A model generated the notes under the pieces. That model did no database searches. It was not told the origin of the DNA and saw only the letters and a program-made list of their open reading frames with translations. From Acidobacteriota bacterium (GTDB taxonomy: Bacteria; Acidobacteriota; Thermoanaerobaculia; Multivoradales; JBCCEF01): 64,000 bases of DNA. The stretch is taken from NCBI GenBank assembly GCA_039028635.1, contig JBCCHV010000007.1:62001-126000 (forward strand), given 5' to 3'. The translations under genes were made by a program, and so were the position numbers. The number at the start of each line of letters is the position of its first letter. The stretch's first letter is position 1. This document shows positions 1 through 64,000 of the stretch, in pieces.

Positions 1-1104
1 TGCCCCGAGTCCGGCCCCATCATGCGCCGTGTCTTCGAGCGCCTCGCCACGGGCGCCCACGCCCCAGCGGACCTCCTCCGATGGGCCCACGACCAAGGCC
101 TCCGCGCCGCCCGCGGCGGCCCCATCCGCCGCCAGTCCTGGGCCAAGCTTCTGCGCAACCCGATCTATCGGGGCCGCATCGTCGTCCCCAAGTGGGGCAT
201 CGACCTCCAAGGCGACTTCCAGGCCCTCGTCGACGACGCCACCTTTGCCCGGGCCCAGCGAGTCCTCGACCAGCGCAACCGTCAGCCGCGCACCAAGCGC
301 GTCGACCGACCAGAGTTCCCACTTCGCCGCTTCTGCCTCTGCGGCGCCTGCGGCGCCGGCCTCACCGGCGGCTTCTCGAAGGGCCGCTCTGCCCGTTACG
401 GCTACTACTGGTGTTGGAAGTGCAACAAGGTCCGCGTGCGCCGGTCGCGCCTTCACGAGCTCTTCGGCGACCTGGTCCGCGACGTGGTCCCCTCTCAGGC
501 ATTCCTCGAGGAGGTAGAGCACGCCCTCCGCCTCCAGTGGCGAGACCGCACGGCCGTCGTCCGCGAGGCCGAGGCTCGATTCCGCAAGCAGCTCGAGCGC
601 CTCCGCGACAAGCGCAAGGGCCTAGTCGACAAGTTCGCCCTCTCGGAAGTCCTCACGGAGTCCGATTTCCAGCGCCTCAACCGCGGCCTCGAGCGCGAGA
701 TCTACGACGTCGAGTCCCGCCTTGCGGACCTCGCCCACGACGATCGAGAGATCGACCTCTCGGAGCTCATGACCTTCGCCCGCAACCTGCTCGGGCAACC
801 CGACCGGAGTTGGTCGCGGATGAGCCTCGGGCTACAGGTTCGGTTCCAGGCTCTGCTCTTCCCGGAGGGTCTGAGCTACCGCAAAGAGAGCGGACTTAGA
901 ACCGCCGCAAGTGGTATACTTTTCAATCAGATGTGGAAAATTCTGGGAAAATCCACCATGAGAGACGCTGACGCACTTAGAACCGCGCAAGATGCGCAGG
1001 ATCAGTGGTTTGCGGCCGATTTCCCGAAAAGGGGGGGAATGGTGGAGCAGAAGGGACTTGAACCCTCGACCCCCACGTTGCGAACGTGGTGCTCTCCCAG
1101 CTGA
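1..1104 (+). CDS. Large serine recombinase, C-terminal part (5' truncated by window edge)
   Basis: The frame is open from base 1, so the N-terminal resolvase domain with the catalytic serine lies outside the window. What remains is the recombinase domain (about residues 1-100), a zinc-ribbon with two cysteine pairs (LCGAC near residue 117, WCWKC near 139) and a long charged coiled coil (about 170-245). This order is typical of large serine integrases, which insert or excise mobile DNA. The last 20 or so codons run antisense through the tRNA-Ala gene and stop at 1102-1104. That tail (MVEQKGLEPSTPT...) is a known consequence of reading across a tRNA and is probably not a functional domain. Bases 860-1040 are visibly richer in A/T than the flanks, in keeping with acquired DNA. 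Confidence 0.85.
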   Translation, partial: CPESGPIMRRVFERLATGAHAPADLLRWAHDQGLRAARGGPIRRQSWAKLLRNPIYRGRIVVPKWGIDLQGDFQALVDDATFARAQRVLDQRNRQPRTKRVDRPEFPLRRFCLCGACGAGLTGGFSKGRSARYGYYWCWKCNKVRVRRSRLHELFGDLVRDVVPSQAFLEEVEHALRLQWRDRTAVVREAEARFRKQLERLRDKRKGLVDKFALSEVLTESDFQRLNRGLEREIYDVESRLADLAHDDREIDLSELMTFARNLLGQPDRSWSRMSLGLQVRFQALLFPEGLSYRKESGLRTAASGILFNQMWKILGKSTMRDADALRTAQDAQDQWFAADFPKRGGMVEQKGLEPSTPTLRTWCSPS

Positions 1105-1115
1105 GCTACTGCCCC
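1040..1115 (-). tRNA. tRNA-Ala (anticodon CGC), CCA encoded
   Basis: Read on the minus strand this folds into a full cloverleaf: acceptor GGGGCAG/CTGCTCC, D arm GCTC/GAGC, anticodon stem CCACG/CGTGG with loop TTCGCAA (anticodon CGC), and T arm GAGGG/CCCTT with loop TTCAAGT. The G3:U70 wobble pair, the main identity element for alanine, is present. CCA is encoded at 1040-1042. It reads GCG codons. Its 3' half overlaps the end of the recombinase frame on the other strand, which marks it as the likely integration target. Confidence 0.97.
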
Positions 1116-1131
1116 ACGAGTGGGAGCGCGT

Positions 1132-1160
1132 ATTGTACTCCCGCCGGAGGGGGGTGGCAA
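1132..1160 (-). promoter_or_regulatory. Sigma-70 promoter of tRNA-Ala
   Basis: On the minus strand TTGCCA (1155-1160) and TACAAT (1132-1137) are separated by exactly 17 nt. The tRNA 5' end lies 17 nt past the -10 box, which suits a short 5' leader. Confidence 0.7.
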
Positions 1161-1293
1161 CTGGTTTGTGATGGCGGGCGGAGGCGCTTGGGGGCGGCGC
1201 GGGGTATGATCGGCGGGAGGCGGCCGAGGGCCGTTCCCAGGGATTTTCTGAGGACGCGGTGAACCCGTCCCGGGGCGCCGCGGAGGATGTGCG

Positions 1294-1641
1294 ATGGCAG
1301 ACGAGCAGTCGACGGAGAAGAAGGGAAGCTCGCGTCTCGAGGAGGCTCGGGAGCGGTTTCAGAAGGCGGCCGAGAGTGTTTCGGAGCGCTACCAGGAAGT
1401 GTCCGACGATGTCCGGCGCGGCGCCAGCCGTGCCACCGAGGAGCTGCGCCGCGAGGCGCGCCAGGGGGCGGAGTCGGCGAAGCGCAATGTGCGCCAGGGC
1501 TATGAGCGCGCGGCCGGCCAGGCGAAGACCCTGTCGGAGGACCTTCACGCCTTCGTGAAGGAGAACCCGGGCCGCTCGGTGGCGGTGGCGGCGGCGGCGG
1601 GCTTTTTGATCGGCCTGCTGTTCCGGGGACGCGGCGAGTGA
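1294..1641 (+). CDS. DUF883/ElaB-YqjD-like membrane-anchored protein
   Basis: The 115-residue protein has a highly charged, helical N-terminal region rich in Glu, Arg and Ala (about 1-88), then one C-terminal hydrophobic helix (VAVAAAAGFLIGLLF) and a short basic end. This is the DUF883 layout (ElaB, YqjD), tail-anchored inner-membrane proteins reported to bind ribosomes in E. coli. The start is an ATG with GGAGG 7 nt upstream. The next gene overlaps it by 4 nt, so the two are probably translated together. Function here is inferred from architecture only. Confidence 0.7.
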   Translation: MADEQSTEKKGSSRLEEARERFQKAAESVSERYQEVSDDVRRGASRATEELRREARQGAESAKRNVRQGYERAAGQAKTLSEDLHAFVKENPGRSVAVAAAAGFLIGLLFRGRGE

Positions 1642-1874
1642 GAGCGGTGCAGGATCGGCCGATGCCCGATCGCCTGGTGGACGAGCTGGTGCCCGAGTCG
1701 GTGGATTGGGAGCGCCTGGTGCGGCGTTATCCGCTGCCCTGTCTGGCCCTGGCGGCGGCGGGGGGGTTTATCCTCGGCCGCCATCGCGGCTCGGAGCTGA
1801 TCGCGGCGCTGACCGACTTCGCCACCCGCCAGGCGAGCGACAGCATCCACCAGTTCCTCGGCCCCGACGCCTGA
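1638..1874 (+). CDS. Small hypothetical protein with one hydrophobic segment
   Basis: This 78-residue protein starts at a GTG that overlaps the upstream stop codon (GTGA); an ATG at 1662 is an alternative start. It has one hydrophobic stretch (PLPCLALAAAGGFILG, about 33-48) between polar ends. I do not recognise a family. Coupling to the DUF883-like gene suggests a membrane partner of that protein. Confidence 0.55.
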   Translation: MRAVQDRPMPDRLVDELVPESVDWERLVRRYPLPCLALAAAGGFILGRHRGSELIAALTDFATRQASDSIHQFLGPDA

Positions 1875-1969
1875 GGCTGGTTGTTGGGTTTTCGCCGGCG
1901 GCGCGGCGGCGCCGGACGCTCCTTCTTGCGTCGGCGCTCTTTCTTCCTTAGGCGCTGAGGAGCCTGGGG

Positions 1970-2809
1970 TTGCGCCTGCTGCACATTTCCGATGTCCATT
2001 TCGGTCCGAAGCACCTCCCGGAGGTGGCGGAGGGGGTGCTGCGCCTGGTGGCCGAGCGGCGACCGGAGGCGGTCATCCTCTCCGGCGATCTCACCCAGCG
2101 GGCGAAGGAGGAGCAGTTCCGCCAGGCGCGGGCCTTCGTCGATCGCCTCGAGGCGCCCACCCTGGTGGTGCCGGGCAATCACGACGTGCCCCTCTACCGC
2201 CGGTTTTTCACTCTCCGGATGTTCAATCCCTATGGGCCCTATCGCAGCTTCTTCGCCGACGATCTCGAGCCGGTGATGACGTTGCCCGGGATGACCGCCG
2301 TGGGGGTCAACACGGCCTTCGGCTGGACGACCAAGCACGGACGAGTCACGACACGCCAGCTCAGACGCCTAGAAGAGAGGCTGGCGGCGATTCCGCAAGA
2401 TCACCTGCGGGTGGTGGTGGCGCACCACGAGCTGATTCCGGCGCCGCGCTTCGGCACCCAGCGGGTGTTGCGCAACGCCTGGGAGATGGCGGACCTCTGC
2501 TCGCGCCAGCGGGTCGATCTGGTGCTCTCCGGGCACCTTCATCAGGCCTACCTGGGAAGCACCGAGCAGTACTACGCCTTCGGTCGCGAGCCGGTGTGGA
2601 TCGTCCATTCGGGGACGACGTCGTCGTCGCGCGGTCGGGGCGGCGAGCGCGGGGTGCAGAGTTGCCACTGGATCGAGTGCGAAGGGCAGGCGATCGAGGT
2701 GACGCCGCTACGCTGGCAGGGCGAGAGCGGGCGGTTCGAGGCCTATGGTCGCCAGCGGGTGCCCCGGCGTCCGCCGCGGGCGGTGGGGTCAGGGCGAGCC
2801 GCGGGATAA
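1970..2809 (+). CDS. Calcineurin-like metallophosphoesterase
   Basis: All metal-binding blocks of the family are present in order: DVHFG (8-12), GDLTQ (near 39), GNHD (near 70), a later HH pair (VVAHHE, near 149) and GHLH (near 185). These residues build the di-metal centre that hydrolyses phosphomono- or diesters. The 279-residue length suits single-domain soluble phosphodiesterases of the Icc/CpdA type, but no substrate can be read from the sequence. The start is a TTG, chosen because the catalytic Asp block follows within eight residues and GAGG precedes it. The C-terminal 25 residues are basic and look disordered. Confidence 0.85.
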   Translation: MRLLHISDVHFGPKHLPEVAEGVLRLVAERRPEAVILSGDLTQRAKEEQFRQARAFVDRLEAPTLVVPGNHDVPLYRRFFTLRMFNPYGPYRSFFADDLEPVMTLPGMTAVGVNTAFGWTTKHGRVTTRQLRRLEERLAAIPQDHLRVVVAHHELIPAPRFGTQRVLRNAWEMADLCSRQRVDLVLSGHLHQAYLGSTEQYYAFGREPVWIVHSGTTSSSRGRGGERGVQSCHWIECEGQAIEVTPLRWQGESGRFEAYGRQRVPRRPPRAVGSGRAAG

Positions 2810-2836
2810 GATGCGGCGCGATCCGCGAGGAGTTCC

Positions 2837-3118
2837 ATGCATCAAGAGTGGCCGGTCGTCAAAACCTTCGGAACGGAAGAAGAAGCTGCCCTGGTGGCGG
2901 GGTTTCTGCGCTCTCGGGACTTGCCGGTGGAGGTCGACTCGCGCCTCTTCCGCCAGGAGCCGGTGACCTTCGGCGCCCTCGGTGACGTGCGCCTGCGGGT
3001 CCCCCCAGAGCACGTCGAGGAGGCGAAGCGTCTGCTGGCGCAGGCCGAGGCCGACCTCGAAGTGCTGGAGAAGACGCCCTTCGAAGATGACGAACAGGAG
3101 CCGGACGAGTCACCATGA
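2837..3118 (+). CDS. DUF2007-type putative signal-transducing protein
   Basis: The 93-residue protein has the DUF2007 pattern: an opening strand (WPVVKTF), a helix in which residues near positions 16-25 (EAALVAGFLRS) precede a second strand (PVEVDS), a V-x-V-P segment (LRVPPEHVEEA) and a final helix. The tail is acidic and unstructured. AGGAG precedes the ATG. It overlaps the kinase gene downstream by 4 nt (ATGA), so it is probably made in ratio with the kinase and may be its partner or target; that link is inferred. Confidence 0.7.
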   Translation: MHQEWPVVKTFGTEEEAALVAGFLRSRDLPVEVDSRLFRQEPVTFGALGDVRLRVPPEHVEEAKRLLAQAEADLEVLEKTPFEDDEQEPDESP

Positions 3119-5436
3119 GCACCTTCGCCCCGGGCTCGACCCTCGGCCGCTACCGCATCGAGCGGCTGCTCGGGAGTGGTTCGATGGGCGAGGTGTATCT
3201 GGCCGAGGACCCGCAGATCGGGCGCCGCCTGGCGATCAAGACGCTGCGCTTCATCGGGGTGCGGCCGGAGGAGCTCGACGAGCGCCAGAAGCGCTTCATG
3301 CAGGAGGCGCGGACCGCCGGCAGTCTCAATCATCCGCGCCTGGTGACGCTGTTCGATGCCGGCGAGGACGATGGCTTTTTCTTTCTCGCCTTCGAGTACG
3401 TGCCCGGCTCCGACCTCGCCGACCGGTTGCGCAGTGAGCCGCCCTTGACTCTGGGCGAGGCCCTGATCATTGCCACCCAGACCTGCGAGGGCCTCGATCA
3501 CGCCCATCGCCACGGCGTGATCCACCGCGACATCAAGCCGAGCAACATCCTGCTCGATGCCGAAGGGCAGGTGAAGATCAGCGACTTCGGCATCGCCAAG
3601 ATGGTGGGTCAGAACACCGAGCTGACGGTCACCGGCTCGGTGATGGGCAGCCCCCATTACCTGTCGCCGGAGCAGATTCGCGGCGAGGAGCTCGATGGCC
3701 GCTGCGACCTGTTCGCTCTCGGCGTCGTGCTCTACGAGATGCTGAGCCGGGAGAAGCCCTTCGCCGGCGAGAGCATCAGCACGCTGGTCTACCAAATTCT
3801 GCAGACCGAGCCGCGGCCCCTCGACGAGCTGCGGCCGGACCTGCCGCCGGCGCTGCAGCGGGTGCTGCGCATGCTGATCGCAAAGAATCGGGAAGACCGC
3901 TTCCGCACCGCCCGCGAGGCCGCCGATGCCCTCACCGAAGTGCAGGGAGACCTCGGGACCGGACCGCTGAGCTCGGTGGCCGCCGGCGATTGGGAGCTCG
4001 AGCCGACGCAGCGCCTCGAGACCGGCTCGATGGAGGTGGTTTCCGGCTCGGCCGAAACCCGGCCGGCGTCATCGGTTCCGCCCCCACCGCCGCCGCCCGT
4101 GCCGGGCTCGGCGCCGTCGACGCAGTCTCCCGTGCCCCCGAGCCCGCCGGCGCAGATTCCGCCGACCCAGATCCCGCCGACCCAGCCGATGGAGATGTCG
4201 ACGCCTCCAGCGGCGACACCGGCCGGTCCGGCCCCTGGCGCACCCCGTCGATCGGTGAAGCTCTGGATGATCATCGCAGCGGTGACGGTGGTGATGATCT
4301 TGGGATTGATCGTCGGCGCGGCGGTGGTGCGCAATCTCCTGGTGTCGGGGACTCGCCTCGCCGAGCAGGCAGTCGGCGCCACGGACGAAGCGGGCGGGGA
4401 GAGCCCTGCCGGGACGGCCGCCGAGGGCGCGCCTTCGGTGGCTGGATCCGAATCAGCCGACATCGAGGCGGCCGACACCGAAGGGGGTGAAGGCGAGACC
4501 GTCGGCGGTCTCGACGATCCTCTCGGTCTCGGGGTCTCGGCTTCGCCGGACGACTTCCAGAACGATCCCAACGGAGGTTGGGTGCCGGAGGGCGAAGCCA
4601 CCGAGGAGGCGCCGCTCGAGGCTCGGCCGCCGGCCGGAGCTGCTTCGGAGCGAGACTTGCCTGCACCGGGAGCCACTCCGCCGACGCGCCAGCCGACCCG
4701 AGCGCCGGATCCGGATTCATCGCCGCCAGCCGGCGGCCAGCAACCGGGGCGGCAGACGGAGACTCCGCCGGCGCAGGTTCCGCGCCAGCCGCCGCCGTCG
4801 ACGGCTCCGGAGATCGAACCCGGCGCGGCAGAAGCCGAAGATCTGCCGGCGGCGGCGCAGGCCGCCGATCGCGAGATCCGCAGCGGCTTGCGCTTGAGCT
4901 TCCGGGTCCAGCCGCAAGATGCCTTCGCCCTGCTCGATGGCGTGGTCATCGGACGTGCCAGTCAGTGGAGCTCCGCCAGCGGCAATCCCTACACCCTGCC
5001 GGATCCCGGTACCTACATCCTCACCCTGCGCCGTGCCGGCATGAAGGACTACCGCCTGCGAGTGGTGGCGCAGGCCGGCGGCAGCGGCGTGACCCCGGTG
5101 GTGGTGCGCCTCGAGCCGCGGGCGGCGAGCGACCTCGAGCTGTCCGACCTGCAGATCTACCGGGTGCGCGAGGCGATCGCCTTCAAGGTGTTCCCGAAGA
5201 CGGCGCGGGTGCTGGTGGACGGGGAGCCGGTGGGCTTGGCGCAGCGCTACAACGGCGGCGTCGGCAAGCGGCGCTGGCTGGAGCTGTCGCGCGGCATGCA
5301 CCGGGTGTCGCTGGTGGCGCCGGGACACCGCCGGGTCGACTTCGCCGTCGACGTCGGCTCGGGGGCGAACGATCGCCGCCAGAAAATCACCGTTCAACTG
5401 CTGCCCCTCGGGGGCGGTGGAGGAAGCACTCCTTGA
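3115..5436 (+). CDS. Transmembrane Ser/Thr protein kinase with C-terminal PEGA-like domains
   Basis: The kinase domain (about 13-280) is intact: glycine loop GSGSMG (20-25), K42, HRD (137-139), DFG (157-159) and an SPE motif. A Pro/Ser/Thr-rich linker (about 320-382) leads to one membrane helix (about 384-408). An acidic low-complexity stretch follows, then two PEGA-like beta domains (about 595-670 and 685-765; motifs LLDGVVIG and LVDGEPVG). The protein therefore has a cytoplasmic kinase and an outward sensor that may touch the cell wall or periplasmic proteins. It is coupled to DUF2007 upstream and to two M16 peptidase genes downstream by 4-nt and 1-nt overlaps. A PP2C phosphatase that could oppose it sits at 33.4 kb. 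Confidence 0.92.
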   Translation: MSTFAPGSTLGRYRIERLLGSGSMGEVYLAEDPQIGRRLAIKTLRFIGVRPEELDERQKRFMQEARTAGSLNHPRLVTLFDAGEDDGFFFLAFEYVPGSDLADRLRSEPPLTLGEALIIATQTCEGLDHAHRHGVIHRDIKPSNILLDAEGQVKISDFGIAKMVGQNTELTVTGSVMGSPHYLSPEQIRGEELDGRCDLFALGVVLYEMLSREKPFAGESISTLVYQILQTEPRPLDELRPDLPPALQRVLRMLIAKNREDRFRTAREAADALTEVQGDLGTGPLSSVAAGDWELEPTQRLETGSMEVVSGSAETRPASSVPPPPPPPVPGSAPSTQSPVPPSPPAQIPPTQIPPTQPMEMSTPPAATPAGPAPGAPRRSVKLWMIIAAVTVVMILGLIVGAAVVRNLLVSGTRLAEQAVGATDEAGGESPAGTAAEGAPSVAGSESADIEAADTEGGEGETVGGLDDPLGLGVSASPDDFQNDPNGGWVPEGEATEEAPLEARPPAGAASERDLPAPGATPPTRQPTRAPDPDSSPPAGGQQPGRQTETPPAQVPRQPPPSTAPEIEPGAAEAEDLPAAAQAADREIRSGLRLSFRVQPQDAFALLDGVVIGRASQWSSASGNPYTLPDPGTYILTLRRAGMKDYRLRVVAQAGGSGVTPVVVRLEPRAASDLELSDLQIYRVREAIAFKVFPKTARVLVDGEPVGLAQRYNGGVGKRRWLELSRGMHRVSLVAPGHRRVDFAVDVGSGANDRRQKITVQLLPLGGGGGSTP

Positions 5437-6707
5437 GTCAGCCCCTGGTGCCGGCATCACTGCCGGCCGAAACCCAGGTCGAGCGCCTGCCCAACGGCCT
5501 CACCGTCGGCCTGCTGGTCAATCGTCAAGCCCCCATCGTCACCTCCGCCCTCTGGTACCGCGTCGGCACCCGCGATGAAGCGCCCGGTCGCGGTGGAGCG
5601 GCCCACTTTCTCGAGCACATGATGTTCAAGGGCTCGCGTCACTACGGCCCTGGCGAGATCGACCGTCGCACCCAAGCCCTCGGCGGAGCGAACAACGCCT
5701 TCACCAGCCACGACAGCACGGCCTACTACTTCAATTTCGCACGCGACCGCTGGCGCGAAGCCCTCGCCATCGAGGCCGATCGCATGGCCGGCCTGCGGCT
5801 CGATCCGGACGAGGTGGCGAGCGAGCGCCAGGTGATTCTCGAAGAGGTGGCGATGTACGAGGACGATCCTTGGGACGCCCTCGGGCGGGCCATCGAAGGG
5901 GAGCTCTTCCGGGGCCATCCCTATGGCCTGCCGGTGCTCGGCACCCGGCCCGAGCTCGAGGTCATGGGGGCGGACGAGCTGGGCGGGTTCCATGGCGATT
6001 TCTATCGCCCGGACAACGCCGTTTTGGTGCTCGCCGGGGATTTGCCGGAGGATGCCCTGGCGGCGGTGGGGGAGGCCTTCGCGGAGGTTGCCGCGGGGGC
6101 GAAGTCACGGCCCGAGCTCGCGGCCCCTGAGCCCCTCGAGGAACTGGTGAGGGTCGAGCGCCACCACGGCGAGCTGGCGCGCCTGCAACTCGCCTTCCGG
6201 GTGCCGGCGGCGAACCACCGCGACCATCCGGCGTTGCGGTTGCTGGCGGCGCTCCTCGGCACCGGTCGGGCGAGCCGTTTGCAGCGCGCCCTGGTCGATG
6301 ACGGTCAGCTCTGCGGCGGTATCAGCGTCGGCCTTGGCGAAACCCTCGATACGGGCCCTTTCCTGATCTCGGCGGAGGTCTTGCCGGGGGTCGAGGTGGA
6401 GCGCGTCGAGGAGGTGCTCTTGGCCGAGCTCGAGCGTCTCCGCCGGGAGGTTCCGCCGGAGGAAGAGCTCGATCGGCTGCGGCGAGTGGTGAGCTCCGAC
6501 TGGGTGTTCGCCCACGAGCGCGTCCACCAGCAGGCGCTGGCGGCGGGTTTCGAGCTCGCCAACTTCGAGCGCGGTCATCTCGATCGCCAGATGACGCGCC
6601 TACTGGCCAACGATGGCGATCGCCTGCGGCGGGTGGCGGAGCGCTATCTGGTGCCGGAAAACGGTGCCGTGCTGGGGCTTTCCCTACCCAACGGGGCTGC
6701 CGCCTGA
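5433..6707 (+). CDS. M16 family zinc peptidase, catalytic subunit
   Basis: The inverted zinc motif HXXEH is present at residues 58-62 (HFLEH), with the downstream glutamates (EAIEADRMAG) that complete the zinc site. At 424 residues it matches the two-domain half-size M16B peptidases that work as heterodimers. The TTG start overlaps the kinase stop (TTGA), with GGAGGAAG 7 nt upstream; no ATG fits before the conserved N-terminal strand. No signal peptide is evident, so the enzyme is probably cytoplasmic unless exported with its partner. It is followed by a non-catalytic paralogue with a 1-nt overlap. Confidence 0.9.
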   Translation: MSQPLVPASLPAETQVERLPNGLTVGLLVNRQAPIVTSALWYRVGTRDEAPGRGGAAHFLEHMMFKGSRHYGPGEIDRRTQALGGANNAFTSHDSTAYYFNFARDRWREALAIEADRMAGLRLDPDEVASERQVILEEVAMYEDDPWDALGRAIEGELFRGHPYGLPVLGTRPELEVMGADELGGFHGDFYRPDNAVLVLAGDLPEDALAAVGEAFAEVAAGAKSRPELAAPEPLEELVRVERHHGELARLQLAFRVPAANHRDHPALRLLAALLGTGRASRLQRALVDDGQLCGGISVGLGETLDTGPFLISAEVLPGVEVERVEEVLLAELERLRREVPPEEELDRLRRVVSSDWVFAHERVHQQALAAGFELANFERGHLDRQMTRLLANDGDRLRRVAERYLVPENGAVLGLSLPNGAAA

Positions 6708-7951
6708 TGGCGGCCATGGCCGAAGGAGCCGCGCCCCGGCTGCGGGTGCGGCGGGTCACCGGTGCGCCGGTGGTGGCGGTGCGCGTTTGGGTTGCCGGCG
6801 GAGCGCGCCGGGAAGGCCCTCCCGGGGCCGCCTTGATCGCCGGCCGGCTGCTCAGCGAGGGCACCGCCGAGCGCTCCTGGAGCGAGATCGCCGCCGCCAT
6901 CGAGGCGCGCGGCTTTGCGCTGTCGAGCTTCGGCAGCTACGAGCTTCACGGCCTCTCCCTCGATGGCCTGGCGGCGGACTGGGAGTGGGCCCTCGACCAG
7001 GCCGCCGATCTCATCTACCGGGCGAGCTTCCCGGAGGATCGCTGCCGCTGGCTGACCCGTCAGGCGGCGGCCGAGCTCGACAGCCTCGCCGATCAGCCCC
7101 AGGTGAAGACTTCCTGGGGCTTCAGCGAGCAGCTCTACCGGCCCCATCGTCGGCGGCTGCCGGTGCAGGGCACGTCGGCCGACCTGGCGGCGCTGACGGC
7201 GCAGCAGTGCGCCGAGTTCCATCGCGCCACCCTGGCGGCGGCGCCGCTGGTGATCACCGTCGCCGGCGAGATCGACGAGTCGGCAGTCCAGAGCCGCCTG
7301 GAGCAGCTCTTTCCGCCGGCGCGTGGCGAGGGCGGAGCGCTGGACTCGACGCCGGCGCCGGACGGCTCCGCCGCGGCTCGCCGCGAGGTGCGTTTCGAGG
7401 CCGCCGGATCCGGTGAGCAGGCCCACCTCTTCCTCGGCCACCTTACGGTGCCGCGGCACCACGACGACTTCGATGCCCTCGACCTGCTGTCGGTGGTGCT
7501 CGGCTCCGGCTCCGGCCTGACCGGCCGCATTCCCGACCGCATCCGCGAGCAGGAGGGGCTGGCCTACACCGCCAGTGCCCACGCCGCCCTGGGGGCGGGC
7601 ATCGATGCCGGCCGGTTGACGGCCTATGTCGGCACCTCCGTGGCCACCGTCGAGCAGGCGGAGCGCGGCGTGCGCGAGGAGCTCGAAAAGGTGTTGGCCG
7701 ACGGCATTCGCGACGACGAGCTCGAAAGCGCCCGCTCGTACTTGCTCGGACGCCTGCCCTTTGCCCGTGAGACGGCCCGCCAGTGGGCCGACCTGTTGGC
7801 GACGGCGGTGCTTTACGATCTGCCCCTCGATCGCCCCGGTTGGCGCGAACAGCGTCTCGAAGGACTCGACCGCGGCGCCGTCGAGGCGGCGGCACGGCGT
7901 CATCTCGATCCCCAGGCCCTGCGCGTCACCGTCGGGCTGCCGGCGGGCTGA
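6707..7951 (+). CDS. M16 family protein, non-catalytic partner subunit
   Basis: This 414-residue protein aligns with the M16 fold but has no HXXEH; the corresponding segment reads GAALIAGRLLSEGT. It keeps the R...Y signature of the partner half (RIREQEGLAY, near residue 277) that contacts substrate in M16 heterodimers. Active/inactive M16B pairs encoded in tandem are a known arrangement. The TGATG overlap with the catalytic subunit favours equal production. No export signal is visible. Confidence 0.88.
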   Translation: MAAMAEGAAPRLRVRRVTGAPVVAVRVWVAGGARREGPPGAALIAGRLLSEGTAERSWSEIAAAIEARGFALSSFGSYELHGLSLDGLAADWEWALDQAADLIYRASFPEDRCRWLTRQAAAELDSLADQPQVKTSWGFSEQLYRPHRRRLPVQGTSADLAALTAQQCAEFHRATLAAAPLVITVAGEIDESAVQSRLEQLFPPARGEGGALDSTPAPDGSAAARREVRFEAAGSGEQAHLFLGHLTVPRHHDDFDALDLLSVVLGSGSGLTGRIPDRIREQEGLAYTASAHAALGAGIDAGRLTAYVGTSVATVEQAERGVREELEKVLADGIRDDELESARSYLLGRLPFARETARQWADLLATAVLYDLPLDRPGWREQRLEGLDRGAVEAAARRHLDPQALRVTVGLPAG

Positions 7952-8079
7952 GACCTCCGCTCGAAGCGGCGCCTTCTACTCCAAAGGAGGCCGCCGCCCG
8001 GGTGAAGGCGATCGAAAACGCCCCTCGGGTGTGACGTTTCTTCTTTTCCCGAGACTGTTGAATTCAGACATTCTGAACC

Positions 8080-8127
8080 GTCGGCTATCGCCGACAGGTG
8101 CCCGACCCTTTCCGCGAGCGGTCGGGC
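8080..8127 (+). promoter_or_regulatory. Two tandem hairpins in the leader of the Cys-rich secreted protein gene
   Basis: Hairpin 1 is GTCGGC-TATC-GCCGAC (8080-8095). Hairpin 2 is a perfect 8-bp stem GCCCGACC/GGTCGGGC (8100-8107 with 8120-8127). Hairpin 2 ends 1-2 nt before the GAGGAGG ribosome site of the gene at 8140, so it could influence translation. There is no T tract to make it a terminator. Confidence 0.35.
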
Positions 8128-8139
8128 TGAGGAGGATTC

Positions 8140-9477
8140 ATGAATTCACGGGCTCGCAACGCCCTTTTCGCTATCGCCGTGATGGCGGCCGGAGGGGCTC
8201 TCTCCGCCGCCGCCGAAACTCTCTACGATGCCTGCGACAACGGTTCTGGCCGGGCTCTGCTGCGCTACGGGCGGCTGCAGCGCACGGACCGTGCACCGGA
8301 TGGTCGACGGGCGATCTTGAAGTACAACATGAACTGTCAGCGCGATCCCTGGCGCGAGTCCGGGACGCCACCGACGACGCTCCTCGATCGCTCCGATCCG
8401 CGGGTCGCCGAGGCCTATCGCGAGCGTTTCGGGCGGCCGGCAGCCGATACCGCCTGGCGCTTCCGCTGTGCCGACGAGCGCTCGCAGCTGATTCGCCGGG
8501 CCTTCGAGCAGCGCCATGGCCGACCGCCCGATGCTCGCGAGACGGAGGATCTGATCGCGACCTGCGGTGCCGGTTTCGATTGGCGAGCACCGCGCGGCGG
8601 AGACTGTCCCGACGGCTGGGAGTGTGACCCCAATCTGCGGCCCTGCGACGGCCAGCCGGGTTGCCTCGAGGTCGACGAGATCTTGGCCCGCTGCCGGCGC
8701 AACAACCGCACCTTCGAGGATCCCGACTTCGCCGGCTGCCGGCGCGATTTCGTGCGCTGGCGCTGCAACGTCACGCCGGCCTGTCTGCCGACGGCGACGG
8801 AAGATCCCGCCGAGCCGGCGCCTCCTTCGGCGCCGCCCCAGCCAGATCCGCCGCAGCCAGATCCGCCGCAGTCAGATCCGCCCCAGCAGGCGCCACCGGC
8901 CGAGCCGACCCCGGACCCAAGCCCGGCCGCGCCCCAGGTGCTGGTGCAGCACGGCGGTCCGTGGACCGCTTCCCAGGGCAACTCGGCGATCCGCTTCCCG
9001 CTCGCCGTGCCAGCGAATCGTGACGCCCTCGAGGTCGATCTCACGGTGACCGTGCCGGATCAGCTTCCGGGGCGCTTCGCCGGGGTGATCGCACTGCGGG
9101 CTCCCCATCCGAATCGCCCGAACCGTGAGATCACGCTCTGGCAGCTCCAGATCAACGGCACCAACGGCAAGGATCGCGCCTGGCTCAACCTCGGCGCTCC
9201 GCTCGGTGAGAGCGAGGGCGAGCAGTGGCGCGGCAAACGCCGCCGCTGGCGGCCGGGCAGCGAGCATCGGCTGCGCTTCCGTTGGGATTTCGCGAGCGGG
9301 GCCCTGGCCTATCGTGACCTCGATGCCGACGAAGTGGCGCCGGCCGGGATGGAGACGCCGCTGCGCATCACCGAAGGGCTGGTGCTGGTGGTCGGCCAGG
9401 CCAAGGCGTCGAAGGACGGCACCCACGTCCCGCCCTTCGGCTACACCTATCGCGACTTCGTCGTGCGGGTGCACTGA
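8140..9477 (+). CDS. Secreted Cys-rich hypothetical protein with Pro-rich linker and beta-rich C-terminal domain
   Basis: The 445-residue protein begins with a Sec signal peptide (hydrophobic 8-22, cleavage near SAAAE). Residues about 25-225 hold some 14 cysteines with patterns such as CPDGWEC and CDGQPGC, suggesting several disulfides outside the cytoplasm. A Pro-Asp-Pro-Gln linker (about 228-265) follows, then a C-terminal domain (about 275-445) rich in beta strands, resembling a lectin-like or laminin-like sandwich, though I cannot assign a family. The strong GAGGAGG site supports the ATG start. No enzyme motif is seen. Confidence 0.6.
   Translation: MNSRARNALFAIAVMAAGGALSAAAETLYDACDNGSGRALLRYGRLQRTDRAPDGRRAILKYNMNCQRDPWRESGTPPTTLLDRSDPRVAEAYRERFGRPAADTAWRFRCADERSQLIRRAFEQRHGRPPDARETEDLIATCGAGFDWRAPRGGDCPDGWECDPNLRPCDGQPGCLEVDEILARCRRNNRTFEDPDFAGCRRDFVRWRCNVTPACLPTATEDPAEPAPPSAPPQPDPPQPDPPQSDPPQQAPPAEPTPDPSPAAPQVLVQHGGPWTASQGNSAIRFPLAVPANRDALEVDLTVTVPDQLPGRFAGVIALRAPHPNRPNREITLWQLQINGTNGKDRAWLNLGAPLGESEGEQWRGKRRRWRPGSEHRLRFRWDFASGALAYRDLDADEVAPAGMETPLRITEGLVLVVGQAKASKDGTHVPPFGYTYRDFVVRVH
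8839..8883. repeat. Three 15-bp tandem repeats encoding the PQPDP/PQSDP linker
   Basis: Three copies of CAGCCAGATCCGCCG lie at 8839-8853, 8854-8868 and 8869-8883; the third has two changes. They are in frame and encode the flexible linker of the secreted protein. Confidence 0.9.
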
Positions 9478-9478
9478 A

Positions 9479-9520
9479 GGCAGCCCCACTGGAGGCAGTC
9501 CCACTGGAGGCAGCTCCAGG
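9479..9520. repeat. 15-bp tandem repeats just after the secreted protein gene
   Basis: GGCAGCCCCACTGGA (9479-9493) and GGCAGTCCCACTGGA (9494-9508) are followed by a partial third copy. The array starts 2 nt after the stop codon. It is a small slippage-prone minisatellite with no evident role. Confidence 0.85.
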
Positions 9521-9617
9521 CCGCCGGGCCAGGATTTCGTGGACCCATTGCGGGATCTCGTGACACCGTCCGGCGGCCCGCCTCGGAGGCCCTTTCCCCT
9601 GCTATGCTCCGCCGGTG

Positions 9618-10475
9618 ATGGAGTGGGGAGAATTCGATCTCGAGCTGGTCGATGACGGCCTTTTTCGCCTTGATGGCGGGGCGATGTTCGGCACCGTGCC
9701 GAAGGTCCTCTGGGCGCGCCGCAAGGCGCCCGACGAGGACAACCGCATCACCATGGTCACCAACTGCCCGCTGCTGCGGCGCGGTGACGACCTGGTACTG
9801 ATCGACACCGGCATCGGCGACAAGAACGATGAGCGCTTTCGGCGCTTGTTCGGCATGGCCGAGGACGCGGTGCGCCTGCCGGCGGCGATCGCCGCTGCTG
9901 GTTACGAGCTCGGCGACGTCACCCACGTCATCAATACCCATTTGCATTTCGACCACTGCGGCTGGAACACGCGCCAGGTCGGCGGGCGTCTCGAACCGAC
10001 CTTCCCCAACGCTCGCTACTGGCTCAACCGCGGCGAGGTGGAGCACGCCCGCGCCCCCAACGTGCGCGACGGCGCGAGCTATGACCCACGCAACTGGGAG
10101 CCGCTCTTCGAGGCCGGCCAGGTCGAGCTGTTCGACGACGAGGCCGAGCCGGTGGCGGGAATCCGGGCGATCAAGGCGCCCGGACACAATGCCGACATGT
10201 GCGTGGTTCGGATCGACGGCGGTGGCGAGTACCAGGCGCTGTTTCTGGCCGATCTGGTGCCGACCGCGGCCCACGTTCCGTACCCCTGGGTGATGGGATA
10301 CGATCTGTTTCCCGTCACCACGATCGAGAACAAGCAGCGCTGGCTGCCGCGGGCGGCGGAAGAGGGTTGGTTGGTGATCTTCGAGCACGATCCGGAAGTG
10401 CCCTTGGCGCGCCTGGTGCCCGATCGGCCGGGACGCTACCGGGCCGAGCCGCTGGTGGCGGAAGCCGCTTCATAA
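9618..10475 (+). CDS. MBL-fold metallohydrolase
   Basis: The metallo-beta-lactamase signature HLHFDHCG is present (near residue 113), with an upstream strand ending in DTG (LIDTGIGD), a later PGH (APGH) and a C-terminal FEHD. This supports a di-zinc hydrolase of about 285 residues. The family includes lactonases (AttM/AiiA group), glyoxalase-like enzymes and others; no substrate can be read from the sequence. ATG 9618 is preceded directly by an in-frame GTG (9615), and either could start. No signal peptide is seen. Confidence 0.85.
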   Translation: MEWGEFDLELVDDGLFRLDGGAMFGTVPKVLWARRKAPDEDNRITMVTNCPLLRRGDDLVLIDTGIGDKNDERFRRLFGMAEDAVRLPAAIAAAGYELGDVTHVINTHLHFDHCGWNTRQVGGRLEPTFPNARYWLNRGEVEHARAPNVRDGASYDPRNWEPLFEAGQVELFDDEAEPVAGIRAIKAPGHNADMCVVRIDGGGEYQALFLADLVPTAAHVPYPWVMGYDLFPVTTIENKQRWLPRAAEEGWLVIFEHDPEVPLARLVPDRPGRYRAEPLVAEAAS

Positions 10476-10536
10476 ATAGAGAGTTTCGACGAGTTTTCCA
10501 GCAACGACCCGTGCGGTCGCACGAGTGGGAGATGCG

Positions 10537-11928
10537 ATGGCCGAGCATGAATACGATCTGATCATCATCGGCAGCGGTCCCGGCGGCTACGTCGCCGGCA
10601 TCCGTGCCGGGCAGTTGGGCATGAAGGTGGCGGTGGTGGAGAAGGACCCGAAGTTCGGGGGCACCTGCCTGCACCGCGGCTGTATCCCGACCAAGGCTTT
10701 GCTGCACACGGCGGCGGTGCTCGACGAAATCCGTCACGCCTCCGGCCTCGGCATCGAGGTGGCGGCGCCGCAGCTCGATCTCGCCAAGGCCCACCAGCGC
10801 AAGCAGAAGGTGGTCGACAAGAACGCCGGTGGCGTGCAGTTCCTGTTCAAGAAGAACAACGTCAAAGGCATCCATGGCTTCGGCCGCATCGTCGCGCCGA
10901 ACCAGGTGGAGGTCGACAACGGCAAGGGCAAGGCCGTCTACACCACCAAGAACATCCTCATCGCCACCGGCTCGGTGCCGCGCGACCTGCCCTTCGCGCC
11001 GGTCGATGGCGAGCGCGTCATCAACTCCGATCACATGTTGAAGATCGACCATGTGCCGAAAACCATGGCGGTGCTCGGCGCCGGTGCAGTGGGTACCGAG
11101 TTCGCCTCCATCTTCACTTCCTTCGGCACCGAGGTGACCATCCTCGAGATGATGCCGCGGCTGCTGCCGCTCGAGGACGAAGAGGTGTCGGCGGAGCTCG
11201 AGAAGGCCTTCCGCAAGCGCAAGATTCGTTCCTTGACCGGCACCAAGCTGCTGTCCGTCGACAAGACCGACGGCGGCGTCAAGCTCGAGCTCGAAGGTCG
11301 CGACGCCCTCGAAGCGGAGGTGCTGCTGGTGGCCGTCGGCCGCGGTCCGGTGACCGAGAATCTCGGCCTCGAGTCGGTGGGCTTGACCACCGAGCGCGGC
11401 TACCTGTCGACCAACGGCACCATGCAGACCGCCATCGACAACATCTACGCCATCGGCGACGTCGTCACCGCCGGCCCGTGGCTGGCTCACAAGGCCTCGG
11501 CCGAGGGCATCCTGGCGGTGGAGCACATGGCGGGGCACGATGCCCGTCCGCTCGACTACGGCAAGGTGCCGTCGGTGGTCTACACCGACCCGGAGGTCGG
11601 GAGCGTCGGCCTGAGCGAGGCGGCGGCCAAGGAGCAGGGCTACGACGTGGCGGTCGGCAAGTTCCCCTTCAGCGCCTCCGGCAAGGCCGCCATCGAGGGC
11701 AAGACCGCCGGCTTCGTCAAGGTGGTGCGGGACCAGAAGTACGACGAAATCCTGGGAGTCCACATCATCGGTCCCCACGCTACCGACCTGATCGCCGAGG
11801 CCTGCGTGGCGATGTCCGTCGAGGCCACCACGGAGGAGCTGTTCCGCACCGTTCACGCGCACCCGACCCTCGCCGAGTCCGTGATGGAGGCCGCCCACGC
11901 TTCCCACGGCGCGGCGATTCACTTCTAG
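10537..11928 (+). CDS. lpdA: Dihydrolipoyl dehydrogenase (E3)
   Basis: This FAD enzyme reoxidises the dihydrolipoyl arm of the E2 and reduces NAD. It has the N-terminal FAD motif (IIGSGPGGYV), the redox disulfide GGTCLHRGC, the NAD-binding motif GAGAVGTEF, the second FAD block (IYAIGDV) and the C-terminal interface HAHPTLAE with the catalytic His-Glu. The length of 463 residues is normal. ATG 10537 is preferred over an in-frame GTG at 10525 because GGGAG lies just before it. It is the first gene of a four-gene oxoacid dehydrogenase operon. Confidence 0.95.
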   Translation: MAEHEYDLIIIGSGPGGYVAGIRAGQLGMKVAVVEKDPKFGGTCLHRGCIPTKALLHTAAVLDEIRHASGLGIEVAAPQLDLAKAHQRKQKVVDKNAGGVQFLFKKNNVKGIHGFGRIVAPNQVEVDNGKGKAVYTTKNILIATGSVPRDLPFAPVDGERVINSDHMLKIDHVPKTMAVLGAGAVGTEFASIFTSFGTEVTILEMMPRLLPLEDEEVSAELEKAFRKRKIRSLTGTKLLSVDKTDGGVKLELEGRDALEAEVLLVAVGRGPVTENLGLESVGLTTERGYLSTNGTMQTAIDNIYAIGDVVTAGPWLAHKASAEGILAVEHMAGHDARPLDYGKVPSVVYTDPEVGSVGLSEAAAKEQGYDVAVGKFPFSASGKAAIEGKTAGFVKVVRDQKYDEILGVHIIGPHATDLIAEACVAMSVEATTEELFRTVHAHPTLAESVMEAAHASHGAAIHF

Positions 11929-11982
11929 GGGAGTGGGCGTGTCGATCGGCCAACCAGGGGGTCTGAGGAGAGGGGGCGTCCG

Positions 11983-13008
11983 ATGAGTCAGGGATTCGGA
12001 CCGCTGCACCCCGGGGCGCAGGAGCCGGCCGGCGAGCGTCTGGCTCGCACCGAGCTCGGCGCCGAGGAGCAGAAGCGGCTCTACCACTTCATGAAGCTCA
12101 CTCGCCGGGTGGAAGCCCGGCTGAGCAACCTGTACCGCCAGGGCAAGGTGGTGGGCGGGCTCTACTCCGGCCACGGCCAGGAGGCGACCTCCGTCGGCAG
12201 CGCCTTCGCCCTCGGCCCGCAGGACTTCATGGGGCCGATCATTCGCAACCTCGGCAGCATGCTGGTGCGCGGCGTCCAGCCGCGCGAGGTCATGACCCAG
12301 TACATGGCTCGCGGCACCAGCCCCACCGGTGGCAAGGACGGCAACACCCATTTCGGCGACCTCGAGCGCGGCCTGGTGGCGCCGATCTCGATGCTCGGGG
12401 CGCTGATTCCGGTGATGGCCGGGGTGGCTCTCGCGGGTCGCATGCAGGGCAAAGATCTCGTCGCCCTCACCTATATCGGCGATGGCGGTACCTCGACCGG
12501 CGATTTCCACGAGGGGCTGAACTTCGCCGCGGTGCAGGACCTGCCGTTGGTGGTGATCGCCGAGCACAACGGTTATGCCTACTCGACGCCGACGTCGAAG
12601 CAGATGAAGGTCGACAACATCGCCGCCAAGGCGGTGGGCTATGGCATCGCCGGGGAAATCATCGACGGCAACGACGTGCTGGCCGTCTACGAGGCCACCC
12701 GACGGGCCGTCGAGCGCGCCCGCGGCGGTGGCGGTCCGACCTTGATCGAGGCCAAGACTTTCCGCATGAAGGGCCATGCGGAGCACGACGATGCCGGCTA
12801 CGTACCGCCGGAGCTGTTCGAAGAGTGGGCCGAGAAGGATCCCATCGAGCGCTTCGAGCGCCACCTGTTGGGCCAGGAGCTGGCGACGGAGGAGGAGCTC
12901 GCCGCGATCACGGCGGAGATCGAGACCGGCCTCGACGCCGAGGTCGACTTCGCCCTCGAATCGCCCTTCCCGCCGCCGGAGCGGGCCCTCGAGGGGGTGT
13001 ACGAATGA
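11983..13008 (+). CDS. 2-oxoacid dehydrogenase E1 component, alpha subunit
   Basis: The thiamine-diphosphate motif starts with GDGGTSTGDFHEG (near residue 167) and ends with an Asn about 28 residues later (AEHNGYAYS). The protein decarboxylates the 2-oxoacid with the beta subunit encoded next, overlapping by 4 nt. Length is 341 residues. The sequence fits the PdhA/AcoA/BkdA1 family; which substrate (pyruvate, branched-chain acids or acetoin) is preferred cannot be decided here. GGGGG precedes the ATG. Confidence 0.93.
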   Translation: MSQGFGPLHPGAQEPAGERLARTELGAEEQKRLYHFMKLTRRVEARLSNLYRQGKVVGGLYSGHGQEATSVGSAFALGPQDFMGPIIRNLGSMLVRGVQPREVMTQYMARGTSPTGGKDGNTHFGDLERGLVAPISMLGALIPVMAGVALAGRMQGKDLVALTYIGDGGTSTGDFHEGLNFAAVQDLPLVVIAEHNGYAYSTPTSKQMKVDNIAAKAVGYGIAGEIIDGNDVLAVYEATRRAVERARGGGGPTLIEAKTFRMKGHAEHDDAGYVPPELFEEWAEKDPIERFERHLLGQELATEEELAAITAEIETGLDAEVDFALESPFPPPERALEGVYE

Positions 13009-13979
13009 GCGAGACCACCTACCTCGAGGCGATCCGCCGCGGCATGTGGGACGCCATGGAGCAGGACGAGCGGGTGTTCATGATCGGTGAGGACATCGGC
13101 ATCTACGGCGGTGCCTTCCGGGTCACCCAGGGCTTTCTCGAGCGCTTCGGCGAGGAGCGCGTCATCGACACGCCGATCAGCGAGTCGGCGATCGTCGGTG
13201 CCGCCATCGGTGCCGCCATGATGGGCATGCGGCCGGTGGTCGAGATGCAGTTCATCGACTTCATCGCCTGCGCCTTCAATCAGATCGTCAATTTCGCCGC
13301 CCCCAATCACTATCGCTGGGGACCGGCGGTGCCGATGGTGGTGCGGGGACCGTGCGGCGGCAACGTCCACGGTTCGGCTTTCCACTCGCAGAACCCGGAG
13401 GGATTCTTCCACCGCGCGCCCGGCCTCAAGATCCTGGCCCCGGCGACCGTCGAAGACGCCTACGGACTGATCCAGGCGGCGATCCAGGATCCCAACCCGG
13501 TGCTCTTCTTCGAGCACAAGTTCCTCTACCGGCGGATCAAGGCCGAGCTGCCCGAAAATCCGGCGCCGGTGGAGATCGGCAAGGCCCGCCTGGCCCGCGA
13601 GGGCCGCGACCTCTCGATCATCACCTACGGTGCTATGCTCCACGTCGCGCTGGAGGCGGCGGAGATCCTGAGCGGTGACGGGATCGAGCTCGAAGTGCTC
13701 GACCTGCGCACCCTCAAACCCCTCGACGACGAAGCCATTCTCGCCACCGTGCGCAAGACGAGCCGCGTGCTGGTGCTCAGTGAAGAGCCCCGTACCGGCT
13801 CCCTCGCCGGCGAGGTGGCGGCGAGAATCTCCGAATCCGCCTTCGACTGGTTGGACGCGCCGGTGCAGCGCATGACTTGTCTCGATACGCCGGTACCCTA
13901 CAGTCCACCGATGGAAGCCTTTTATTTGCCGAATGTCGAAAAGCTGGTCGCCCAGGTGCGCCAGCTCTCAAGCTACTAA
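13005..13979 (+). CDS. 2-oxoacid dehydrogenase E1 component, beta subunit
   Basis: The 324-residue protein carries the transketolase-type pyrimidine-binding domain (MIGEDIGIYGGAF, DTPISESAIVGAA) and the C-terminal domain that contacts E2 (LDLRTLKPLD). It forms the alpha2-beta2 E1 with the preceding gene. Start at ATG 13005 is set by the ATGA overlap with the alpha stop and by the conserved opening ETTYLEAIRRGMWDAM. Confidence 0.94.
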   Translation: MSETTYLEAIRRGMWDAMEQDERVFMIGEDIGIYGGAFRVTQGFLERFGEERVIDTPISESAIVGAAIGAAMMGMRPVVEMQFIDFIACAFNQIVNFAAPNHYRWGPAVPMVVRGPCGGNVHGSAFHSQNPEGFFHRAPGLKILAPATVEDAYGLIQAAIQDPNPVLFFEHKFLYRRIKAELPENPAPVEIGKARLAREGRDLSIITYGAMLHVALEAAEILSGDGIELEVLDLRTLKPLDDEAILATVRKTSRVLVLSEEPRTGSLAGEVAARISESAFDWLDAPVQRMTCLDTPVPYSPPMEAFYLPNVEKLVAQVRQLSSY

Positions 13980-14007
13980 AGAACGAGCAGGCTCGAGGGA
14001 GAGGTCT

Positions 14008-15402
14008 ATGGCTACGGAAGTTGTTATGCCCCAGATGGGCGAGTCGATCGCCGAGGGCACGATCACCCGATGGCTGGTGCAGCCGGGCGACAAGGTCGAC
14101 CGGGATCAGCCGTTGTTCGAGATCTCCACCGACAAGGTCGACGCCGAGATCCCCAGCCCGGTGGCGGGGACGCTGATCGAGATCAAGGCTCAGGAAGGCG
14201 ACACCGTGCCGGTGGACGCAGTGGTGGCGCTGATCGGCGAGGCTGGCGAGACGGCCGCCGCGGCTCCGGCCGAGGCCGCGGCTCCGGCGGCTGAGGAAGC
14301 GGCTCCGGCGGCGGCGGCTCCGGCTCCGGCTCCGGTCGAGGAAGCGGCGGCGGCTCCGGCCCCGGCCAGCGATGGCGAGCGTCCCTTCGCCAGCCCGCTG
14401 GTGCGGCGCATCGCCAAGGAAGAAGGGGTCGACCTCTCCCTGGTGACCGGTACCGGCGTCAAGGGTCGCGTCACCAAGGCCGACATCATGGCCTATCTCG
14501 AGAACCGTGGCGCGGCGCCTGCTCCAGCGGCGGCTCCGGCCCCGGCAGCGGCGGCTCCGGCTCCGGCAGCTCCGGCTCCGGCCCCGGCGGCGGCTCCGCC
14601 GACCCCGGCGCCCTCGGCTCCTGCGCCCGCTCCCGCCAAGGCGGCGAGCGGTTTCTCGGTGCCCGCCTACGGTCCGAGGGAAGAGGTCGAGATCGAGCCG
14701 ATGTCGAAGATTCGGCAGATCACGTCGGCTCACATGCGCTACTCGAAGGACACTTCGGCGCACGTCACGACGGTCTTTCATTTCGATTTCACTCGCGTCG
14801 ATCGCATCCGTCGGCAGGCCAAGGCCGGCTTCATGGCCGCCAACGGCACCAAGCTGACCTACATGCCGTTCATCTTCAAGGCGGTGACCACCGGCTTGAA
14901 GAAGCACCGCAAGCTCAACGCGGCGATCGACGGCACCAACATCGTTTACAAGAAGCGCATCCACCTCGGTATGGCGGTGGCCCTCGATCGCGGCCTGATC
15001 GTGCCGGTGATCAAGGATGCCGACGAGCTCAACCTGGTGGGGTTGGCGAAGACCGCCAACGATCTCGCGGATCGTGCCCGCAACAAGAAGCTCAAGCCCG
15101 ACGAGGCCGCCGGCGGCACCTTCACGATCACCAATCCCGGTGTTTTCGGCAGCCTTTTCGGAACGCCGATCATCAACCAGCCGCAGGTCGCCATCCTGGG
15201 AATCGGGGCGATCGAGAAGCGGCCGATGGTGCGTACCGATGCCGACGGTGCCGACACGCTGGCGATCCGTACCATGTCCTACTTCGGGATCACCTACGAT
15301 CACCGTCTGGTCGACGGTGCCGATGCCGATCACTTCATGAACGACGTCAAGAAGGTGATCGAAGAGGACCCCTGGTCGGAGCTCGACGCCTACCGTTCGT
15401 AA
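14008..15402 (+). CDS. Dihydrolipoamide acyltransferase (E2)
   Basis: Domains in order: one lipoyl domain (1-80) with the lipoylated lysine K43 in STDKVDAEI; an Ala-Pro linker (about 82-120); an E3/E1-binding domain (about 126-165, ASPLVRRIAKEEGVD); a second Ala-Pro linker (about 170-215); and the catalytic domain ending in the HxxxDG motif (YDHRLVDGAD). The 464-residue enzyme forms the core of the complex. GGGAGAGG precedes the ATG. It ends the operon and a strong terminator follows. Lipoylation of K43 could be done by the LipA encoded at 53.6 kb. Confidence 0.95.
   Translation: MATEVVMPQMGESIAEGTITRWLVQPGDKVDRDQPLFEISTDKVDAEIPSPVAGTLIEIKAQEGDTVPVDAVVALIGEAGETAAAAPAEAAAPAAEEAAPAAAAPAPAPVEEAAAAPAPASDGERPFASPLVRRIAKEEGVDLSLVTGTGVKGRVTKADIMAYLENRGAAPAPAAAPAPAAAAPAPAAPAPAPAAAPPTPAPSAPAPAPAKAASGFSVPAYGPREEVEIEPMSKIRQITSAHMRYSKDTSAHVTTVFHFDFTRVDRIRRQAKAGFMAANGTKLTYMPFIFKAVTTGLKKHRKLNAAIDGTNIVYKKRIHLGMAVALDRGLIVPVIKDADELNLVGLAKTANDLADRARNKKLKPDEAAGGTFTITNPGVFGSLFGTPIINQPQVAILGIGAIEKRPMVRTDADGADTLAIRTMSYFGITYDHRLVDGADADHFMNDVKKVIEEDPWSELDAYRS
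14251..14650. repeat. Two low-complexity GCN/CCN tracts coding Ala-Pro linkers of E2
   Basis: Degenerate GCGGCTCCGG-type repeats occupy about 14251-14372 and 14511-14645. They encode the mobile Ala/Pro linkers that let the lipoyl domain swing between active sites. They are in-frame simple sequence, not a CRISPR array. Confidence 0.85.
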
Positions 15403-15441
15403 GCGTCTCGCGGGCTCCTCGCGGAGCCCAGTGTCGACCCG

Positions 15442-15469
15442 AAGGCCCGGCGATTCGCCGGGCCTTTTT
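15442..15469 (+). terminator. Intrinsic terminator of the oxoacid dehydrogenase operon
   Basis: A perfect 11-bp stem AAGGCCCGGCG / CGCCGGGCCTT with a 3-nt loop runs into TTTTT. It lies 40 nt after the E2 stop codon. Confidence 0.93.
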
Positions 15470-15585
15470 GTTGCCCTTCGGTCGCTCTCGGGGTGAGCTC
15501 GCGTCCGGGCCGAGGGCTGTTCACGAGGAATTCACGCGGCGACTATTGGATTCGCACCCCAAGCTCGCTTTTCTATCTAGGAGGG

Positions 15586-15670
15586 CACCTTCCATTCGGC
15601 AGAGGATCGCCGAGCGGCGGTGGAAGGTGGCCAAGCGAGACGGCAGGCCAGGCCAAGGCCTGGCCTGCCG
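15586..15670. other. Two further strong inverted repeats between convergent genes
   Basis: CACCTTCCA (15586-15594) pairs with TGGAAGGTG (15621-15629) around an inner TCGGC/GCCGA stem. A second, perfect 14-bp stem follows, 15641-15654 with 15657-15670, separated by only AA. Neither has a T tract. They sit between the E2 terminator and the 3' end of the TrmJ-like gene. No ORF with coding character is seen in 15470-15696. Confidence 0.6.
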
Positions 15671-15685
15671 TACCTCCTGAGACCA

Positions 15686-15727
15686 GACCGGGGAGGTCAG
15701 ATGTCAGCGCCTTCCCGGTCCTTTTTT
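15686..15727 (+). terminator. Plus-strand terminator overlapping the 3' end of the TrmJ-like gene
   Basis: GACCGGGGAGG (15686-15696) pairs with CCTTCCCGGTC (15710-15720) with one G-U pair and a 13-nt loop, followed by CTTTTTT. The loop and right arm contain the stop and last codons of the minus-strand gene. It would block plus-strand transcripts from running antisense into that gene. Confidence 0.65.
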
Positions 15728-16458
15728 GTGCGGAAGCGGTGTCCGGACAGGTATTTGACGACACCGTGGAGCGAGCGAATCTCCTTCTCCGTGGGCTGGG
15801 CGCGGAGGAAGAAATTGCGCAGATTGCGCACCATCACCGGCCGTTTTTCGAGCACCCGCAGGAACCCGCTGGCGTCGAGGGCTTGCTCGAGGTGGTCGAA
15901 AAAGTTCTCCACCTCACCGCGGGTCGCCGGCCGGCTTTCGCCGAGGGGGAGGATCTCCTCGCCCGCCGGTGCAGCGGTCTGAAACCACTCGTAGGCGACC
16001 AACAGCACCGCCTGACCGAGATTGAGGGAGCTGAACTCGGGATTGAGCGGCACCTCGACGATCTTGTCGCAGCGCGTCACGTCGTCGTTGTCGAGGCCGG
16101 TGCGCTCGGGTCCGAAGAGGACTCCGCAGGGCGATCCCTGAGCCACCCGTTGACGCAGCTCTCCCGCCGCCTGGCGCGGAGTGACGACGGCCTTGACCAT
16201 GTCGCGGCGGCGCGCCGTGGTGGCGTAGAGATGCTCGAGGTCGGCGACCGCCTCGGCGGTGCTCTCGAAGAGCTGCGCCCGCTCGAGGACTTCATCGGCA
16301 CCGGAGGCGGCGGCGACCGCTTTGGGGTTGGGCCACGCCTGTCGCGGGCGGACCAGGCGCAGCTCGGTCAAGCCACAGTTGCGCATCGCTCGGGCGACGA
16401 AACCGATGTTCTCGCCGAGCTGCGGCTGCACCAGGATGATGACGGGAGAGTCGGTCAT
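15697..16458 (-). CDS. trmJ: TrmJ-like SpoU-family tRNA/rRNA 2'-O-methyltransferase
   Basis: The three SpoU (SPOUT) motifs are present: ENIGFVARAMRNCG (near 15-28), LFGPERTGL (near 115) and the knot motif SSLNLGQAV (near 143-151). These bind S-adenosylmethionine in the trefoil knot. The C-terminal extension (about 165-253) containing FFDHLEQALDASGF and NLRNFFLRA is the TrmJ/TrMet type, so the likely target is the ribose of nucleotide 32 in tRNA. Length is 253 residues. The gene is convergent to the oxoacid dehydrogenase operon. Confidence 0.88.
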   Translation of the reverse strand: MTDSPVIILVQPQLGENIGFVARAMRNCGLTELRLVRPRQAWPNPKAVAAASGADEVLERAQLFESTAEAVADLEHLYATTARRRDMVKAVVTPRQAAGELRQRVAQGSPCGVLFGPERTGLDNDDVTRCDKIVEVPLNPEFSSLNLGQAVLLVAYEWFQTAAPAGEEILPLGESRPATRGEVENFFDHLEQALDASGFLRVLEKRPVMVRNLRNFFLRAQPTEKEIRSLHGVVKYLSGHRFRTKKDREGADI

Positions 16459-16513
16459 GGCGCGGCGGGGTGCGGTCGATATCGCTCAGAATGAAGACGA
16501 GGGCCGGAAACGA

Positions 16514-16547
16514 CGAGACCCGGGCCGCTTCGCGGTCCCGGGCCTCG
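16514..16547 (-). terminator. Terminator-like hairpin after the beta-barrel protein gene
   Basis: On the minus strand GAGGCCCGGGACCGC pairs with GCGGCCCGGGTCTC around GAA with small mismatches. Only a weak T-rich stretch (GTTT) follows, so termination would be inefficient or Rho-assisted. It lies 27 nt past the stop of the gene at 16574. Confidence 0.55.
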
Positions 16548-16573
16548 TTGCAACGACGACGTTGAAGGTCGGG

Positions 16574-17206
16574 CTAGAGCTTGAAACGCACGCCGACGTA
16601 GATCTTCGTCTGGCGCTCGTTGCGATCGCCCTCCAGCAGGTCGATGCGACCGGTGCCGAAGAGGGCGGCGTTCTCGCTGATGTTGACGTCGACGCCGACC
16701 TGCAGGTTGCCACCGATGGCCTCGTCGCTGTCGTCGATGTCGACGGTGCCGTCATCGACCTCGGCATCGAGGAAATGGACCCCGAAACCGACTCCCAGGA
16801 AGTAGTCGGCGCTGCGCGTCGGCACGACGCCGATCAGGTTGACGCCGACCAGCAGATCGGACTCGTCGACGCCGTCGTCGGAGCTCGACCAGTAGGAGAT
16901 CTCGGGCTCGAGGTAGCCGCGGATGCCGGTATCCGCCGGCGGCCGGCCGCGATAGCTGTCGCCATCCCAGACGGGCTCGTCGTACTGCCGACCGATGCGG
17001 AAGCGCAGGGCGGCCGAGTAGTAGATCTCGGCGGAATCGATGTCATCGGGGTCGGCGAGGCCGAGGCCCAGCCCGAGCTGCAGATCCCGTCCCTCTTTCT
17101 GATACCCGTCGCCGTGGGAATCATCCGCCAGGGCGGCGCCGCCGAAGCTCACGGCCAGCGTCAGCGCGATGACGAGTGGTGCGAAGTAACGCTGCTTTGC
17201 GAACAT
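16574..17206 (-). CDS. Predicted outer-membrane beta-barrel protein
   Basis: The start is ATG 17206 with GGAGGAAAA upstream; the open frame extends further but without coding character. A signal peptide (hydrophobic 8-26) ends at GAALA-DD. The mature part alternates acidic loops and amphipathic strands (LQLGLGLGLA, ALRFRIG, YFLGVGFGVHFL, LQVGVDVNI) and ends in KIYVGVRFKL, like the terminal strand of a small OMP beta-barrel. At 210 residues an 8-stranded barrel is plausible. The exact family is not clear. Confidence 0.7.
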   Translation of the reverse strand: MFAKQRYFAPLVIALTLAVSFGGAALADDSHGDGYQKEGRDLQLGLGLGLADPDDIDSAEIYYSAALRFRIGRQYDEPVWDGDSYRGRPPADTGIRGYLEPEISYWSSSDDGVDESDLLVGVNLIGVVPTRSADYFLGVGFGVHFLDAEVDDGTVDIDDSDEAIGGNLQVGVDVNISENAALFGTGRIDLLEGDRNERQTKIYVGVRFKL

Positions 17207-17675
17207 TGCGGTTTTCCTCCTCAAGGTACTGCTCGACGAACGACGCTTCCGGGGACGGCCGAGGCCGTGACCCGCAGATCCGCGGAAGCGCTCGATTTCA
17301 ATTCTCCTGGACTGGCGACGACGATTACGACTCTGCGCTGATTCAAAGACATTAATCGACCGCCGCGGTTGTCCGAACCGGTGTCGGCGCTGCGCATTGA
17401 AATTCAGCAATCATGGAGAGCTACGCCGAGAGGATAGCGTAGGGCGACCGCTCGAAGCAAGGTGAAGAAGTTCTTCCGGGAGAGGGATAAACTAGCGTCA
17501 AACCTGGATCTCGGGAACTTGACCGGCGCTCGCTGCGAGGTCGGTTGTGGGTAGATCTTCCGGTATTCTCTCCAGCTATCGGGGGAACCTCGGGAGTGGT
17601 TCTCGAGCTCTTCGGATCGCACCTCTGCGGGCGGGCTCCTCGGCCCGACGTTTTTCAACGGAGGGAGGGTCATCG
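17207..17675. other. 469-bp divergent intergenic region
   Basis: This gap separates the minus-strand barrel protein from plus-strand glutamate dehydrogenase and must hold both promoters, but I find no convincing -35/-10 pair. It contains a perfect odd palindrome GAAGAA-G-TTCTTC (17464-17476) that could be an operator, a small CTACGC/GCGTAG stem (about 17413-17434) and GGAACTTGACC (17512-17522), which resembles an ECF -35 box but lacks a well-spaced -10. No coding sequence is supported. Confidence 0.5.
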
Positions 17676-19091
17676 ATGACGAGCGGTCGCGCCTTTCTCG
17701 AGCAGGTCAACCGGGTCTTCGATCGGGCTGCTGCCCTCACCGACCATCCGGCCGGTTTGTTGGCCCAGATCAAGATCTGTAATCGCACCTACAGCATGGA
17801 GTTCCCGCTCAAGCGGGACGACGGCTCGATCGAGGTGGTCCGAGCCTGGCGAGCCGAGCACAGCCACCACAAGCTGCCGGTCAAAGGCGGCATTCGCTAT
17901 GCCCCCAACGTCGACGAGGAGGAGGTCCAGGCGCTGGCCGCTCTTATGACCTACAAGTGTGCCGTCGTCAACGTGCCCTTCGGGGGCGCCAAGGGTGGCG
18001 TCCGCATCGAGCGCGGGCGGTTCTCCGACGAGGAGATCGAGCGCGTCACCCGGCGCTACACCTTCGAGCTCTACAGCAAGGGGTTCATCGGGCCCGGCGT
18101 CGATGTGCCGGCGCCGGACTACGGTACCGGCGGCACCGAGATGTCCTGGATTCTCGACACCTTCAGCTCGCTGACCACGGAGCCCCTCGATGCTCTCGCC
18201 TGCGTCACCGGCAAGCCGGTGGGGCAGGGCGGCATCCGCGGCCGCTCGGAGGCCACCGGCCGAGGCGTCTTCTTCGGCATTCGGGAAGCCTGCGAGAACG
18301 CCCCCGATATGGCGGCCCTCGGGCTGGCGACGGGCCTCGAAGGCAAGCGGGTGGTGGTGCAAGGGCTCGGCAACGTCGGCTCCCATGCGGCGCGCTTTCT
18401 GCAGCAGGGCGGCGCTCGGTTGGTGGGTCTCGCCGAGTACGAGGGCGCCATCCACTGTGAGGCCGGTCTCGATGTCGACGACGTGATCGAGCATCGCCAG
18501 GCCACCGGCTCGATCCTCGGTTTTCCCGGGGCCCGCGACCTGCCGCAGTCCCTCGACGCCCTCGAGCTCGACTGCGACATCCTGGTGCCGGCGGCCCTCG
18601 AGGGACAGATCACCCGCGACAACGCGCCGCGGGTGCAGGCCCGGGTGATCGCCGAGGCCGCCAACGGACCACTGACCGCCGCCGCCGACGACCTGCTGCG
18701 GGAGCGCGGCGTGCTGGTGCTACCGGATGTCTACCTCAATGCCGGCGGCGTGACGGTGTCCTACTTCGAGTGGCTGCGCAATCTCTCGCACGTGCGCTTC
18801 GGGCGCCTCAACCGGCGCTTCGAGCAGGCCGCCAACGCCCGCATCCTGTCGGCCGTCGAAGAGCTCACCGGCAAGGCCTTCGACCAGTCGATCTATGCCC
18901 AGGTGGCCCATGGTGCCTCGGAAGCGGACATCGTCGATTCCGGTCTCGAGGAGACCATGATCGAAGCCTATGGTGAGATTCGCGAAGTGCGCGAGCGCTG
19001 CGGCGCCAAGGCCGACCTGCGGACGGCCGCTTTCGTCAGCGCCATCGACAAGGTGGCGGTGGCCTACAACGCGATGGGGATCTTTCCGTGA
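17676..19091 (+). CDS. Glu/Leu/Phe/Val dehydrogenase family, probable glutamate dehydrogenase
   Basis: The 471-residue protein has the family's catalytic region: KGGIRY (K70), YKCAVVNVPFGGAKGG (K94, K106) and the aspartate block FIGPGVDVPAPDYGTGG. The C-terminal half has a Rossmann motif (VQGLGNVG) for NAD(P). It interconverts glutamate and 2-oxoglutarate plus ammonia. ATG 17676 is preceded by GGAGGGAGG; the frame is open upstream but not coding-like. The next gene overlaps by 4 nt. Confidence 0.93.
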   Translation: MTSGRAFLEQVNRVFDRAAALTDHPAGLLAQIKICNRTYSMEFPLKRDDGSIEVVRAWRAEHSHHKLPVKGGIRYAPNVDEEEVQALAALMTYKCAVVNVPFGGAKGGVRIERGRFSDEEIERVTRRYTFELYSKGFIGPGVDVPAPDYGTGGTEMSWILDTFSSLTTEPLDALACVTGKPVGQGGIRGRSEATGRGVFFGIREACENAPDMAALGLATGLEGKRVVVQGLGNVGSHAARFLQQGGARLVGLAEYEGAIHCEAGLDVDDVIEHRQATGSILGFPGARDLPQSLDALELDCDILVPAALEGQITRDNAPRVQARVIAEAANGPLTAAADDLLRERGVLVLPDVYLNAGGVTVSYFEWLRNLSHVRFGRLNRRFEQAANARILSAVEELTGKAFDQSIYAQVAHGASEADIVDSGLEETMIEAYGEIREVRERCGAKADLRTAAFVSAIDKVAVAYNAMGIFP

Positions 19092-20284
19092 ATCGGCGGC
19101 TCGCCCTCGCCCCAGGACGGGCCGGGGGCTGGAGCCGGCGCCATCGGCGGGAATTGCTGGTGCTGCGAGGGCTGGTTTGTCTTCTGCTGCTGCTCTCCTG
19201 GGCTTGCGGCGGGACCTTGCCGATGGTCGAGCGCCCGAGCGATCCGGCGACGACCCAGCCGCCGGCTCCTTTCGAGTTCCTGGGTTTCGCCGAGATCGCG
19301 ACCGGCACACGCTACGGCGACACCGAGATCGGGGGCCTCTCGGCGCTGGTCTACCTCCCCGAGGAGGGCATCTACCTCGCCCTCTCGGACGACCGCAGCG
19401 AGTACGCCCCGGCACGCTTCTACAGCCTGGCGATCGATCTCTCGGACGGCCGCCTGGACGCTGGGGACGTCGAGGTCAACGGCGTCACCACGCTGCGCTC
19501 GGATGGCCAGCCATTTCCTCGCGACAGCATCGATCCGGAGGGGCTGGCTTGGGTTCCGGGACGCGGTCTCTACGTCTCGTCGGAAGGCGACACGCGGGCC
19601 GGCGTCGCCCCCTTCGTGCGGCTCTTCTCGCGTGCCGGCGAGGAGCAGGAAGCGCTGCCGGTGCCGACCAAGTTCCTACCCGATGGGACCGGTGAGCGGG
19701 GGATACGCTTCAACCTCGGTTTCGAGGCTTTGACCTATCAGGCGGAGACGGACTGGCTGTGGGTCGGCACCGAGAACGCCTTGGTGCAGGACGGCCCGGC
19801 AGCGGATGTCGGTCGGCCGAGCCGGGTGCGCCTGCTGGGCTACGACCTCGCCGCCGGCGGGGATCCCGTCGAGCACGCCTATCGCACTGAGCCGGTGGTC
19901 GCTGCGGCGGTTCCCGCGGATGCCCTGCGCACCGCCGGCTTGGTCGAGCTGGTGGCCCTCGAAGGGCATCGCTTCCTGGCCCTCGAGCGCTCCTTTTCGG
20001 TCGGGGTCGGCACGACGGTGCGCTGCTATCTGTTCGATCTCGCCGCTGCCGTCGACGTGCGCGACGACGGCCTCGTCGGCGCGGCGGTGCCGGTGAAGAC
20101 GCTGGTCCTCGATCTGGGGGATTTCGGCGTGCCGATGGATAATCTCGAAGGCATCGCCCTGGGGCCGCCGCTGGCCGATGGGCGAGACCTGATGGTGGTG
20201 ATCTCCGACAACAACTTTTCGGCCGAGCAGCGGACGCTGATCATGGCCTTCGCGCTCGACCGGCGCGTCCTCGAGGAGTGGTGA
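19088..20284 (+). CDS. Phytase-like esterase domain protein, probable lipoprotein
   Basis: The start is a GTG inside GTGA, overlapping the GDH stop. A basic N-terminus, a hydrophobic run (VLRGLVCLLLLLSWA) and a cysteine right after it (WACGG, near residue 39) suggest a lipid-anchored exported protein, though the lipobox is imperfect. The body (about 55-390) matches the phytase-like beta-propeller family (PF13449): GGLSALVY, LALSDDRSEYAPARFY, DPEGLAW, NLGFEALTY and DNLEGIALG. Substrate is unknown; members have been called esterase-like or phytase-like. Confidence 0.78.
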   Translation: MNRRLALAPGRAGGWSRRHRRELLVLRGLVCLLLLLSWACGGTLPMVERPSDPATTQPPAPFEFLGFAEIATGTRYGDTEIGGLSALVYLPEEGIYLALSDDRSEYAPARFYSLAIDLSDGRLDAGDVEVNGVTTLRSDGQPFPRDSIDPEGLAWVPGRGLYVSSEGDTRAGVAPFVRLFSRAGEEQEALPVPTKFLPDGTGERGIRFNLGFEALTYQAETDWLWVGTENALVQDGPAADVGRPSRVRLLGYDLAAGGDPVEHAYRTEPVVAAAVPADALRTAGLVELVALEGHRFLALERSFSVGVGTTVRCYLFDLAAAVDVRDDGLVGAAVPVKTLVLDLGDFGVPMDNLEGIALGPPLADGRDLMVVISDNNFSAEQRTLIMAFALDRRVLEEW

Positions 20285-22707
20285 TGAGCTTGCAGGCGGA
20301 CATCTACGAAAAGCTGGGAGCGTTCTACCTCGGCCGGCCCTACGACCTGAAGACCGGCGAGGGACAGGACGAAGCGCTGCTCTACGACTCGAAGGATCTC
20401 TTGACCCACGCCGTCTGTGTCGGCATGACCGGCAGCGGCAAGACCGGTCTGTGCGTCTGTCTGCTCGAAGAGGCGGCGATGGATGGTGTGCCGGCCTTGA
20501 TCATCGACCCCAAGGGCGACTTGGGCAATCTCCTGCTGACCTTTCCGGACCTGTCGCCGGAGGAGTTCCGTCCTTGGGTCGACGAGGATGCCGCCCGGCG
20601 GGCGGGTAAGACGCCGGAGGAGTTCGCGGCGGCCCAGGCGGAGCTGTGGCGCAACGGGCTCGGCCAGTGGGGGCAGACCGGTGAGCGCATTCGGCGGCTG
20701 CGCGAGAAGGCCGACTTCGCCATCTACACGCCGGGGAGTGATGCCGGGCGTCCAGTGTCGGTCCTTTCCTCCTTTTCTGCACCGCCGCCGGAGCTGGTGG
20801 CGGAGGCCGATTTGCTGCGCGAACGGGTCGCGGTGACGGTTCAAGGGCTCCTCGGGCTGATCGGAATCGATGCCGATCCGGTGCAGAGCCGCGAGCACAT
20901 CCTGCTCGCCAATCTCTTCGAGCGGGCCTGGCGCAGCGGCCTCGACCTCGATCTCGGTCAGCTCATCCATCAGGTGCAGAACCCGCCGATGCAGAAGGTC
21001 GGCGTGCTGCCGATCGACTCCTTCTTCCCGCAGAAGGATCGCTTCGGCCTCGCCATGGCGCTCAACAACCTGCTCGCCTCGCCGGGTTTCTCGACCTGGA
21101 TGTCGGGCGAGCCCCTGGACGTCGACCGTCTGCTCTACAACCCCGAGGGCAAGCCGCGGGTGGCGATCTTCTCGATCGCCCATCTCGGCGACGCGGAGCG
21201 CATGTTCTTCGTCACCCTGCTGCTCAACCAGACCCTCGGCTGGATGCGCAGCCGGCCGGGGACCTCGAGCCTGCGCGCCCTGCTCTACATGGACGAGGTC
21301 TTCGGCTACCTGCCGCCGGTGGCCAATCCGCCCTCGAAGCAGCCGCTCCTCACCATGCTCAAACAGGCCCGCGCCTTCGGCCTCGGGTTGGTGCTGGCGA
21401 CCCAGAACCCGGTCGACCTCGATTACAAGGCCCTGTCGAACATCGGCACCTGGTTTCTCGGCCGCCTGCAGACGGAGCGCGACAAGGCACGAGTGCTCGA
21501 TGGCCTCGAAGGAGCGGCGGCGAGCGCGGCGGGCTTCGATCGCCAGGCGATGGAGGAGATTCTGGCGGGCCTCGGCAAGCGCGTCTTTCTGCTCCACAAC
21601 GTCCACGAGGACGGCCCCGAGATCTTCCAGACGCGCTGGGCGATGTCCTACTTGAGGGGGCCGCTGACGCGCTCCCAGATCGATCGCCTGACGCCCGAGG
21701 AGGCACCTCCGGCGACGGCCCCGGCGGCTGCGGTGACCGCGGCGCCGGCACCGGAAGCGATTCCAGCACCCGCCCCCCCGGCCACCGCGCCGCCACCGCG
21801 GCCGGTTCTGCCGGCGGCGATCGAGCAGCGTTTTCTCGCCCTGCGGGGCCGACCGGGCTCGGACCTCACCTACCAGCCGGCCCTCCTCGGCCTCGGCCGG
21901 GTGCACTTCGTCGATAGCCGCAAGGAGGTCGACGAGAGCGAGGAGGTGGCGCTGCTCGCCGAGCTGCCGGCGGACGTGGCCGCCGTCGACTGGTACGAGG
22001 CGCGGCAGACGGAGCTGCGCCTCGAAGATCTCGAGGATGAACCGGCAATCCCGACGGCGGCCTTCGCCGAGCTGTCCGCCGCCGCCGGCTCGCAGCGCAG
22101 CTACACCTCTTGGAAGAGAGCCTTCTCCGATGCCCTCTATCGCGAGCGCCGCCTCACCCTGCATCGCTGCCCGAGCCTGAAGATGGTGTCGGCGGCGGGC
22201 GAGAGCGAACGCGACTTCCGCATTCGGCTGGGAGATCAGGCGCGCGAGGCGCGAGACCAGGCGGTCGACAAGCTGCGCGACAAGGCCGAAAAGAAGCTCG
22301 ACACCCTCGCCGAGCGCAAGCGCAAGGCAGAGCAGGCGGTCGAGCGCGAGCGCGATCAGGCCCGCGATGCCAAGCTGCAGACCGCGGTGGCCCTGGGGAG
22401 CAGCCTGCTGGGGGCGCTCTTCGGCGGCCGCAAGCGCAGCCTGAGCACCGCCGTTCGCGGCGTCGGCCGGAGCTACAAGCAAGGCCAGGATGTCGGACGG
22501 GCGCAGGAGAACGTGGCGTCCTACGAACGCCAGATGGCGGAGCTCCAGGCCGATCTCGAGGCCGAGATCGACGCCCTCAAGGAGCGCTACGATCCCCAGC
22601 TCCTAGAGCTCGACACGGTCGAGGTCAAGCCGCGGCGCACCGACATCGAGGTGCGCCTGGTGGCCCTCGCCTGGGTGCCGACGGTCGCGGGCCAACCGGC
22701 CTGGTAG
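20284..22707 (+). CDS. HerA-like/DUF87 AAA ATPase with C-terminal coiled coil
   Basis: Walker A is GMTGSGKT (47-54) and Walker B is LLYMDEVFGY (near 337). LIIDPKGDLGNLL near residue 78 is typical of the HerA/FtsK-like branch. Residues about 465-510 form an Ala/Pro-rich linker, and about 630-770 is mostly charged coiled coil with a basic GGRKRSLS patch. The length of 807 residues is longer than HerA itself. It probably translocates DNA or another polymer, but no direct role is known for this architecture. It overlaps the preceding gene by 1 nt (TGATG). Confidence 0.8.
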   Translation: MSLQADIYEKLGAFYLGRPYDLKTGEGQDEALLYDSKDLLTHAVCVGMTGSGKTGLCVCLLEEAAMDGVPALIIDPKGDLGNLLLTFPDLSPEEFRPWVDEDAARRAGKTPEEFAAAQAELWRNGLGQWGQTGERIRRLREKADFAIYTPGSDAGRPVSVLSSFSAPPPELVAEADLLRERVAVTVQGLLGLIGIDADPVQSREHILLANLFERAWRSGLDLDLGQLIHQVQNPPMQKVGVLPIDSFFPQKDRFGLAMALNNLLASPGFSTWMSGEPLDVDRLLYNPEGKPRVAIFSIAHLGDAERMFFVTLLLNQTLGWMRSRPGTSSLRALLYMDEVFGYLPPVANPPSKQPLLTMLKQARAFGLGLVLATQNPVDLDYKALSNIGTWFLGRLQTERDKARVLDGLEGAAASAAGFDRQAMEEILAGLGKRVFLLHNVHEDGPEIFQTRWAMSYLRGPLTRSQIDRLTPEEAPPATAPAAAVTAAPAPEAIPAPAPPATAPPPRPVLPAAIEQRFLALRGRPGSDLTYQPALLGLGRVHFVDSRKEVDESEEVALLAELPADVAAVDWYEARQTELRLEDLEDEPAIPTAAFAELSAAAGSQRSYTSWKRAFSDALYRERRLTLHRCPSLKMVSAAGESERDFRIRLGDQAREARDQAVDKLRDKAEKKLDTLAERKRKAEQAVERERDQARDAKLQTAVALGSSLLGALFGGRKRSLSTAVRGVGRSYKQGQDVGRAQENVASYERQMAELQADLEAEIDALKERYDPQLLELDTVEVKPRRTDIEVRLVALAWVPTVAGQPAW

Positions 22708-22756
22708 CTTTTTCTTCTCGCTGGGGGCGGCTCCGCCAGGCCACGGTCCCAAAAGA

Positions 22757-22785
22757 AAACGCCGGAGCGTTGCGCTCCGGCGTTT
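22757..22785. terminator. Bidirectional terminator between convergent genes
   Basis: A perfect 13-bp stem AAACGCCGGAGCG / CGCTCCGGCGTTT has a 3-nt loop. AAAAGAAAA on the left gives a U tract for minus-strand transcripts and TTTCTC on the right serves plus-strand ones. It separates the ATPase from the P-domain protein. Confidence 0.9.
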
Positions 22786-22824
22786 CTCGTGACTTCGGTT
22801 CGGCCTGCGAACCTTGGCAGTGGG

Positions 22825-24519
22825 TTAGACGCTGCGCCGGCGCAGGAGGGTCATGGCGCCGAGGGCCAGAAGGCCGATCAAAACCACCAACCCGATTCCA
22901 CCGAGGGTCGGAATCTCGAGCACGCTACCAATGCCGACGGTGGCGCTCGAGTCGTTGTTGGCGGTCACCGGGTCGCCGTCGAGGGCGGTCGCCGTGGCCG
23001 AGTTGAGGACATCGCCCGGCGGGCACCCGGAGGCGTCAACGGTGATGTTGCAGGTCGCCGAGGCTCCATTGGCCAGCGGTCCGACGTTCCAGGTCCAGGG
23101 CGGCACATTGAGGGCACCGCAGTCGTCGCTGACGTAGGTGGTGCAGGCATCGAGCATGTCCGTCACCACCACGTCGGTGGCGTCATCGGGACCGTTGTTG
23201 GTGACTTCGAGGGTCCAGATGATGTCGCTGCCGACGGCGGCGCCGGTCTTCACCAGGCTCAGGTCTGCCTCGGGAATGGTGCAGGAGCAGGTGGTGAAGT
23301 CGATGCCCCAGCTGTTCAAGGTGCCCGAGTCGCCGCCGGCATCGTCCATCACGTCGAGGGTCCAGGTGCCATTGGGATCCTCGCCGATCAGGTTGCTGAA
23401 GGCTTCCTCCGGAGCCAGCGCCGTCGCTGCAACCCCGTCGGTGTAGGAGAAGTCGTCGGCGCTGCCCGGAGGTGCCACCGAGCCAGCGCCGTCACCCCAG
23501 GTGGTGCCGGCGAAGACATCGTCGTTGCCGCCGCCGTTGTCCGTCGAGATGGTGAGGACCGTGCCCGCCGGCGAGGTCAAGAACATCTCGATGTCGGAGG
23601 CGAAGGTGTGAGTGATGTCGGTGTTGAGATTGAGGCCACAGATTGCGTTGATGGCGCCGGAGATGACGATCGTGTCGGAAACCGGGGTGACGTCGTCGAA
23701 AGGCGTCCCCGGGCTGTTCGAACCGGAGGCCACGGGATCGAAGATCGGCGGACCCGGCAGAGTGGTGATCGCCAGGGACCAGCTATTGACGGTTCCGGAG
23801 TCACCGCCGGCATCGTCCATGACGTCGAGGGTCCAAGTACCGTTCGGATCTTCGCCGAGCAAGGCTCCCAGGGGCTCTTCCGGGGCCACCGTCGTTGCGG
23901 CGACTCCATCGGTGTAGGTCGTGTCGTCGACCGGCCCTGGCGGGTTGGCGATGCCGGCCTGATCATCGAACAGGGTGCCAGCGAAGATGTCGTCATTGCC
24001 GCCGCCGTTGTCGGTCGACAGAGTGACGATGGTTCCCGCCGGCGAGGTCAGAAAGAACTCGAGATCGCCGGCGAAGGTGTGGGTGATGTCGATGGTGACG
24101 TCGACGTCGATAATGAACAGACCGGCGCCGGCGATGGCGATGGTGTCCATGACCGGCGTCACATCGTCGACCGGGGCGCCGGGCGAGCTGCTGCCGGTGC
24201 CGGGGGCGGCGGTGACGCAGGCCGGCGGCAGGGTCGGCACAACGTTCTGAGTCCCCGGTCCGATGCGGGCGTCGAGCACGCTGCCGGGATCATCGCCGCC
24301 GAGGGCGTCGCTCAGGCGAGCGTAGCGATCGAGTAGCTGGCGGGCGCGCGCCGCCTCGGCGGGATTGCCCTTGATGGTGGCGAGCTCGTCCGAGATGGTG
24401 ATCATCTCGGCATGCATGTCTTCTTTGGCACCGGCGACGGCCGGCAGGGCGCTGGCGATCATCAGGACGGCGACCACGCCGATGACGATCCAGCCCGGTT
24501 GGCTCTGGTTGAGCTTCAT
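22825..24519 (-). CDS. Secreted protein: two P-domain repeats, DUF11-like domain and IPTL-CTERM-like sorting tail
   Basis: The 564-residue protein starts with a signal segment (IVIGVVAVLMIASALPAVAGA). Two homologous beta domains of the proprotein-convertase P type follow (about 95-240 and 255-400), each with TDITHTFA-like, LTSPAGT, DNGGGNDD and GEDPNGTWTLDVMDDAGGDS motifs. Next comes a DUF11-like beta-sandwich (about 405-525, VTNNGPDDATDVVVTD). The end is IPTLGGIG, a hydrophobic helix and RRR, as in the IPTL-CTERM protein-sorting signal. It is most likely an exported, cell-surface protein. No protease domain is present, unusual for P domains, which often accompany one. GGAGGG precedes the ATG. 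Confidence 0.82.
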   Translation of the reverse strand: MKLNQSQPGWIVIGVVAVLMIASALPAVAGAKEDMHAEMITISDELATIKGNPAEAARARQLLDRYARLSDALGGDDPGSVLDARIGPGTQNVVPTLPPACVTAAPGTGSSSPGAPVDDVTPVMDTIAIAGAGLFIIDVDVTIDITHTFAGDLEFFLTSPAGTIVTLSTDNGGGNDDIFAGTLFDDQAGIANPPGPVDDTTYTDGVAATTVAPEEPLGALLGEDPNGTWTLDVMDDAGGDSGTVNSWSLAITTLPGPPIFDPVASGSNSPGTPFDDVTPVSDTIVISGAINAICGLNLNTDITHTFASDIEMFLTSPAGTVLTISTDNGGGNDDVFAGTTWGDGAGSVAPPGSADDFSYTDGVAATALAPEEAFSNLIGEDPNGTWTLDVMDDAGGDSGTLNSWGIDFTTCSCTIPEADLSLVKTGAAVGSDIIWTLEVTNNGPDDATDVVVTDMLDACTTYVSDDCGALNVPPWTWNVGPLANGASATCNITVDASGCPPGDVLNSATATALDGDPVTANNDSSATVGIGSVLEIPTLGGIGLVVLIGLLALGAMTLLRRRSV

Positions 24520-24657
24520 CTACAACCCTCCTCTTGGATACCGATGGACTCGGTGTTTTCGATCAGCCCCTGGACGGGAGCTCGCCGCTCCCGATCGACA
24601 CACTGGAGCCCCTCCGGGAGGAGGTAGGCCCGCACTAAAACTCTTGTAACGAGCGCA

Positions 24658-24686
24658 ATCCTATGGACTTGAGGGAAAACGGTCAA
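24658..24686 (-). promoter_or_regulatory. Sigma-70 promoter for the secreted P-domain protein
   Basis: On the minus strand TTGACC (24681-24686) and TAGGAT (24658-24663) are 17 nt apart. The leader to the ATG would be about 130 nt and contains a CCTCC/GGAGG hairpin near 24611-24624. Confidence 0.55.
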
Positions 24687-24795
24687 ATGTCGACAGCCCA
24701 TGGGAGGGGCCGTCTGGGCGAGCGCGCGGGCCGTTTGGCTCGCAGCACTACTTTGCGCCTGGAGGGTTGGCTCGACGGTACTACCGCCTCGCGCC

Positions 24796-25014
24796 TAGCA
24801 GGCTGCTGAGAAAGTCGTCGGCAGCCTGCGACCGGGCCCGAGAGGGCTGGGCGCCCCCGGCCCGGCGGCGAAGCCGTGAGACGGGGCCGCCCTGGACGGG
24901 GTGAGCCCCTACGCGGGCCGCCGACAATCGAACTTTTTCGGGCCGGGCGCCCCGGGAGCAAACAGCTAGCAGCGTTGGGAAAGTCGCGAAGCGGACTTTT
25001 TCAGCAGCCTGCTA
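24796..25014. mobile_element. 219-bp non-coding MITE-like element with terminal inverted repeats
   Basis: The left end TAGCAGGCTGCTGAGAAAGTC (24796-24816) is matched by the right end read inward as TAGCAGGCTGCTGAAAAAGTC, one mismatch in 21. Internal arms GGGCGCCCCCGGCCCG (24849-24864) and CGGGCCGGGCGCCCC (24939-24953) also pair, so the element folds into a long hairpin. It encodes no protein. The ends are bordered by TA, so a TA target duplication is possible but cannot be told from the repeat itself. Its right end overlaps the last codon position of manC. Just left (about 24735-24795) lie two degenerate copies of a TTGGCTCG...GCGCCT unit. Confidence 0.75.
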
Positions 25015-26385
25015 ATCGCGGTCGTAGTCGTCTTCGTAGCGCACGATGTCGTCCTCGCCGAAGTAGCTGCCGATCTGAACCTCGACGATCTCGACGACCT
25101 CCGCACCGGGGTTTTCGATGCGGTGCTTGGCGCCTTGGGGGATGAAGACCGCTTCGCCAGCGCTGGGCGCCAAGATCTCGCCGTCGAGCACGATGCGGGG
25201 GGTGCCCTGGACGATTACCCAGTGTTCACTGCGGTGTCGGTGGGACTGGTAGGAGAGTCGCTGGCCGGGCGCGACGCGCAGGATTTTCGACTTGAACCGG
25301 TCGCTGTCCCGGAGGATCTCGAAGGACCCCCACGGGCGCTCCTCGAAGGCGTGTTGATGGGCCTCGGAACGCCCCGCGGCGGCGAGCTGCCGGACCACTT
25401 CCTTGACGCCTTGGGTGGCGCCCCGGCGGGTGATCAACAGGGCGTCGGCGGTATCGACGATGCGCAGGTCCGAGACCCCCGCCAATCCGTAGACCCGCGA
25501 GCCGTGAGGGAAGACGAAGTTGCCCTCGCCCTCGACCTCGACGACGTTCTCGCCGGAAGACCGGACGCGGGCGACTTCGTCCCAGCTCCCGAGGTCACTC
25601 CAACCGATGCCGCAAGGCACCGTGGCGAGCTCTTCGAGTTTTTCCATGATCCCGTAGTCGAGACTTTCGCTGGGAAGGTCGCCATAGACCTCGGCGAGGT
25701 TGCCGAGGTCCGACCGCAAGCGACGGAGGCCCGACCAGAGTTCGGGCATGAAGCGTTCGAAGGCGGCGATCATGGTGTCGGCTCGGAAGACGAACATGCC
25801 GGCATTCCAGAAGAACCGGCCGGCGGCGAGGAAGTCTTCCGCCGTCTGGCGGTCGGGCTTTTCGCGGAAGCCGAGGGAGCGGTAGGCGGCCAGGGGGGGC
25901 TCTCCGACCAGGAGCTGGTCGGAGACCTCGATGTAGCCATAGCCGGTGGCGGGCTCCGTGGGGCGAATGCCGAGGGTCACCACCGGCCCCTCGGAGGCAC
26001 AGCGGGCGGCGATCTCGACGGCGGCTTCGAAGGCCGCCTGGTCGGCGATCAGGTGGTCCGCCGGGAAGATCCCCACGATTTCGTCGCGGCGGCCCTCGAG
26101 CTCGAGCTGGCGGCAGAGCAGAGCGACGGCCGGCGCGGTGTTGCGCGCAGAGGGCTCGTAGAGGGCGCGGTCCGGCGCGATGCCAGCCTGCTCCAGAGTT
26201 GTCCCGGTGAGATGCTCGCTACCGCGCACGGCGATCACCCGCGGCTCCCCGAGGGGCTGCAGCCGCCGCAGCGTCTTGAGGAGCAGGGACTCATCGAGCA
26301 GGAGGTTGAATTGCTTCGGGAAGGAGGCGCGGGAGACAGGCCAGAGGCGGGTGCCGGACCCCCCCGAAAGAACGGCTGGAATCAT
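25012..26385 (-). CDS. manC: Mannose-1-phosphate guanylyltransferase / mannose-6-phosphate isomerase (type II PMI)
   Basis: The N-terminal nucleotidyltransferase has the signature LSGGSGTRLWP (6-16), FPADHL and FREKP. The C-terminal cupin (about 345-450) carries YQSHRHRSEHW and EAVFIPQGAKHRIEN, the isomerase zinc site. The 457-residue protein makes GDP-mannose for polysaccharide or glycan synthesis. The stop codon TAG (25012-25014) is the first three bases of the MITE-like repeat, so the native C-terminus may have been altered by insertion, though the length is normal for the family. A large inverted repeat lies in the leader. Confidence 0.93.
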   Translation of the reverse strand: MIPAVLSGGSGTRLWPVSRASFPKQFNLLLDESLLLKTLRRLQPLGEPRVIAVRGSEHLTGTTLEQAGIAPDRALYEPSARNTAPAVALLCRQLELEGRRDEIVGIFPADHLIADQAAFEAAVEIAARCASEGPVVTLGIRPTEPATGYGYIEVSDQLLVGEPPLAAYRSLGFREKPDRQTAEDFLAAGRFFWNAGMFVFRADTMIAAFERFMPELWSGLRRLRSDLGNLAEVYGDLPSESLDYGIMEKLEELATVPCGIGWSDLGSWDEVARVRSSGENVVEVEGEGNFVFPHGSRVYGLAGVSDLRIVDTADALLITRRGATQGVKEVVRQLAAAGRSEAHQHAFEERPWGSFEILRDSDRFKSKILRVAPGQRLSYQSHRHRSEHWVIVQGTPRIVLDGEILAPSAGEAVFIPQGAKHRIENPGAEVVEIVEVQIGSYFGEDDIVRYEDDYDRD

Positions 26386-26394
26386 GGGATCTCT

Positions 26395-26449
26395 CTCGAA
26401 AACGGTTCGCGATCCTCTCCGCGAACGGGCGGATCATATCGTTTTCGAG
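26395..26449 (-). promoter_or_regulatory. Nested inverted repeat in the manC leader
   Basis: CTCGAAAACG (26395-26404) pairs with CGTTTTCGAG (26440-26449), and the adjoining GTTCGCG (26405-26411) pairs with CGCGAAC (26420-26426). The structure starts 10 nt upstream of the manC ATG and lies downstream of the anti-sigma stop. It could be an attenuating leader hairpin for manC or a processing/termination structure for the sigma operon; no T tract follows. Confidence 0.5.
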
Positions 26450-26486
26450 GCGTCGCCGCGCCGCGATATCGCTGCGGCCGAGGACT

Positions 26487-27116
26487 TCAGGGGCGTGGTG
26501 GACGAATCGTCACCACGGTGTCGCCGTCGCGCAGCGTCACCGCCCCGGCCGGATCCTCCAGCTCGGAGATCCACGGGTAGCGGCGGAGTCCGTCGCTCCA
26601 GGACAGCTCTTGCCCCTCGGCCTCGGCGCTCAGGCCGCGCTGGCGCCAGCCGTCCCCGTGCCACTCGAAGGTGCGTTCCGCGATCTGGACCTGCTGCATT
26701 TCCGGCTCCGCCCAGTCGACGGTTGGTCCGACGATGACCTCCGAGCCGCTGCGCTCGGCGCGCTCGAGGGCGACAGAGAAGAGGTAGGCGAAGAGCAGCA
26801 GGGCGATGATGACCCCGAAGAGGGAGAAGACCGACATGTCGCGACCGACGTTGCGCAAGCGATCTTCGAGGCTCTCGATGAAGCCCTGACGGGGCCCTTC
26901 GAGGGCGATTCGACGCTGGACGTGCTGCGCCAGGATCGGTGGCGGCGCGGCGCGCTCGAGGTGCTGTAGGCGACCGACCACTCGGCGCAGCGAGGCGAGC
27001 TCGGTGCGACAGCTGGGGCAGTCCGCCACGTGGCGCTCGACCCGCCGGCGGGTGTTCGCCGGGAGCTCGCCGTCGAGGTAGGCGGAGAGTAGCTCGAGGG
27101 AGGCGTGTCCGCTCAT
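26487..27116 (-). CDS. Membrane anti-sigma factor with zinc-finger (ZAS) domain
   Basis: The N-terminal zinc motif H29-x3-C33-x2-C36 (HVADCPSC) is the ZAS anti-sigma signature. One membrane helix (about 97-118, VFSLFGVIIALLLFAYLF) separates it from an outer domain (about 120-209) of unknown fold rich in Trp and Glu. It should hold the sigma factor encoded upstream (1-nt overlap) at the membrane until an envelope signal frees it. Length is 209 residues. Confidence 0.88.
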   Translation of the reverse strand: MSGHASLELLSAYLDGELPANTRRRVERHVADCPSCRTELASLRRVVGRLQHLERAAPPPILAQHVQRRIALEGPRQGFIESLEDRLRNVGRDMSVFSLFGVIIALLLFAYLFSVALERAERSGSEVIVGPTVDWAEPEMQQVQIAERTFEWHGDGWRQRGLSAEAEGQELSWSDGLRRYPWISELEDPAGAVTLRDGDTVVTIRPPRP

Positions 27117-27670
27117 CAGGTGTTCTCCAAAATACGCCGTAGGCGCTCCCGGCCGCGGGCCAGGCGGGAGCGCACGGTGCCGACCCGCACGCCGGTGACC
27201 TCGGCGATCTCGAGGTAGGTCAGGCCTTCCAGGTCGCGCAGCACCACCGCCTCGCGGAAGCGCCGCGGCAAACCGCCGAGGGCCTTCGCGACCTGGCGGC
27301 CGGCGTCCTCGGCGGCGGCCCGTTCCTCGGGGCTCCGGCGGGGATCGGGCAGGCGGCCGAGGGTCTCTTCATCGTCCGAAACCGCCGGCAAGCGGGTGCG
27401 CCCCAGCTCACTCCGGCAGTGGTTGAGGGCGATGCGGTAGATCCAGGTCTTGAGGCTGGCCCCGCCGCGGAACTTCGCCAAGTGGCGAAACACCCGCAAG
27501 AACACTTCCTGGGTGAGGTCAGAGGCTTGATCGCGGTTGCCGCTCAGCCGCCAGGAGAGGTTGAACACCATCTCGGCGTGGTGGGCGTAGACCTCTTCGA
27601 AGGCGCTGTCGTCGCCATAGCGATGACGTTCGACGATCTGTAGGTCGCGGGCTTGAGAAGCGGCGGTCAC
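27116..27670 (-). CDS. ECF RNA polymerase sigma factor
   Basis: Region 2 (about 20-90: HHAEMVFNLSWRLSG, DLTQEVFLRVFRHL, LKTWIYRIALNHC) and region 4 (about 125-182: LPRRFREAVVLRDLEGLTYLEIAEVTGV, split by a normal turn) are complete. GTG 27670 was chosen because it gives a 184-residue protein of normal ECF length; the frame stays open to 27877 but would overlap the Gre fusion gene. The stop overlaps the anti-sigma start. A GGAACTT-type promoter lies upstream. Confidence 0.92.
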   Translation of the reverse strand: MTAASQARDLQIVERHRYGDDSAFEEVYAHHAEMVFNLSWRLSGNRDQASDLTQEVFLRVFRHLAKFRGGASLKTWIYRIALNHCRSELGRTRLPAVSDDEETLGRLPDPRRSPEERAAAEDAGRQVAKALGGLPRRFREAVVLRDLEGLTYLEIAEVTGVRVGTVRSRLARGRERLRRILENT

Positions 27671-27733
27671 GATCGGTCTCTCGGAAAGCGTCGAGCTCTG
27701 CACCGGCCATCCGGTGAGAGAGCCTTCCTCGAT

Positions 27734-27762
27734 AGAGACCCGCGCCGAGCGGAGAAAGTTCC
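27734..27762 (-). promoter_or_regulatory. Candidate ECF-type, possibly autoregulated promoter
   Basis: On the minus strand GGAACTT (27756-27762), 16 nt, then GTCTCT (27734-27739). This resembles the GAACTT/TCTRA pattern of sigma-E-type promoters. It lies in the 100-bp gap between the Gre fusion gene and the sigma gene and would give a leader of about 55 nt. Confidence 0.55.
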
Positions 27763-27770
27763 CCGAAGGG

Positions 27771-29840
27771 TCAGGAGCGGGCGAGCTCGATGGCCTCGAC
27801 GGTGAGGCTCTGGCCGGCGACTTCGGCGGTCTCGCCGGGGGCCTTGCCGAGCAGGCCGGCGGCGAGCTCCGACTCATAGGAGACGATGCCGTTGTCGGGG
27901 TCGCTTTCCCACGGTCCGAGAATCGTCAGCACGGTGTCCTTCGCTCCCCCGGTCAGGCGGACCCGGGTGCCGACTCGCACCTGCGAGGGGTCGATCTGCT
28001 CGAAGCGGATGGGCTGAACCCGGCTGAGATCGTGGTTGAGGCTGGCGATCAGCGACGACAGGTACTCGTGGCGCTGGCGGGCCGACTTGTACTCGAAGTT
28101 CTCGCGCAGGTCGCCGAGGGCGCGGGCTTCTTCGATCGCCTTGCGATTGGCCGGAATCTCCACCGACACCAAGTTCTCGAACTCAGCACGCTTGGCGCTG
28201 ATCGACTCCTCGGTGGCGTAGAGGATGTCGCTGACCTCCCCATCGCCGCGCAGCTCCGGGAAGCGCAGCTCGAGGGCGGTGATCAGCTCTTCGCGCTCGT
28301 AGGTTTCGAGCATGCCGGCTCGGTCGATGGCATCGACCGCGGCGGAGGCCTGCTCGGCAGTCAGAGCCGAGAGCAGTCGCGGCACCGTGTTGCCGGACTC
28401 GAACAGCTTCTTTAGGCGCAGGCGGTAGGGGGCGAGCTCGTCGCGACCGAGGTAGACCAGAATCTGCTGTAGCAGACGCAGTGGGTTGCGCTGGCGCAGG
28501 CTTTCGTCCTCGGAAGCACCCTCGGCGAACCACACGAAGGCGCCCGGGGCGCGGTGGGGCTGGGTGAGGGTGGCGTCGAGGAAACGCTCGAAGCCCTTGC
28601 TGCCTTGGAGGCTGCGGGCCAGTACCTCGACGGCGCGGGTGTCCGGCTCGTGGGCGATGCGGTCGAGGAAGACGCCCAGGTGGTCGTCGCGCTCTTCGAA
28701 GACCAGGCGGTAGGCCTCTTCGCGCAGAGAGCGATCCTCGATGCCGCCGAACAGCTTTTTGAGATTGGAGGTCTCGCCGATCAGGGCAGCCGGCGACCAG
28801 GGCAGGTCTTCCGTCGGTAGGCCGGCGCGCTGCAGGGCGTACCAGATCTCGAAAGCCAGGCCGGGCTCGGTGACCAGCGATTCCACCGCCGTCTTGGCGA
28901 GCTCGGCGCCCATCTGAGCGCGCAAGTCTTCGTCCCGCGAGCCATCGCGGCGCAGCATGCTCATGCGCTGACGCACCGGGGCTTTGCGGAAGGCGATCCA
29001 CACCGACTCGACGGCGTCGCCACTCGATTCCGCCCAGGTGTAGGTTTGCTTGGGGCCGGCGAGCACCTGCGGATGCTTGCGGGCGGCGGCCCACCAGGAA
29101 GTCCACTTGGAGCTGGTGACCACGCCGTGCAAGGCCGACTTGATATCGCCTGCCTTCAGGGGGCGGTCGTAACTTTCGAGCAGCGCTCGGAGCACTTCCG
29201 ACGGATCTCCCTGAGCGGCCTTCTTGAGGCCTTCCGGGTCCTCCAGCTTGCGCCGCAGGATGTGCCCTTCGGGCAGAGGCGTCAGCAGCTTGGCGGCGGC
29301 CCGGAAGCCGACGTTCATGCCGGAGATGCGGTCGAAGTCGACCTTGAAGGCTTTGAGCGCGAAGTTGGTGTCGACGATGCGGCCGGCGCCCTTGCCGTCC
29401 ATCAGTACCACCGAGCCGCGCTCGAACTGCATCAGGGAGCGCAGCCGGTCGACCTTCTCCCAGACCTTCTTGAGGTCCTTGGGGGCGAGGTGCAGATTGA
29501 CCGTCTCGATCATCCCTTCGAGGGCCTGGCGCCCGCTGTAGATCTGACGCAGGGTCTCGAGAATGGCGGCGTGCAGGTCGTCGCCGGCGAGCAGCGGTCC
29601 GGCGAGCTCGAGGAGAGCCAGCCGCAGGCCCCAGAACTTGCGCTCCTGGAGCTGCTCGTCGAGCACTCCCAGAAGGGTGCGGGCACGATCCTGCTCGCCG
29701 CTGCCGACGAGGGCTCGCGCCGTCCCGACGAAGTAGTCCAGATCCGTCGCGTCCTGGTCGATTCGCGCCAGCCAGTCATCCTCGAGGGCATCGAAGTTGC
29801 CCTTCTCGATCTGGCCTCGGGTGTCTCTTGAAACAGCCAT
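27771..29840 (-). CDS. GreA/GreB-domain protein with large N-terminal helical extension
   Basis: About 540 residues of mostly helical, repeat-like sequence precede a complete Gre module (about 545-689). That module has a coiled coil with the acidic tip GDLRENFEY, matching the GreA Asp/Glu pair that stimulates RNA cleavage, and a C-terminal FKBP-like domain (VRLTGGAKDTVLTILG). Ordinary GreA is near 158 residues; a long GreA form is known in spirochaetes. It probably binds the RNA polymerase secondary channel through the Gre end, while the role of the N-terminal part is unknown. ATG 29840 is preferred over ATG 29864 because of the conserved-looking start; neither has a strong ribosome site. Confidence 0.8.
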   Translation of the reverse strand: MAVSRDTRGQIEKGNFDALEDDWLARIDQDATDLDYFVGTARALVGSGEQDRARTLLGVLDEQLQERKFWGLRLALLELAGPLLAGDDLHAAILETLRQIYSGRQALEGMIETVNLHLAPKDLKKVWEKVDRLRSLMQFERGSVVLMDGKGAGRIVDTNFALKAFKVDFDRISGMNVGFRAAAKLLTPLPEGHILRRKLEDPEGLKKAAQGDPSEVLRALLESYDRPLKAGDIKSALHGVVTSSKWTSWWAAARKHPQVLAGPKQTYTWAESSGDAVESVWIAFRKAPVRQRMSMLRRDGSRDEDLRAQMGAELAKTAVESLVTEPGLAFEIWYALQRAGLPTEDLPWSPAALIGETSNLKKLFGGIEDRSLREEAYRLVFEERDDHLGVFLDRIAHEPDTRAVEVLARSLQGSKGFERFLDATLTQPHRAPGAFVWFAEGASEDESLRQRNPLRLLQQILVYLGRDELAPYRLRLKKLFESGNTVPRLLSALTAEQASAAVDAIDRAGMLETYEREELITALELRFPELRGDGEVSDILYATEESISAKRAEFENLVSVEIPANRKAIEEARALGDLRENFEYKSARQRHEYLSSLIASLNHDLSRVQPIRFEQIDPSQVRVGTRVRLTGGAKDTVLTILGPWESDPDNGIVSYESELAAGLLGKAPGETAEVAGQSLTVEAIELARS

Positions 29841-29896
29841 CGTGAAGAAAGCGCAACATAGCACACAACGGGAGCCGGTATCGATACCATTTCGCC

Positions 29897-30631
29897 ATGG
29901 ACGAGTCCGCCGCTGCCGACCTCGCCAGCCGCCTACGCCAGGTGGAGGCGGAAGAGCTCCTGCGCTTGGTTCGCGAGCTGCCCGACGAACAGCTACGGGG
30001 CGCCGCCGCGAGGCAGGCGTTGCGCAACCCCTTCGCCGGCTCCGAGGTGATCGTCGCTCTGCTTCGCCGGCCGGCCCTGCGTCACGTCTACGAGCTGCGC
30101 CGGGACATCGCCTTTCATCCGCAGACGCCGGAGGCCCGGGCCCTCGAGCTGCTGCCGACGCTCTTCTGGCGCGATCTGGCGGCCCTCGGGACCGAGATGC
30201 GGGTCCGACCCACCCTGCGGCGGGCCGCTGACCGTCATCTCATCCGCCGCTTCACCGGCCTCTCCTTGGGCGAGAAAATCGCCCTCGCCAAGCGCGCCGG
30301 GCCGGTTCTGATGAGCCATGCGCGCAGCGACCCCAGTCCGGCGGTGATCGCGGCACTGCTCGACAATCCGCGGCTGACGGAGGGCCTGCTGGCGCCGCTG
30401 CTGCAGCGCGAGGACGTCAATCCGGCGGTGCTCGAGGTGATCGCCCGCAGCCGCCGCTGGGGCCAGCGCTACGGCATCCGGCGGGCCCTGTGCAGCAATC
30501 GCCGGACGCCCCTCGCCACCGCCTTGGCGCTCCTGCCGCTGCTCAAGAAGGCGGACCAGCGGGCCCTCGCCCGGGACCGCCGGGCGGCGCCGCCGGTGCG
30601 GCGCCGAGCCAAGCTGCTCGCCGGTGGTTGA
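29897..30631 (+). CDS. Helical-repeat hypothetical protein, paralogue of the gene at 31654
   Basis: The 244-residue protein is nearly all alpha-helical with HEAT-like spacing (DPSPAVIAALLDNPRL, VNPAVLEVIARSRRW). Its C-terminal third aligns with that of the gene at 31654: SRRWGQRYGIRRALCSNRRTP here against SRRWVSKYKIASALVHNPRTP there, and ALARDR against SLSRDR. The very basic C-terminus (RRAAPPVRRRAKLL) suggests nucleic-acid or acidic-partner binding. It is divergent from the Gre fusion gene. No assigned function is known to me. Confidence 0.7.
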   Translation: MDESAAADLASRLRQVEAEELLRLVRELPDEQLRGAAARQALRNPFAGSEVIVALLRRPALRHVYELRRDIAFHPQTPEARALELLPTLFWRDLAALGTEMRVRPTLRRAADRHLIRRFTGLSLGEKIALAKRAGPVLMSHARSDPSPAVIAALLDNPRLTEGLLAPLLQREDVNPAVLEVIARSRRWGQRYGIRRALCSNRRTPLATALALLPLLKKADQRALARDRRAAPPVRRRAKLLAGG

Positions 30632-30705
30632 GGCCGGTGGGGACGAGTGCCGGCCGGAGGCGCCCGTGGTGCCCTTCCGGGGCATGGGCTTGATATGGTT
30701 AAGTC

Positions 30706-30714
30706 TGGTACAAT
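30706..30714 (+). promoter_or_regulatory. Extended -10 promoter of the RodZ-like gene
   Basis: TGGTACAAT forms a TGn-extended -10 box; no well-spaced -35 box is seen. Transcription would begin near 30721, giving a very short leader to ATG 30728. Confidence 0.45.
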
Positions 30715-30727
30715 CTTAAGTTTAGAG

Positions 30728-31657
30728 ATGGGAGAGCCGCAGATCTCACCGATGCCGCGCCAGCGGACCCCGCGGTCCCCTTCGGACGACGCCCTCGGTT
30801 CGTCCGACGAGGGGCGTAAACCGCCATGGCAAAAGGAAGGATCGAGCGCTGACGAGGCGTCCTTCGGGCGCTGGCTGCGGCGCCAGCGGGAGGTGCGTGA
30901 GATCGACCTGCGAGAGATCGCCGACCGCACCAAGATCAGCCTCCGTTACCTCAAGGCGATGGAGCAGGATCGCTTCGATCTACTGCCGGCGCCGGTGTTC
31001 GCCCGTGGCTTCCTGCGCGAGTATGCACGCTACGTCGGACTGAGTCCCGACGAAGTGGTCAATTTCTACCTCTCGGCTCACGAGGAGATGGAGGCTCTCG
31101 ACGACGAGGGGACGGTCACGCCGCGTCACCGCAGCTCCGTCCTGCGTCACGGATTGCTGCTCGCCCTGGCCGTCGCGCTGATGGTGGCACTGGCGGTTTA
31201 CGTCGCCTTCTATCTCGAGAATCGCCGCTCCGCCGCGCCCGCCGAAGAGGCGCCCGCGGCGGCGGTGCCGTCGCCGCCGGAGGATGCGGCTCCGGTGTTG
31301 CGCGGCGCCGCCCCTGCCGCCCTGCCGGCCACGATGGCGCCAAGCCCCGAGGCGGCTGCTGCAGCGGTGCCGAGGGCACCCCTCGAGGTGACCCTCGACT
31401 TCACCGCCGAGTGCTGGGTCGAGGCGCTGATCGACGGCCGTCAGCGTCTCAGCGAGCTGCACGTGCAGGGAGAGTCCCTGTCGTTGACGGCGGAGTCCGA
31501 GGTCCTGTTGCGCAAGATCGGCAATGCCGCCGGCGTCGAAGTGCACGTCAACGGTCGGCCCTTCCCGCTCGATGGCTCGGCCGGCCAGGTGGTTCGGGAT
31601 GTGCGTATCGACCTCGAAGTAGTGGAGGGCCTCCAGACCGAGGCTCCGGCGGTGTGA
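30728..31657 (+). CDS. RodZ-like HTH membrane protein with DUF4115 domain
   Basis: A charged N-terminal tail leads into an Xre-type HTH of the RodZ family (about 45-115; LRRQREVREIDLREIADRT, KISLRYLKAME, FARGFLREYARYVGL). One membrane helix (about 142-165) and an Ala/Pro linker follow, then an outer DUF4115 beta domain (about 220-300; CWVEALIDG). RodZ ties MreB filaments to the membrane and helps set cell shape. ATG 30728 is used; ATG 30752 and an upstream GTG 30647 are alternatives. The next gene overlaps by 4 nt. Confidence 0.85.
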   Translation: MGEPQISPMPRQRTPRSPSDDALGSSDEGRKPPWQKEGSSADEASFGRWLRRQREVREIDLREIADRTKISLRYLKAMEQDRFDLLPAPVFARGFLREYARYVGLSPDEVVNFYLSAHEEMEALDDEGTVTPRHRSSVLRHGLLLALAVALMVALAVYVAFYLENRRSAAPAEEAPAAAVPSPPEDAAPVLRGAAPAALPATMAPSPEAAAAAVPRAPLEVTLDFTAECWVEALIDGRQRLSELHVQGESLSLTAESEVLLRKIGNAAGVEVHVNGRPFPLDGSAGQVVRDVRIDLEVVEGLQTEAPAV

Positions 31658-32682
31658 CCGCTCGCTCCGACGATCTTCTCCAACAAGTCGTCACGGGAGA
31701 CAATCGCCAGCTCAAGTCGCTGGCGGCCCAGGGACTGCTGCCGGTCGAGCCGGCCGATCTGATCCCGGTTCAGGTCGCCCTTTCGGCGGGCGAGGATCCC
31801 CAGCTCGCCCTCGAGGCCGATGCCGCTCTGCGCCGCCTCGAGCCCGAGATGGTGAGTCATTTTCTCGAGCGCCAGGCGAGTCAGGCGGAGATCGCCTTCT
31901 TCGCCCGCTCGGTGCGCCATCCGCTGATCATGGAAACCATCCTGGCGCGGCGCGACGTTTCCCGCGAGCTACTGGTGGAGCTCGCCGGCAATCTCGAGCC
32001 GGACTTCCAGGAGCTTTTGCTGCTGCGCCAAGATGTCGTGGTCGAGGAGCCGGCGGTCCTCGATGCGTTGGAGGGCAATCCTCAGGTCAGCAGCTACTCC
32101 CGGCGGCGCATTCGCGAGTACCGGGAGCACCTCTTGCCGCGGCCGCGGCGCGATGATCTGGAACCGGATCATCCCGAGTACGAGGCGACGGACGAGGAGC
32201 TCGAGGCGGCCATCGCCCAAGTGCAAGACGAGCTACCGCCGGAGGAGGGCGAGGAGCCGGCGGACGAGCTCACCGGGCTGACGGAATCCCAGATCCGGAT
32301 GCTTCCGGTGCCGGCTCGCATGCGCTTGACCCGCGGCGCTCGCCACAGCCTGCGCGCCATCCTGGTGCGGGATCCGAATCCTTATGTCGCGGTCGCGGTA
32401 CTCAAGTTCAATGCCGTCACCGAGCAGGAGATCGAGCAGATTTCCTACAGTCGGCTGGTGGTCGAGGAGGTTCTCGAGCACATCCTGCGATCGCGTCGTT
32501 GGGTCAGTAAATACAAGATTGCCTCCGCCTTGGTGCATAATCCCCGCACTCCGGTCGGCGCAGCGGTGCGCATGGTGCCGAGATTGTCGGTCAGGGATCT
32601 GCGGAGCTTGAGTCGAGACCGCAATGTGGCGGAACCGGTTCGCGCGACTGCAGGACGTTTGTATAGAATAAAGCGTCGATAG
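31654..32682 (+). CDS. Helical-repeat hypothetical protein, paralogue of the gene at 29897
   Basis: The GTG start overlaps the RodZ-like stop (GTGA). The 342-residue protein is made of helical repeats (about 1-150 and 210-342) separated by an acidic insert (EATDEELEAAIAQVQDEL, then EEGEEP). The C-terminal repeat with SRRW, NPRTPVGAA and SLSRDRNVAEPVR is shared with the gene at 29897. The fold is likely HEAT-like and the end is basic (RLYRIKRR). Translational coupling to the RodZ-like gene suggests a joint function. No family name can be given with confidence. Confidence 0.72.
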   Translation: MTARSDDLLQQVVTGDNRQLKSLAAQGLLPVEPADLIPVQVALSAGEDPQLALEADAALRRLEPEMVSHFLERQASQAEIAFFARSVRHPLIMETILARRDVSRELLVELAGNLEPDFQELLLLRQDVVVEEPAVLDALEGNPQVSSYSRRRIREYREHLLPRPRRDDLEPDHPEYEATDEELEAAIAQVQDELPPEEGEEPADELTGLTESQIRMLPVPARMRLTRGARHSLRAILVRDPNPYVAVAVLKFNAVTEQEIEQISYSRLVVEEVLEHILRSRRWVSKYKIASALVHNPRTPVGAAVRMVPRLSVRDLRSLSRDRNVAEPVRATAGRLYRIKRR

Positions 32683-32751
32683 ATCCGGCCGCGTGCGCTC
32701 CGCGGAGATCAGGATCCAGGCATTTCGCCTTTACCCTCGGGATCGATCAGA

Positions 32752-33396
32752 GTGGCCAAGAATTACTACGACATCCTGGGCCTCGGCCAGAATGCGACCG
32801 ACGCCCAGATCCGGGAGCGCTTCAAGGCGATGGCCCGTGAGCGCCATCCGGATCGCTTCCAGGGGGCCGAAAAGGCCGATGCCGAGGTCGCTTTCCAAGA
32901 TCTGACGGAGGCCTTCAACGTCCTCCTCAACGCCGAGCGCCGGCGCCAGCACGATCTCGAGCTGGCCAATCCGGAGGCGGACCAGCAGGGGGTCGATTCG
33001 GCGCAGCTGGCGCGGGTTTACCTGCAGCGCGGCGTCAAGTCCTACCGCGAAAAAAATTATCTCCAGGCGGCCGACAACTTCGATCGAGCCACCAAGGCCG
33101 AGCCCGAGAACGCCCTCGGCTGGTACAATTTGGCTCTCGCCTGCAGTCATCAGCAGCGCTGGATGTCGCGCTCTCTGACGGCGATCGCCAAGGCCTGCGA
33201 GCTCGCCCCCATGAACGTCACCTACCTCAAGACCGCGGGACGATTGCACGCCCGCGGGGGGCGTCTGACGCAAGCCGAGAAATACTACGAGCAGGCCCTC
33301 ACCTGGGGCGGTGAGGACGAGACCATTCGCCGTCAGCTCGACGAGGTGCGGAGCTCCAAACGACCGCGCTCCGGTCTCTTCGGGAGGGGGAGCTGA
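32752..33396 (+). CDS. J-domain protein with TPR repeats
   Basis: The J domain (1-70) keeps the HPD tripeptide at 32-34 (ERHPDRF), so it should stimulate an Hsp70 ATPase. Residues about 80-190 form three TPR units (LQRGVKSYREKNYLQAADNF, split at its turn; GWYNLALACS; AEKYYEQALTWG). No zinc-finger or substrate domain of classic DnaJ is present. The GTG start is followed at once by the conserved KNYYDILGL. The next gene overlaps in TGATG. This mix suggests a dedicated co-chaperone for a specific complex. Confidence 0.85.
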   Translation: MAKNYYDILGLGQNATDAQIRERFKAMARERHPDRFQGAEKADAEVAFQDLTEAFNVLLNAERRRQHDLELANPEADQQGVDSAQLARVYLQRGVKSYREKNYLQAADNFDRATKAEPENALGWYNLALACSHQQRWMSRSLTAIAKACELAPMNVTYLKTAGRLHARGGRLTQAEKYYEQALTWGGEDETIRRQLDEVRSSKRPRSGLFGRGS

Positions 33397-34154
33397 TGGT
33401 CTCCGTGAAGGCTTACGGTCTGACCGACCGAGGGCTCACTCGGTCTCACAACGAAGACTATTTCGAGATCGACTCGAGTCAAAACCTCTACCTGGTGGCC
33501 GATGGCATGGGCGGCCACCGGCACGGCGAAGTCGCCTCGCAGCTCGCCGTGCGCACGATCAAGGACTTCGTCGACAAGACGTCGCACCAGGATGCGACCT
33601 GGCCCTTCGTGCCGGAGCCGCGCCTGCGGCGCCAGACCAACGTGCTCAAGATGGCGGTGCGTCTGGCTCACGATCGGGTGATGTACGCCATTCGCGAGGA
33701 CCGGCGCCTCTTCGGCATGGGGACGACGGTGGTCGGCTTTCTGCTCGATGACGATCAAGCGGCCATCGCCCACGTCGGCGACAGTCGCGCCTACCGGCTG
33801 CGCGACGGCCAGCTCGAGCTGCTGACCCAGGACCACACCTGGGTCAACGAGCAGGTGGTGGCGGGTTTCCTCTCCCTCGACCAGGCGCGGGTGCATCCGC
33901 TCAAGAACGTCGTCACTCGCGCCCTCGGCGGCGAGAAGGACATCGCCGTCGACGTGCGCGAGGAGCAGGTGCAGCGCGGCGACCTCTACATTCTGTGCTC
34001 GGACGGCCTCACCACCATGTTGAGCGATGCCGAGATTCAGGCCGGGGCCGAATCCTCCGCCAGCCTTGCCGAGATCTGCCGCAACCTGGTCGATGCCGCC
34101 AACTCCCGCGGTGGCCACGACAACGTCACCGTCATCGCCCTCGGCATCGAGTAG
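33396..34154 (+). CDS. PP2C-type Ser/Thr protein phosphatase
   Basis: All PP2C metal motifs are present: RSHNEDYF (near 17), VADGMGGH (near 35), GMGTTVVG (near 108), HVGDSRAYRL (near 126), CSDGL (near 203) and GGHDNVTVI (near 240). At 252 residues it is a single-domain Stp/PrpC-type enzyme that removes phosphates placed by kinases such as the one at 3.1 kb. It is translationally coupled to the J-domain gene. Three bases separate it from the convergent VWFA gene. Confidence 0.93.
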   Translation: MVSVKAYGLTDRGLTRSHNEDYFEIDSSQNLYLVADGMGGHRHGEVASQLAVRTIKDFVDKTSHQDATWPFVPEPRLRRQTNVLKMAVRLAHDRVMYAIREDRRLFGMGTTVVGFLLDDDQAAIAHVGDSRAYRLRDGQLELLTQDHTWVNEQVVAGFLSLDQARVHPLKNVVTRALGGEKDIAVDVREEQVQRGDLYILCSDGLTTMLSDAEIQAGAESSASLAEICRNLVDAANSRGGHDNVTVIALGIE

Positions 34155-34157
34155 GCC

Positions 34158-35231
34158 TCAATCGTTGCCGTAGCGGTAGCCGCCGCGGGCTCGCACTCGC
34201 AGGCTGCGATCCGCCAACTCCACTTCGACTTTCTGGAAGCCTGACTCGCCCGGCGGATGGCCGCTGCGGTAGCTCAGCAGGTAGTAGCCGCCGTTTTCGC
34301 GGCTGATCTGCTTGAGCGGCGAGGCGAAGTTGGTAAAGCGCTCGAAGTAGCGGCCGCCGGTGTCCTCGGCGAGCTGGCTGAGGGCGCCGCTCAGGCTGTG
34401 GCGGACATCGCTCGGGCTGATATCGACGCTGTAGACGGCGACGTTGTGATCGTTGAGGGTCTCGACCATCGGTGGGTAGTAGCGCTGGTCGGGGCGGTAG
34501 ATGCCGCGGTCGTCGACGTCGCCGAAGCCGAGGCCGAAGTAGATCAGGTTCTTGCGTCCGGGCACCGCCCCGGCGGCCTGCGCCAGGTGCTCGAAGGCAT
34601 CGTAGATGCGCGGCGTCTCGCGGCTCAGGTCGCGGCCGGTGGGCAGTCCCTGGCGCAGGGACGGCACCGCTCCGGCCTCGCCGCTGCGCTCACCGCCGAG
34701 GCGGGACGGCCAGTTGCCGCTGGGCTCGCGGCCGGTGGCGGCATTGCGCAGGGCACGGGCCAGGGCCTGGCGATCGCGGGTGAAGTCCTCGTAGACCTTG
34801 AGGCGAAAGTCGTAGCCGACCACCGCCACCCAGTCCGCCGGGGCGAGCTCCTGATGCACCCAGCGCACCGTGTCGCGGGCGGCCCTCAACTGCCGCGAGA
34901 CCAGGTCGATGCTGGTCTGATTCTTCTTCTGATCGTCGAACAGCAGAATGAAGTATCGATCCCGCGGTTCCGTGTCGAGGCGATCGTGCAGCGCGTCCGG
35001 AACCTCGAGCAACTCGCGGCTGGAGTAAAAGGTCGAGGCCGTGAGGGCTACCGGCCGGCCGTCCTCACGGACGGTGAAGTCGTCGACACCGAGGCCGAGG
35101 ACGGCATTGCCGGCCTTGTCCGTCACCACTACGTCGAGCAACACTTCTCGGACCTCGAGCTGCTCTTCGAAGGTGCTCTGCGCCAGCAGCGGGGAGGTGA
35201 GGAGCACGAGGAGGGGGAAGAGTCTCTTCAT
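34158..35231 (-). CDS. Exported VWFA-related acidobacterial-type protein
   Basis: A short signal peptide (LFPLLVLLTSPLLAQ) precedes the strand-rich opening LEVREVLLDVVVTDKAGN, GLGVDDFTVREDGRPV, the hallmark of the acidobacterial VWFA-related family (TIGR03436). The VWA-like core follows (YFILLFDDQ, GRKNLIYFGLGFG, VAVYSVDISPS, LAEDTGGRYFE). The usual DxSxS metal site is not intact; the matching stretch is FDDQKKNQTS. It overlaps the FadB-like gene by 4 nt, so it is the last gene of that operon. Function is unknown. Confidence 0.85.
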   Translation of the reverse strand: MKRLFPLLVLLTSPLLAQSTFEEQLEVREVLLDVVVTDKAGNAVLGLGVDDFTVREDGRPVALTASTFYSSRELLEVPDALHDRLDTEPRDRYFILLFDDQKKNQTSIDLVSRQLRAARDTVRWVHQELAPADWVAVVGYDFRLKVYEDFTRDRQALARALRNAATGREPSGNWPSRLGGERSGEAGAVPSLRQGLPTGRDLSRETPRIYDAFEHLAQAAGAVPGRKNLIYFGLGFGDVDDRGIYRPDQRYYPPMVETLNDHNVAVYSVDISPSDVRHSLSGALSQLAEDTGGRYFERFTNFASPLKQISRENGGYYLLSYRSGHPPGESGFQKVEVELADRSLRVRARGGYRYGND

Positions 35232-37282
35232 GCCTTCAGTCTACGCACCTCCGGTGTCGAAGGATGCGCCTCCTCCGGCGGATCGGGGAAGCGTGCCATG
35301 AAACCGCCTTCGGCCACCGTGCGACGCAAGGCCGACGCTGCGAAGGGCTGCGATTCGCGCGAGCCGAGCAACGAGTCTCCCTGGGCGTCGGCCCAGCGGC
35401 ACAGGCCGCCATGGAGGGCTGGGAAGGTTCGGCTGAGCAGCAGGGCAGCGTCGACTTCGCTGGCGTGGGCGACGACGCCGGCCTCCAGGCAGCGGGCTGC
35501 GGCATTGGCCATGGCGCGCAGTTGGTCTTGCACCAGACGATGCGGATTCGCCGCCACCGAAGAGGGCGCGATGCCGAGCTGGCGGAGCCAGTCCGGCGCC
35601 GGCTCGCGGCGCTTGCGGGCCGGGAAGAAGGCGCCTGCCGAGGCGCGCTGCAGAGCGATCCAACGCTCGGCCGCCGCCGGCAGGTTCGCGAGCTCGAGGG
35701 TGGCGAGAGTCTCGGCGGTACGCGCCGGACCGACCGCATCGGTGAGGGCGAAGGGCCCGAGCTCGAAGCCCCAGGACACGCTCGCCACGTCGACCTCTTC
35801 GAGCCGATGGCCGGCTTCGAGGGCGGCGAAGGCCGAGGCGAGGGCGGCGCAGCGAATGGACTCGACCAAGTGCGCCGCCACCGTCAGCGGCACGAGGTCG
35901 AGCTCGCGCAGCCAATGGCGGAGGCGGGCGACGTGGCGCTTCGGAGCGCCTTCAGGAACCACCATTTCGACCAATCGGGAGGCGGTGAAGGGGCCGGCCC
36001 AATGCAGGCCGATCGCCGCTGGGTCGCCGTTCGCCGGTTGAAGAAGGGCGCGCGGGGCGTCCGCCGGGAGGGACGATACGGAGCCGTCTCCGATCACCAG
36101 GTCTTCCGGTCGCGGGGCGACCGGCGTCAGGCTGGGATGCAGGTGCTGGTGGTGGCCTTCGGCCAGCGATGGCAGCGCCTGATGGAGGCGCGCCACCGTC
36201 GCGCCGAGCTGTTGGGCGTCCGGCGCGATCAAGCGCACCGGCCGTTGCCGGCGCTGCAGACTGCGTTGGGCGAAGGCTTCGAGGGCAGGCGAGTTGCCTT
36301 CGCAGTGGATCACGCCTTGGCCGCTGCTCGGCTCGCCGAGCTCGCTCGTTGCGGCGCCGTCGTCAGCCGTGGTCTCGCCGTCGGCGGTTTCGAGGCGATG
36401 GATCACAGCTTCGGCATAGAGCAGGTTCTTGGCCTGGGGCGTCACGGCGAGATCGGCGATCGCCTCGGCCTCGGCTTCGAGGCCGGCGGTCTCGCCGCGC
36501 TCGACCGCTGTCCTGAGCACTTCGAGAGCCCGCAGGGGCGCCGGCAGCAGATCGCGGCTGCGGGCGTGGATGCGCCGACGCGCCTCTTCGAACAGGCGCC
36601 TTCGGGTCACCGGGTCGTGCTCCAGGAGGCGCTCGCCGAGGCTCGGCTCGGCGCCCAGGCGGCGGGCCCGCTGCAGCTTCTGCTCGGCGAAGCTCCGCAC
36701 CTGGGCGAGGAACCCGGCCGCCGGCAGGAGGGCTTCGGCGAAACCCAGCTCCACCGCTTCGGCGGCGCTGAGGCAGCGTCCCTCGAGGATCATCTCGAGG
36801 GCATCGGTGAGGCCCAGATAGCGCGGTAGTCGAGTGCATCCGCCCCACCCGGGGAGCAGGCCCTGCTCCACTTCCGGTAGGGAGATTTCGGTCGACGGGT
36901 GATCGCAGACCACCCGGAAGGTCGAGGCCATGGCGAGCTCCGAGCCGCCTCCTAGGCAGCGCCCCCGAATCGCGGCGATGGTGGGGAAGGGCAGGCTCTC
37001 CCAGCGATCGAAGAGATGCTGGCCGAGGCGTGCGCCCTCGCGCGCCAGGGCCGGATCGGCGAGCGCCGCCAGCGCCGCGGGATCGGCGCTGGCCATGAAC
37101 TCGCGCGGCTTGCCCGACAGCAGCACCAGGCATTCGATGTCGCGCCGCCGGTGGAGTCGTTCGATGACGTGCCGGAGCTCTTCGAAGGTGGCGAGATCGA
37201 AGACGTTCTGAGATCGCCCCGGAGTGTCGAAGGTGAGGGTGGCGAGAGGGCCGGCAGAGCTTTCGAGCTGGAAGCGATGCAT
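35228..37282 (-). CDS. FadB/FadJ-like enoyl-CoA hydratase fused to a degenerate 3-hydroxyacyl-CoA dehydrogenase
   Basis: The N-terminal crotonase domain (about 1-190) keeps both catalytic glutamates in GGGSELAMA and SLPEVEQGL and the loop LPGWGGCTRLPR. The dehydrogenase half (about 310-684) is altered: the NAD-binding glycine motif is replaced by VIHCEGNSPALEAF, although the later H-W-x-G-P and VEMVVP segment resembles the family's catalytic region. At 684 residues it is a little shorter than FadB (about 715-730). It may act mainly as hydratase. ATG 37282 lies 5 nt after the acyl-CoA ligase stop. Confidence 0.8.
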   Translation of the reverse strand: MHRFQLESSAGPLATLTFDTPGRSQNVFDLATFEELRHVIERLHRRRDIECLVLLSGKPREFMASADPAALAALADPALAREGARLGQHLFDRWESLPFPTIAAIRGRCLGGGSELAMASTFRVVCDHPSTEISLPEVEQGLLPGWGGCTRLPRYLGLTDALEMILEGRCLSAAEAVELGFAEALLPAAGFLAQVRSFAEQKLQRARRLGAEPSLGERLLEHDPVTRRRLFEEARRRIHARSRDLLPAPLRALEVLRTAVERGETAGLEAEAEAIADLAVTPQAKNLLYAEAVIHRLETADGETTADDGAATSELGEPSSGQGVIHCEGNSPALEAFAQRSLQRRQRPVRLIAPDAQQLGATVARLHQALPSLAEGHHQHLHPSLTPVAPRPEDLVIGDGSVSSLPADAPRALLQPANGDPAAIGLHWAGPFTASRLVEMVVPEGAPKRHVARLRHWLRELDLVPLTVAAHLVESIRCAALASAFAALEAGHRLEEVDVASVSWGFELGPFALTDAVGPARTAETLATLELANLPAAAERWIALQRASAGAFFPARKRREPAPDWLRQLGIAPSSVAANPHRLVQDQLRAMANAAARCLEAGVVAHASEVDAALLLSRTFPALHGGLCRWADAQGDSLLGSRESQPFAASALRRTVAEGGFMARFPDPPEEAHPSTPEVRRLKA

Positions 37283-37287
37283 GAGCT

Positions 37288-39066
37288 TCAGGCGGCCGTG
37301 CCGGCGTAGAGGGCGGCGATGCGTTCCGCGAAACGCTCGTTGACGACCCGCCGCTTGAGTTTCTGGGTCGGCGTCAGCTCGCCGCCTTCGACGGTCCACT
37401 CGGCGTCGAGCAGATCCCAGGCGACGATTTCCTCATAGTGGGCGAGCTGCTGATTGGCGGCGGCGACTTCGCTCTCGAAGAGCTCTCGGACGGCGGGATC
37501 GGCGACCAGGTCCTGCGGGTCCTTCGGCAGTCCCTGGTTGCGGGCCCACACCTCGAGGTTCTCGAAATCGGGAACCAGCAGCGCGGAGAGGAACTTTTGC
37601 CGATCGCCGATCACCATCGCCTGCGAGACGAATCGGCTCGCCTTGAGGGTGTTTTCGATCGGCGCCGGTGCGATGTTCTTGCCATAGGCGTTCACGATCA
37701 GCTCCTTCTTGCGGTCGGTGATGCGCAGGAAACCCTCGTCGTCGATCTCGCCGATGTCGCCGGTATGGAACCAGCCCTCGTCGTCGATCACCTCGGCGGT
37801 GGCCTCGGGGTTGTTGTAATACCCCTTCATGATGTTGGGGCCCCGGGCCAGGATCTCGCCGTCTTCGGCGATCTTGATCTCGACCTCCGGAATCACCTTG
37901 CCGACGGTGCCGAGCTTGACCGCGCCAGGACAGTTGCTGGTGATGGTCGGAGAGGTTTCGGTGAGGCCATAGCCCTCGTAGATCGGGATCCCTGCGCTCC
38001 AGAAGAATTCAGCGACGTCGCGCGCCAGGGGGGCACCGCCGGAGACCGCGAACTCGAAGCGGCCGCCGAGGCGCGCCTTGATGGCACTGAACACCAGGCC
38101 ATCGGCGAGGGCGAGCTGGAGGCCGAGGAAGCCCGAAGGATGGTCCCCGGTGAGACGGTACGGCAGCGAGCGCCGACCGACATCCTCGGCCCAGGCGAAG
38201 AGCTTCTGCTTGATGCCGGAGCCGGCGGCGACGCTCTCCCGCACCTTGGCGAGCACCTTCTCGTAGACCCGCGGCACGGAGACGAAGACGTGCGGCTTGA
38301 TCTCCTGGAGATTCTGCCCGACGGAGTGAATCGACTCGGCGAAAGCGATCGACACGCCGCGGTAGTAGTAGCAGTAGCCGACGGTGCGCTCGAAGACGTG
38401 GGAGAGGGGCAGGAAGGACAGGGCGACATGGTCGCTGCGGATGTCCTGCAGGCTGAGGCCGGCGCTGACGTTGGAGACGAAGTTGTGGTGGGTGAGCATG
38501 ACCCCCTTCGGCAGACCGGTGGTGCCGCTGGTGTAGACCAGGCTGGCGAGATCGTCCGGGGCTACCGCCGCGGCGCGCTCGTCGAAGGCGCTGCGGTCGT
38601 AGCCGCCGCCGGCGGCGAGCAGGTCGTCGTAGGTCGCGACCTCCTGAGGGGCCTCGCCTTCGATCAGCACGAAGCGTTCGACGGCGGGCAGATCGGCGCG
38701 CCGTGCGAGCAGCTCCGAGAGCTGGGCCATGGTGTGGGCGAAGACGATACGGGCGCCGCTGTCGGCGATCACGTAGGCCGCCTGCTCCGGCAAGAGTGTC
38801 GGGTAGACCGGCACCGTGGCGGCACCGCTGCACAGGGTGGCGAAGTCGATGATCGGCCAGTGCGGGCCGTTGTCGGCCATCAGGGCGACGCGGTCTCCGG
38901 GCGCGATGCCGAGATCGATCAGCGTCTTGCTGAGGCGACAAACCCGGTCGCTGAGCTCGGCCGTCGACACCGGCCGGTACTCGCCGTCGACCTTGTGCAT
39001 CAAGTGTTGCTTCTTGTGGAAGCCGGATGTGACTCGAAAAACGTCGCACAAGGTCCGGATCGGCAT
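37288..39066 (-). CDS. fadD: Long-chain fatty-acid-CoA ligase (AMP-forming)
   Basis: The AMP-binding family signatures are complete: YTSGTTGLPKGV (near 177), FLPLSHVFER, EGYGLTETSP (near 367), GWFHTGDIGEID (near 431) and RKKELIVNAYGKNIAP, with the catalytic lysine toward the end (TPTQKLKRR). The 592-residue length and the VFER motif match the long-chain, FadD15-like branch. It activates fatty acids to acyl-CoA for the FadB-like protein encoded just downstream. A good promoter lies at 39108-39136. Confidence 0.93.
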   Translation of the reverse strand: MPIRTLCDVFRVTSGFHKKQHLMHKVDGEYRPVSTAELSDRVCRLSKTLIDLGIAPGDRVALMADNGPHWPIIDFATLCSGAATVPVYPTLLPEQAAYVIADSGARIVFAHTMAQLSELLARRADLPAVERFVLIEGEAPQEVATYDDLLAAGGGYDRSAFDERAAAVAPDDLASLVYTSGTTGLPKGVMLTHHNFVSNVSAGLSLQDIRSDHVALSFLPLSHVFERTVGYCYYYRGVSIAFAESIHSVGQNLQEIKPHVFVSVPRVYEKVLAKVRESVAAGSGIKQKLFAWAEDVGRRSLPYRLTGDHPSGFLGLQLALADGLVFSAIKARLGGRFEFAVSGGAPLARDVAEFFWSAGIPIYEGYGLTETSPTITSNCPGAVKLGTVGKVIPEVEIKIAEDGEILARGPNIMKGYYNNPEATAEVIDDEGWFHTGDIGEIDDEGFLRITDRKKELIVNAYGKNIAPAPIENTLKASRFVSQAMVIGDRQKFLSALLVPDFENLEVWARNQGLPKDPQDLVADPAVRELFESEVAAANQQLAHYEEIVAWDLLDAEWTVEGGELTPTQKLKRRVVNERFAERIAALYAGTAA

Positions 39067-39107
39067 GCGTTCGGCGCCCCCTTGGGAGAATGAAAAGACT
39101 CCCGAAA

Positions 39108-39136
39108 ATTGTAGTGCTTGAAGTACCGATTGGAAA
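39108..39136 (-). promoter_or_regulatory. Sigma-70 promoter of the fadD operon
   Basis: On the minus strand TTTCCA (39131-39136) and TACAAT (39108-39113) are 17 nt apart. The leader to ATG 39066 would be about 35 nt and contains AAGGGGG as ribosome site. Confidence 0.6.
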
Positions 39137-39197
39137 ATCGGCCGTTCCTGGCCGAGGAACCTCCGGTAGGAAACCGGTGGCCGGCAGGCGGGAAAGA

Positions 39198-39274
39198 TGG
39201 TCGGGGCGAGAGGATTTGAACCTCCGGCCTCACGGTCCCGAACCGTGCGCTCTACCAGGCTGAGCTACGCCCCG
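39198..39274 (-). tRNA. tRNA-Pro (anticodon CGG), CCA encoded
   Basis: The minus strand folds as acceptor CGGGGCG/CGCCCCG, D arm GCTC/GAGC, anticodon stem CACGG/CCGTG with loop TTCGGGA (anticodon CGG) and T arm GGAGG/CCTCT with loop TTCAAAT. Discriminator A and CCA (39198-39200) are encoded. It reads CCG codons, common in this GC-rich genome. Confidence 0.97.
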
Positions 39275-39559
39275 AATCGGGTCGTCTCCGCGGCAGCGAA
39301 GACGGGAAGCGGGTGATGGCAACCCGCGAAGCACGCGCGGGGAGCCCCGCGCGGACGGGGAACGATAACCCCGCAGGGGGCGGCCGGTCAAGGGCCAATT
39401 CGGGCCCTTCCGGGGGCGCCTTCGGGACCGCCCTCGAAGGCCCGGCGAGTCGCCTCGTGGCAGCCCTTCCCTTGCGGCTTCTTCCTACGATCGCCTATCC
39501 TTGCGGGCAGCCTGCTTCCGGGAATGTATCCACCTTTCTTTGCAAAGGATGAGTCCGTC

Positions 39560-41053
39560 ATGAGTCAACACCCCACTGCCACCGCTCCGAGCCAAAGGCA
39601 GTTCCTGGGCCACCCGATCGGCCTGTGGAGCGTTTTCTGGACGGAGATGTGCGAGCGCCTCAGCTACTACGGCATGAGGGCCATCTTGATCCTCTTCATG
39701 GTTGCGACGGCGTCGGAAGGAGGCTTGGGCTACAGCACCGAGACCTCGGCCGCCATCTACGGTCTCTACACCGGCTTCGTGTACCTGCTGGCGCTACCTG
39801 GAGGCTGGATCGCGGACAAGCTCTGGGGACAGCGCCGGGCGGTCTTCGTGGGCGGCTGCATCATCGCCCTGGGCCATTTCTCGATGGCCTTCCACTCGGA
39901 GTTCTTCTTTTTCCTCGGCTTGATCCTGATCGTCATCGGCACCGGCCTCCTCAAGCCCAACGTGTCGACCATCGTCGGTGAGCTCTACCCGGAAGGCGGC
40001 GGGCGGCGCGACGCCGGGTTCTCGGTCTTCTACTCGGGGATCAACATCGGTGCCTTCGCCGGACCTCTGATCTGCGGCTACTTGGGAGAGAACGTCAACT
40101 GGCACCTCGGGTTTTCGGCCGCCGGCATCGTCATGGTGCTGGGGCTGATCTGGTACAAGATCTCCGAGAACTGGCTGGGCGATGCCGGTAACTACTCGGG
40201 CGGCGACCTCGGTACTCCCGAGTACTCGCAGCGCCGCAACGTCGCCTTCGCCGTGATGGGCGGAGTGCTGATCTTGCTGGTGGCCTTCGGCTATGCCGTC
40301 GAGCGCGGCATTTTCAACATCTCCCTGACGCAGATCGCCGAGAGCTTGACCGGCATCATCCTGCTCCTGGTGGCGGCATTCTTCGCCTATCTCCTGCTGC
40401 AGCCGAGCCTGTCGGGGATCGAGAAGAAGCGCCTCGGCGTGATCTTCTTCCTGTTCCTGGCGGTGGCCGTCTTCTGGAGCGGCTTCGAGCAGGCCGGGTC
40501 GTCGATGAATCTGTTCGCCGAGGACCACACCGATCGCATGATCGGCTCCTGGGAGATGCCGACCAGCTGGCTGCAGAGCGTCAACCCCCTCTTCATCATC
40601 ATCCTGGCCCCCATCATGGGCATCCTGTGGACCAAGCTCGGCAGCCGCAGCCCGTCGATTCCCTTCAAGGCGTTTCTCGGTCTGGTCGGTCTGGCGGTGG
40701 GTTTCTTCGTCCTCGCCTGGGGCGCGGCGGGCACCGTCGAGGGTGGCAAGGTGAGCCCGAACTGGTTGGTGGTGACCTACTTCTTCCATACCGTCGGCGA
40801 GCTCTGTATCAGCCCCGTCGGTCTGTCGGCGATCACCAAGCTGGCGCCCAAGGATCGCGTCGGCCAGATGATGGGTGTCTGGTTCATCGGTACGGCGCTG
40901 GGCAACGTCTACGCCGGTTTGATCGCTGGTCGCCTGGAGGATCTCGATCCTCAGCCGTTGTTTTCGGCGGTCGGTCGCAATACCATCATCGCGGCCGCTG
41001 TCGCCCTGCTGCTGACGCCGGTCATACGAAAGCTCACCGGCGGAATCAAGTAG
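39560..41053 (+). CDS. POT/PTR family proton-coupled peptide transporter
   Basis: The proton-coupling motif ExxERxxYYG is present (EMCERLSYYG, near residue 31), and LKPNVSTIVGELYP fits the POT family second signature. About 12-14 membrane helices are seen across 497 residues. The protein imports di- and tripeptides with protons. ATG 39560 was chosen for its AAGGA site; the open frame extends 12 codons upstream. It stands alone, with its own terminator, beside a secreted peptidase gene. Confidence 0.93.
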   Translation: MSQHPTATAPSQRQFLGHPIGLWSVFWTEMCERLSYYGMRAILILFMVATASEGGLGYSTETSAAIYGLYTGFVYLLALPGGWIADKLWGQRRAVFVGGCIIALGHFSMAFHSEFFFFLGLILIVIGTGLLKPNVSTIVGELYPEGGGRRDAGFSVFYSGINIGAFAGPLICGYLGENVNWHLGFSAAGIVMVLGLIWYKISENWLGDAGNYSGGDLGTPEYSQRRNVAFAVMGGVLILLVAFGYAVERGIFNISLTQIAESLTGIILLLVAAFFAYLLLQPSLSGIEKKRLGVIFFLFLAVAVFWSGFEQAGSSMNLFAEDHTDRMIGSWEMPTSWLQSVNPLFIIILAPIMGILWTKLGSRSPSIPFKAFLGLVGLAVGFFVLAWGAAGTVEGGKVSPNWLVVTYFFHTVGELCISPVGLSAITKLAPKDRVGQMMGVWFIGTALGNVYAGLIAGRLEDLDPQPLFSAVGRNTIIAAAVALLLTPVIRKLTGGIK

Positions 41054-41105
41054 AGCGCCGGCTCTCTCGTCGCCGGGCGGCGATCGCCGCCGTGGGCAGT
41101 TGGTC

Positions 41106-41135
41106 AGGCGGGGTCCTCGGGGATCCCGCCTTTTT
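41106..41135 (+). terminator. Intrinsic terminator after the peptide transporter
   Basis: AGGCGGG (41106-41112) pairs with CCCGCCT (41125-41131) around a 12-nt loop that can pair further, and TTTTT follows. It lies 50 nt after the stop and 25 nt before the next start. Confidence 0.8.
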
Positions 41136-41159
41136 CGTCCGTTGAGTGGAGGATTCCCG

Positions 41160-43886
41160 ATGTTCCTTTCGCGTCTTGCCGCCGGCCTGGCGATCGCCTT
41201 CATGGCGCTGCCGAGCTTGGCCGCCGAACCCCATCTCGCCGACATCACACAGCTCACCTTCGGCGGTGAGAATGCCGAGGCCTACTGGTCGCCGAATGGT
41301 GAAGAGCTGATCTTCCAGTCGACTCGACCGCCCTTCGGCTGCGATCAGATCTTCACCATGGAGGTTCCCGAGCTGGGGACTGCGGAGGCTCCCGAGGCGC
41401 GCCTGGTGTCGACCGGCAAGGGGCGCACCACCTGTGGCTACTTCACCTATCCCGACGGCGAACGGGTGATCTACTCCGCCACCGACCTGGGCGATGCGGC
41501 CTGCCCGGCGCCGCCGGATCGATCGCAGGGCTACGTCTGGCCGATCTACGACAGCTACGACATCTTCGTCGCCTGGCCCGACGGCAGCGATCGCGTGCGC
41601 CTGACGGACAGCCCGGCTTACGATGCCGAGGCCACCGTCTGTCCGCGCGATGGCTCGATCATCTTCACCTCCACCCGCGATGGCGATCTCGACCTCTATC
41701 GCATGGACTACGACGGCAGCAACGTCCAGCGCCTGACCCACGAGCCGGGTTATGACGGCGGCGCCTTCTTCTCACCGGACTGCTCGCACATCGTTTGGCG
41801 CGCCTCGCGGCCGGCGCCGGGGAAGGAGCTCGAGGACTACCAGGGGCTGCTGGCCCGCGGCCTGGTCCGCCCCGGCGAGCTCGAGCTGTGGGTGGCCAAG
41901 GCCGACGGCAGTGAAGCGCGCCAGATCACCTATCTGCGCTCGGGCACCTTCGCCCCTTACTTCCATCCCTCTGGTGAGCGCATCCTGTTCTCGACCAACT
42001 ACGGCAGCGAGAGCCCGCGCGAGTTCGAGATCTGGGCCGTCGACGTCCAGGGGACGCGCCTCGAGCGCATCACCCGTTCGCCGGGTTTCGATGGCTTCCC
42101 GATGTTCTCGCCGGACGGTGGCCGCCTGGCCTTCGCCTCGAACCGCAATCAGGGTGAGCCGGGAGAGACCAACGTCTTCGTCGCCGCCTGGCGGGATGGT
42201 GAGATCGAGTTCGACGAGCGGGCTCCGGACCGTTTCCTGGAGAGCGTCGCCTGGCTCGCCGACGACGCCCGCGAAGGCCGCGGCATCGGTACCGCCGGGC
42301 TGGCTGCCTCCGGCGAGTGGATCGCCGAGCGCTTGCTCGCCTACGGTGCCGAGCCGGCGGGAACGGACTTTTGGCGGCAGCCCTTCGAAGTCGAGGTCGA
42401 GGTGCGCTTGGCGGAAGGCTCCGGGGTGGTCTTGAACGGCGAGCCGCTGGCGGCGGAGGCGTTTCGTCCGGCCGCCTTCTCGACCTCCGGAGAGATCGCC
42501 GGGGAGGTGGTGGCGGCAGGCTTCGGGATCACCGCCGAAGAGCTCTCAATCGACGACTATGCCGGTCTCGACGTCACCGGCAAGGTGGTGGCGGTGCGCC
42601 GCTTCGTTCCCGACGAGGGTTTCGACAAGGACGACGATCGGCGGCGCTACAGCGACCTGCGCTACAAGGCCTTCCAGGCTCGCGAGCGCGGTGCCGCCGC
42701 TCTGGTGATCGTCGATCTGCCGCCGCCGGGGGAGAACGGCGAGCTGCCCGAGGAGGCGCCCTTCCCGACCCTGCGGGTGGACTCGATGGGCGATGCCGGC
42801 CTGCCGGTGATCCACCTGCGACGCTCCGTGGGTGCCGCCCTGTTCGAAGGCGAGGGCCATCGCATGGAGCTCGACATCGAGCTGGCTCGGCGTTCCGAGA
42901 CGGCCTTCAACGTGGTGGGCAAGATCTCCGCCGGAGCGGCCGAGGGCAACGCCGGTGCGGTGCTGCTGGGAGCCCACTACGACCATCTCGGGATGGGCGG
43001 CGGTGGCTCCCTCAGCCCGGATGCGAAGGAGCCCCACAACGGTGCCGACGACAACGCCTCCGGGGTGGCGGCGCTGATCGAGGCGGCTCGCATCCTGGGC
43101 GAACGGCGCCATGAGCTGGCGCGGGACGTCTATCTGGTGGCGTTCTCGGCCGAGGAAGCGGGGCTCCTGGGATCGACCCACTTCACCCGCTCGCCGCCCG
43201 GCGACCTGGCCCTCGATGAGCTGGTGGCGATGATCAACATGGACATGGTGGGCCGGCTGCGCAACAACCGCCTGACGGTCCTCGGGGGGGAGTCGGCGGT
43301 GGAGTGGGCCGAGGTCGTCGAACCGGCCTGCGACGGCGTCGGTCTCGGCTGCAGCTTGGGCGGCGACGGCTACGGCCCCTCCGATCAGACGCCCTTCTAC
43401 GCCGCCGGCATTCCGGTGCTCCATCTCTTCACCGGGACCCACGACGACTACCACAAGCCGAGCGACGACACCGCCACCCTCAACGCCGCCGGCGGCGCGC
43501 AGATCGCCCTGCTGGCGGCGACTCTGGCGGAGTCGCTGGCCAATCGCGAGCAGCCGTTGACCCATCAGCAGCGGCCGCAGCCCTTGCCGGTCGGTGATTC
43601 GAGAAGCTACGGCGCTTCCCTCGGCACGATTCCGGACTACGCCGGCCCGCCCGGCGGCGGTCCCGGGGTGCTGCTGGCCGGTGTACGGCCCGGCAGTCCG
43701 GCCGATACGGCGGGCATTCAACGCGGCGACGTGCTGGTGTCGTTGGCCGGTCGCGCCGTCACCAGCATCTACGACTTCGTCTACATTCTGCGCGACTCGA
43801 AGCCCGGCCAGGAGGCCGCCGCGGTGGTGATTCGGGACGGCCGACGGGTCGAGCTCGAGGTGACCTTTGGCCGGCGCTCGCGCTGA
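41160..43886 (+). CDS. Exported M28 metallopeptidase with N-terminal PD40 propeller, PA domain and C-terminal PDZ
   Basis: Order in 908 residues: signal peptide (ending SLAAE, near 21); TolB/PD40 beta-propeller blades (about 25-360; SPNGEELIFQS, DGSIIFTSTRDGDLDLYRM, FSPDGGRLAFAS); a PA-like insert (about 440-560); the M28 domain (about 580-800) with zinc ligands H606 and D608 (GAHYDHLG), D630 (GADDNASG), FSAEEAGLLGS, MINMDMVGR and HDDYHKPSDD; and a PDZ domain (about 820-905; VRPGSPADTAGIQRGD). It should be an exported aminopeptidase. Long spacing between propeller and protease is clear of stops. GGAGG precedes the ATG. Confidence 0.92.
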   Translation: MFLSRLAAGLAIAFMALPSLAAEPHLADITQLTFGGENAEAYWSPNGEELIFQSTRPPFGCDQIFTMEVPELGTAEAPEARLVSTGKGRTTCGYFTYPDGERVIYSATDLGDAACPAPPDRSQGYVWPIYDSYDIFVAWPDGSDRVRLTDSPAYDAEATVCPRDGSIIFTSTRDGDLDLYRMDYDGSNVQRLTHEPGYDGGAFFSPDCSHIVWRASRPAPGKELEDYQGLLARGLVRPGELELWVAKADGSEARQITYLRSGTFAPYFHPSGERILFSTNYGSESPREFEIWAVDVQGTRLERITRSPGFDGFPMFSPDGGRLAFASNRNQGEPGETNVFVAAWRDGEIEFDERAPDRFLESVAWLADDAREGRGIGTAGLAASGEWIAERLLAYGAEPAGTDFWRQPFEVEVEVRLAEGSGVVLNGEPLAAEAFRPAAFSTSGEIAGEVVAAGFGITAEELSIDDYAGLDVTGKVVAVRRFVPDEGFDKDDDRRRYSDLRYKAFQARERGAAALVIVDLPPPGENGELPEEAPFPTLRVDSMGDAGLPVIHLRRSVGAALFEGEGHRMELDIELARRSETAFNVVGKISAGAAEGNAGAVLLGAHYDHLGMGGGGSLSPDAKEPHNGADDNASGVAALIEAARILGERRHELARDVYLVAFSAEEAGLLGSTHFTRSPPGDLALDELVAMINMDMVGRLRNNRLTVLGGESAVEWAEVVEPACDGVGLGCSLGGDGYGPSDQTPFYAAGIPVLHLFTGTHDDYHKPSDDTATLNAAGGAQIALLAATLAESLANREQPLTHQQRPQPLPVGDSRSYGASLGTIPDYAGPPGGGPGVLLAGVRPGSPADTAGIQRGDVLVSLAGRAVTSIYDFVYILRDSKPGQEAAAVVIRDGRRVELEVTFGRRSR

Positions 43887-43910
43887 ATCGTCGGCGCTGG
43901 AGCTGTCGCG

Positions 43911-44894
43911 ATGAATCTCGCCGGGCACCTGAACACCGTCAGCGAGCGTCTGCGGGTCTTTTTCTCGCCGGTGCCGGAACCGCCGGCCCGGCCCTGGAGC
44001 CTGACGGTGGAGGATCCGGACCTCGGGCCGGTGCTGTTGACCGGTCGCTTGAGCGAGCTCGACTCGTCGTCTCTGGTGGTGATCCTCCATGGCCTCGGCG
44101 GATGCTCCGAGAGTCACTACGCGCGCCGCGCGGCGCAGCAGATCCTGGCCTCCGGGGTGGCCTGCCTGCGGCTCAATTTGCGCGGCTCGGATCGCCTGGG
44201 AGAGGATTTCTACCACGCCGGCTTGACCACCGATCTGCACCAGGTGCTGGCTTCTCGCGAGCTGGCGTTCTATGACCAGATCTACGTGCTGGGGTTCTCT
44301 CTCGGCGGCCACGTCGCTCTGCGCGCCGCCACCGAGGCCTCGGACGAGCGCTGGCGTTCGGTGGCGGCGGTCTGCGCGCCGCTCGATCTGGCACCCTGCG
44401 CCCGCCTCCTCGACCGGCCTTCGGCGATCGTCTACCGCACCTATCTCCTCAACGGACTGAAGGACATCTACGGCGCCGTGGCGACCCGCCGGCCGGTGCC
44501 CCTGGAGCTCGCCGAGGCGCGCCGCATCCGCTCCCTGCGCGAGTGGGATGACCGCGTGGTGGCGCCCCGCCACGGCTTCGCGAACGGGGCGGACTACTAC
44601 GCCCGGGCGAGCGTCGGCCCACGCCTCGGCGGCTTGCGGCGACAAGCCCTGCTGGTGCTGGCGGAGGACGACCCGATGGTGCCGGTCGCGGCCCTCGACG
44701 AGCGGCTGGCGGCGGCGCCGGCGGCCTTGAAGGTGCGGCGTCTGGCCTCCGGAGGGCACCTCGGCTTTCCTCGCTCGGCGGACCTCGGTTGGCCCGGGGA
44801 GGGCTTTGCCGCTCAGCTTCTGGGTTGGCTCCAGCGTTCCGCCAGCGAGGCCGCTCCGCAAGTCGTCGCAACACCACCGGAGGTCGGATCGTGA
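43911..44894 (+). CDS. YheT-like alpha/beta hydrolase
   Basis: The nucleophile elbow is GFSLGG (near residue 126), the oxyanion region HGLGGCSESHY (near 60) and LRLNLRGSDR (near 88), matching the YheT/ABHD1-3 hydrolase family. The acid and base are probably in LAEDDPMVP and SGGHLGF. Length 327 is typical. Substrates are thought to be esters of lipids or short alcohols but are unproven here. The next gene overlaps by 4 nt. Confidence 0.87.
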   Translation: MNLAGHLNTVSERLRVFFSPVPEPPARPWSLTVEDPDLGPVLLTGRLSELDSSSLVVILHGLGGCSESHYARRAAQQILASGVACLRLNLRGSDRLGEDFYHAGLTTDLHQVLASRELAFYDQIYVLGFSLGGHVALRAATEASDERWRSVAAVCAPLDLAPCARLLDRPSAIVYRTYLLNGLKDIYGAVATRRPVPLELAEARRIRSLREWDDRVVAPRHGFANGADYYARASVGPRLGGLRRQALLVLAEDDPMVPVAALDERLAAAPAALKVRRLASGGHLGFPRSADLGWPGEGFAAQLLGWLQRSASEAAPQVVATPPEVGS

Positions 44895-45304
44895 AGCGCT
44901 TCAAGCTCGAGAAGCTGCAGCGTCATCGGGACTTCGGTCTGCTGGTGGCGCGCCTCGGCTTGGGGGTGATGTTCATCCTCCACGGCTATCCCAAGATGCT
45001 CGGTGGACCCGAGAGCTGGCAGGGGCTCGGCAAGGCCATGGGGTATGTCGGTGTGGACTTCCTGCCGGCGTTCTGGGGCTTCGCGGCGGCCTTCGCCGAG
45101 CTCGTCGGGGGAGCCCTCCTGATCCTCGGCTGGTTCTTTCGTCCCGCCTGCCTTCTGCTCACCTTGACGATGGCGGTGGCGGCGACCATGCACCTGCGCA
45201 GCGGTGACGGCTTGGCGGCCGCTTCCCACGCCATCGAGGTGGGGGCGGTGTTCTTCGGGCTGCTCTTCGTTGGCCCTGGCAAGCACAGCGTCGATCAACG
45301 TTAG
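44891..45304 (+). CDS. DoxX family membrane protein
   Basis: The 137-residue protein has four membrane helices with the DoxX features ARLGLGVMFILHGYPKM and ELVGGALLILGWF. GTG 44891 overlaps the hydrolase stop (GTGA). DoxX-like proteins are small membrane subunits linked to respiratory or redox processes; the exact task is unknown. Confidence 0.85.
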   Translation: MKRFKLEKLQRHRDFGLLVARLGLGVMFILHGYPKMLGGPESWQGLGKAMGYVGVDFLPAFWGFAAAFAELVGGALLILGWFFRPACLLLTLTMAVAATMHLRSGDGLAAASHAIEVGAVFFGLLFVGPGKHSVDQR

Positions 45305-45323
45305 CGCTCGTCCGCTGGCCGAG

Positions 45324-46235
45324 TCAGCTCGACCGGCGGATCCGGGGTTGGTCTCGGCGGTCGCTTTCCGGGCGCCAGTCGTGGAGTAGCTCGGCGAGGC
45401 GCTCGGCGCCGTCCACCAGGCGCGGCCCCGGCCTAGAGAAGAGGCCGTTAGCGTCGACGGCGAAGACTTGGCGCTGGCGAACGGCGCGTAGGCCGGTCCA
45501 GCCGGGTCGGTCGCTGAGGGTCGCTGCCTGGCGCCGGGCCGCGAGCTCGTCGTAGCCGCAGGGCATCAACAAAAGAACGTCCGGATCGGCTTGCACGATC
45601 TCTTCCCATGCCGCTTCGCGGGAGGGCTCACCAGGTCCGGCGAGGGCATCGGAGCCGCCGGCGATGGCGATCATCTCGGGAACCCAGTGACCGCCGAGGA
45701 AGGGCGGATCGAGCCACTCGAGGGCCACCACCTGGGGCCTCCGTCGGCCGGCGACGCCCCGGCGCACCGCTTCGAGGCGCCGGCGCAGGTGTGCCACCAG
45801 GCTTGCGCCGGCTGCGACCCGATCGAGCTCGGCGGCGAGCCGTTCGAGGTCGGCGAAGACGCCTTCGAGGGTCTGTCCGTGGAGGGAGAACAGCTCCGGG
45901 CACGATGGCATCTGCGTCTCGAGCTGGGCCGAATCGACGGCGCACACCGGGCAGAGATCCTGGGTGATCACCAGGTCCGGACGCAGGCGGGCCAAGAGGG
46001 CGGTGTCGAGGCGCGACAGCTCGCCCCCTTCGGAGGCTGCCGCCTTGACCCGCTGGTCGATCTCCGCCGGCGTCAGGCCGGCCTCGAGGAGGGCGCCGGT
46101 GAGCTGCGGAAGGTCGCGGGCCGCGGCCGGATGGTCGCATTCGTGGCTGACCCCGACGAGGTCGCTCTGGGCACCGAGGGCGAAGACCATCTCGGTGCCT
46201 CCCGGAACCAGCGACACGATACGTCGGGCAGCCAC
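45324..46235 (-). CDS. BtuF-like cobalamin/iron-complex binding protein, apparently cytoplasmic
   Basis: The helical-backbone binding-protein fold is recognisable: RRIVSLVPGGTEMVFALG at the start, VGVSHECDHP, LRPDLVITQDLCPVC, the interdomain helix, QADPDVLLLMPCGYD and the C-terminal VFAVDANGLFSRPGPRLVDG. This matches cobalamin-binding proteins of the ABC-importer type. No signal peptide precedes the first strand: GTG 46235 follows GGGAGTAAGG. The frame is open upstream to 46412 but that part lies inside the MOSC gene. Without export it may bind an intracellular corrinoid or be a relic. Confidence 0.78.
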   Translation of the reverse strand: MAARRIVSLVPGGTEMVFALGAQSDLVGVSHECDHPAAARDLPQLTGALLEAGLTPAEIDQRVKAAASEGGELSRLDTALLARLRPDLVITQDLCPVCAVDSAQLETQMPSCPELFSLHGQTLEGVFADLERLAAELDRVAAGASLVAHLRRRLEAVRRGVAGRRRPQVVALEWLDPPFLGGHWVPEMIAIAGGSDALAGPGEPSREAAWEEIVQADPDVLLLMPCGYDELAARRQAATLSDRPGWTGLRAVRQRQVFAVDANGLFSRPGPRLVDGAERLAELLHDWRPESDRRDQPRIRRSS

Positions 46236-46242
46236 CGTGCCC

Positions 46243-46692
46243 TTACTCCCAGCGCACCGCGTCGCCGAGGCGAATCTCGCCGTCGTCGAGGACCTCTGCG
46301 AAGACGCCGCCGCGCCACTCCGGCGACAGCGCCGCCCGCAGCCCCGGAGAGGCCTCGTCCATGCGCTCGCACGGGCGGGTCTCGCCGAGCACCCGTAGGC
46401 GACAGTCGCCAATGCGCAGCACCCGAAAGCGCGGTCCGGCGAGGGTCAGGCCGCGGATCAGCAAGTTGGCGCGGCGCGCCCGCGGGTCGACCTCGACGCC
46501 GAGCTCGTCGATCGCTCGCTGCCAGGCGGCGTCGTCGAGCAGGGTGACCTGGCGCCGGCCACCCTGGTCGGCATTGTCGGCCAGGCCACGGCCGGCGACC
46601 AGTCGCGCCGTCGGCTGCTCGTCCATCGGACCGAGCTTGGCGCGCTTGATCCAGATCTTCGCCAGCACGCCGTCGTCGGCCATCTCCGTCAC
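46243..46692 (-). CDS. MOSC-domain protein
   Basis: The 149-residue protein shows MOSC features: a strand-rich core, GLADNADQGGRRQVTLLD, NLLIRGLTL, LRIGDCRLRVLGETRPCERMDE with the conserved cysteine, and GGVFAEVLDDG. MOSC domains bind molybdenum cofactor-derived sulfur and occur in oxidoreductases. The GTG start overlaps the upstream stop (GTGA); ATG 46683 with ACGGAG is an alternative. It lies 7 nt upstream of the BtuF-like gene. Confidence 0.85.
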   Translation of the reverse strand: MTEMADDGVLAKIWIKRAKLGPMDEQPTARLVAGRGLADNADQGGRRQVTLLDDAAWQRAIDELGVEVDPRARRANLLIRGLTLAGPRFRVLRIGDCRLRVLGETRPCERMDEASPGLRAALSPEWRGGVFAEVLDDGEIRLGDAVRWE

Positions 46693-47450
46693 TTGCCCTC
46701 GACGGTCTCGAAGACCGCGTCCGGGAGGGTGGCCGGGGCGGCGATCGGCGCCAGGCTGAGCTCGCGGTCGTCGCCGACCCGGAAGCGTCCGGGGGCGAGC
46801 TGAATAGCGCCATACTGGTCCCAGCCCTCCCAGCGCCAGACGGTGGGCTCAGTGTCCGGATCCTGGCTCTCGAGAACGTAGGCCCAGCGGTCCACCATGG
46901 AAGTCTCGCGATTGACGTAGATCCAATAGCGGTCGCCGGGGGTGAGACCGACTTCGCCAAAGGTCAGCAGGAGCTTGTCGTAGGTCTTGCCGTCAAGGGT
47001 CTCTTCACCATCCCAGGAGAGATTGACCCCGGGATCGCGCAGCTTGTAGGGGGCGAGCAGCCAGTAGGTGTCGTTGACCCAGGCGGCCCAGGCGTTCTCG
47101 AGCATCTCGTCGAGGGCCTCGCCGCGGACCTCCTCGCCGTCCTGCCAGGCGCGGCCCTGCTTGTCGTCGAGATCCATCAGGACGACGTACTGCTGGCCCT
47201 CGCGATTCTGGCCCTCGAGGCGGTAGCGGCCCTCGTAGCGGTCCCAAGAGTGGCTGCGGCGGCCGACGAAGTCGAAGGTCAGGTAGCGCGTCTGCTCCCA
47301 GGCCTCGGCGCCGCCGAGGGCGTCGAGCACCCGATCGGCGATCTCGTGGGCGCGGGCGTCGTCGGCGTGGACCGGGCCGACGAAGGCGGGAACGATCAAA
47401 AACAGGAGGGCGAGGGTGCCTCCGAGGGTGGCCTGAAAGGTCCGGCGCAT
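46689..47450 (-). CDS. Exported LolA-like hypothetical protein
   Basis: A signal peptide (LGGTLALLFLIVPAFVGPVHA-D, shown with its break after residue 29) is followed by DALGGAEAWEQTRYLTFDFVG and many antiparallel strands (YRLEGQNREGQQYVVLMD, YDKLLLTFGEVG, YWIYVNRET). The half-barrel pattern resembles the outer-membrane lipoprotein-sorting (LolA/LolB-like) fold. It has 253 residues and no lipobox. ATG 47450 is preceded by GGGAGA. Molecular function is unknown. Confidence 0.65.
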   Translation of the reverse strand: MRRTFQATLGGTLALLFLIVPAFVGPVHADDARAHEIADRVLDALGGAEAWEQTRYLTFDFVGRRSHSWDRYEGRYRLEGQNREGQQYVVLMDLDDKQGRAWQDGEEVRGEALDEMLENAWAAWVNDTYWLLAPYKLRDPGVNLSWDGEETLDGKTYDKLLLTFGEVGLTPGDRYWIYVNRETSMVDRWAYVLESQDPDTEPTVWRWEGWDQYGAIQLAPGRFRVGDDRELSLAPIAAPATLPDAVFETVEGK

Positions 47451-47590
47451 GTTGGGTCTCCCTGCGGGTCGTGAATTGACGGTTGCCGGAGCGGCAAGAC
47501 CCTGGGATCCTAGCAGCCCGTGGTGAAAGTTTGCGGGCCGCATTGGGAGCGATTGGGGCCGCGAGGGATGGGCCCAGGAGGAGGAGCGAG

Positions 47591-49756
47591 ATGGCACCTG
47601 GTGAGAATCGTCTGGCCGCCGAGAGCAGCCCCTATCTGCTGCTGCACAAGAGCAATCCGGTGGATTGGTATCCCTGGGGCGACGAAGCCCTGGCGCGGGC
47701 GCGTCGCGAGGAGAAGCCGATCTTTCTCTCCGTCGGCTACTCGACCTGCTATTGGTGCCATGTGATGGAGCGCGAGTCGTTCTCCAACCCCCAGCTAGCG
47801 GCGCTGATGAATCGCGATTTCGTCAACATCAAGCTCGATCGCGAGGAGCGGCCCGATCTCGACGAGGTCTACATGGCGGCGACCCAGATCCTGAGCGGCC
47901 AAGGGGGGTGGCCGAACTCGGTCTTTCTGACGCCGGACCTCAAGCCCTTCTATGCCGGCACCTACTTTCCGCCCGAGGACCGCTACGGGCGGCCCGGCTT
48001 CGGCAGCCTGCTGAAGGGCCTGGCGCGCGCCTGGCGAGAGCGGCGCAAGGATGTCGAGATGCAGGCCGAAGAGGTCGCCGAAGCGATGGCGAAGTTTCTC
48101 GGTGGCCGCTTCGGTGTCGGCGCCGCGCCGCCGGCCCTGGCGGTGGTGGAGCAGTGCGAGCGCTCCCTCGAGGAGTCCTTCGATCCGCAGTGGGGTGGCT
48201 TCGGCGACGCCCCGAAGTTCCCGTCGCCGTCGAACCTACTCTTCTTGCTCGATCGCCTGGCCCATTCGCCGGCCGCCGAACCGCTCCTCGCCACCACCCT
48301 CGACCGGATGGCGCGGGGCGGCATCTACGACCACCTCGGCGGTGGCTTCCACCGCTACGCGACGGATCGCCAGTGGAAAGTTCCCCACTTCGAGAAGATG
48401 CTCTACGACAACGGCTTGCTGCTCGAGGTCTACGGCCGCTGGAGCGAGCAGCGGGACGATCCTCAGGCGGCCTTTCTGATGCGTCAGACGGCGGCATTCC
48501 TGGGGCGCGAGATGACCGCTCCGGAGGGCGGCTTCTGGAGTGCCCTCGATGCCGAGACGGAGGGTCGCGAAGGGGCCTTCTACGGCTGGAGCGAGGCCCA
48601 GCTCCGGGAGGTACTCGACGGTGAGGAGTTCGACTTCCTGGCCCCGCTCCTCGGTTTTTCCGGATCACCCTTCTTCGAGGACGAGCATTGGGTGCTGCAC
48701 CTGCCGGAGCCCCTCGACGCGGTCGCCGCCGAGCGGCGCCTGGAGCGCGCCGAGCTGTGGGCCGAGATGGAGCCATTGGTCGAGCGCCTGTGGCAGGCGC
48801 GGGAGCAGCGACCCCGACCGCTGACCGACGACAAGGTGCTCACCGACTGGAACGGCACCGCCATCGCCGGGTTGGCCCGGGCCGGTGGTGCCCTCGGTGA
48901 GGCCGGACTGGTCGAGCAGGCGAAGGGAGCGGCGCAGTTCGTCCTCGATGAGCTCTGGGCCGAGGGCGGACCCTTGCTCCACACCTGGCGGCGGGGCGAA
49001 GCCAAGATCGCCGCTTTCCTGGCCGACTATGCCTTCCTGGCGCGGGGACTGCTCGAGCTCGATCGCGTCGACCCGGAGGGCCCCTGGTTGGCGGCGGCAG
49101 TGCGCTCGACGGAGGAGCAGATCAGCCGCCTGCGAGCCCCCGCCGGTGGCTTTTTCGTCGCCGCCGAAGCGGACGACCTGATCCTGCGCTCGCGCGATGT
49201 CTTCGATGGTGCCCTGCCGGCCGCCAACGCGGCGGCCGTCGACAACCTCCTGCGCCTCGCCGAGAGAACCGGAGAGGAGCGTTGGCGGGCCGAGGCGGAG
49301 GCGGCGTTGGCGGCCCGCGGGCCGCAGGTCGCCGCGGTGCCGCAGGCTGCTCGCGGCCTGTGCGCCGCCCTCTGGCGCGGTTCCCACCACGCGGCGGGGG
49401 AGGCGAAGCCGGTCGAGATCGAAGTCGTCTTCGCAGAGCCGCGGGGCGAGGAACGAGCCTTCGAGGTGGTCCTCGAGATTGCCGCCGGCTGGCATCTCGA
49501 CGCTCCCTCCGGCGAGGCTCCAGGCGATGCCGGGCGAGCTCCCGTGGCGCTCCTCGCCGCTGGCGGAGAGCTCCTCGAGGTCGATTGGCCGGTCGCCGAA
49601 GAGTCTGCCGCCGGCGCCATTTATCGCGGCTCCGTTCGGGTGCGGGGACGGCTCCGCCAGACGGCGTCGGAGGCAACCCTCGAGGTTCGGTATCAACCGT
49701 GCGATGAGCAGCGCTGCCTGCTCCCCGCCACCTTCGTCGCCAGCCTTCCGCAGTAA
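47591..49756 (+). CDS. YyaL/Spermatogenesis-associated-20-like thioredoxin-fold protein with C-terminal DsbD-N-like domain
   Basis: The N-terminal thioredoxin-like domain (about 1-165) has the CxxC pair C53-Y-W-C56 followed by HVMERESF, as in DUF255/YyaL proteins. A glycosidase-like (alpha/alpha)6 toroid follows (about 185-600; [46 protein letters not shown]). The last 105 residues (about 615-721) resemble the N-terminal domain of DsbD, including a Cys pair in [14 protein letters not shown]. This addition is not part of the usual YyaL protein. GGAGGAGG precedes the ATG. It may act in thiol redox work; no signal peptide is seen. Confidence 0.87.
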
Positions 49757-49792
49757 GCGGCAACGCCGTCGTGACGTCCCTATGGCGGCCCC

Positions 49793-49821
49793 TTGACAAA
49801 AGATATGCTCATCATTAGTAT
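49793..49821 (+). promoter_or_regulatory. Sigma-70 promoter of the nadABC operon
   Basis: TTGACA (49793-49798), a perfect -35 box, and TAGTAT (49816-49821) are 17 nt apart. TATAAG at 49819-49824 is a second -10 candidate. The leader is about 62 nt. Confidence 0.75.
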
Positions 49822-49879
49822 AAGTGCGTCGGCTTCGGCCGCAAATTTTTTGGCTCTACAAATACTCTGATTGAGCATA
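49804..49879 (+). promoter_or_regulatory. Inverted repeat around the nadA transcription start
   Basis: TATGCTCA (49804-49811, inside the promoter spacer) is the exact reverse complement of TGAGCATA (49872-49879, just before the GGAG ribosome site). The pair could be a two-site operator for an NAD-pathway repressor or an RNA stem hiding the ribosome site. No known repressor consensus is claimed. Confidence 0.45.
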
Positions 49880-49890
49880 AGGAGCGAACG

Positions 49891-50901
49891 ATGACCTCTC
49901 TCGCCTACACCCCGGAAGTGGCCCATCGGATGGCCCCCGTCTACGAGCGGCTGCAGGCAGTCATCCCGGAGGTTGAGTGGCCGATCCACGCCCCCTACGT
50001 GGCCGCCATCCGCGAGCTCAAGAAGCAGCGCAATGCGGTGGTCCTGGCGCACAACTACCAGACCCCGGAGATCTTTCATGGGGTTGCCGACCTGATGGGT
50101 GACTCTTTGGCCCTGGCGCGCCAGGCGGCGGAGACGGATGCCGACGTGATCGTGCTCTGCGGCGTCCACTTCATGGCCGAGACGGCCAAGATCCTGAGTC
50201 CGGAAAAAACTGTCCTGATCCCCGATTCGAGGGCCGGCTGCTCCCTCGCCGAGTCGATCACGGCGGCCGATATCCGCCTGCTGCGGGAGCGCTATCCGGA
50301 CGCCCCGGTGGTGACCTATGTCAATACCTCCGCGGCGGTGAAGGCGGAGTCGGACATTTGCTGCACCTCGGCCAACGCCGTCGAGGTGGTCGAATCCCTC
50401 GGCGTGCCGCGGGTGATCTTCCTGCCGGACGAGTATCTCGGTCAGTACGTCGCCACCCAGACGGACGTCGAGGTGATCCTCTGGAAAGGCCACTGCGAGG
50501 TGCACGAGCGCTTCACGCCGGAGGAGATCCGGTCCTATCGCGAGCGCTTCGATCAGCTCACCGTGCTGGCCCATCCGGAGTGTCCGCCGGAAGTGCTGGC
50601 GGAGGCCGACTACGTGGGCTCGACCTCGGGCATGATCCAGCACGTCGGCGAGTGCGGCTCGAGCCGGGTGGTGATGATCACCGAGTGCTCGATGAGCGAC
50701 AACGTCGCGATCCATCATCCCGACGTCGAGTTCATTCGGCCGTGCAATCTCTGCCCGCACATGAAGCGCATCACGCTGCCCAAGATCCTGCGCTCCCTGG
50801 AGGAGCTCGAGGACCGGGTCGAGGTCGATCCGGCGGTGGCCGAAAAGGCTCGCCTGGCGGTCGAGCGGATGCTGGCCGTCGGTCGCGGGCAAGGGCGATG
50901 A
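49891..50901 (+). CDS. nadA: Quinolinate synthase
   Basis: NadA joins iminoaspartate and dihydroxyacetone phosphate to quinolinate using a 4Fe-4S cluster. The three cluster cysteines are C117 (AGCSLAES), C202 (KGHCEVH) and C288 ([10 protein letters not shown]). [17 protein letters not shown] and [16 protein letters not shown] are strongly conserved. Length is 336 residues. AAGGAGC precedes the ATG. It is first in the nadA-nadB-nadC operon with 4-nt overlaps. Confidence 0.96.
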
Positions 50902-52514
50902 GCGGACGCCTCGGGCGGCGCCATGCGGATGTCCTGGTGGTGGGGTCCGGCGTCGCCGGTCTGAGCGTCGCCCTGGGATGTGCGCCGCGCACCGTGACCG
51001 TTCTCACCAAGGCCCGCCTCGGCGGCGACGGCTCGAGCGCCTGGGCGCAGGGTGGAGTGGCGGCGGCCGTCGGCCAGGACGACTCACCGGCCCGCCATCG
51101 GGATGACACCCTGGCCGTCGGAGCCGGTCTCGGAGATGCCGAGCGGGTCGAGATTCTGACCCGCGAAGGGCCGGCTCGCATCGCTTCCCTGATCGCCCTC
51201 GGCGCCCGGTTCGACCGTAGTCCGAGCGGCGCTCTGGCCCTCGGGCGGGAGGCGGCCCACAGCCGACGTCGGATTCTCCATGCCGGTGGTGACGCCACCG
51301 GAGCCGAGCTCATGCGGACCCTGGTCTCAGCGGTCGAGGAGACGCCTCGGATCCGCGTCGTCGAGCACACCATGGCCATCGATCTGTTGGTCGCCGACGG
51401 ACGAGTAGTGGGGGTGCGCACGATGGATCCGGAAGGGCGCCTGGTGGACTACGACGCGGCGGCGGTGGTGCTGGCGAGTGGTGGCTACGGTCAGCTCTAT
51501 CGTTGGACCACCAATCCCCTCGAGGTCACGGGCGATGGTTTGGCGATGGCGGCGCGCGCCGGCGCGGTGCTGGTCGACCTCGAGTTCATGCAGTTTCATC
51601 CCACCGCGCTGGCGGTGCCCGGCGGTCGGGAATCAGGTCCGCTGCCCCTCCTCACGGAGGCCCTGCGCGGTGAAGGGGCGGTGCTGATCGACGATCGCGG
51701 CGAACGCTTCATGAGTACGATCCACCGTGCTGCCGAGCTGGCGCCGCGGGACGTCGTGGCGCGCGCCATCGGGGCGCGGTTGGCGGCCGGTCGACAGGTG
51801 TTTCTCGATCCCCGGCAGGCGATCGGCGATCGCCTGCCGGAGCGCTTTCCGTCGGCCTTTCGGGCGGCGTCCGAGGCCGGTCTCGACCCATCACAGGAGC
51901 CACTGCCGGTGGTGCCGGCGGCTCACTACGCGATGGGGGGACTCGATGTCGACGTCAACGGTCGCACTTCCTTGCCCGGCCTTTGGGCTTGCGGCGAGGT
52001 GGCTTCGACCGGGGTCCACGGCGGCAACCGCCTGGCCAGTAACTCATTGCTCGAAGGGCTGGTGTTCGGAGCTCGGGTGGCGGGCGATCTCGGACCGCGC
52101 TTGATGGCGGTGCCGGCGGGCGCCGCCGGTACTTCCCGGCGGTCCGGTCCGGGCCGCGATGCGCCAGGAGTGCGGTCGGCTGTGCGCGATCTCGCCTGGG
52201 AGGCCCTGGGACTGCGCCGGAGCGCGGCTCCGCTGGCGGCCGTCGGGCCGCGTCTGGCCGAGCTCGAGGCCGAGCTGCCGGCGCTGGCGGAGAGCTCCTT
52301 CGCCAGCCTCGAGACACGCAATCTCCTCACCGTCGGAGGCTTGGTGGCCGCCGCCGCCTTGGCGCGCCGCGAGAGTCGCGGGGCCCATTTCCGCGAGGAC
52401 TTCCCAGAAGCCGATTCGAGCTGGCGACGTCGCCAGCGCTGGATGTTGCGGCGGGGAGGGTTCGAAGCCGCCGCCGCGGTGCCCGCGCGCACCCTGGCCC
52501 GAGGTCGGCGATGA
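50898..52514 (+). CDS. nadB: L-aspartate oxidase
   Basis: NadB oxidises aspartate to iminoaspartate for NadA. The FAD motif [10 protein letters not shown] starts near residue 14, with [12 protein letters not shown] and [16 protein letters not shown] following. The active-site stretches [17 protein letters not shown] and HYAMGG are present, as is the C-terminal helical domain. Length is 538 residues. The start overlaps the nadA stop (ATGA), and the frame extends upstream only as an antiphase shadow of nadA. Confidence 0.95.
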
Positions 52515-53374
52515 GCACTGCCCCTGCGCTCTTTTCCCTGCAGTACGAAGATCTACTGCGGCGCTGCTTGCGCGAGGACCTGGGACGGGCTGGCGACCTG
52601 ACGACGGACGCCATCGTGCCGACGGGGACGACGGCCGAAGGGCTGGTCGTGGCTCGCCAGGCGGGCCGTATCGCCGGCCTCGAGGCCAGCCTGACCGCTT
52701 TCCGCCTGCTCGATCCCGCAGTGGAGATCGAGATCCGCCAGCGGGATGGTGCCGACGCCGAGGCCGGCACCGTCCTGGCGCGGCTGCGCGGCGACGGCCG
52801 GGCGCTGTTGGCCGCCGAGCGCACCGCCCTCAATCTCCTCGGCCGTCTGTGCGGTATCGCCACCACCACTCGCGACCTGGTGGCGGTAGTGCAGCCGCAC
52901 GGTGCTCGAGTGGCCTGCACCCGCAAGACCACGCCCGGTCTGCGGCTGCTCGAGAAGCGCGCCGTGCTCCTCGGAGGGGGCTCCAATCATCGCTTTGGTC
53001 TCGACGATGCGGTGCTGATCAAGGACAACCACATCGTGCTCGCCGGCGGCGTGCAATCCGCCATCGAGCGGGCGAAGGGCGCCGTCGGCCATCTGGTCAA
53101 GGTCGAGGTCGAGGTCGACGACCTCGAGCAACTCGCCGAGGCTCTGGCGGTGGGTGTCGACGCCGTCCTGCTCGACAACATGTCTCCGGAGACGCTGCGC
53201 CGAGCCGTGGCGATGGTCGATGGTCGAGCCATCACCGAGGCCTCCGGAGGGATTCGGCCGGAGACTGCGGCGGCGATTGCCGCCACCGGCGTCGATCTGC
53301 TGTCCGTTGGCTGGCTGACCCACAGCGCGCCGGCTCTCGATGTCGCACTCGATTTGGTTCTCGGCGATCCCTGA
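52511..53374 (+). CDS. nadC: Nicotinate-nucleotide pyrophosphorylase (carboxylating)
   Basis: NadC turns quinolinate and PRPP into nicotinate mononucleotide. It has the family motifs REDLGRAGDLTTDA, CTRKTTPGLRLLEKRAVLLGGG, NHRFGLDDAVLIKDNHI, VEVEVDDLEQL and EASGGI. Length is 287 residues. The ATGA overlap with nadB completes the operon. Confidence 0.96.
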   Translation: MSTAPALFSLQYEDLLRRCLREDLGRAGDLTTDAIVPTGTTAEGLVVARQAGRIAGLEASLTAFRLLDPAVEIEIRQRDGADAEAGTVLARLRGDGRALLAAERTALNLLGRLCGIATTTRDLVAVVQPHGARVACTRKTTPGLRLLEKRAVLLGGGSNHRFGLDDAVLIKDNHIVLAGGVQSAIERAKGAVGHLVKVEVEVDDLEQLAEALAVGVDAVLLDNMSPETLRRAVAMVDGRAITEASGGIRPETAAAIAATGVDLLSVGWLTHSAPALDVALDLVLGDP

Positions 53375-53580
53375 ATGGTGACTCTCGCCCTCCCAAAGGT
53401 CATGGAACCTGCGGCGTGATCCGTCACCTGCGCTCCTCGCCAAAGGCCCCGCACGGCGTTGTCGTGGCGCCGACCGATGCCTTGCATCTTCTGCAACCTG
53501 CGACCTTTTGCCGAGAGATCTGGTGACAAGCTCGGGCGAGCGGTCGGCAAACGGTACCCGCAACGAGTAGACTACGGTCC

Positions 53581-54624
53581 ATGTCCGAGTCCCTCGTCCA
53601 GATCGGAGCCAAAGCGCCGGCGCCTCGTCCCAAGACCGGCGCCGAGAAGGTTGTCCAACTCGGCGCTCAGGCAGCGTCGCCGTGCGCTCCGCCGAAGGTA
53701 GAGAAGCTGGTCAAGATCGGTGCCGAAGCGCCGCCGCGTCGCGAGCCCCGCCCCGACTGGCTCAAGGTTCGCCTCGCCACGCCGTCGGAGTACCACAAGG
53801 TGCGGCGGTTGGTGGAGAAGCTCAACCTCAACACGGTGTGCGAAGAGGCGCGCTGCCCGAACATCTATGAGTGTTGGGGGCAGCACGGCACGGCGACCTT
53901 CATGATCCTGGGGGACATCTGCACCCGCCGCTGCGGCTTCTGCGCCGTCGCCACCGGGCGTCCGAAGAAGGGCGTCGACGTCGACGAGCCGGACCACGTC
54001 GCCGAAGCGGTGGAGACCATGGGGTTGCGCCACGCCGTGATCACCTCGGTCGACCGGGACGACCTGCCGGACGGTGGAGCGGAGCACTTCGCCAACGTCA
54101 TCGATGCGATCCACGAACGCAACCCGGAAACCGCGGTCGAGGTGCTGACCCCCGATTTTCGCGGTGTCGGCGAGGCCCTCGACATCGTCCTGGGAGCTCG
54201 GCCGGAGGTGTTCTCCCACAACATGGAGACGGTGCCCCGGATGTATCGCAAGGCGCGCCCCGGCTCGCGCTACGAGCGCTCCCTCGACTTGCTCGCCGAC
54301 GCTTCCCGGCGGCGCGAGGCGGGAGAGTACGACGGTCGCGTCAAAACTGCGCTGATGATGGGCATCGGCGAGACCGACGACGAGATCCGCACGACCTTGG
54401 AAGACATCCGCTGCGCCGGGGTCGAAATCGTCACCCTCGGCCAGTATCTGCAACCGACCAAGCAGCATCTGCCGGTCGATCGTTGGGTCTCGCCTGCGGA
54501 GTTCGATGAGCTGCGCAGCTACGCCCTCGGTCTCGGCTTCGACCACTGCGAGGCCGGTCCGCTGGTGCGCTCCAGCTACCACGCCCACGAGCATGTCAAG
54601 GGAGCCGCTGCGGCCCGCTCCTAA
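53581..54624 (+). CDS. lipA: Lipoyl synthase with repeated N-terminal extension
   Basis: This radical-SAM enzyme inserts two sulfurs into octanoyl chains on lipoyl domains. The auxiliary-cluster cysteines lie in NTVCEEARCPNIYECW and the radical-SAM cluster in CTRRCGFC. TSVDRDDLPDGG, LTPDFRG, HNMETVPR and GQYLQPTKQHLPV are also intact. Before the enzyme core, residues 3-50 hold three copies of a decapeptide E-x-(L/V)-V-x-(I/L)-G-A-x-A with exact 19-residue spacing, unusual for LipA. The total length is 347. The natural target in this window is K43 of the E2 at 14 kb. No LipB is seen here. Confidence 0.95.
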   Translation: MSESLVQIGAKAPAPRPKTGAEKVVQLGAQAASPCAPPKVEKLVKIGAEAPPRREPRPDWLKVRLATPSEYHKVRRLVEKLNLNTVCEEARCPNIYECWGQHGTATFMILGDICTRRCGFCAVATGRPKKGVDVDEPDHVAEAVETMGLRHAVITSVDRDDLPDGGAEHFANVIDAIHERNPETAVEVLTPDFRGVGEALDIVLGARPEVFSHNMETVPRMYRKARPGSRYERSLDLLADASRRREAGEYDGRVKTALMMGIGETDDEIRTTLEDIRCAGVEIVTLGQYLQPTKQHLPVDRWVSPAEFDELRSYALGLGFDHCEAGPLVRSSYHAHEHVKGAAAARS

Positions 54625-54640
54625 GCGCGTTTATCGCCTC

Positions 54641-54689
54641 GAGACAACCCTCCGCGAGGGAATTCGACAGATTTCGGAACTGTTGTCTC
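54641..54689 (+). other. Branched RNA-type structure after lipA
   Basis: GAGACAAC (54641-54648) pairs with GTTGTCTC (54682-54689). Inside are a CCCTC-CGC-GAGGG hairpin (54648-54660) and a weaker CAG/CTG loop. The element sits 17 nt after the lipA stop, just before a terminator, and may protect the mRNA 3' end. Confidence 0.4.
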
Positions 54690-54691
54690 CC

Positions 54692-54721
54692 CTTCGCGGT
54701 CGGTCCGCACTGAAGCTTTTT
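54692..54721 (+). terminator. Probable terminator of lipA
   Basis: CTTCGCGG (54692-54699) pairs with CCGC plus GAAG (54705-54715, with an AC-T bulge) and is followed by CTTTTT. Confidence 0.55.
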
Positions 54722-54908
54722 GGTAATAGTCTGTAGGTATTCCGGGGAGCTTGTGCTCCAAAGATTGCGGACCCGGGGAGGCTCAGGAGACTGACTGTCG
54801 CCCGGCGTCGGAATCTTCGGCGCCGATCTTGGATACTTCTTTCCTGAATCCTCAGGCTATTCCAAGATCAGCGCGTATACTTGTAAATCCTTGTGTATGT
54901 GTTTCGAG

Positions 54909-54937
54909 TTGCTCGGTTTCATCGAGTGGCATAAAAT
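54909..54937 (+). promoter_or_regulatory. Candidate promoter upstream of the exported-peptide gene
   Basis: TTGCTC (54909-54914) and TAAAAT (54932-54937) are 17 nt apart in the most AT-rich part of the window. The leader to ATG 55074 would be about 130 nt. Confidence 0.45.
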
Positions 54938-54997
54938 ATGTCACATAAGAGATTATTCTGAAATTTGTTCTTTGCTGTCTCAGATCGTCGTTGTCCG

Positions 54998-55014
54998 GTA
55001 ACAACTGTTGTAAC
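54998..55014. promoter_or_regulatory. Operator-like palindrome
   Basis: GTAACAACTGTTGTAAC is centred on the perfect dyad ACAAC-T-GTTGT (55001-55011). It lies about 60 nt downstream of the candidate promoter and 60 nt upstream of the peptide start. The binding protein is unknown. Confidence 0.4.
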
Positions 55015-55073
55015 AGCGGGCGCCGAACGCCAATCCCGGCCGTTCGGATGATCCGCCAAGGGGAGATTTCGTT

Positions 55074-55307
55074 ATGCGTTCTTTTCAAGCCCTCCATCGC
55101 CTGTTCGCCGTCGCTCTCATCGTCTCGGCCCTGATTCTCCTGCCGGTCGGCGTCACCCTCGCCGAAGAGGCGCCTGCGGAAACCGCCTCGAGTGAGCAGA
55201 AAGACGACCAGAGCAGCAGCCTTCTGAACGATGCCGTGGAGTGGCTGATCGAGATGTTCTCGCCGCACGATACCGAGCGCGGCCCGAAGATCGATCCGAT
55301 GGGGTGA
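55074..55307 (+). CDS. Small exported peptide precursor (77 aa), unknown function
   Basis: GGGGAGA lies 8-14 nt before the ATG. Residues 1-30 are a clear Sec signal peptide (LFAVALIVSALILLPVGVTLA-EE). The mature part of about 47 residues begins acidic and Ser-rich (EEAPAETASSEQKDD), continues as an amphipathic helix (SLLNDAVEWLIEMF) and ends in the polar ERGPKIDPMG. No cysteines are present. It precedes the TPR gene by 149 nt in the same direction. I know no family; coding status rests on the ribosome site and signal peptide. Confidence 0.65.
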   Translation: MRSFQALHRLFAVALIVSALILLPVGVTLAEEAPAETASSEQKDDQSSSLLNDAVEWLIEMFSPHDTERGPKIDPMG

Positions 55308-55456
55308 TCTCGGGGGGCGGGGCGGACGGCATTCCCGCGGAGCAAGGCGGAAACAGATACTCCTGAAGGTGGATCCTGGGTTGGTCGGCATGGTAGAGTT
55401 CTGCCGGGTCCAGTGTATTTCGAGGATTCCTTCGGATGGAGGTAAAGAGGTTTCCC

Positions 55457-56842
55457 ATGTCGGGGCAGCATCCCAGTCGTTCCAAGCTCCTGAGCTATCT
55501 CTTGGCGGACCTTTCGTCCGTCGAGATGTCTCAGGTGGTTCGCCATCTGGCGGGCGGCTGCGAGCAGTGCGCCTCGAACATCGAGCTTCACCCCAACGGG
55601 AACCGTCCGACCCCCGAAACCCGCCCCGGTAGCTGGCACTCGGCGGCTGAGCAGTTCGGCGGGGCGTTCGAGGAAGTTTTCGATCAGGTGCTCGATCGGG
55701 TTCGCTCTTCCGGCTGCGGTGCATTGGAAGTCATGCCGGCGGATCGACAGCGACTCACCGCGCTGCACGATCTGCCCTTCGGTCGGCAGCGCCTGCTGGT
55801 TCAGAACAGCACCTCCTACCACGCCCCCGGCACGGTCTTGGCTCTTCTCGCCGAAAGCTGGTCGATTCGCTTCGAAGCACCGGCCAGAATGCTGGAGCTG
55901 GCAGAGCTTGCGGTGGTTTGCTCGCTGAGCTGTGGCGGTTCTCAGCAGGGCGGTGGCTCACTACACGGTGGGAGCGAGTCGCTGGATCAATCTCTGGTGT
56001 CCGATCTCAGGGCACGAAGCTTCGCGTTGAAGGCCAACGCTCTTCGTATCGGTGGCGACATCCGAGCCGCTCGTGAAGCCTTGGACGAGGCCGAACGCTG
56101 GCTGCTGCAGGGAAGCGGTGGCCCGCGAGAGGTTGCCGAGCACCTCGAGGTGAGGGCAATTCTCTCGGCCTATGGGTCGGCGAATCCGGAGGCCATCGCG
56201 GCGTTGCGCATGGCGATCGCCCTCTATCGCGCCTGCGGCGAGGGGCACTTGATGGGGCGAGCCTTGCTCAACCTTGGCTACCTGCTCAGCCGACAGGGTG
56301 ACTTCAACGCCGAAGTCGAGCTCGTCCAGGAGGCCCTCAGCCACCTCGACGCGCAGCTCGAGCCGACCCTGGTTCTGGCCGGCTGGCACAACCTGCTGCA
56401 CTCTTTGCACAGCATGGGCCGGAATCGTGAAGCGCTCAAGCTGCTGGCTCAAGCGCGACCGCTATACCTGGAAGTCGGTGACCGCATGTCGCTGGTTCGT
56501 TTCCAGTGGCTCGAGGGCCTGATCGCCGAGTCCCTTGAACGGTTCGAGCAGGCCGAGGGCTGCTATCAAGAGGTGCGCAAGCGCTTCGTAGAGGCGTCGG
56601 TGCCGATCGATGCCGCGCTCGCTTCCCTCGACCTCGCGGCTCTGTTGCTCAAGCAGGAACGCCACGCCGAGGTGATGCGCCTGAGCAGCGAAATGCTGAG
56701 TGTTTTTCGTGCCCATCAGGTCGAAGAAGAGGCTCTGGCGGCGCTGATCTTGCTGAGTCAGGCGGCCAAGCGGCGCGAGCTGACGGTGGCTGTCCTGAAC
56801 GAGGTCGGCGAGCGTCTCGACCGCGTTCAAGCTTCCTCCTAG
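55457..56842 (+). CDS. TPR protein with N-terminal HX4CX2C zinc-finger-like motif
   Basis: The first 45 residues resemble an anti-sigma zinc finger with one extra residue: H30-L-A-G-G-C35-E-Q-C38. The rest (about 150-455) is a helical superhelix of at least six TPR-like units (RALLNLGYLLSRQGDF, GWHNLLHSLHSMGRNREAL split over two helices, RFQWLEGLIAESLERFEQA likewise, DLAALLLKQERHAEV). There is no membrane helix or enzyme motif. ATG 55457 is preferred because AAGAGG is 6 nt upstream; ATG 55436 is possible. It probably binds proteins or peptides. Similar Zn/TPR proteins are common in acidobacterial-type genomes, from my general knowledge. Confidence 0.75.
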   Translation: MSGQHPSRSKLLSYLLADLSSVEMSQVVRHLAGGCEQCASNIELHPNGNRPTPETRPGSWHSAAEQFGGAFEEVFDQVLDRVRSSGCGALEVMPADRQRLTALHDLPFGRQRLLVQNSTSYHAPGTVLALLAESWSIRFEAPARMLELAELAVVCSLSCGGSQQGGGSLHGGSESLDQSLVSDLRARSFALKANALRIGGDIRAAREALDEAERWLLQGSGGPREVAEHLEVRAILSAYGSANPEAIAALRMAIALYRACGEGHLMGRALLNLGYLLSRQGDFNAEVELVQEALSHLDAQLEPTLVLAGWHNLLHSLHSMGRNREALKLLAQARPLYLEVGDRMSLVRFQWLEGLIAESLERFEQAEGCYQEVRKRFVEASVPIDAALASLDLAALLLKQERHAEVMRLSSEMLSVFRAHQVEEEALAALILLSQAAKRRELTVAVLNEVGERLDRVQASS

Positions 56843-56964
56843 CTTTTCCCTCAAATCAAGTTTCATGAACGATTTGCCGCCGGCCCTGGCGGCGGTCTAG
56901 AATGAGGAGCGGTGGACGCCGGAGAATTCCTGATCCCAGGAGCTTCGGGTCGCGCCCGAGAACC

Positions 56965-57408
56965 ATGACGACATCCAATTTGCGAGTCAGGCCTCTGGAC
57001 GAGCTCGATCTCGAGGCCATCGGGGACATCGACGAGCGCATCTCCGGTCTCTATCGGCCGGATTATTGGGAGCGTCGGGTGGGTTATTACCTGCGCCGAG
57101 ACCCGGATGCGTCGCTGGTCGCCGAGCTCGATGGCCGGGTCGTGGGATTCATGTTCGGCGAAGTGCGATCGGGTGAGTTCGGCCTCGACGAGGCCACCGG
57201 CTGGATCGAGGTGCTGGGCGTCGACCCGGACTGCCGCGGCCGAGACGTCGGGCGCTCGATGGCGGATCGCATGTGTGAGCACTTCCGTGCCCGTGGAGCA
57301 GTGGCGGTGCGCACCTTCGTCGATGACGAGCGCGACGACCTCGGGGGCTTTTTCTCCGCCCTGGGCTTCGAGCCGGCATCCCTGCGCCCCTACGTGCGGT
57401 CCTTGTGA
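56965..57408 (+). CDS. GNAT family N-acetyltransferase
   Basis: The acetyl-CoA motif VLGVDPDCRGRDVGRSM (near residue 77) and the following helix ADRMCEHFRARGA mark a GNAT fold of 147 residues, similar to RimI-type enzymes. GFFSALGFEP near the C-terminus completes motif B. The substrate is unknown. ATG 56965 is chosen over ATG 56902, as the intervening residues are basic and not conserved-looking. Confidence 0.85.
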   Translation: MTTSNLRVRPLDELDLEAIGDIDERISGLYRPDYWERRVGYYLRRDPDASLVAELDGRVVGFMFGEVRSGEFGLDEATGWIEVLGVDPDCRGRDVGRSMADRMCEHFRARGAVAVRTFVDDERDDLGGFFSALGFEPASLRPYVRSL

Positions 57409-57492
57409 TCGGGACCTTCTCCGGCGACGAGCCGAGCGGAGTTCCGAGACGTATGATTTGTTGCGAGCTCTAGACGACCTAGCGAGGAAGAT

Positions 57493-58830
57493 ATGAAGAC
57501 GAGAAGCTGCACTCTTCCGAAGACGTACCACGATGCCGTGCTGCGCTGGCGCGATGCCTATCTTCCCGACTATGGCTTCTTGATGGACAACTGGGAGAAG
57601 CACTTCCCGAAGGATCAGCGCTTCGAGCTCTGCGCCTACCGTGAGCTCGGCATCTGCAACGAGATCGAGTGCGGCGACAACGAGGGCAATCCGAAGGTCG
57701 AGAAGGCAGCAGATCTGGCGCCGGAGCAGGCGAAGCACCTGCTGGGTGCTATCCGAGCTCAGGCGAGCACCGAGTTCGGCTCGATCCAGCAGCATCGTCT
57801 GACGCTGGCGCGGGCCCAGGAGGAGGAAGAGCAGTTCTGGGTGCTTCGCATGATGGCCGAAGAGCTGCGCCACGGCTACCAGATGCTCCATCTGCTGCTC
57901 GACGACGACTGGTCCTCGGTGTCTCAAGAGAGCAGCGCCGACATGGTCGAGGAGATCCTCTCCATGACCACCGGATCGCACGTGTTGTCGGCCTTCAATA
58001 TCGAGTTCGATTCCTTCGTCGACAACGTCGTCTTCTGTGCCTTGATCGATCGCGTCGGCAAGTATCAGCTCGCCATGCAGAAAGTCAGCGCCTACAAGCC
58101 GATGGCCGAGTCGATGCCGCAGATGCTGCGGGAAGAGGCCTTCCACCTGGCGGCCGGCGTGGTGCCGATGCGGCGCTGGGCGACGCAGGCGGCCAAGGGC
58201 GACATCTACGTCTCCATGGCGATGCTGCAGAAGGCGATCAACAAGTGGTTGCCGCGGGGTGCCGAGATGTTCGGTGACGAGCGTGGCGGCGGCACCAACG
58301 TACGCTTCGGTCTCAAGCCGATGAAGAACGGCGAGGCCCAGGACAAGTACTGGAAAGAGGTCGAGAAGCTGGTGCGGGACATCAACCTGCGCTACGTGCG
58401 AGCACGCCTCGAAGACCTCGATCGCAAGCAGTCTCTGGGAGTGGTGGACCAGCTCGAAAAGGGCAGCTCCTCCCACGGCATCCAGCCGGAGGATGTTCTT
58501 CACATGCCGGACAAGGGCTTCTTCCGGCGTCGCGGCGTCCCGGCCTTCGAGATGATCGGTCAGGACGGTCGGCGCTTCGACGACTTCGATGCCTACGTCC
58601 GCCACCTCGGCGACTGTTTGCCCGAGTCCTACCTCGCCAGCCAGGACTTCAAGGGCTACCTCGAGACCCTCCGCAAGGTCTCCTCCGGCGAGATCGAAAG
58701 CGGCCAAGCGGCGCGGCAGATGCCGACGCTGCGGCGCGTCGGAGGTTCCTGCCCGTGCTCGAAGTCGGTTCGCTGGGTGGTCGACGAGCCACGCCTCGAG
58801 CCGCCGGCGATGGCCGAGGCCTCGGCCTGA
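57493..58830 (+). CDS. BoxB/PaaA-like di-iron oxygenase-family protein
   Basis: The 445-residue protein has the ferritin-like di-iron ligands: a first Glu (ASTEFGSIQQH, near 98), EExxH in MAEELRHGYQM (near 126), a third Glu in NIEFDSF (near 172) and a second EExxH in REEAFHLAAG (near 215). Length and layout favour benzoyl-CoA epoxidase BoxB over the shorter PaaA. None of the usual partners (BoxA, PaaBCDE reductase and structural subunits) is nearby. The C-terminal 60 residues carry a CPC motif (GGSCPCSKS). Substrate is not determined. Confidence 0.72.
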   Translation: MKTRSCTLPKTYHDAVLRWRDAYLPDYGFLMDNWEKHFPKDQRFELCAYRELGICNEIECGDNEGNPKVEKAADLAPEQAKHLLGAIRAQASTEFGSIQQHRLTLARAQEEEEQFWVLRMMAEELRHGYQMLHLLLDDDWSSVSQESSADMVEEILSMTTGSHVLSAFNIEFDSFVDNVVFCALIDRVGKYQLAMQKVSAYKPMAESMPQMLREEAFHLAAGVVPMRRWATQAAKGDIYVSMAMLQKAINKWLPRGAEMFGDERGGGTNVRFGLKPMKNGEAQDKYWKEVEKLVRDINLRYVRARLEDLDRKQSLGVVDQLEKGSSSHGIQPEDVLHMPDKGFFRRRGVPAFEMIGQDGRRFDDFDAYVRHLGDCLPESYLASQDFKGYLETLRKVSSGEIESGQAARQMPTLRRVGGSCPCSKSVRWVVDEPRLEPPAMAEASA

Positions 58831-58845
58831 GGCCAGCGCGAGACG

Positions 58846-58879
58846 ACCCTCGGCACCCGCAAAGGGGCCGAGGGTTTTT
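58846..58879 (+). terminator. Intrinsic terminator after the di-iron protein gene
   Basis: ACCCTCGGC (58846-58854) pairs with GCCGAGGGT (58867-58875) around a 12-nt loop and ends in TTTTT. The proline gene starts 22 nt later and so probably has its own transcript start. Confidence 0.88.
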
Positions 58880-58901
58880 CCTTTTCTAGTCCCCGCCGAC
58901 C

Positions 58902-59807
58902 ATGCGTTTCCTCGACCGAGCGATCGTGGCCTCGATGCCACTGGTGCCCCGTTTCCTGATCGGTCGGGTGGCGGCACGCTATGTCGCCGGCGAGACCCTC
59001 GATTCCGCCCTCGACACCATTCGCGAGCTCAATGCTGATGGTGCGCGGGCGACCCTCGACCTGCTCGGCGAGGAGGTGACGGACCGCGCCAAGGCCGAGT
59101 CCGCCACCGACGAGTACATTCGCGTTCTCGAGGCCATCGCCAGCAACGGAGTCGACTCGAACGTTTCCGTCAAACCCACCATGCTCGGGCTCAAGATCGA
59201 TGAAGATTTTTGCGGCGAGCAGATTGAACGCCTGGTGGCAGCCGCCGCCGGGCATCAGAACTTCGTCCGCCTCGACATGGAGGACCGCACCTGCACCGAC
59301 GGGACGCTGCGCATCTACCACCAGCTGCGGCAGCGCTATTCCAACGTCGGTGTGGTGCTGCAGGCCTACATGCGGCGAACCCTCGACGACATCGCCGCGG
59401 TGGCCGGAAAGGGCTCCAATGTCCGGCTCTGCAAGGGCATTTATGTCGAGCCCCGGTCGGTGGCCTGGAAAGGCTACGAGACCATCCGCCTCAACTTCCT
59501 CGCCGCCCTCGAGAAGCTCTTGCGCCAAGGCACCTACGTCGGCATTGCGACCCATGACGAGTACCTCGCCTGCGGCGCCGTGGCGTTGCTCGACAAGCTG
59601 GAGGTGCCGCGGGAGCGCTACGAGTTCCAAATGCTCCTCGGGGTCGACGGTGAGCTGCGCCGAATCCTGCTGGAAGGAGGCCATCCCTTGCGGGTCTATG
59701 TTCCCTACGGTCGCGAGTGGTACGCGTACTCCCTGCGCCGTCTGCGCGAGAATCCGGAGATCGCTCGTCACGTCACGATGGCGATGATTCGGAGGCGAGG
59801 GCTGTGA
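58902..59807 (+). CDS. Proline dehydrogenase (monofunctional)
   Basis: The 301-residue FAD protein matches PRODH: SNVSVKPTMLGL, FVRLDMEDRTCTDGTL, VGVVLQAYMRRTLDDI, VRLCKGIYVEP, IATHDEYL, YEFQMLLGV and VYVPYGREWYAYSLRRLRE. It oxidises proline to pyrroline-5-carboxylate and passes electrons to the respiratory chain. No fused P5C dehydrogenase domain is present. Its stop overlaps the ProC start by 4 nt (GTGA), an odd pairing because ProC runs the opposite reaction. Confidence 0.94.
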   Translation: MRFLDRAIVASMPLVPRFLIGRVAARYVAGETLDSALDTIRELNADGARATLDLLGEEVTDRAKAESATDEYIRVLEAIASNGVDSNVSVKPTMLGLKIDEDFCGEQIERLVAAAAGHQNFVRLDMEDRTCTDGTLRIYHQLRQRYSNVGVVLQAYMRRTLDDIAAVAGKGSNVRLCKGIYVEPRSVAWKGYETIRLNFLAALEKLLRQGTYVGIATHDEYLACGAVALLDKLEVPRERYEFQMLLGVDGELRRILLEGGHPLRVYVPYGREWYAYSLRRLRENPEIARHVTMAMIRRRGL

Positions 59808-60619
59808 ACGTTTCGGCACCGCGTCGCCTGGCGGTCATCGGCGCCGGCAAGATGGGGGAGACCCTGGCCCGGGCGCTGATCGAGTCGCAGTTGCTGGCGC
59901 CGGAGGCGGTGGTGGCGACGGCGCGCCATCAGCGCACCCTCGATCAGGTCGGCGGCGCCTTGCGAGTGACCACCACCCTCGACAACACCGAGGCGGTGGC
60001 GGCTGCCGATGTGGTGCTTTTGTGCGTCAAGCCACAGAGTGCCGAGGCGGTCCTCAGTGAGCTCTCGGAGGTGCTCGAGCCGGGGCAGTTGCTGGTTTCG
60101 ATTCTCGCCGGAGTCACTCTCGAGGACATCGAACGACGGCTGCGGCCGGGCGTTGCCGTGGTGCGTGCCATGCCCAACACGGCCAGCCTGGTGCGCGCCG
60201 GTATGACCGCCCTCTGCGGCGGCCGCCAGGCCAGCGCCGAGCAGGTCGCCCTGGCTCGCTCGCTGTTCGATCGTGTCGGCCGGACGGTGGTCCTCGACGA
60301 GCGCTACTTCGATGCCGTGACCGGGCTCAGCGCCAGCGGTCCGGCTTTTCTCTACGTCGTCATCGAAGCCCTCGCCGAAGGCGGAGTCAAGGCCGGGCTG
60401 CCGCGCAAGGTGGCGATCGAGCTGGCCTCCCAGGCCTGTCTCGGGGCCGGCCAGATGGTGCTCGAGACGGGCAGTCATCCGGCGTTGCTCAAGGACGCCG
60501 TCACCACCCCGGCCGGTTGCACCGTCGACGGCATCCTCAAGCTCGAGGAGGGCGGTCTGCGGGTCACCCTGATCAAGGCCGTTTCGGAGGCGGCGGCGCG
60601 CGCCCGCGAGCTCGGTTGA
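59804..60619 (+). CDS. proC: Pyrroline-5-carboxylate reductase
   Basis: The Rossmann motif VIGAGKMGETLA (near residue 10), AADVVLLCVKPQ, RAMPNTASLVRAGMTAL, TGLSASGPAFLYVVIEAL and TTPAGCTVDGI are all typical of ProC. The 271-residue enzyme reduces P5C to proline with NAD(P)H. GTG 59804 is set by the GTGA overlap with proline dehydrogenase and the conserved start. Confidence 0.95.
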   Translation: MNVSAPRRLAVIGAGKMGETLARALIESQLLAPEAVVATARHQRTLDQVGGALRVTTTLDNTEAVAAADVVLLCVKPQSAEAVLSELSEVLEPGQLLVSILAGVTLEDIERRLRPGVAVVRAMPNTASLVRAGMTALCGGRQASAEQVALARSLFDRVGRTVVLDERYFDAVTGLSASGPAFLYVVIEALAEGGVKAGLPRKVAIELASQACLGAGQMVLETGSHPALLKDAVTTPAGCTVDGILKLEEGGLRVTLIKAVSEAAARARELG

Positions 60620-61362
60620 CCGCCAGTCCTTCCTCCTCCTCGACCGTGACCACTCTGCAGCCGACCCTGCGGGCGGCCCTCATCCAGGTCCGTCAGCACG
60701 CCGCCGCCGAAGCCCAGGAGCAGCGCTGCTTCCTGGCTCGCTGTGGCTTCCGGCCGGAGCAGCTGCGCTGCTTCAATGCCGTGCGGGAGCCCCTCGACTG
60801 GCACCAGATCGCCGATGCCGACGTTCTCTTCGTGGGTGGGGCCGGCGAGTTTTCGGTCACCCAGAAGGAGCCTTTCATGGCGTCCCTGAGCGCCATCGTC
60901 GAGCGCTGGATCGAGGACCGTCGTCCCTTCCTCGGCTCCTGCTGGGGCCACCAGCTACTGGCGGTTCTCGCCGGCGGCCAGGTGGTCACCGATCCCTCCC
61001 GGGAAGAGATTGGCACGCTGCCCATCTTCCTCACCGCGGCGGGCCGCCGAGATCCGGTCTTCGCCGGCATGCCGGAGCGTTTCGAAGTCCACCTCGGTCA
61101 CCACGACCGGGTCTCCGAGCTGCCCGCTGGAGCCCTCGAGCTGGCGGCTTCGGAGCGCTGTCCCAACCAGGTCTTTCGGCTGGGCGATCGGCCGGCCTAC
61201 GGCACCCAGTTTCACAGCGAGATGAGTCGCGCCGACATGCGGGCTCGGCTCGAGATCTATCGCGAGGGCTACCTGCGGCCGGGGCAGGAGATCGACGATC
61301 TGGTGGCGCCGACGCCGGAGGCCGAGACGCTGCTCGAGCGTTTCCTCGCCGCCTGGACCTGA
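60616..61362 (+). CDS. Class I glutamine amidotransferase-like protein
   Basis: The catalytic triad is visible: Cys in GSCWGHQLLAVLAGG (near residue 109) and His-Glu in YGTQFHSEMS (near 203). FVGGAGEFSVT fits the oxyanion strand. The 248-residue protein is a free-standing GATase such as the GMP-synthase-type family. It is translated from a TTG overlapping the proC stop; GTG 60646 is the alternative. The acceptor reaction is unknown. Confidence 0.82.
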   Translation: MTASPSSSSTVTTLQPTLRAALIQVRQHAAAEAQEQRCFLARCGFRPEQLRCFNAVREPLDWHQIADADVLFVGGAGEFSVTQKEPFMASLSAIVERWIEDRRPFLGSCWGHQLLAVLAGGQVVTDPSREEIGTLPIFLTAAGRRDPVFAGMPERFEVHLGHHDRVSELPAGALELAASERCPNQVFRLGDRPAYGTQFHSEMSRADMRARLEIYREGYLRPGQEIDDLVAPTPEAETLLERFLAAWT

Positions 61363-61481
61363 CTGCCGGCGGGCGCCCTTCGTTGACCTGTTCCCGAGGC
61401 CGGTGATAGCTTGTCGGCGACTGGATCAATCGTAGAGCTGCGCCTGAATTCGGCGCCCTTCCGAGACCCGCTGACCCTGCC

Positions 61482-62516
61482 ATGAGAGACCCGAGAGAGC
61501 GCGAGCACGACACCGATCCTTCGGGACCTGGCTCCGACACGGACAACCTCGACATCTCGAGCCTGCAGGAGAGTGGGCTGACCCAGGCCTACGAGACCAC
61601 CGAGCACGGAGTGGTCGACGAAGATGTCACCGGTAGCGATGTCGAGGCCAACCTCATTCTGATCGCCCATCCCGATGGTCAGCGCCTCGGCACTCGCCTG
61701 CGCATGACCTCCGGGACCAGCCTCGAAGTCGGCCGCGCGCCGAGCTCGGACATCTCGTTGCCGGAGGTTTTGTCGATCTCGCGCCAGCACGCCCGCATCC
61801 ATTACCGTGGCCGGCGGGTGGCTCTGGAGGACCTCGGCAGCACCAACGGCACCTACGTCAACGGTCAGCTGATCAACGGACCGACGGTTCTGCACAGCGG
61901 CGACCGTTTCCAGGTGGCGGCGGTGCATTTCAAGTTTCTCCACGAGCAGGATCCGGAGCACGCCTACTACGAGACCATCTACGATCTGATGACCCGCGAT
62001 GGTCTGACCGAGATCTTCAACAAGCGCAAGTACGAGGAAGAAGCAGAGCGCGAGTTCGCCCGCGCTGTGCGCCACGATCGGCCTCTCAGCTTGATCATGT
62101 TCGATCTCGACGATTTCAAGCTGATCAACGACAACTACGGGCATCTGTGTGGCGACTTCGTGCTCAAGCAGGTGACCTCTCTGGTGCGCGAGCTGATTCG
62201 CCCGGAGCAGGTCTTCGCACGCGTCGGAGGCGACGAGTTCGTGATCCTGGCGCCGGAGACGGACTCGCAGGGGGCGGTGGCGCTGGCCTCGAAGCTGCGC
62301 GAGCGCATCGCCGGCCTCGAGTATCACTACTGCGATTTCACGGTTTCGGTGACCTGCTCCTTCGGCGTCGCCCAGTTCGAAACCGGCATGGTGCAGCGCG
62401 AAGACCTCTACGAAGCGGCCGATCAGGCGCTCTTCCTCTCCAAGCGAGCGGGGCGCAATCGGGTCACCTTGGCCGCCGCCTCGGCGGACACGGACGGCCC
62501 GGGCATTCCTTCCTAG
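61482..62516 (+). CDS. FHA-domain diguanylate cyclase
   Basis: An acidic N-terminal tail (about 1-55) is followed by an FHA domain (about 58-150; LEVGRAPSSDISLP, SISRQHARIHY, DLGSTNGTYVNG) that binds phosphothreonine, and a GGDEF domain (about 165-330) with the intact GGDEF at 249-253. The RxxD inhibitory site before GGDEF is absent. It should make c-di-GMP in response to Ser/Thr phosphorylation, linking it to kinases such as the one at 3.1 kb. recN follows after 14 nt. Confidence 0.93.
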   Translation: MRDPREREHDTDPSGPGSDTDNLDISSLQESGLTQAYETTEHGVVDEDVTGSDVEANLILIAHPDGQRLGTRLRMTSGTSLEVGRAPSSDISLPEVLSISRQHARIHYRGRRVALEDLGSTNGTYVNGQLINGPTVLHSGDRFQVAAVHFKFLHEQDPEHAYYETIYDLMTRDGLTEIFNKRKYEEEAEREFARAVRHDRPLSLIMFDLDDFKLINDNYGHLCGDFVLKQVTSLVRELIRPEQVFARVGGDEFVILAPETDSQGAVALASKLRERIAGLEYHYCDFTVSVTCSFGVAQFETGMVQREDLYEAADQALFLSKRAGRNRVTLAAASADTDGPGIPS

Positions 62517-62530
62517 CCCGCCGGCCGGAG

Positions 62531-64000
62531 ATGCTGCGCGAGCTTCACATCCGCAACCTGGCGGTCGTCGCCGAAGCTTCCCTCGAGCTCACCACCGGGC
62601 TGCATGTGCTCACCGGTGAGACCGGCGCCGGCAAGTCCATCGTGGTCGATTCCCTCGGCCTGCTCGCCGGGGCTCGCGCCGTCAGCGACCTCATCCGCAC
62701 CGGTGCCGAGACCTTGTCGGTGGCCGGCGTCTTTGCCCCCGGCGGCGACGACTGGCGGGGCATCCTGGAGGCGGCCGGCCTCGACGCCGATGGCGATGAG
62801 CTGCTGGTCCGTCGCGAGATCAGCCGTAGCGGCCGCAACCGCATCTTCGTCAACGATCACCCCGCGACCCTCAAGGTGCTCGGCGAGCTGGCGCCCCACC
62901 TGCTGCGCATTCATGGTCAGCGCGACGAACTCGGGTTGGTCGATCCCGAGCTGCAGCGCGAATGGCTCGATCGCAGCGGCGGTGAGGCGGCGGAGCGCTT
63001 ACGCCAGCGGGTCGGCGAGGCCTATTTCGCCTGGCACCGCCTGACCGGCGGCCTCGAGAAGCTCTCCGGGGACGAGGCGGCGCGGCAAGAGCGCCTCGAC
63101 CTGCTGTCCTTCCAAGCCGCCGAGATCGAGGCCGCTCGGCTGCAGGCCGGCGAAGCGGTGGCGTTGCGCCAGGAGCGCGAAGTGTTGCGTCACGCCGAGG
63201 CCATCCAGCAGGCCCTCGCCGAGTCCTATGAGCTGCTCTTCGAGGGCGAGGGGGCGGCCGTCGACCGGGTGGCGCGCAGCGAGTCGTTGCTCGCCGGGGT
63301 GGCGAGCTGGGAGCCGACCGCCGACGAGTGGGGGCGCGAGCTGGCGGAAGCGCGGGTGCGGCTGGAAGAAGCGGCCGATGCCCAGCGCCGACGTCTGGAA
63401 GCTCTGGAAGCGGATCCGGCGCGGCTCGATTTCGTCGAGGAGCGGCTTGCCTCCATCGAGCGTTTGTTGCGCAAGCATCGGGTGGAGACCTGTGCCGAGC
63501 TCCTCGCCCTCGGCGAGACGATGCGAGGCGAGATCACCGCCCTGCAAGCGGCGGAAGAAGAACGCGCCGGCCTCGAGGCGCGGGCCGCCGAGGCCCTCGA
63601 AACCTATCGCCGGGTCGCCGACGAGCTGTCGGCCGGGCGTCGCGAGTGGCGCCAGAACCTGGTCGCCGGCATCGAGCAGGAGCTGGTCGGGTTGGGCCTC
63701 GAGAAGGCGCGGTTGGGCATCGACCTCGAGGCTCGACCGTTGGCCGCTAGCCCCCTCGAAGTGGGCGCCGAGAGAGTCGAGTTCGGCCCTGCCGGCTTCG
63801 ACCAGGTGGTCTTTCAGTTCGCTCCCAATCCGGGCGAGGAAGCTCGCCCCCTGGCGGCGATCGCTTCCGGCGGCGAGCTGTCGCGCATTTATCTCGCGCT
63901 GCAGCTCGCGGCGCGCGACGATGCCGGGCCGACGCTGGTCTTCGACGAGGTCGACACCGGCATCGGCGGAGCCCAGGCGGCGGGCTTGGGGCGCAAGCTG
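62531..64000 (+). CDS. recN: DNA repair protein RecN (3' truncated by window edge)
   Basis: The SMC-like ATPase head starts with LHIRNLAVVAE and Walker A TGETGAGKS (28-36). HGQRDELGLVDPELQ follows, then an antiparallel coiled coil (about 150-400), then the signature ASGGELSRIYLAL and Walker B TLVFDEVDTGIGG close to the cut. 490 residues are visible; RecN is usually about 550. It binds and bridges DNA ends in double-strand-break repair. ATG 62531 lies 14 nt after the FHA-GGDEF stop, with GGCCGGAG as ribosome site. Confidence 0.94.
   Translation, partial: MLRELHIRNLAVVAEASLELTTGLHVLTGETGAGKSIVVDSLGLLAGARAVSDLIRTGAETLSVAGVFAPGGDDWRGILEAAGLDADGDELLVRREISRSGRNRIFVNDHPATLKVLGELAPHLLRIHGQRDELGLVDPELQREWLDRSGGEAAERLRQRVGEAYFAWHRLTGGLEKLSGDEAARQERLDLLSFQAAEIEAARLQAGEAVALRQEREVLRHAEAIQQALAESYELLFEGEGAAVDRVARSESLLAGVASWEPTADEWGRELAEARVRLEEAADAQRRRLEALEADPARLDFVEERLASIERLLRKHRVETCAELLALGETMRGEITALQAAEEERAGLEARAAEALETYRRVADELSAGRREWRQNLVAGIEQELVGLGLEKARLGIDLEARPLAASPLEVGAERVEFGPAGFDQVVFQFAPNPGEEARPLAAIASGGELSRIYLALQLAARDDAGPTLVFDEVDTGIGGAQAAGLGRKL

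Follow-up and report, generated by a model that had tools for sequence, protein, structure and literature searches.

Why should a rodZ gene of an acidobacterial genome lie between genes for two related repeat proteins and be followed by genes for a J-domain protein and a PP2C phosphatase? The locus occurs in a 64,000-nt stretch (hereafter the window, G000:C7:62001-126000) of a 6.28 Mb draft genome that is 95% complete. The Acidobacteriota are abundant, and the control of their growth has to our knowledge been little studied. A sequence-only reading of this DNA had proposed that the five genes encode a phospho-regulated assembly module for the cell envelope or cytoskeleton. We asked whether the genes form a unit, what their products are and how such a unit might act on RodZ; a putative module of this kind remains plausible.

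Gene arrangement and the paired repeat proteins

As had been described from the sequence, ORF calls in the window placed five consecutive, tightly packed and co-directional genes on the + strand (Table 1). Both of the proposed overlaps are present: the GTG start of orf3 overlaps the rodZ stop codon by 4 nt (GTGA), and the ATG of the PP2C gene overlaps the stop codon of the J gene (TGATG). The remaining gaps are 96 nt between orf1 and rodZ and 69 nt between orf3 and the J gene. We took ATG 30728 as the start of rodZ; an alternative, longer frame beginning with GTG at 30647 was judged less likely. No sigma-70-like promoter was found, an absence of little weight in this phylum.

Table 1. Genes of the operon and its divergent neighbor (window positions)
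Gene	Position	Strand	Product
flanking gene	27771..29864	-	697 aa; outside the module, divergent from orf1; long N-terminal part with a GreA/GreB domain fused at its C terminus
orf1	29897..30631	+	244 aa; predicted alpha-solenoid (HEAT/LRV-like); orf3 paralogue, one of two RodZ flankers
rodZ	30728..31657	+	309 aa; cytoplasmic HTH_25, transmembrane helix, periplasmic RodZ_C
orf3	31654..32682	+	342 aa; predicted alpha-solenoid, two blocks
J/TPR gene	32752..33396	+	214 aa; J domain and TPR; candidate Hsp70 recruiter
PP2C gene	33396..34154	+	252 aa; Stp1/IreP-type Ser/Thr phosphatase

Compared to a congener, substitutions at codon positions 1/2/3 were 0.26/0.20/0.45 in orf1 and 0.24/0.16/0.52 in orf3. 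This excess at position 3, together with homologues across the phylum, indicates that the two frames are genes and did not arise by chance. The C-terminal repeat that the two proteins had been said to share was recovered by BLAST as a 91-aa alignment with 43% identity (E = 1e-16), and a profile comparison related them over almost their whole length (probability 99.7, E = 4e-27). Neither protein matched a Pfam or NCBIfam family above threshold, one chance-level Pfam match aside, and no unrelated known family was matched, which agrees with the earlier statement that they belong to no known family. ORF1 and ORF3 define a protein family absent from these two databases. In a maximum-likelihood tree of 100 sequences (the orf1 family alignment comprised 34 loci) the two groups split at 100/100 support, and both copies are therefore older than the divergence of the sampled classes.

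AlphaFold2 models, built on shallow five-row alignments, predicted an all-helical fold for both proteins. The ORF3 model (mean pLDDT 75.5 and pTM 0.40, with pLDDT >85 in parts only) has two solenoid blocks and a disordered acidic linker between them (about residues 163-205). The ORF1 model (mean pLDDT 69.6) exceeds 85 for about residues 120-244 and is poor in its N-terminal half. A fold search with the ORF3 model returned generic armadillo/HEAT/LRV solenoids, 1LRV and importin/armadillo folds among them, with none outstanding and Z ≤7.5, a range common for repeat proteins. Some members of the family gave weak matches to HEAT_2, LRV and LRV_2, and the pattern NPxTP...LxxLxxD of ORF1 and ORF3 resembles that of LRV (PF01816, PF25591) and HEAT_2 (PF13646) repeats. 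The window proteins differ in falling under the curated thresholds and showing no Fe-S domain, and in the two-block layout with a disordered linker. The predicted alpha-solenoid folds support the idea, already contained in the sequence-only reading, that ORF1 and ORF3 are scaffolds.

Searched against PDB sequences, the orf3 profile found nothing beyond weak matches to alpha-helical proteins, such as designed repeats and a repeat protein of the axoneme; the orf1 profile found no match. The plasmids searched contained no orf3 relative. A phage-defence reading was dropped: PADLOC matched PP2C models for the phosphatase alone, and a PHROGs search gave nothing above chance. Homologues of orf3 of ~630-670 aa with a duplicated N-terminal block occur at one locus (L121) and in family f43 (G108, G120, G152, G177, G215).

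Conservation and loss across the Acidobacteriota

Conservation of the gene neighborhood had been named as a check on the proposed module. Relatives of orf3 were found in 44 of 59 relatives and in 134 of the 199 genomes of the phylum; in the comparison with RodZ, orf3 was counted in 130 and RodZ_C in 109 of the 199. The complete order orf1-rodZ-orf3-J-PP2C is present in 35 of 63 loci (19/20 within the same taxonomic order and 16/41 outside it), and it is kept although ORF3 identity falls to ~30% and the genes beyond the operon on either side vary. When all neighbors were clustered against one another, only the operon genes recurred in distant loci; with these and antisense shadow frames set aside, each other neighbor family was present in ≤6 of 43 distant loci. 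A contig scan with a single sequence returned three acidobacterial loci, with one Thermoanaerobaculum among the named relatives.

Of 82 genomes that possess both rodZ and orf3, 73 have the two as immediate neighbors on one strand, with rodZ upstream. In 18 of 50 loci the overlap of these genes is exactly 4 nt, their spacing is mostly within 10 nt, and the J and PP2C genes are coupled in much the same way; start codons in the relatives were assigned by script and these spacings are approximate. No gene fusions among the five were seen in the loci read. In the rodZ-orf3 loci outside the taxonomic order, the presence or absence of orf1 went with that of PP2C (counts 18/0/3/8; Fisher p = 3.8e-5, uncorrected for relatedness). 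Some loci end at contig ends, and the genome counts are non-independent through relatedness.

In one genus of the same taxonomic order (g4, 14 genomes) orf1 and orf3 are absent, and we found no close orthologue of the J/TPR or PP2C gene: the best PP2C matches were 29-38% identical, against the 58% reached in a same-family member that has kept the operon; the J matches were for the most part limited to either the J domain or the TPR region. The genus retains RodZ and MreB, and in the three g4 loci read rodZ is still beside the greA fusion, the gene whose location shows where rodZ ancestrally lay in this taxonomic order. As the lost genes flank rodZ on both sides, a single simple deletion does not explain their absence. 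The viability of g4 also means that the four genes are dispensable for basic RodZ function. None of the four partner genes was found near RodZ in 12 other loci that have no adjoining orf3.

The gene order held across classes, the pairing of rodZ with orf3 and the loss of four genes around a retained rodZ make it a well supported conclusion that the five genes are a conserved functional unit tied to RodZ. Neither of the two outcomes that had been named as refuting the module, an unconserved gene order or a match of the repeat proteins to a known unrelated family, was observed.

The tie is not exclusive. No adjoining rodZ was seen for orf3 in 11 of the 41 loci outside the taxonomic order (one of the 11 is truncated close to the end of its contig), and in some lineages orf3 occurs without RodZ or any other partner. 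In small genomes of family f18 (L096, L110 and L111), orf3 has no rodZ and lies upstream, by a few kb, of a sigma factor and zinc-finger pair.

The phosphatase, the J protein and RodZ

The J/TPR protein matched DnaJ (4.5e-16) and TPR_2 (1e-10) and contains the HPD motif, of which Pro33 and Asp34 are invariant in 41 of 41 aligned J sequences. On these features it is a candidate Hsp70 recruiter. The phosphatase scored 242.4 bits against NCBIfam NF033484 (Stp1/IreP; cut-off 230). Its catalytic and metal-binding motifs are intact: an alignment of 43 sequences shows no variation at motif residues that include D36, D203, D242 and N243, and judged by sequence the enzyme is active-looking.

It is also the one match to PF13672 (PP2C_2) in the host genome, a count that refers to a 95% complete draft and leaves SpoIIE-type enzymes aside, compared to ~64 Ser/Thr (Hanks-type) kinases (Pkinase matches, E <1e-20). 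A single PP2C_2 phosphatase set against this number of kinases probably serves more than RodZ. The operon PP2C is thus likely a general phosphatase, and the case for one dedicated to RodZ is weakened. The sequence-only reading is partly supported: its five-gene unit is conserved, while the sole phosphatase complicates the putative phospho-regulated module, and in some lineages orf3 also occurs partnerless. Across the phylum, an Stp1-type PP2C lies downstream of orf3 (within 1.2 kb) in 51 genomes, 34 of which have no other Stp1-type match.

One explanation for such a set is a housekeeping operon without any physical complex, where RodZ, a general phosphatase and a J protein are co-expressed for growth and the solenoids act elsewhere. 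The position of the PP2C as sole PP2C_2 enzyme and frequently the only Stp1-type match is consistent with this, as are the solitary copies of orf3 and the variability of the envelope-related flanking genes. However, simple co-expression poorly explains why paired paralogues should surround rodZ. Nor does it sit easily with the loss in g4 of four genes from both sides of a rodZ that stayed, with the co-variation of orf1 and PP2C outside the taxonomic order, or with a block order held at ~30% identity without conserved flanks. We regard this explanation as somewhat unlikely.

Another possibility is that ORF3 and the PP2C form the core, the solenoids being substrate or targeting subunits of the phosphatase and RodZ one of several clients. 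Their role would be like that of the HEAT-repeat scaffold subunit of PP2A, though not by descent. One phosphatase facing ~64 kinases would need targeting subunits. Consistent with such a core, nine of the 51 genomes with the orf3-PP2C arrangement have a gap too small for a J gene, and two loci (L142 and L143) keep orf3 beside PP2C with rodZ undetected. On the other hand, loci that have rodZ-orf3 and lack PP2C are common too (L062, L102, L104, L106, L107, L117, L118 and L123), orf3 alone occurs, and orf3 adjoins rodZ more often than it adjoins PP2C. We regard a phosphatase-centered core as quite unlikely.

The sole RodZ_C match of the host genome is the operon rodZ. Its product matched HTH_25 (5.2e-25) and RodZ_C (1.6e-14), has a hydrophobic segment between them, and aligned with chain R of 2WUS, the T. 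maritima RodZ solved together with MreB (3.6e-07). F95 and Y99, which we take to be MreB contact residues, are kept in 49 of 52 and 44 of 52 sequences, respectively. According to a review, RodZ binds MreB via its HTH and juxtamembrane region (PMC4929429). MreB was found in 196 of the 199 genomes of the phylum, the host included, so its co-occurrence with the operon is uninformative. In four loci (L141, L147, L093 and L112) a “mini-RodZ”, which has the HTH and the transmembrane helix but hardly any periplasmic part or none, is adjoined by orf3 and PP2C. That the operon is kept with mini-RodZ points to the cytoplasmic half of RodZ as the working part of the module.

It could be speculated that RodZ regulates transcription from the membrane and that the operon serves signalling of the partner-switching or sigma type, given the HTH, the HTH-and-transmembrane-only mini-RodZ and the work of PP2C enzymes like SpoIIE in partner switching. 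However, this is highly improbable: the PP2C is of Stp1 type and not SpoIIE type, the operon has no anti-sigma or STAS gene, the window RodZ carries RodZ_C, and there is conservation at the positions that align with RodZ in the 2WUS complex with MreB.

A possible module at the elongation machinery

The reading that we prefer, with a probability of roughly 0.4, is that this is an ancient acidobacterial operon acting from the cytoplasmic side on the RodZ/MreB elongation machinery, with the solenoids tethering the J protein and the PP2C. RodZ would be the membrane anchor and would bind MreB through its HTH domain. ORF3, plus its paralogue ORF1 in full operons, would be an alpha-solenoid adaptor that docks at the cytoplasmic domain or juxtamembrane region of RodZ and holds the J/TPR protein, as recruiter of DnaK, and the Stp1-type PP2C. 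Elongasome proteins (RodZ, MreB-associated or others) could then have their phosphorylation and their folding or state of assembly reset locally. The genomes show a strong gene association; these contacts, like the DnaK step, the choice of substrates and a role in cell shape, are our inference. Because the PP2C is the cell's sole PP2C_2-family phosphatase, the module would probably also bring a general-purpose phosphatase to sites of growth, not one reserved for RodZ. Counting against this reading are the several rodZ-orf3-PP2C operons that have no J gene, the copies of orf3 with no adjoining rodZ, the persistence of RodZ and MreB in g4 without the four genes, and a sole PP2C that may be a general enzyme with no tie beyond the shared operon. 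A stronger version, where the solenoid pair fixes an Hsp70 recruiter and the cell's main Ser/Thr phosphatase to RodZ/MreB on the cytoplasmic side and so opposes dozens of Hanks-type kinases at growth sites, we consider unlikely.

If true, this stronger version would be a cell-elongation control complex so far undescribed, with dozens of kinases opposed via one scaffolded phosphatase. The operon suggests a putative, undescribed way of controlling the growth of these cells, and it offers an entry to the regulation of the shape machinery outside model bacteria. An often-only Stp1-type phosphatase, RodZ and an undescribed protein family provide named genes with which to ask how a single phosphatase can serve dozens of kinases.

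Several known systems share parts of this arrangement. The RodZ domain layout, the 2WUS match and the genomic MreB are like the RodZ-MreB elongasome of E. coli, T. maritima and B. subtilis. We know of no RodZ locus that combines paired solenoid paralogues with a J/TPR protein and a PP2C, and the literature searched contained no description of this RodZ/solenoid/J/PP2C operon. In sporulating B. subtilis, RodZ binds the PP2C SpoIIE directly (PMC4945075); SpoIIE belongs to a different PP2C subfamily and acts in sporulation as a membrane-bound enzyme, while the operon PP2C is Stp1-type and predicted to be soluble. In S. thermophilus, phosphorylation of RodZ depends on PknB (PMC6593474). The loci that pair Stp1/PstP with a PASTA-type kinase in Firmicutes and Actinobacteria have the same type of phosphatase and a link to cell-wall growth, and one source places the actinobacterial PstP within a cell-wall and division locus (PMC6554272). 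Unlike at those loci, the operon PP2C sits with rodZ and the solenoids, and the operon contains no kinase.

Elsewhere in the window, ~27 kb upstream of the PP2C gene, a Ser/Thr kinase domain lies at 3151-3906 (ORF 3115-5436; G000:C7:65151-65906). It is the second-best Pkinase match of the genome.
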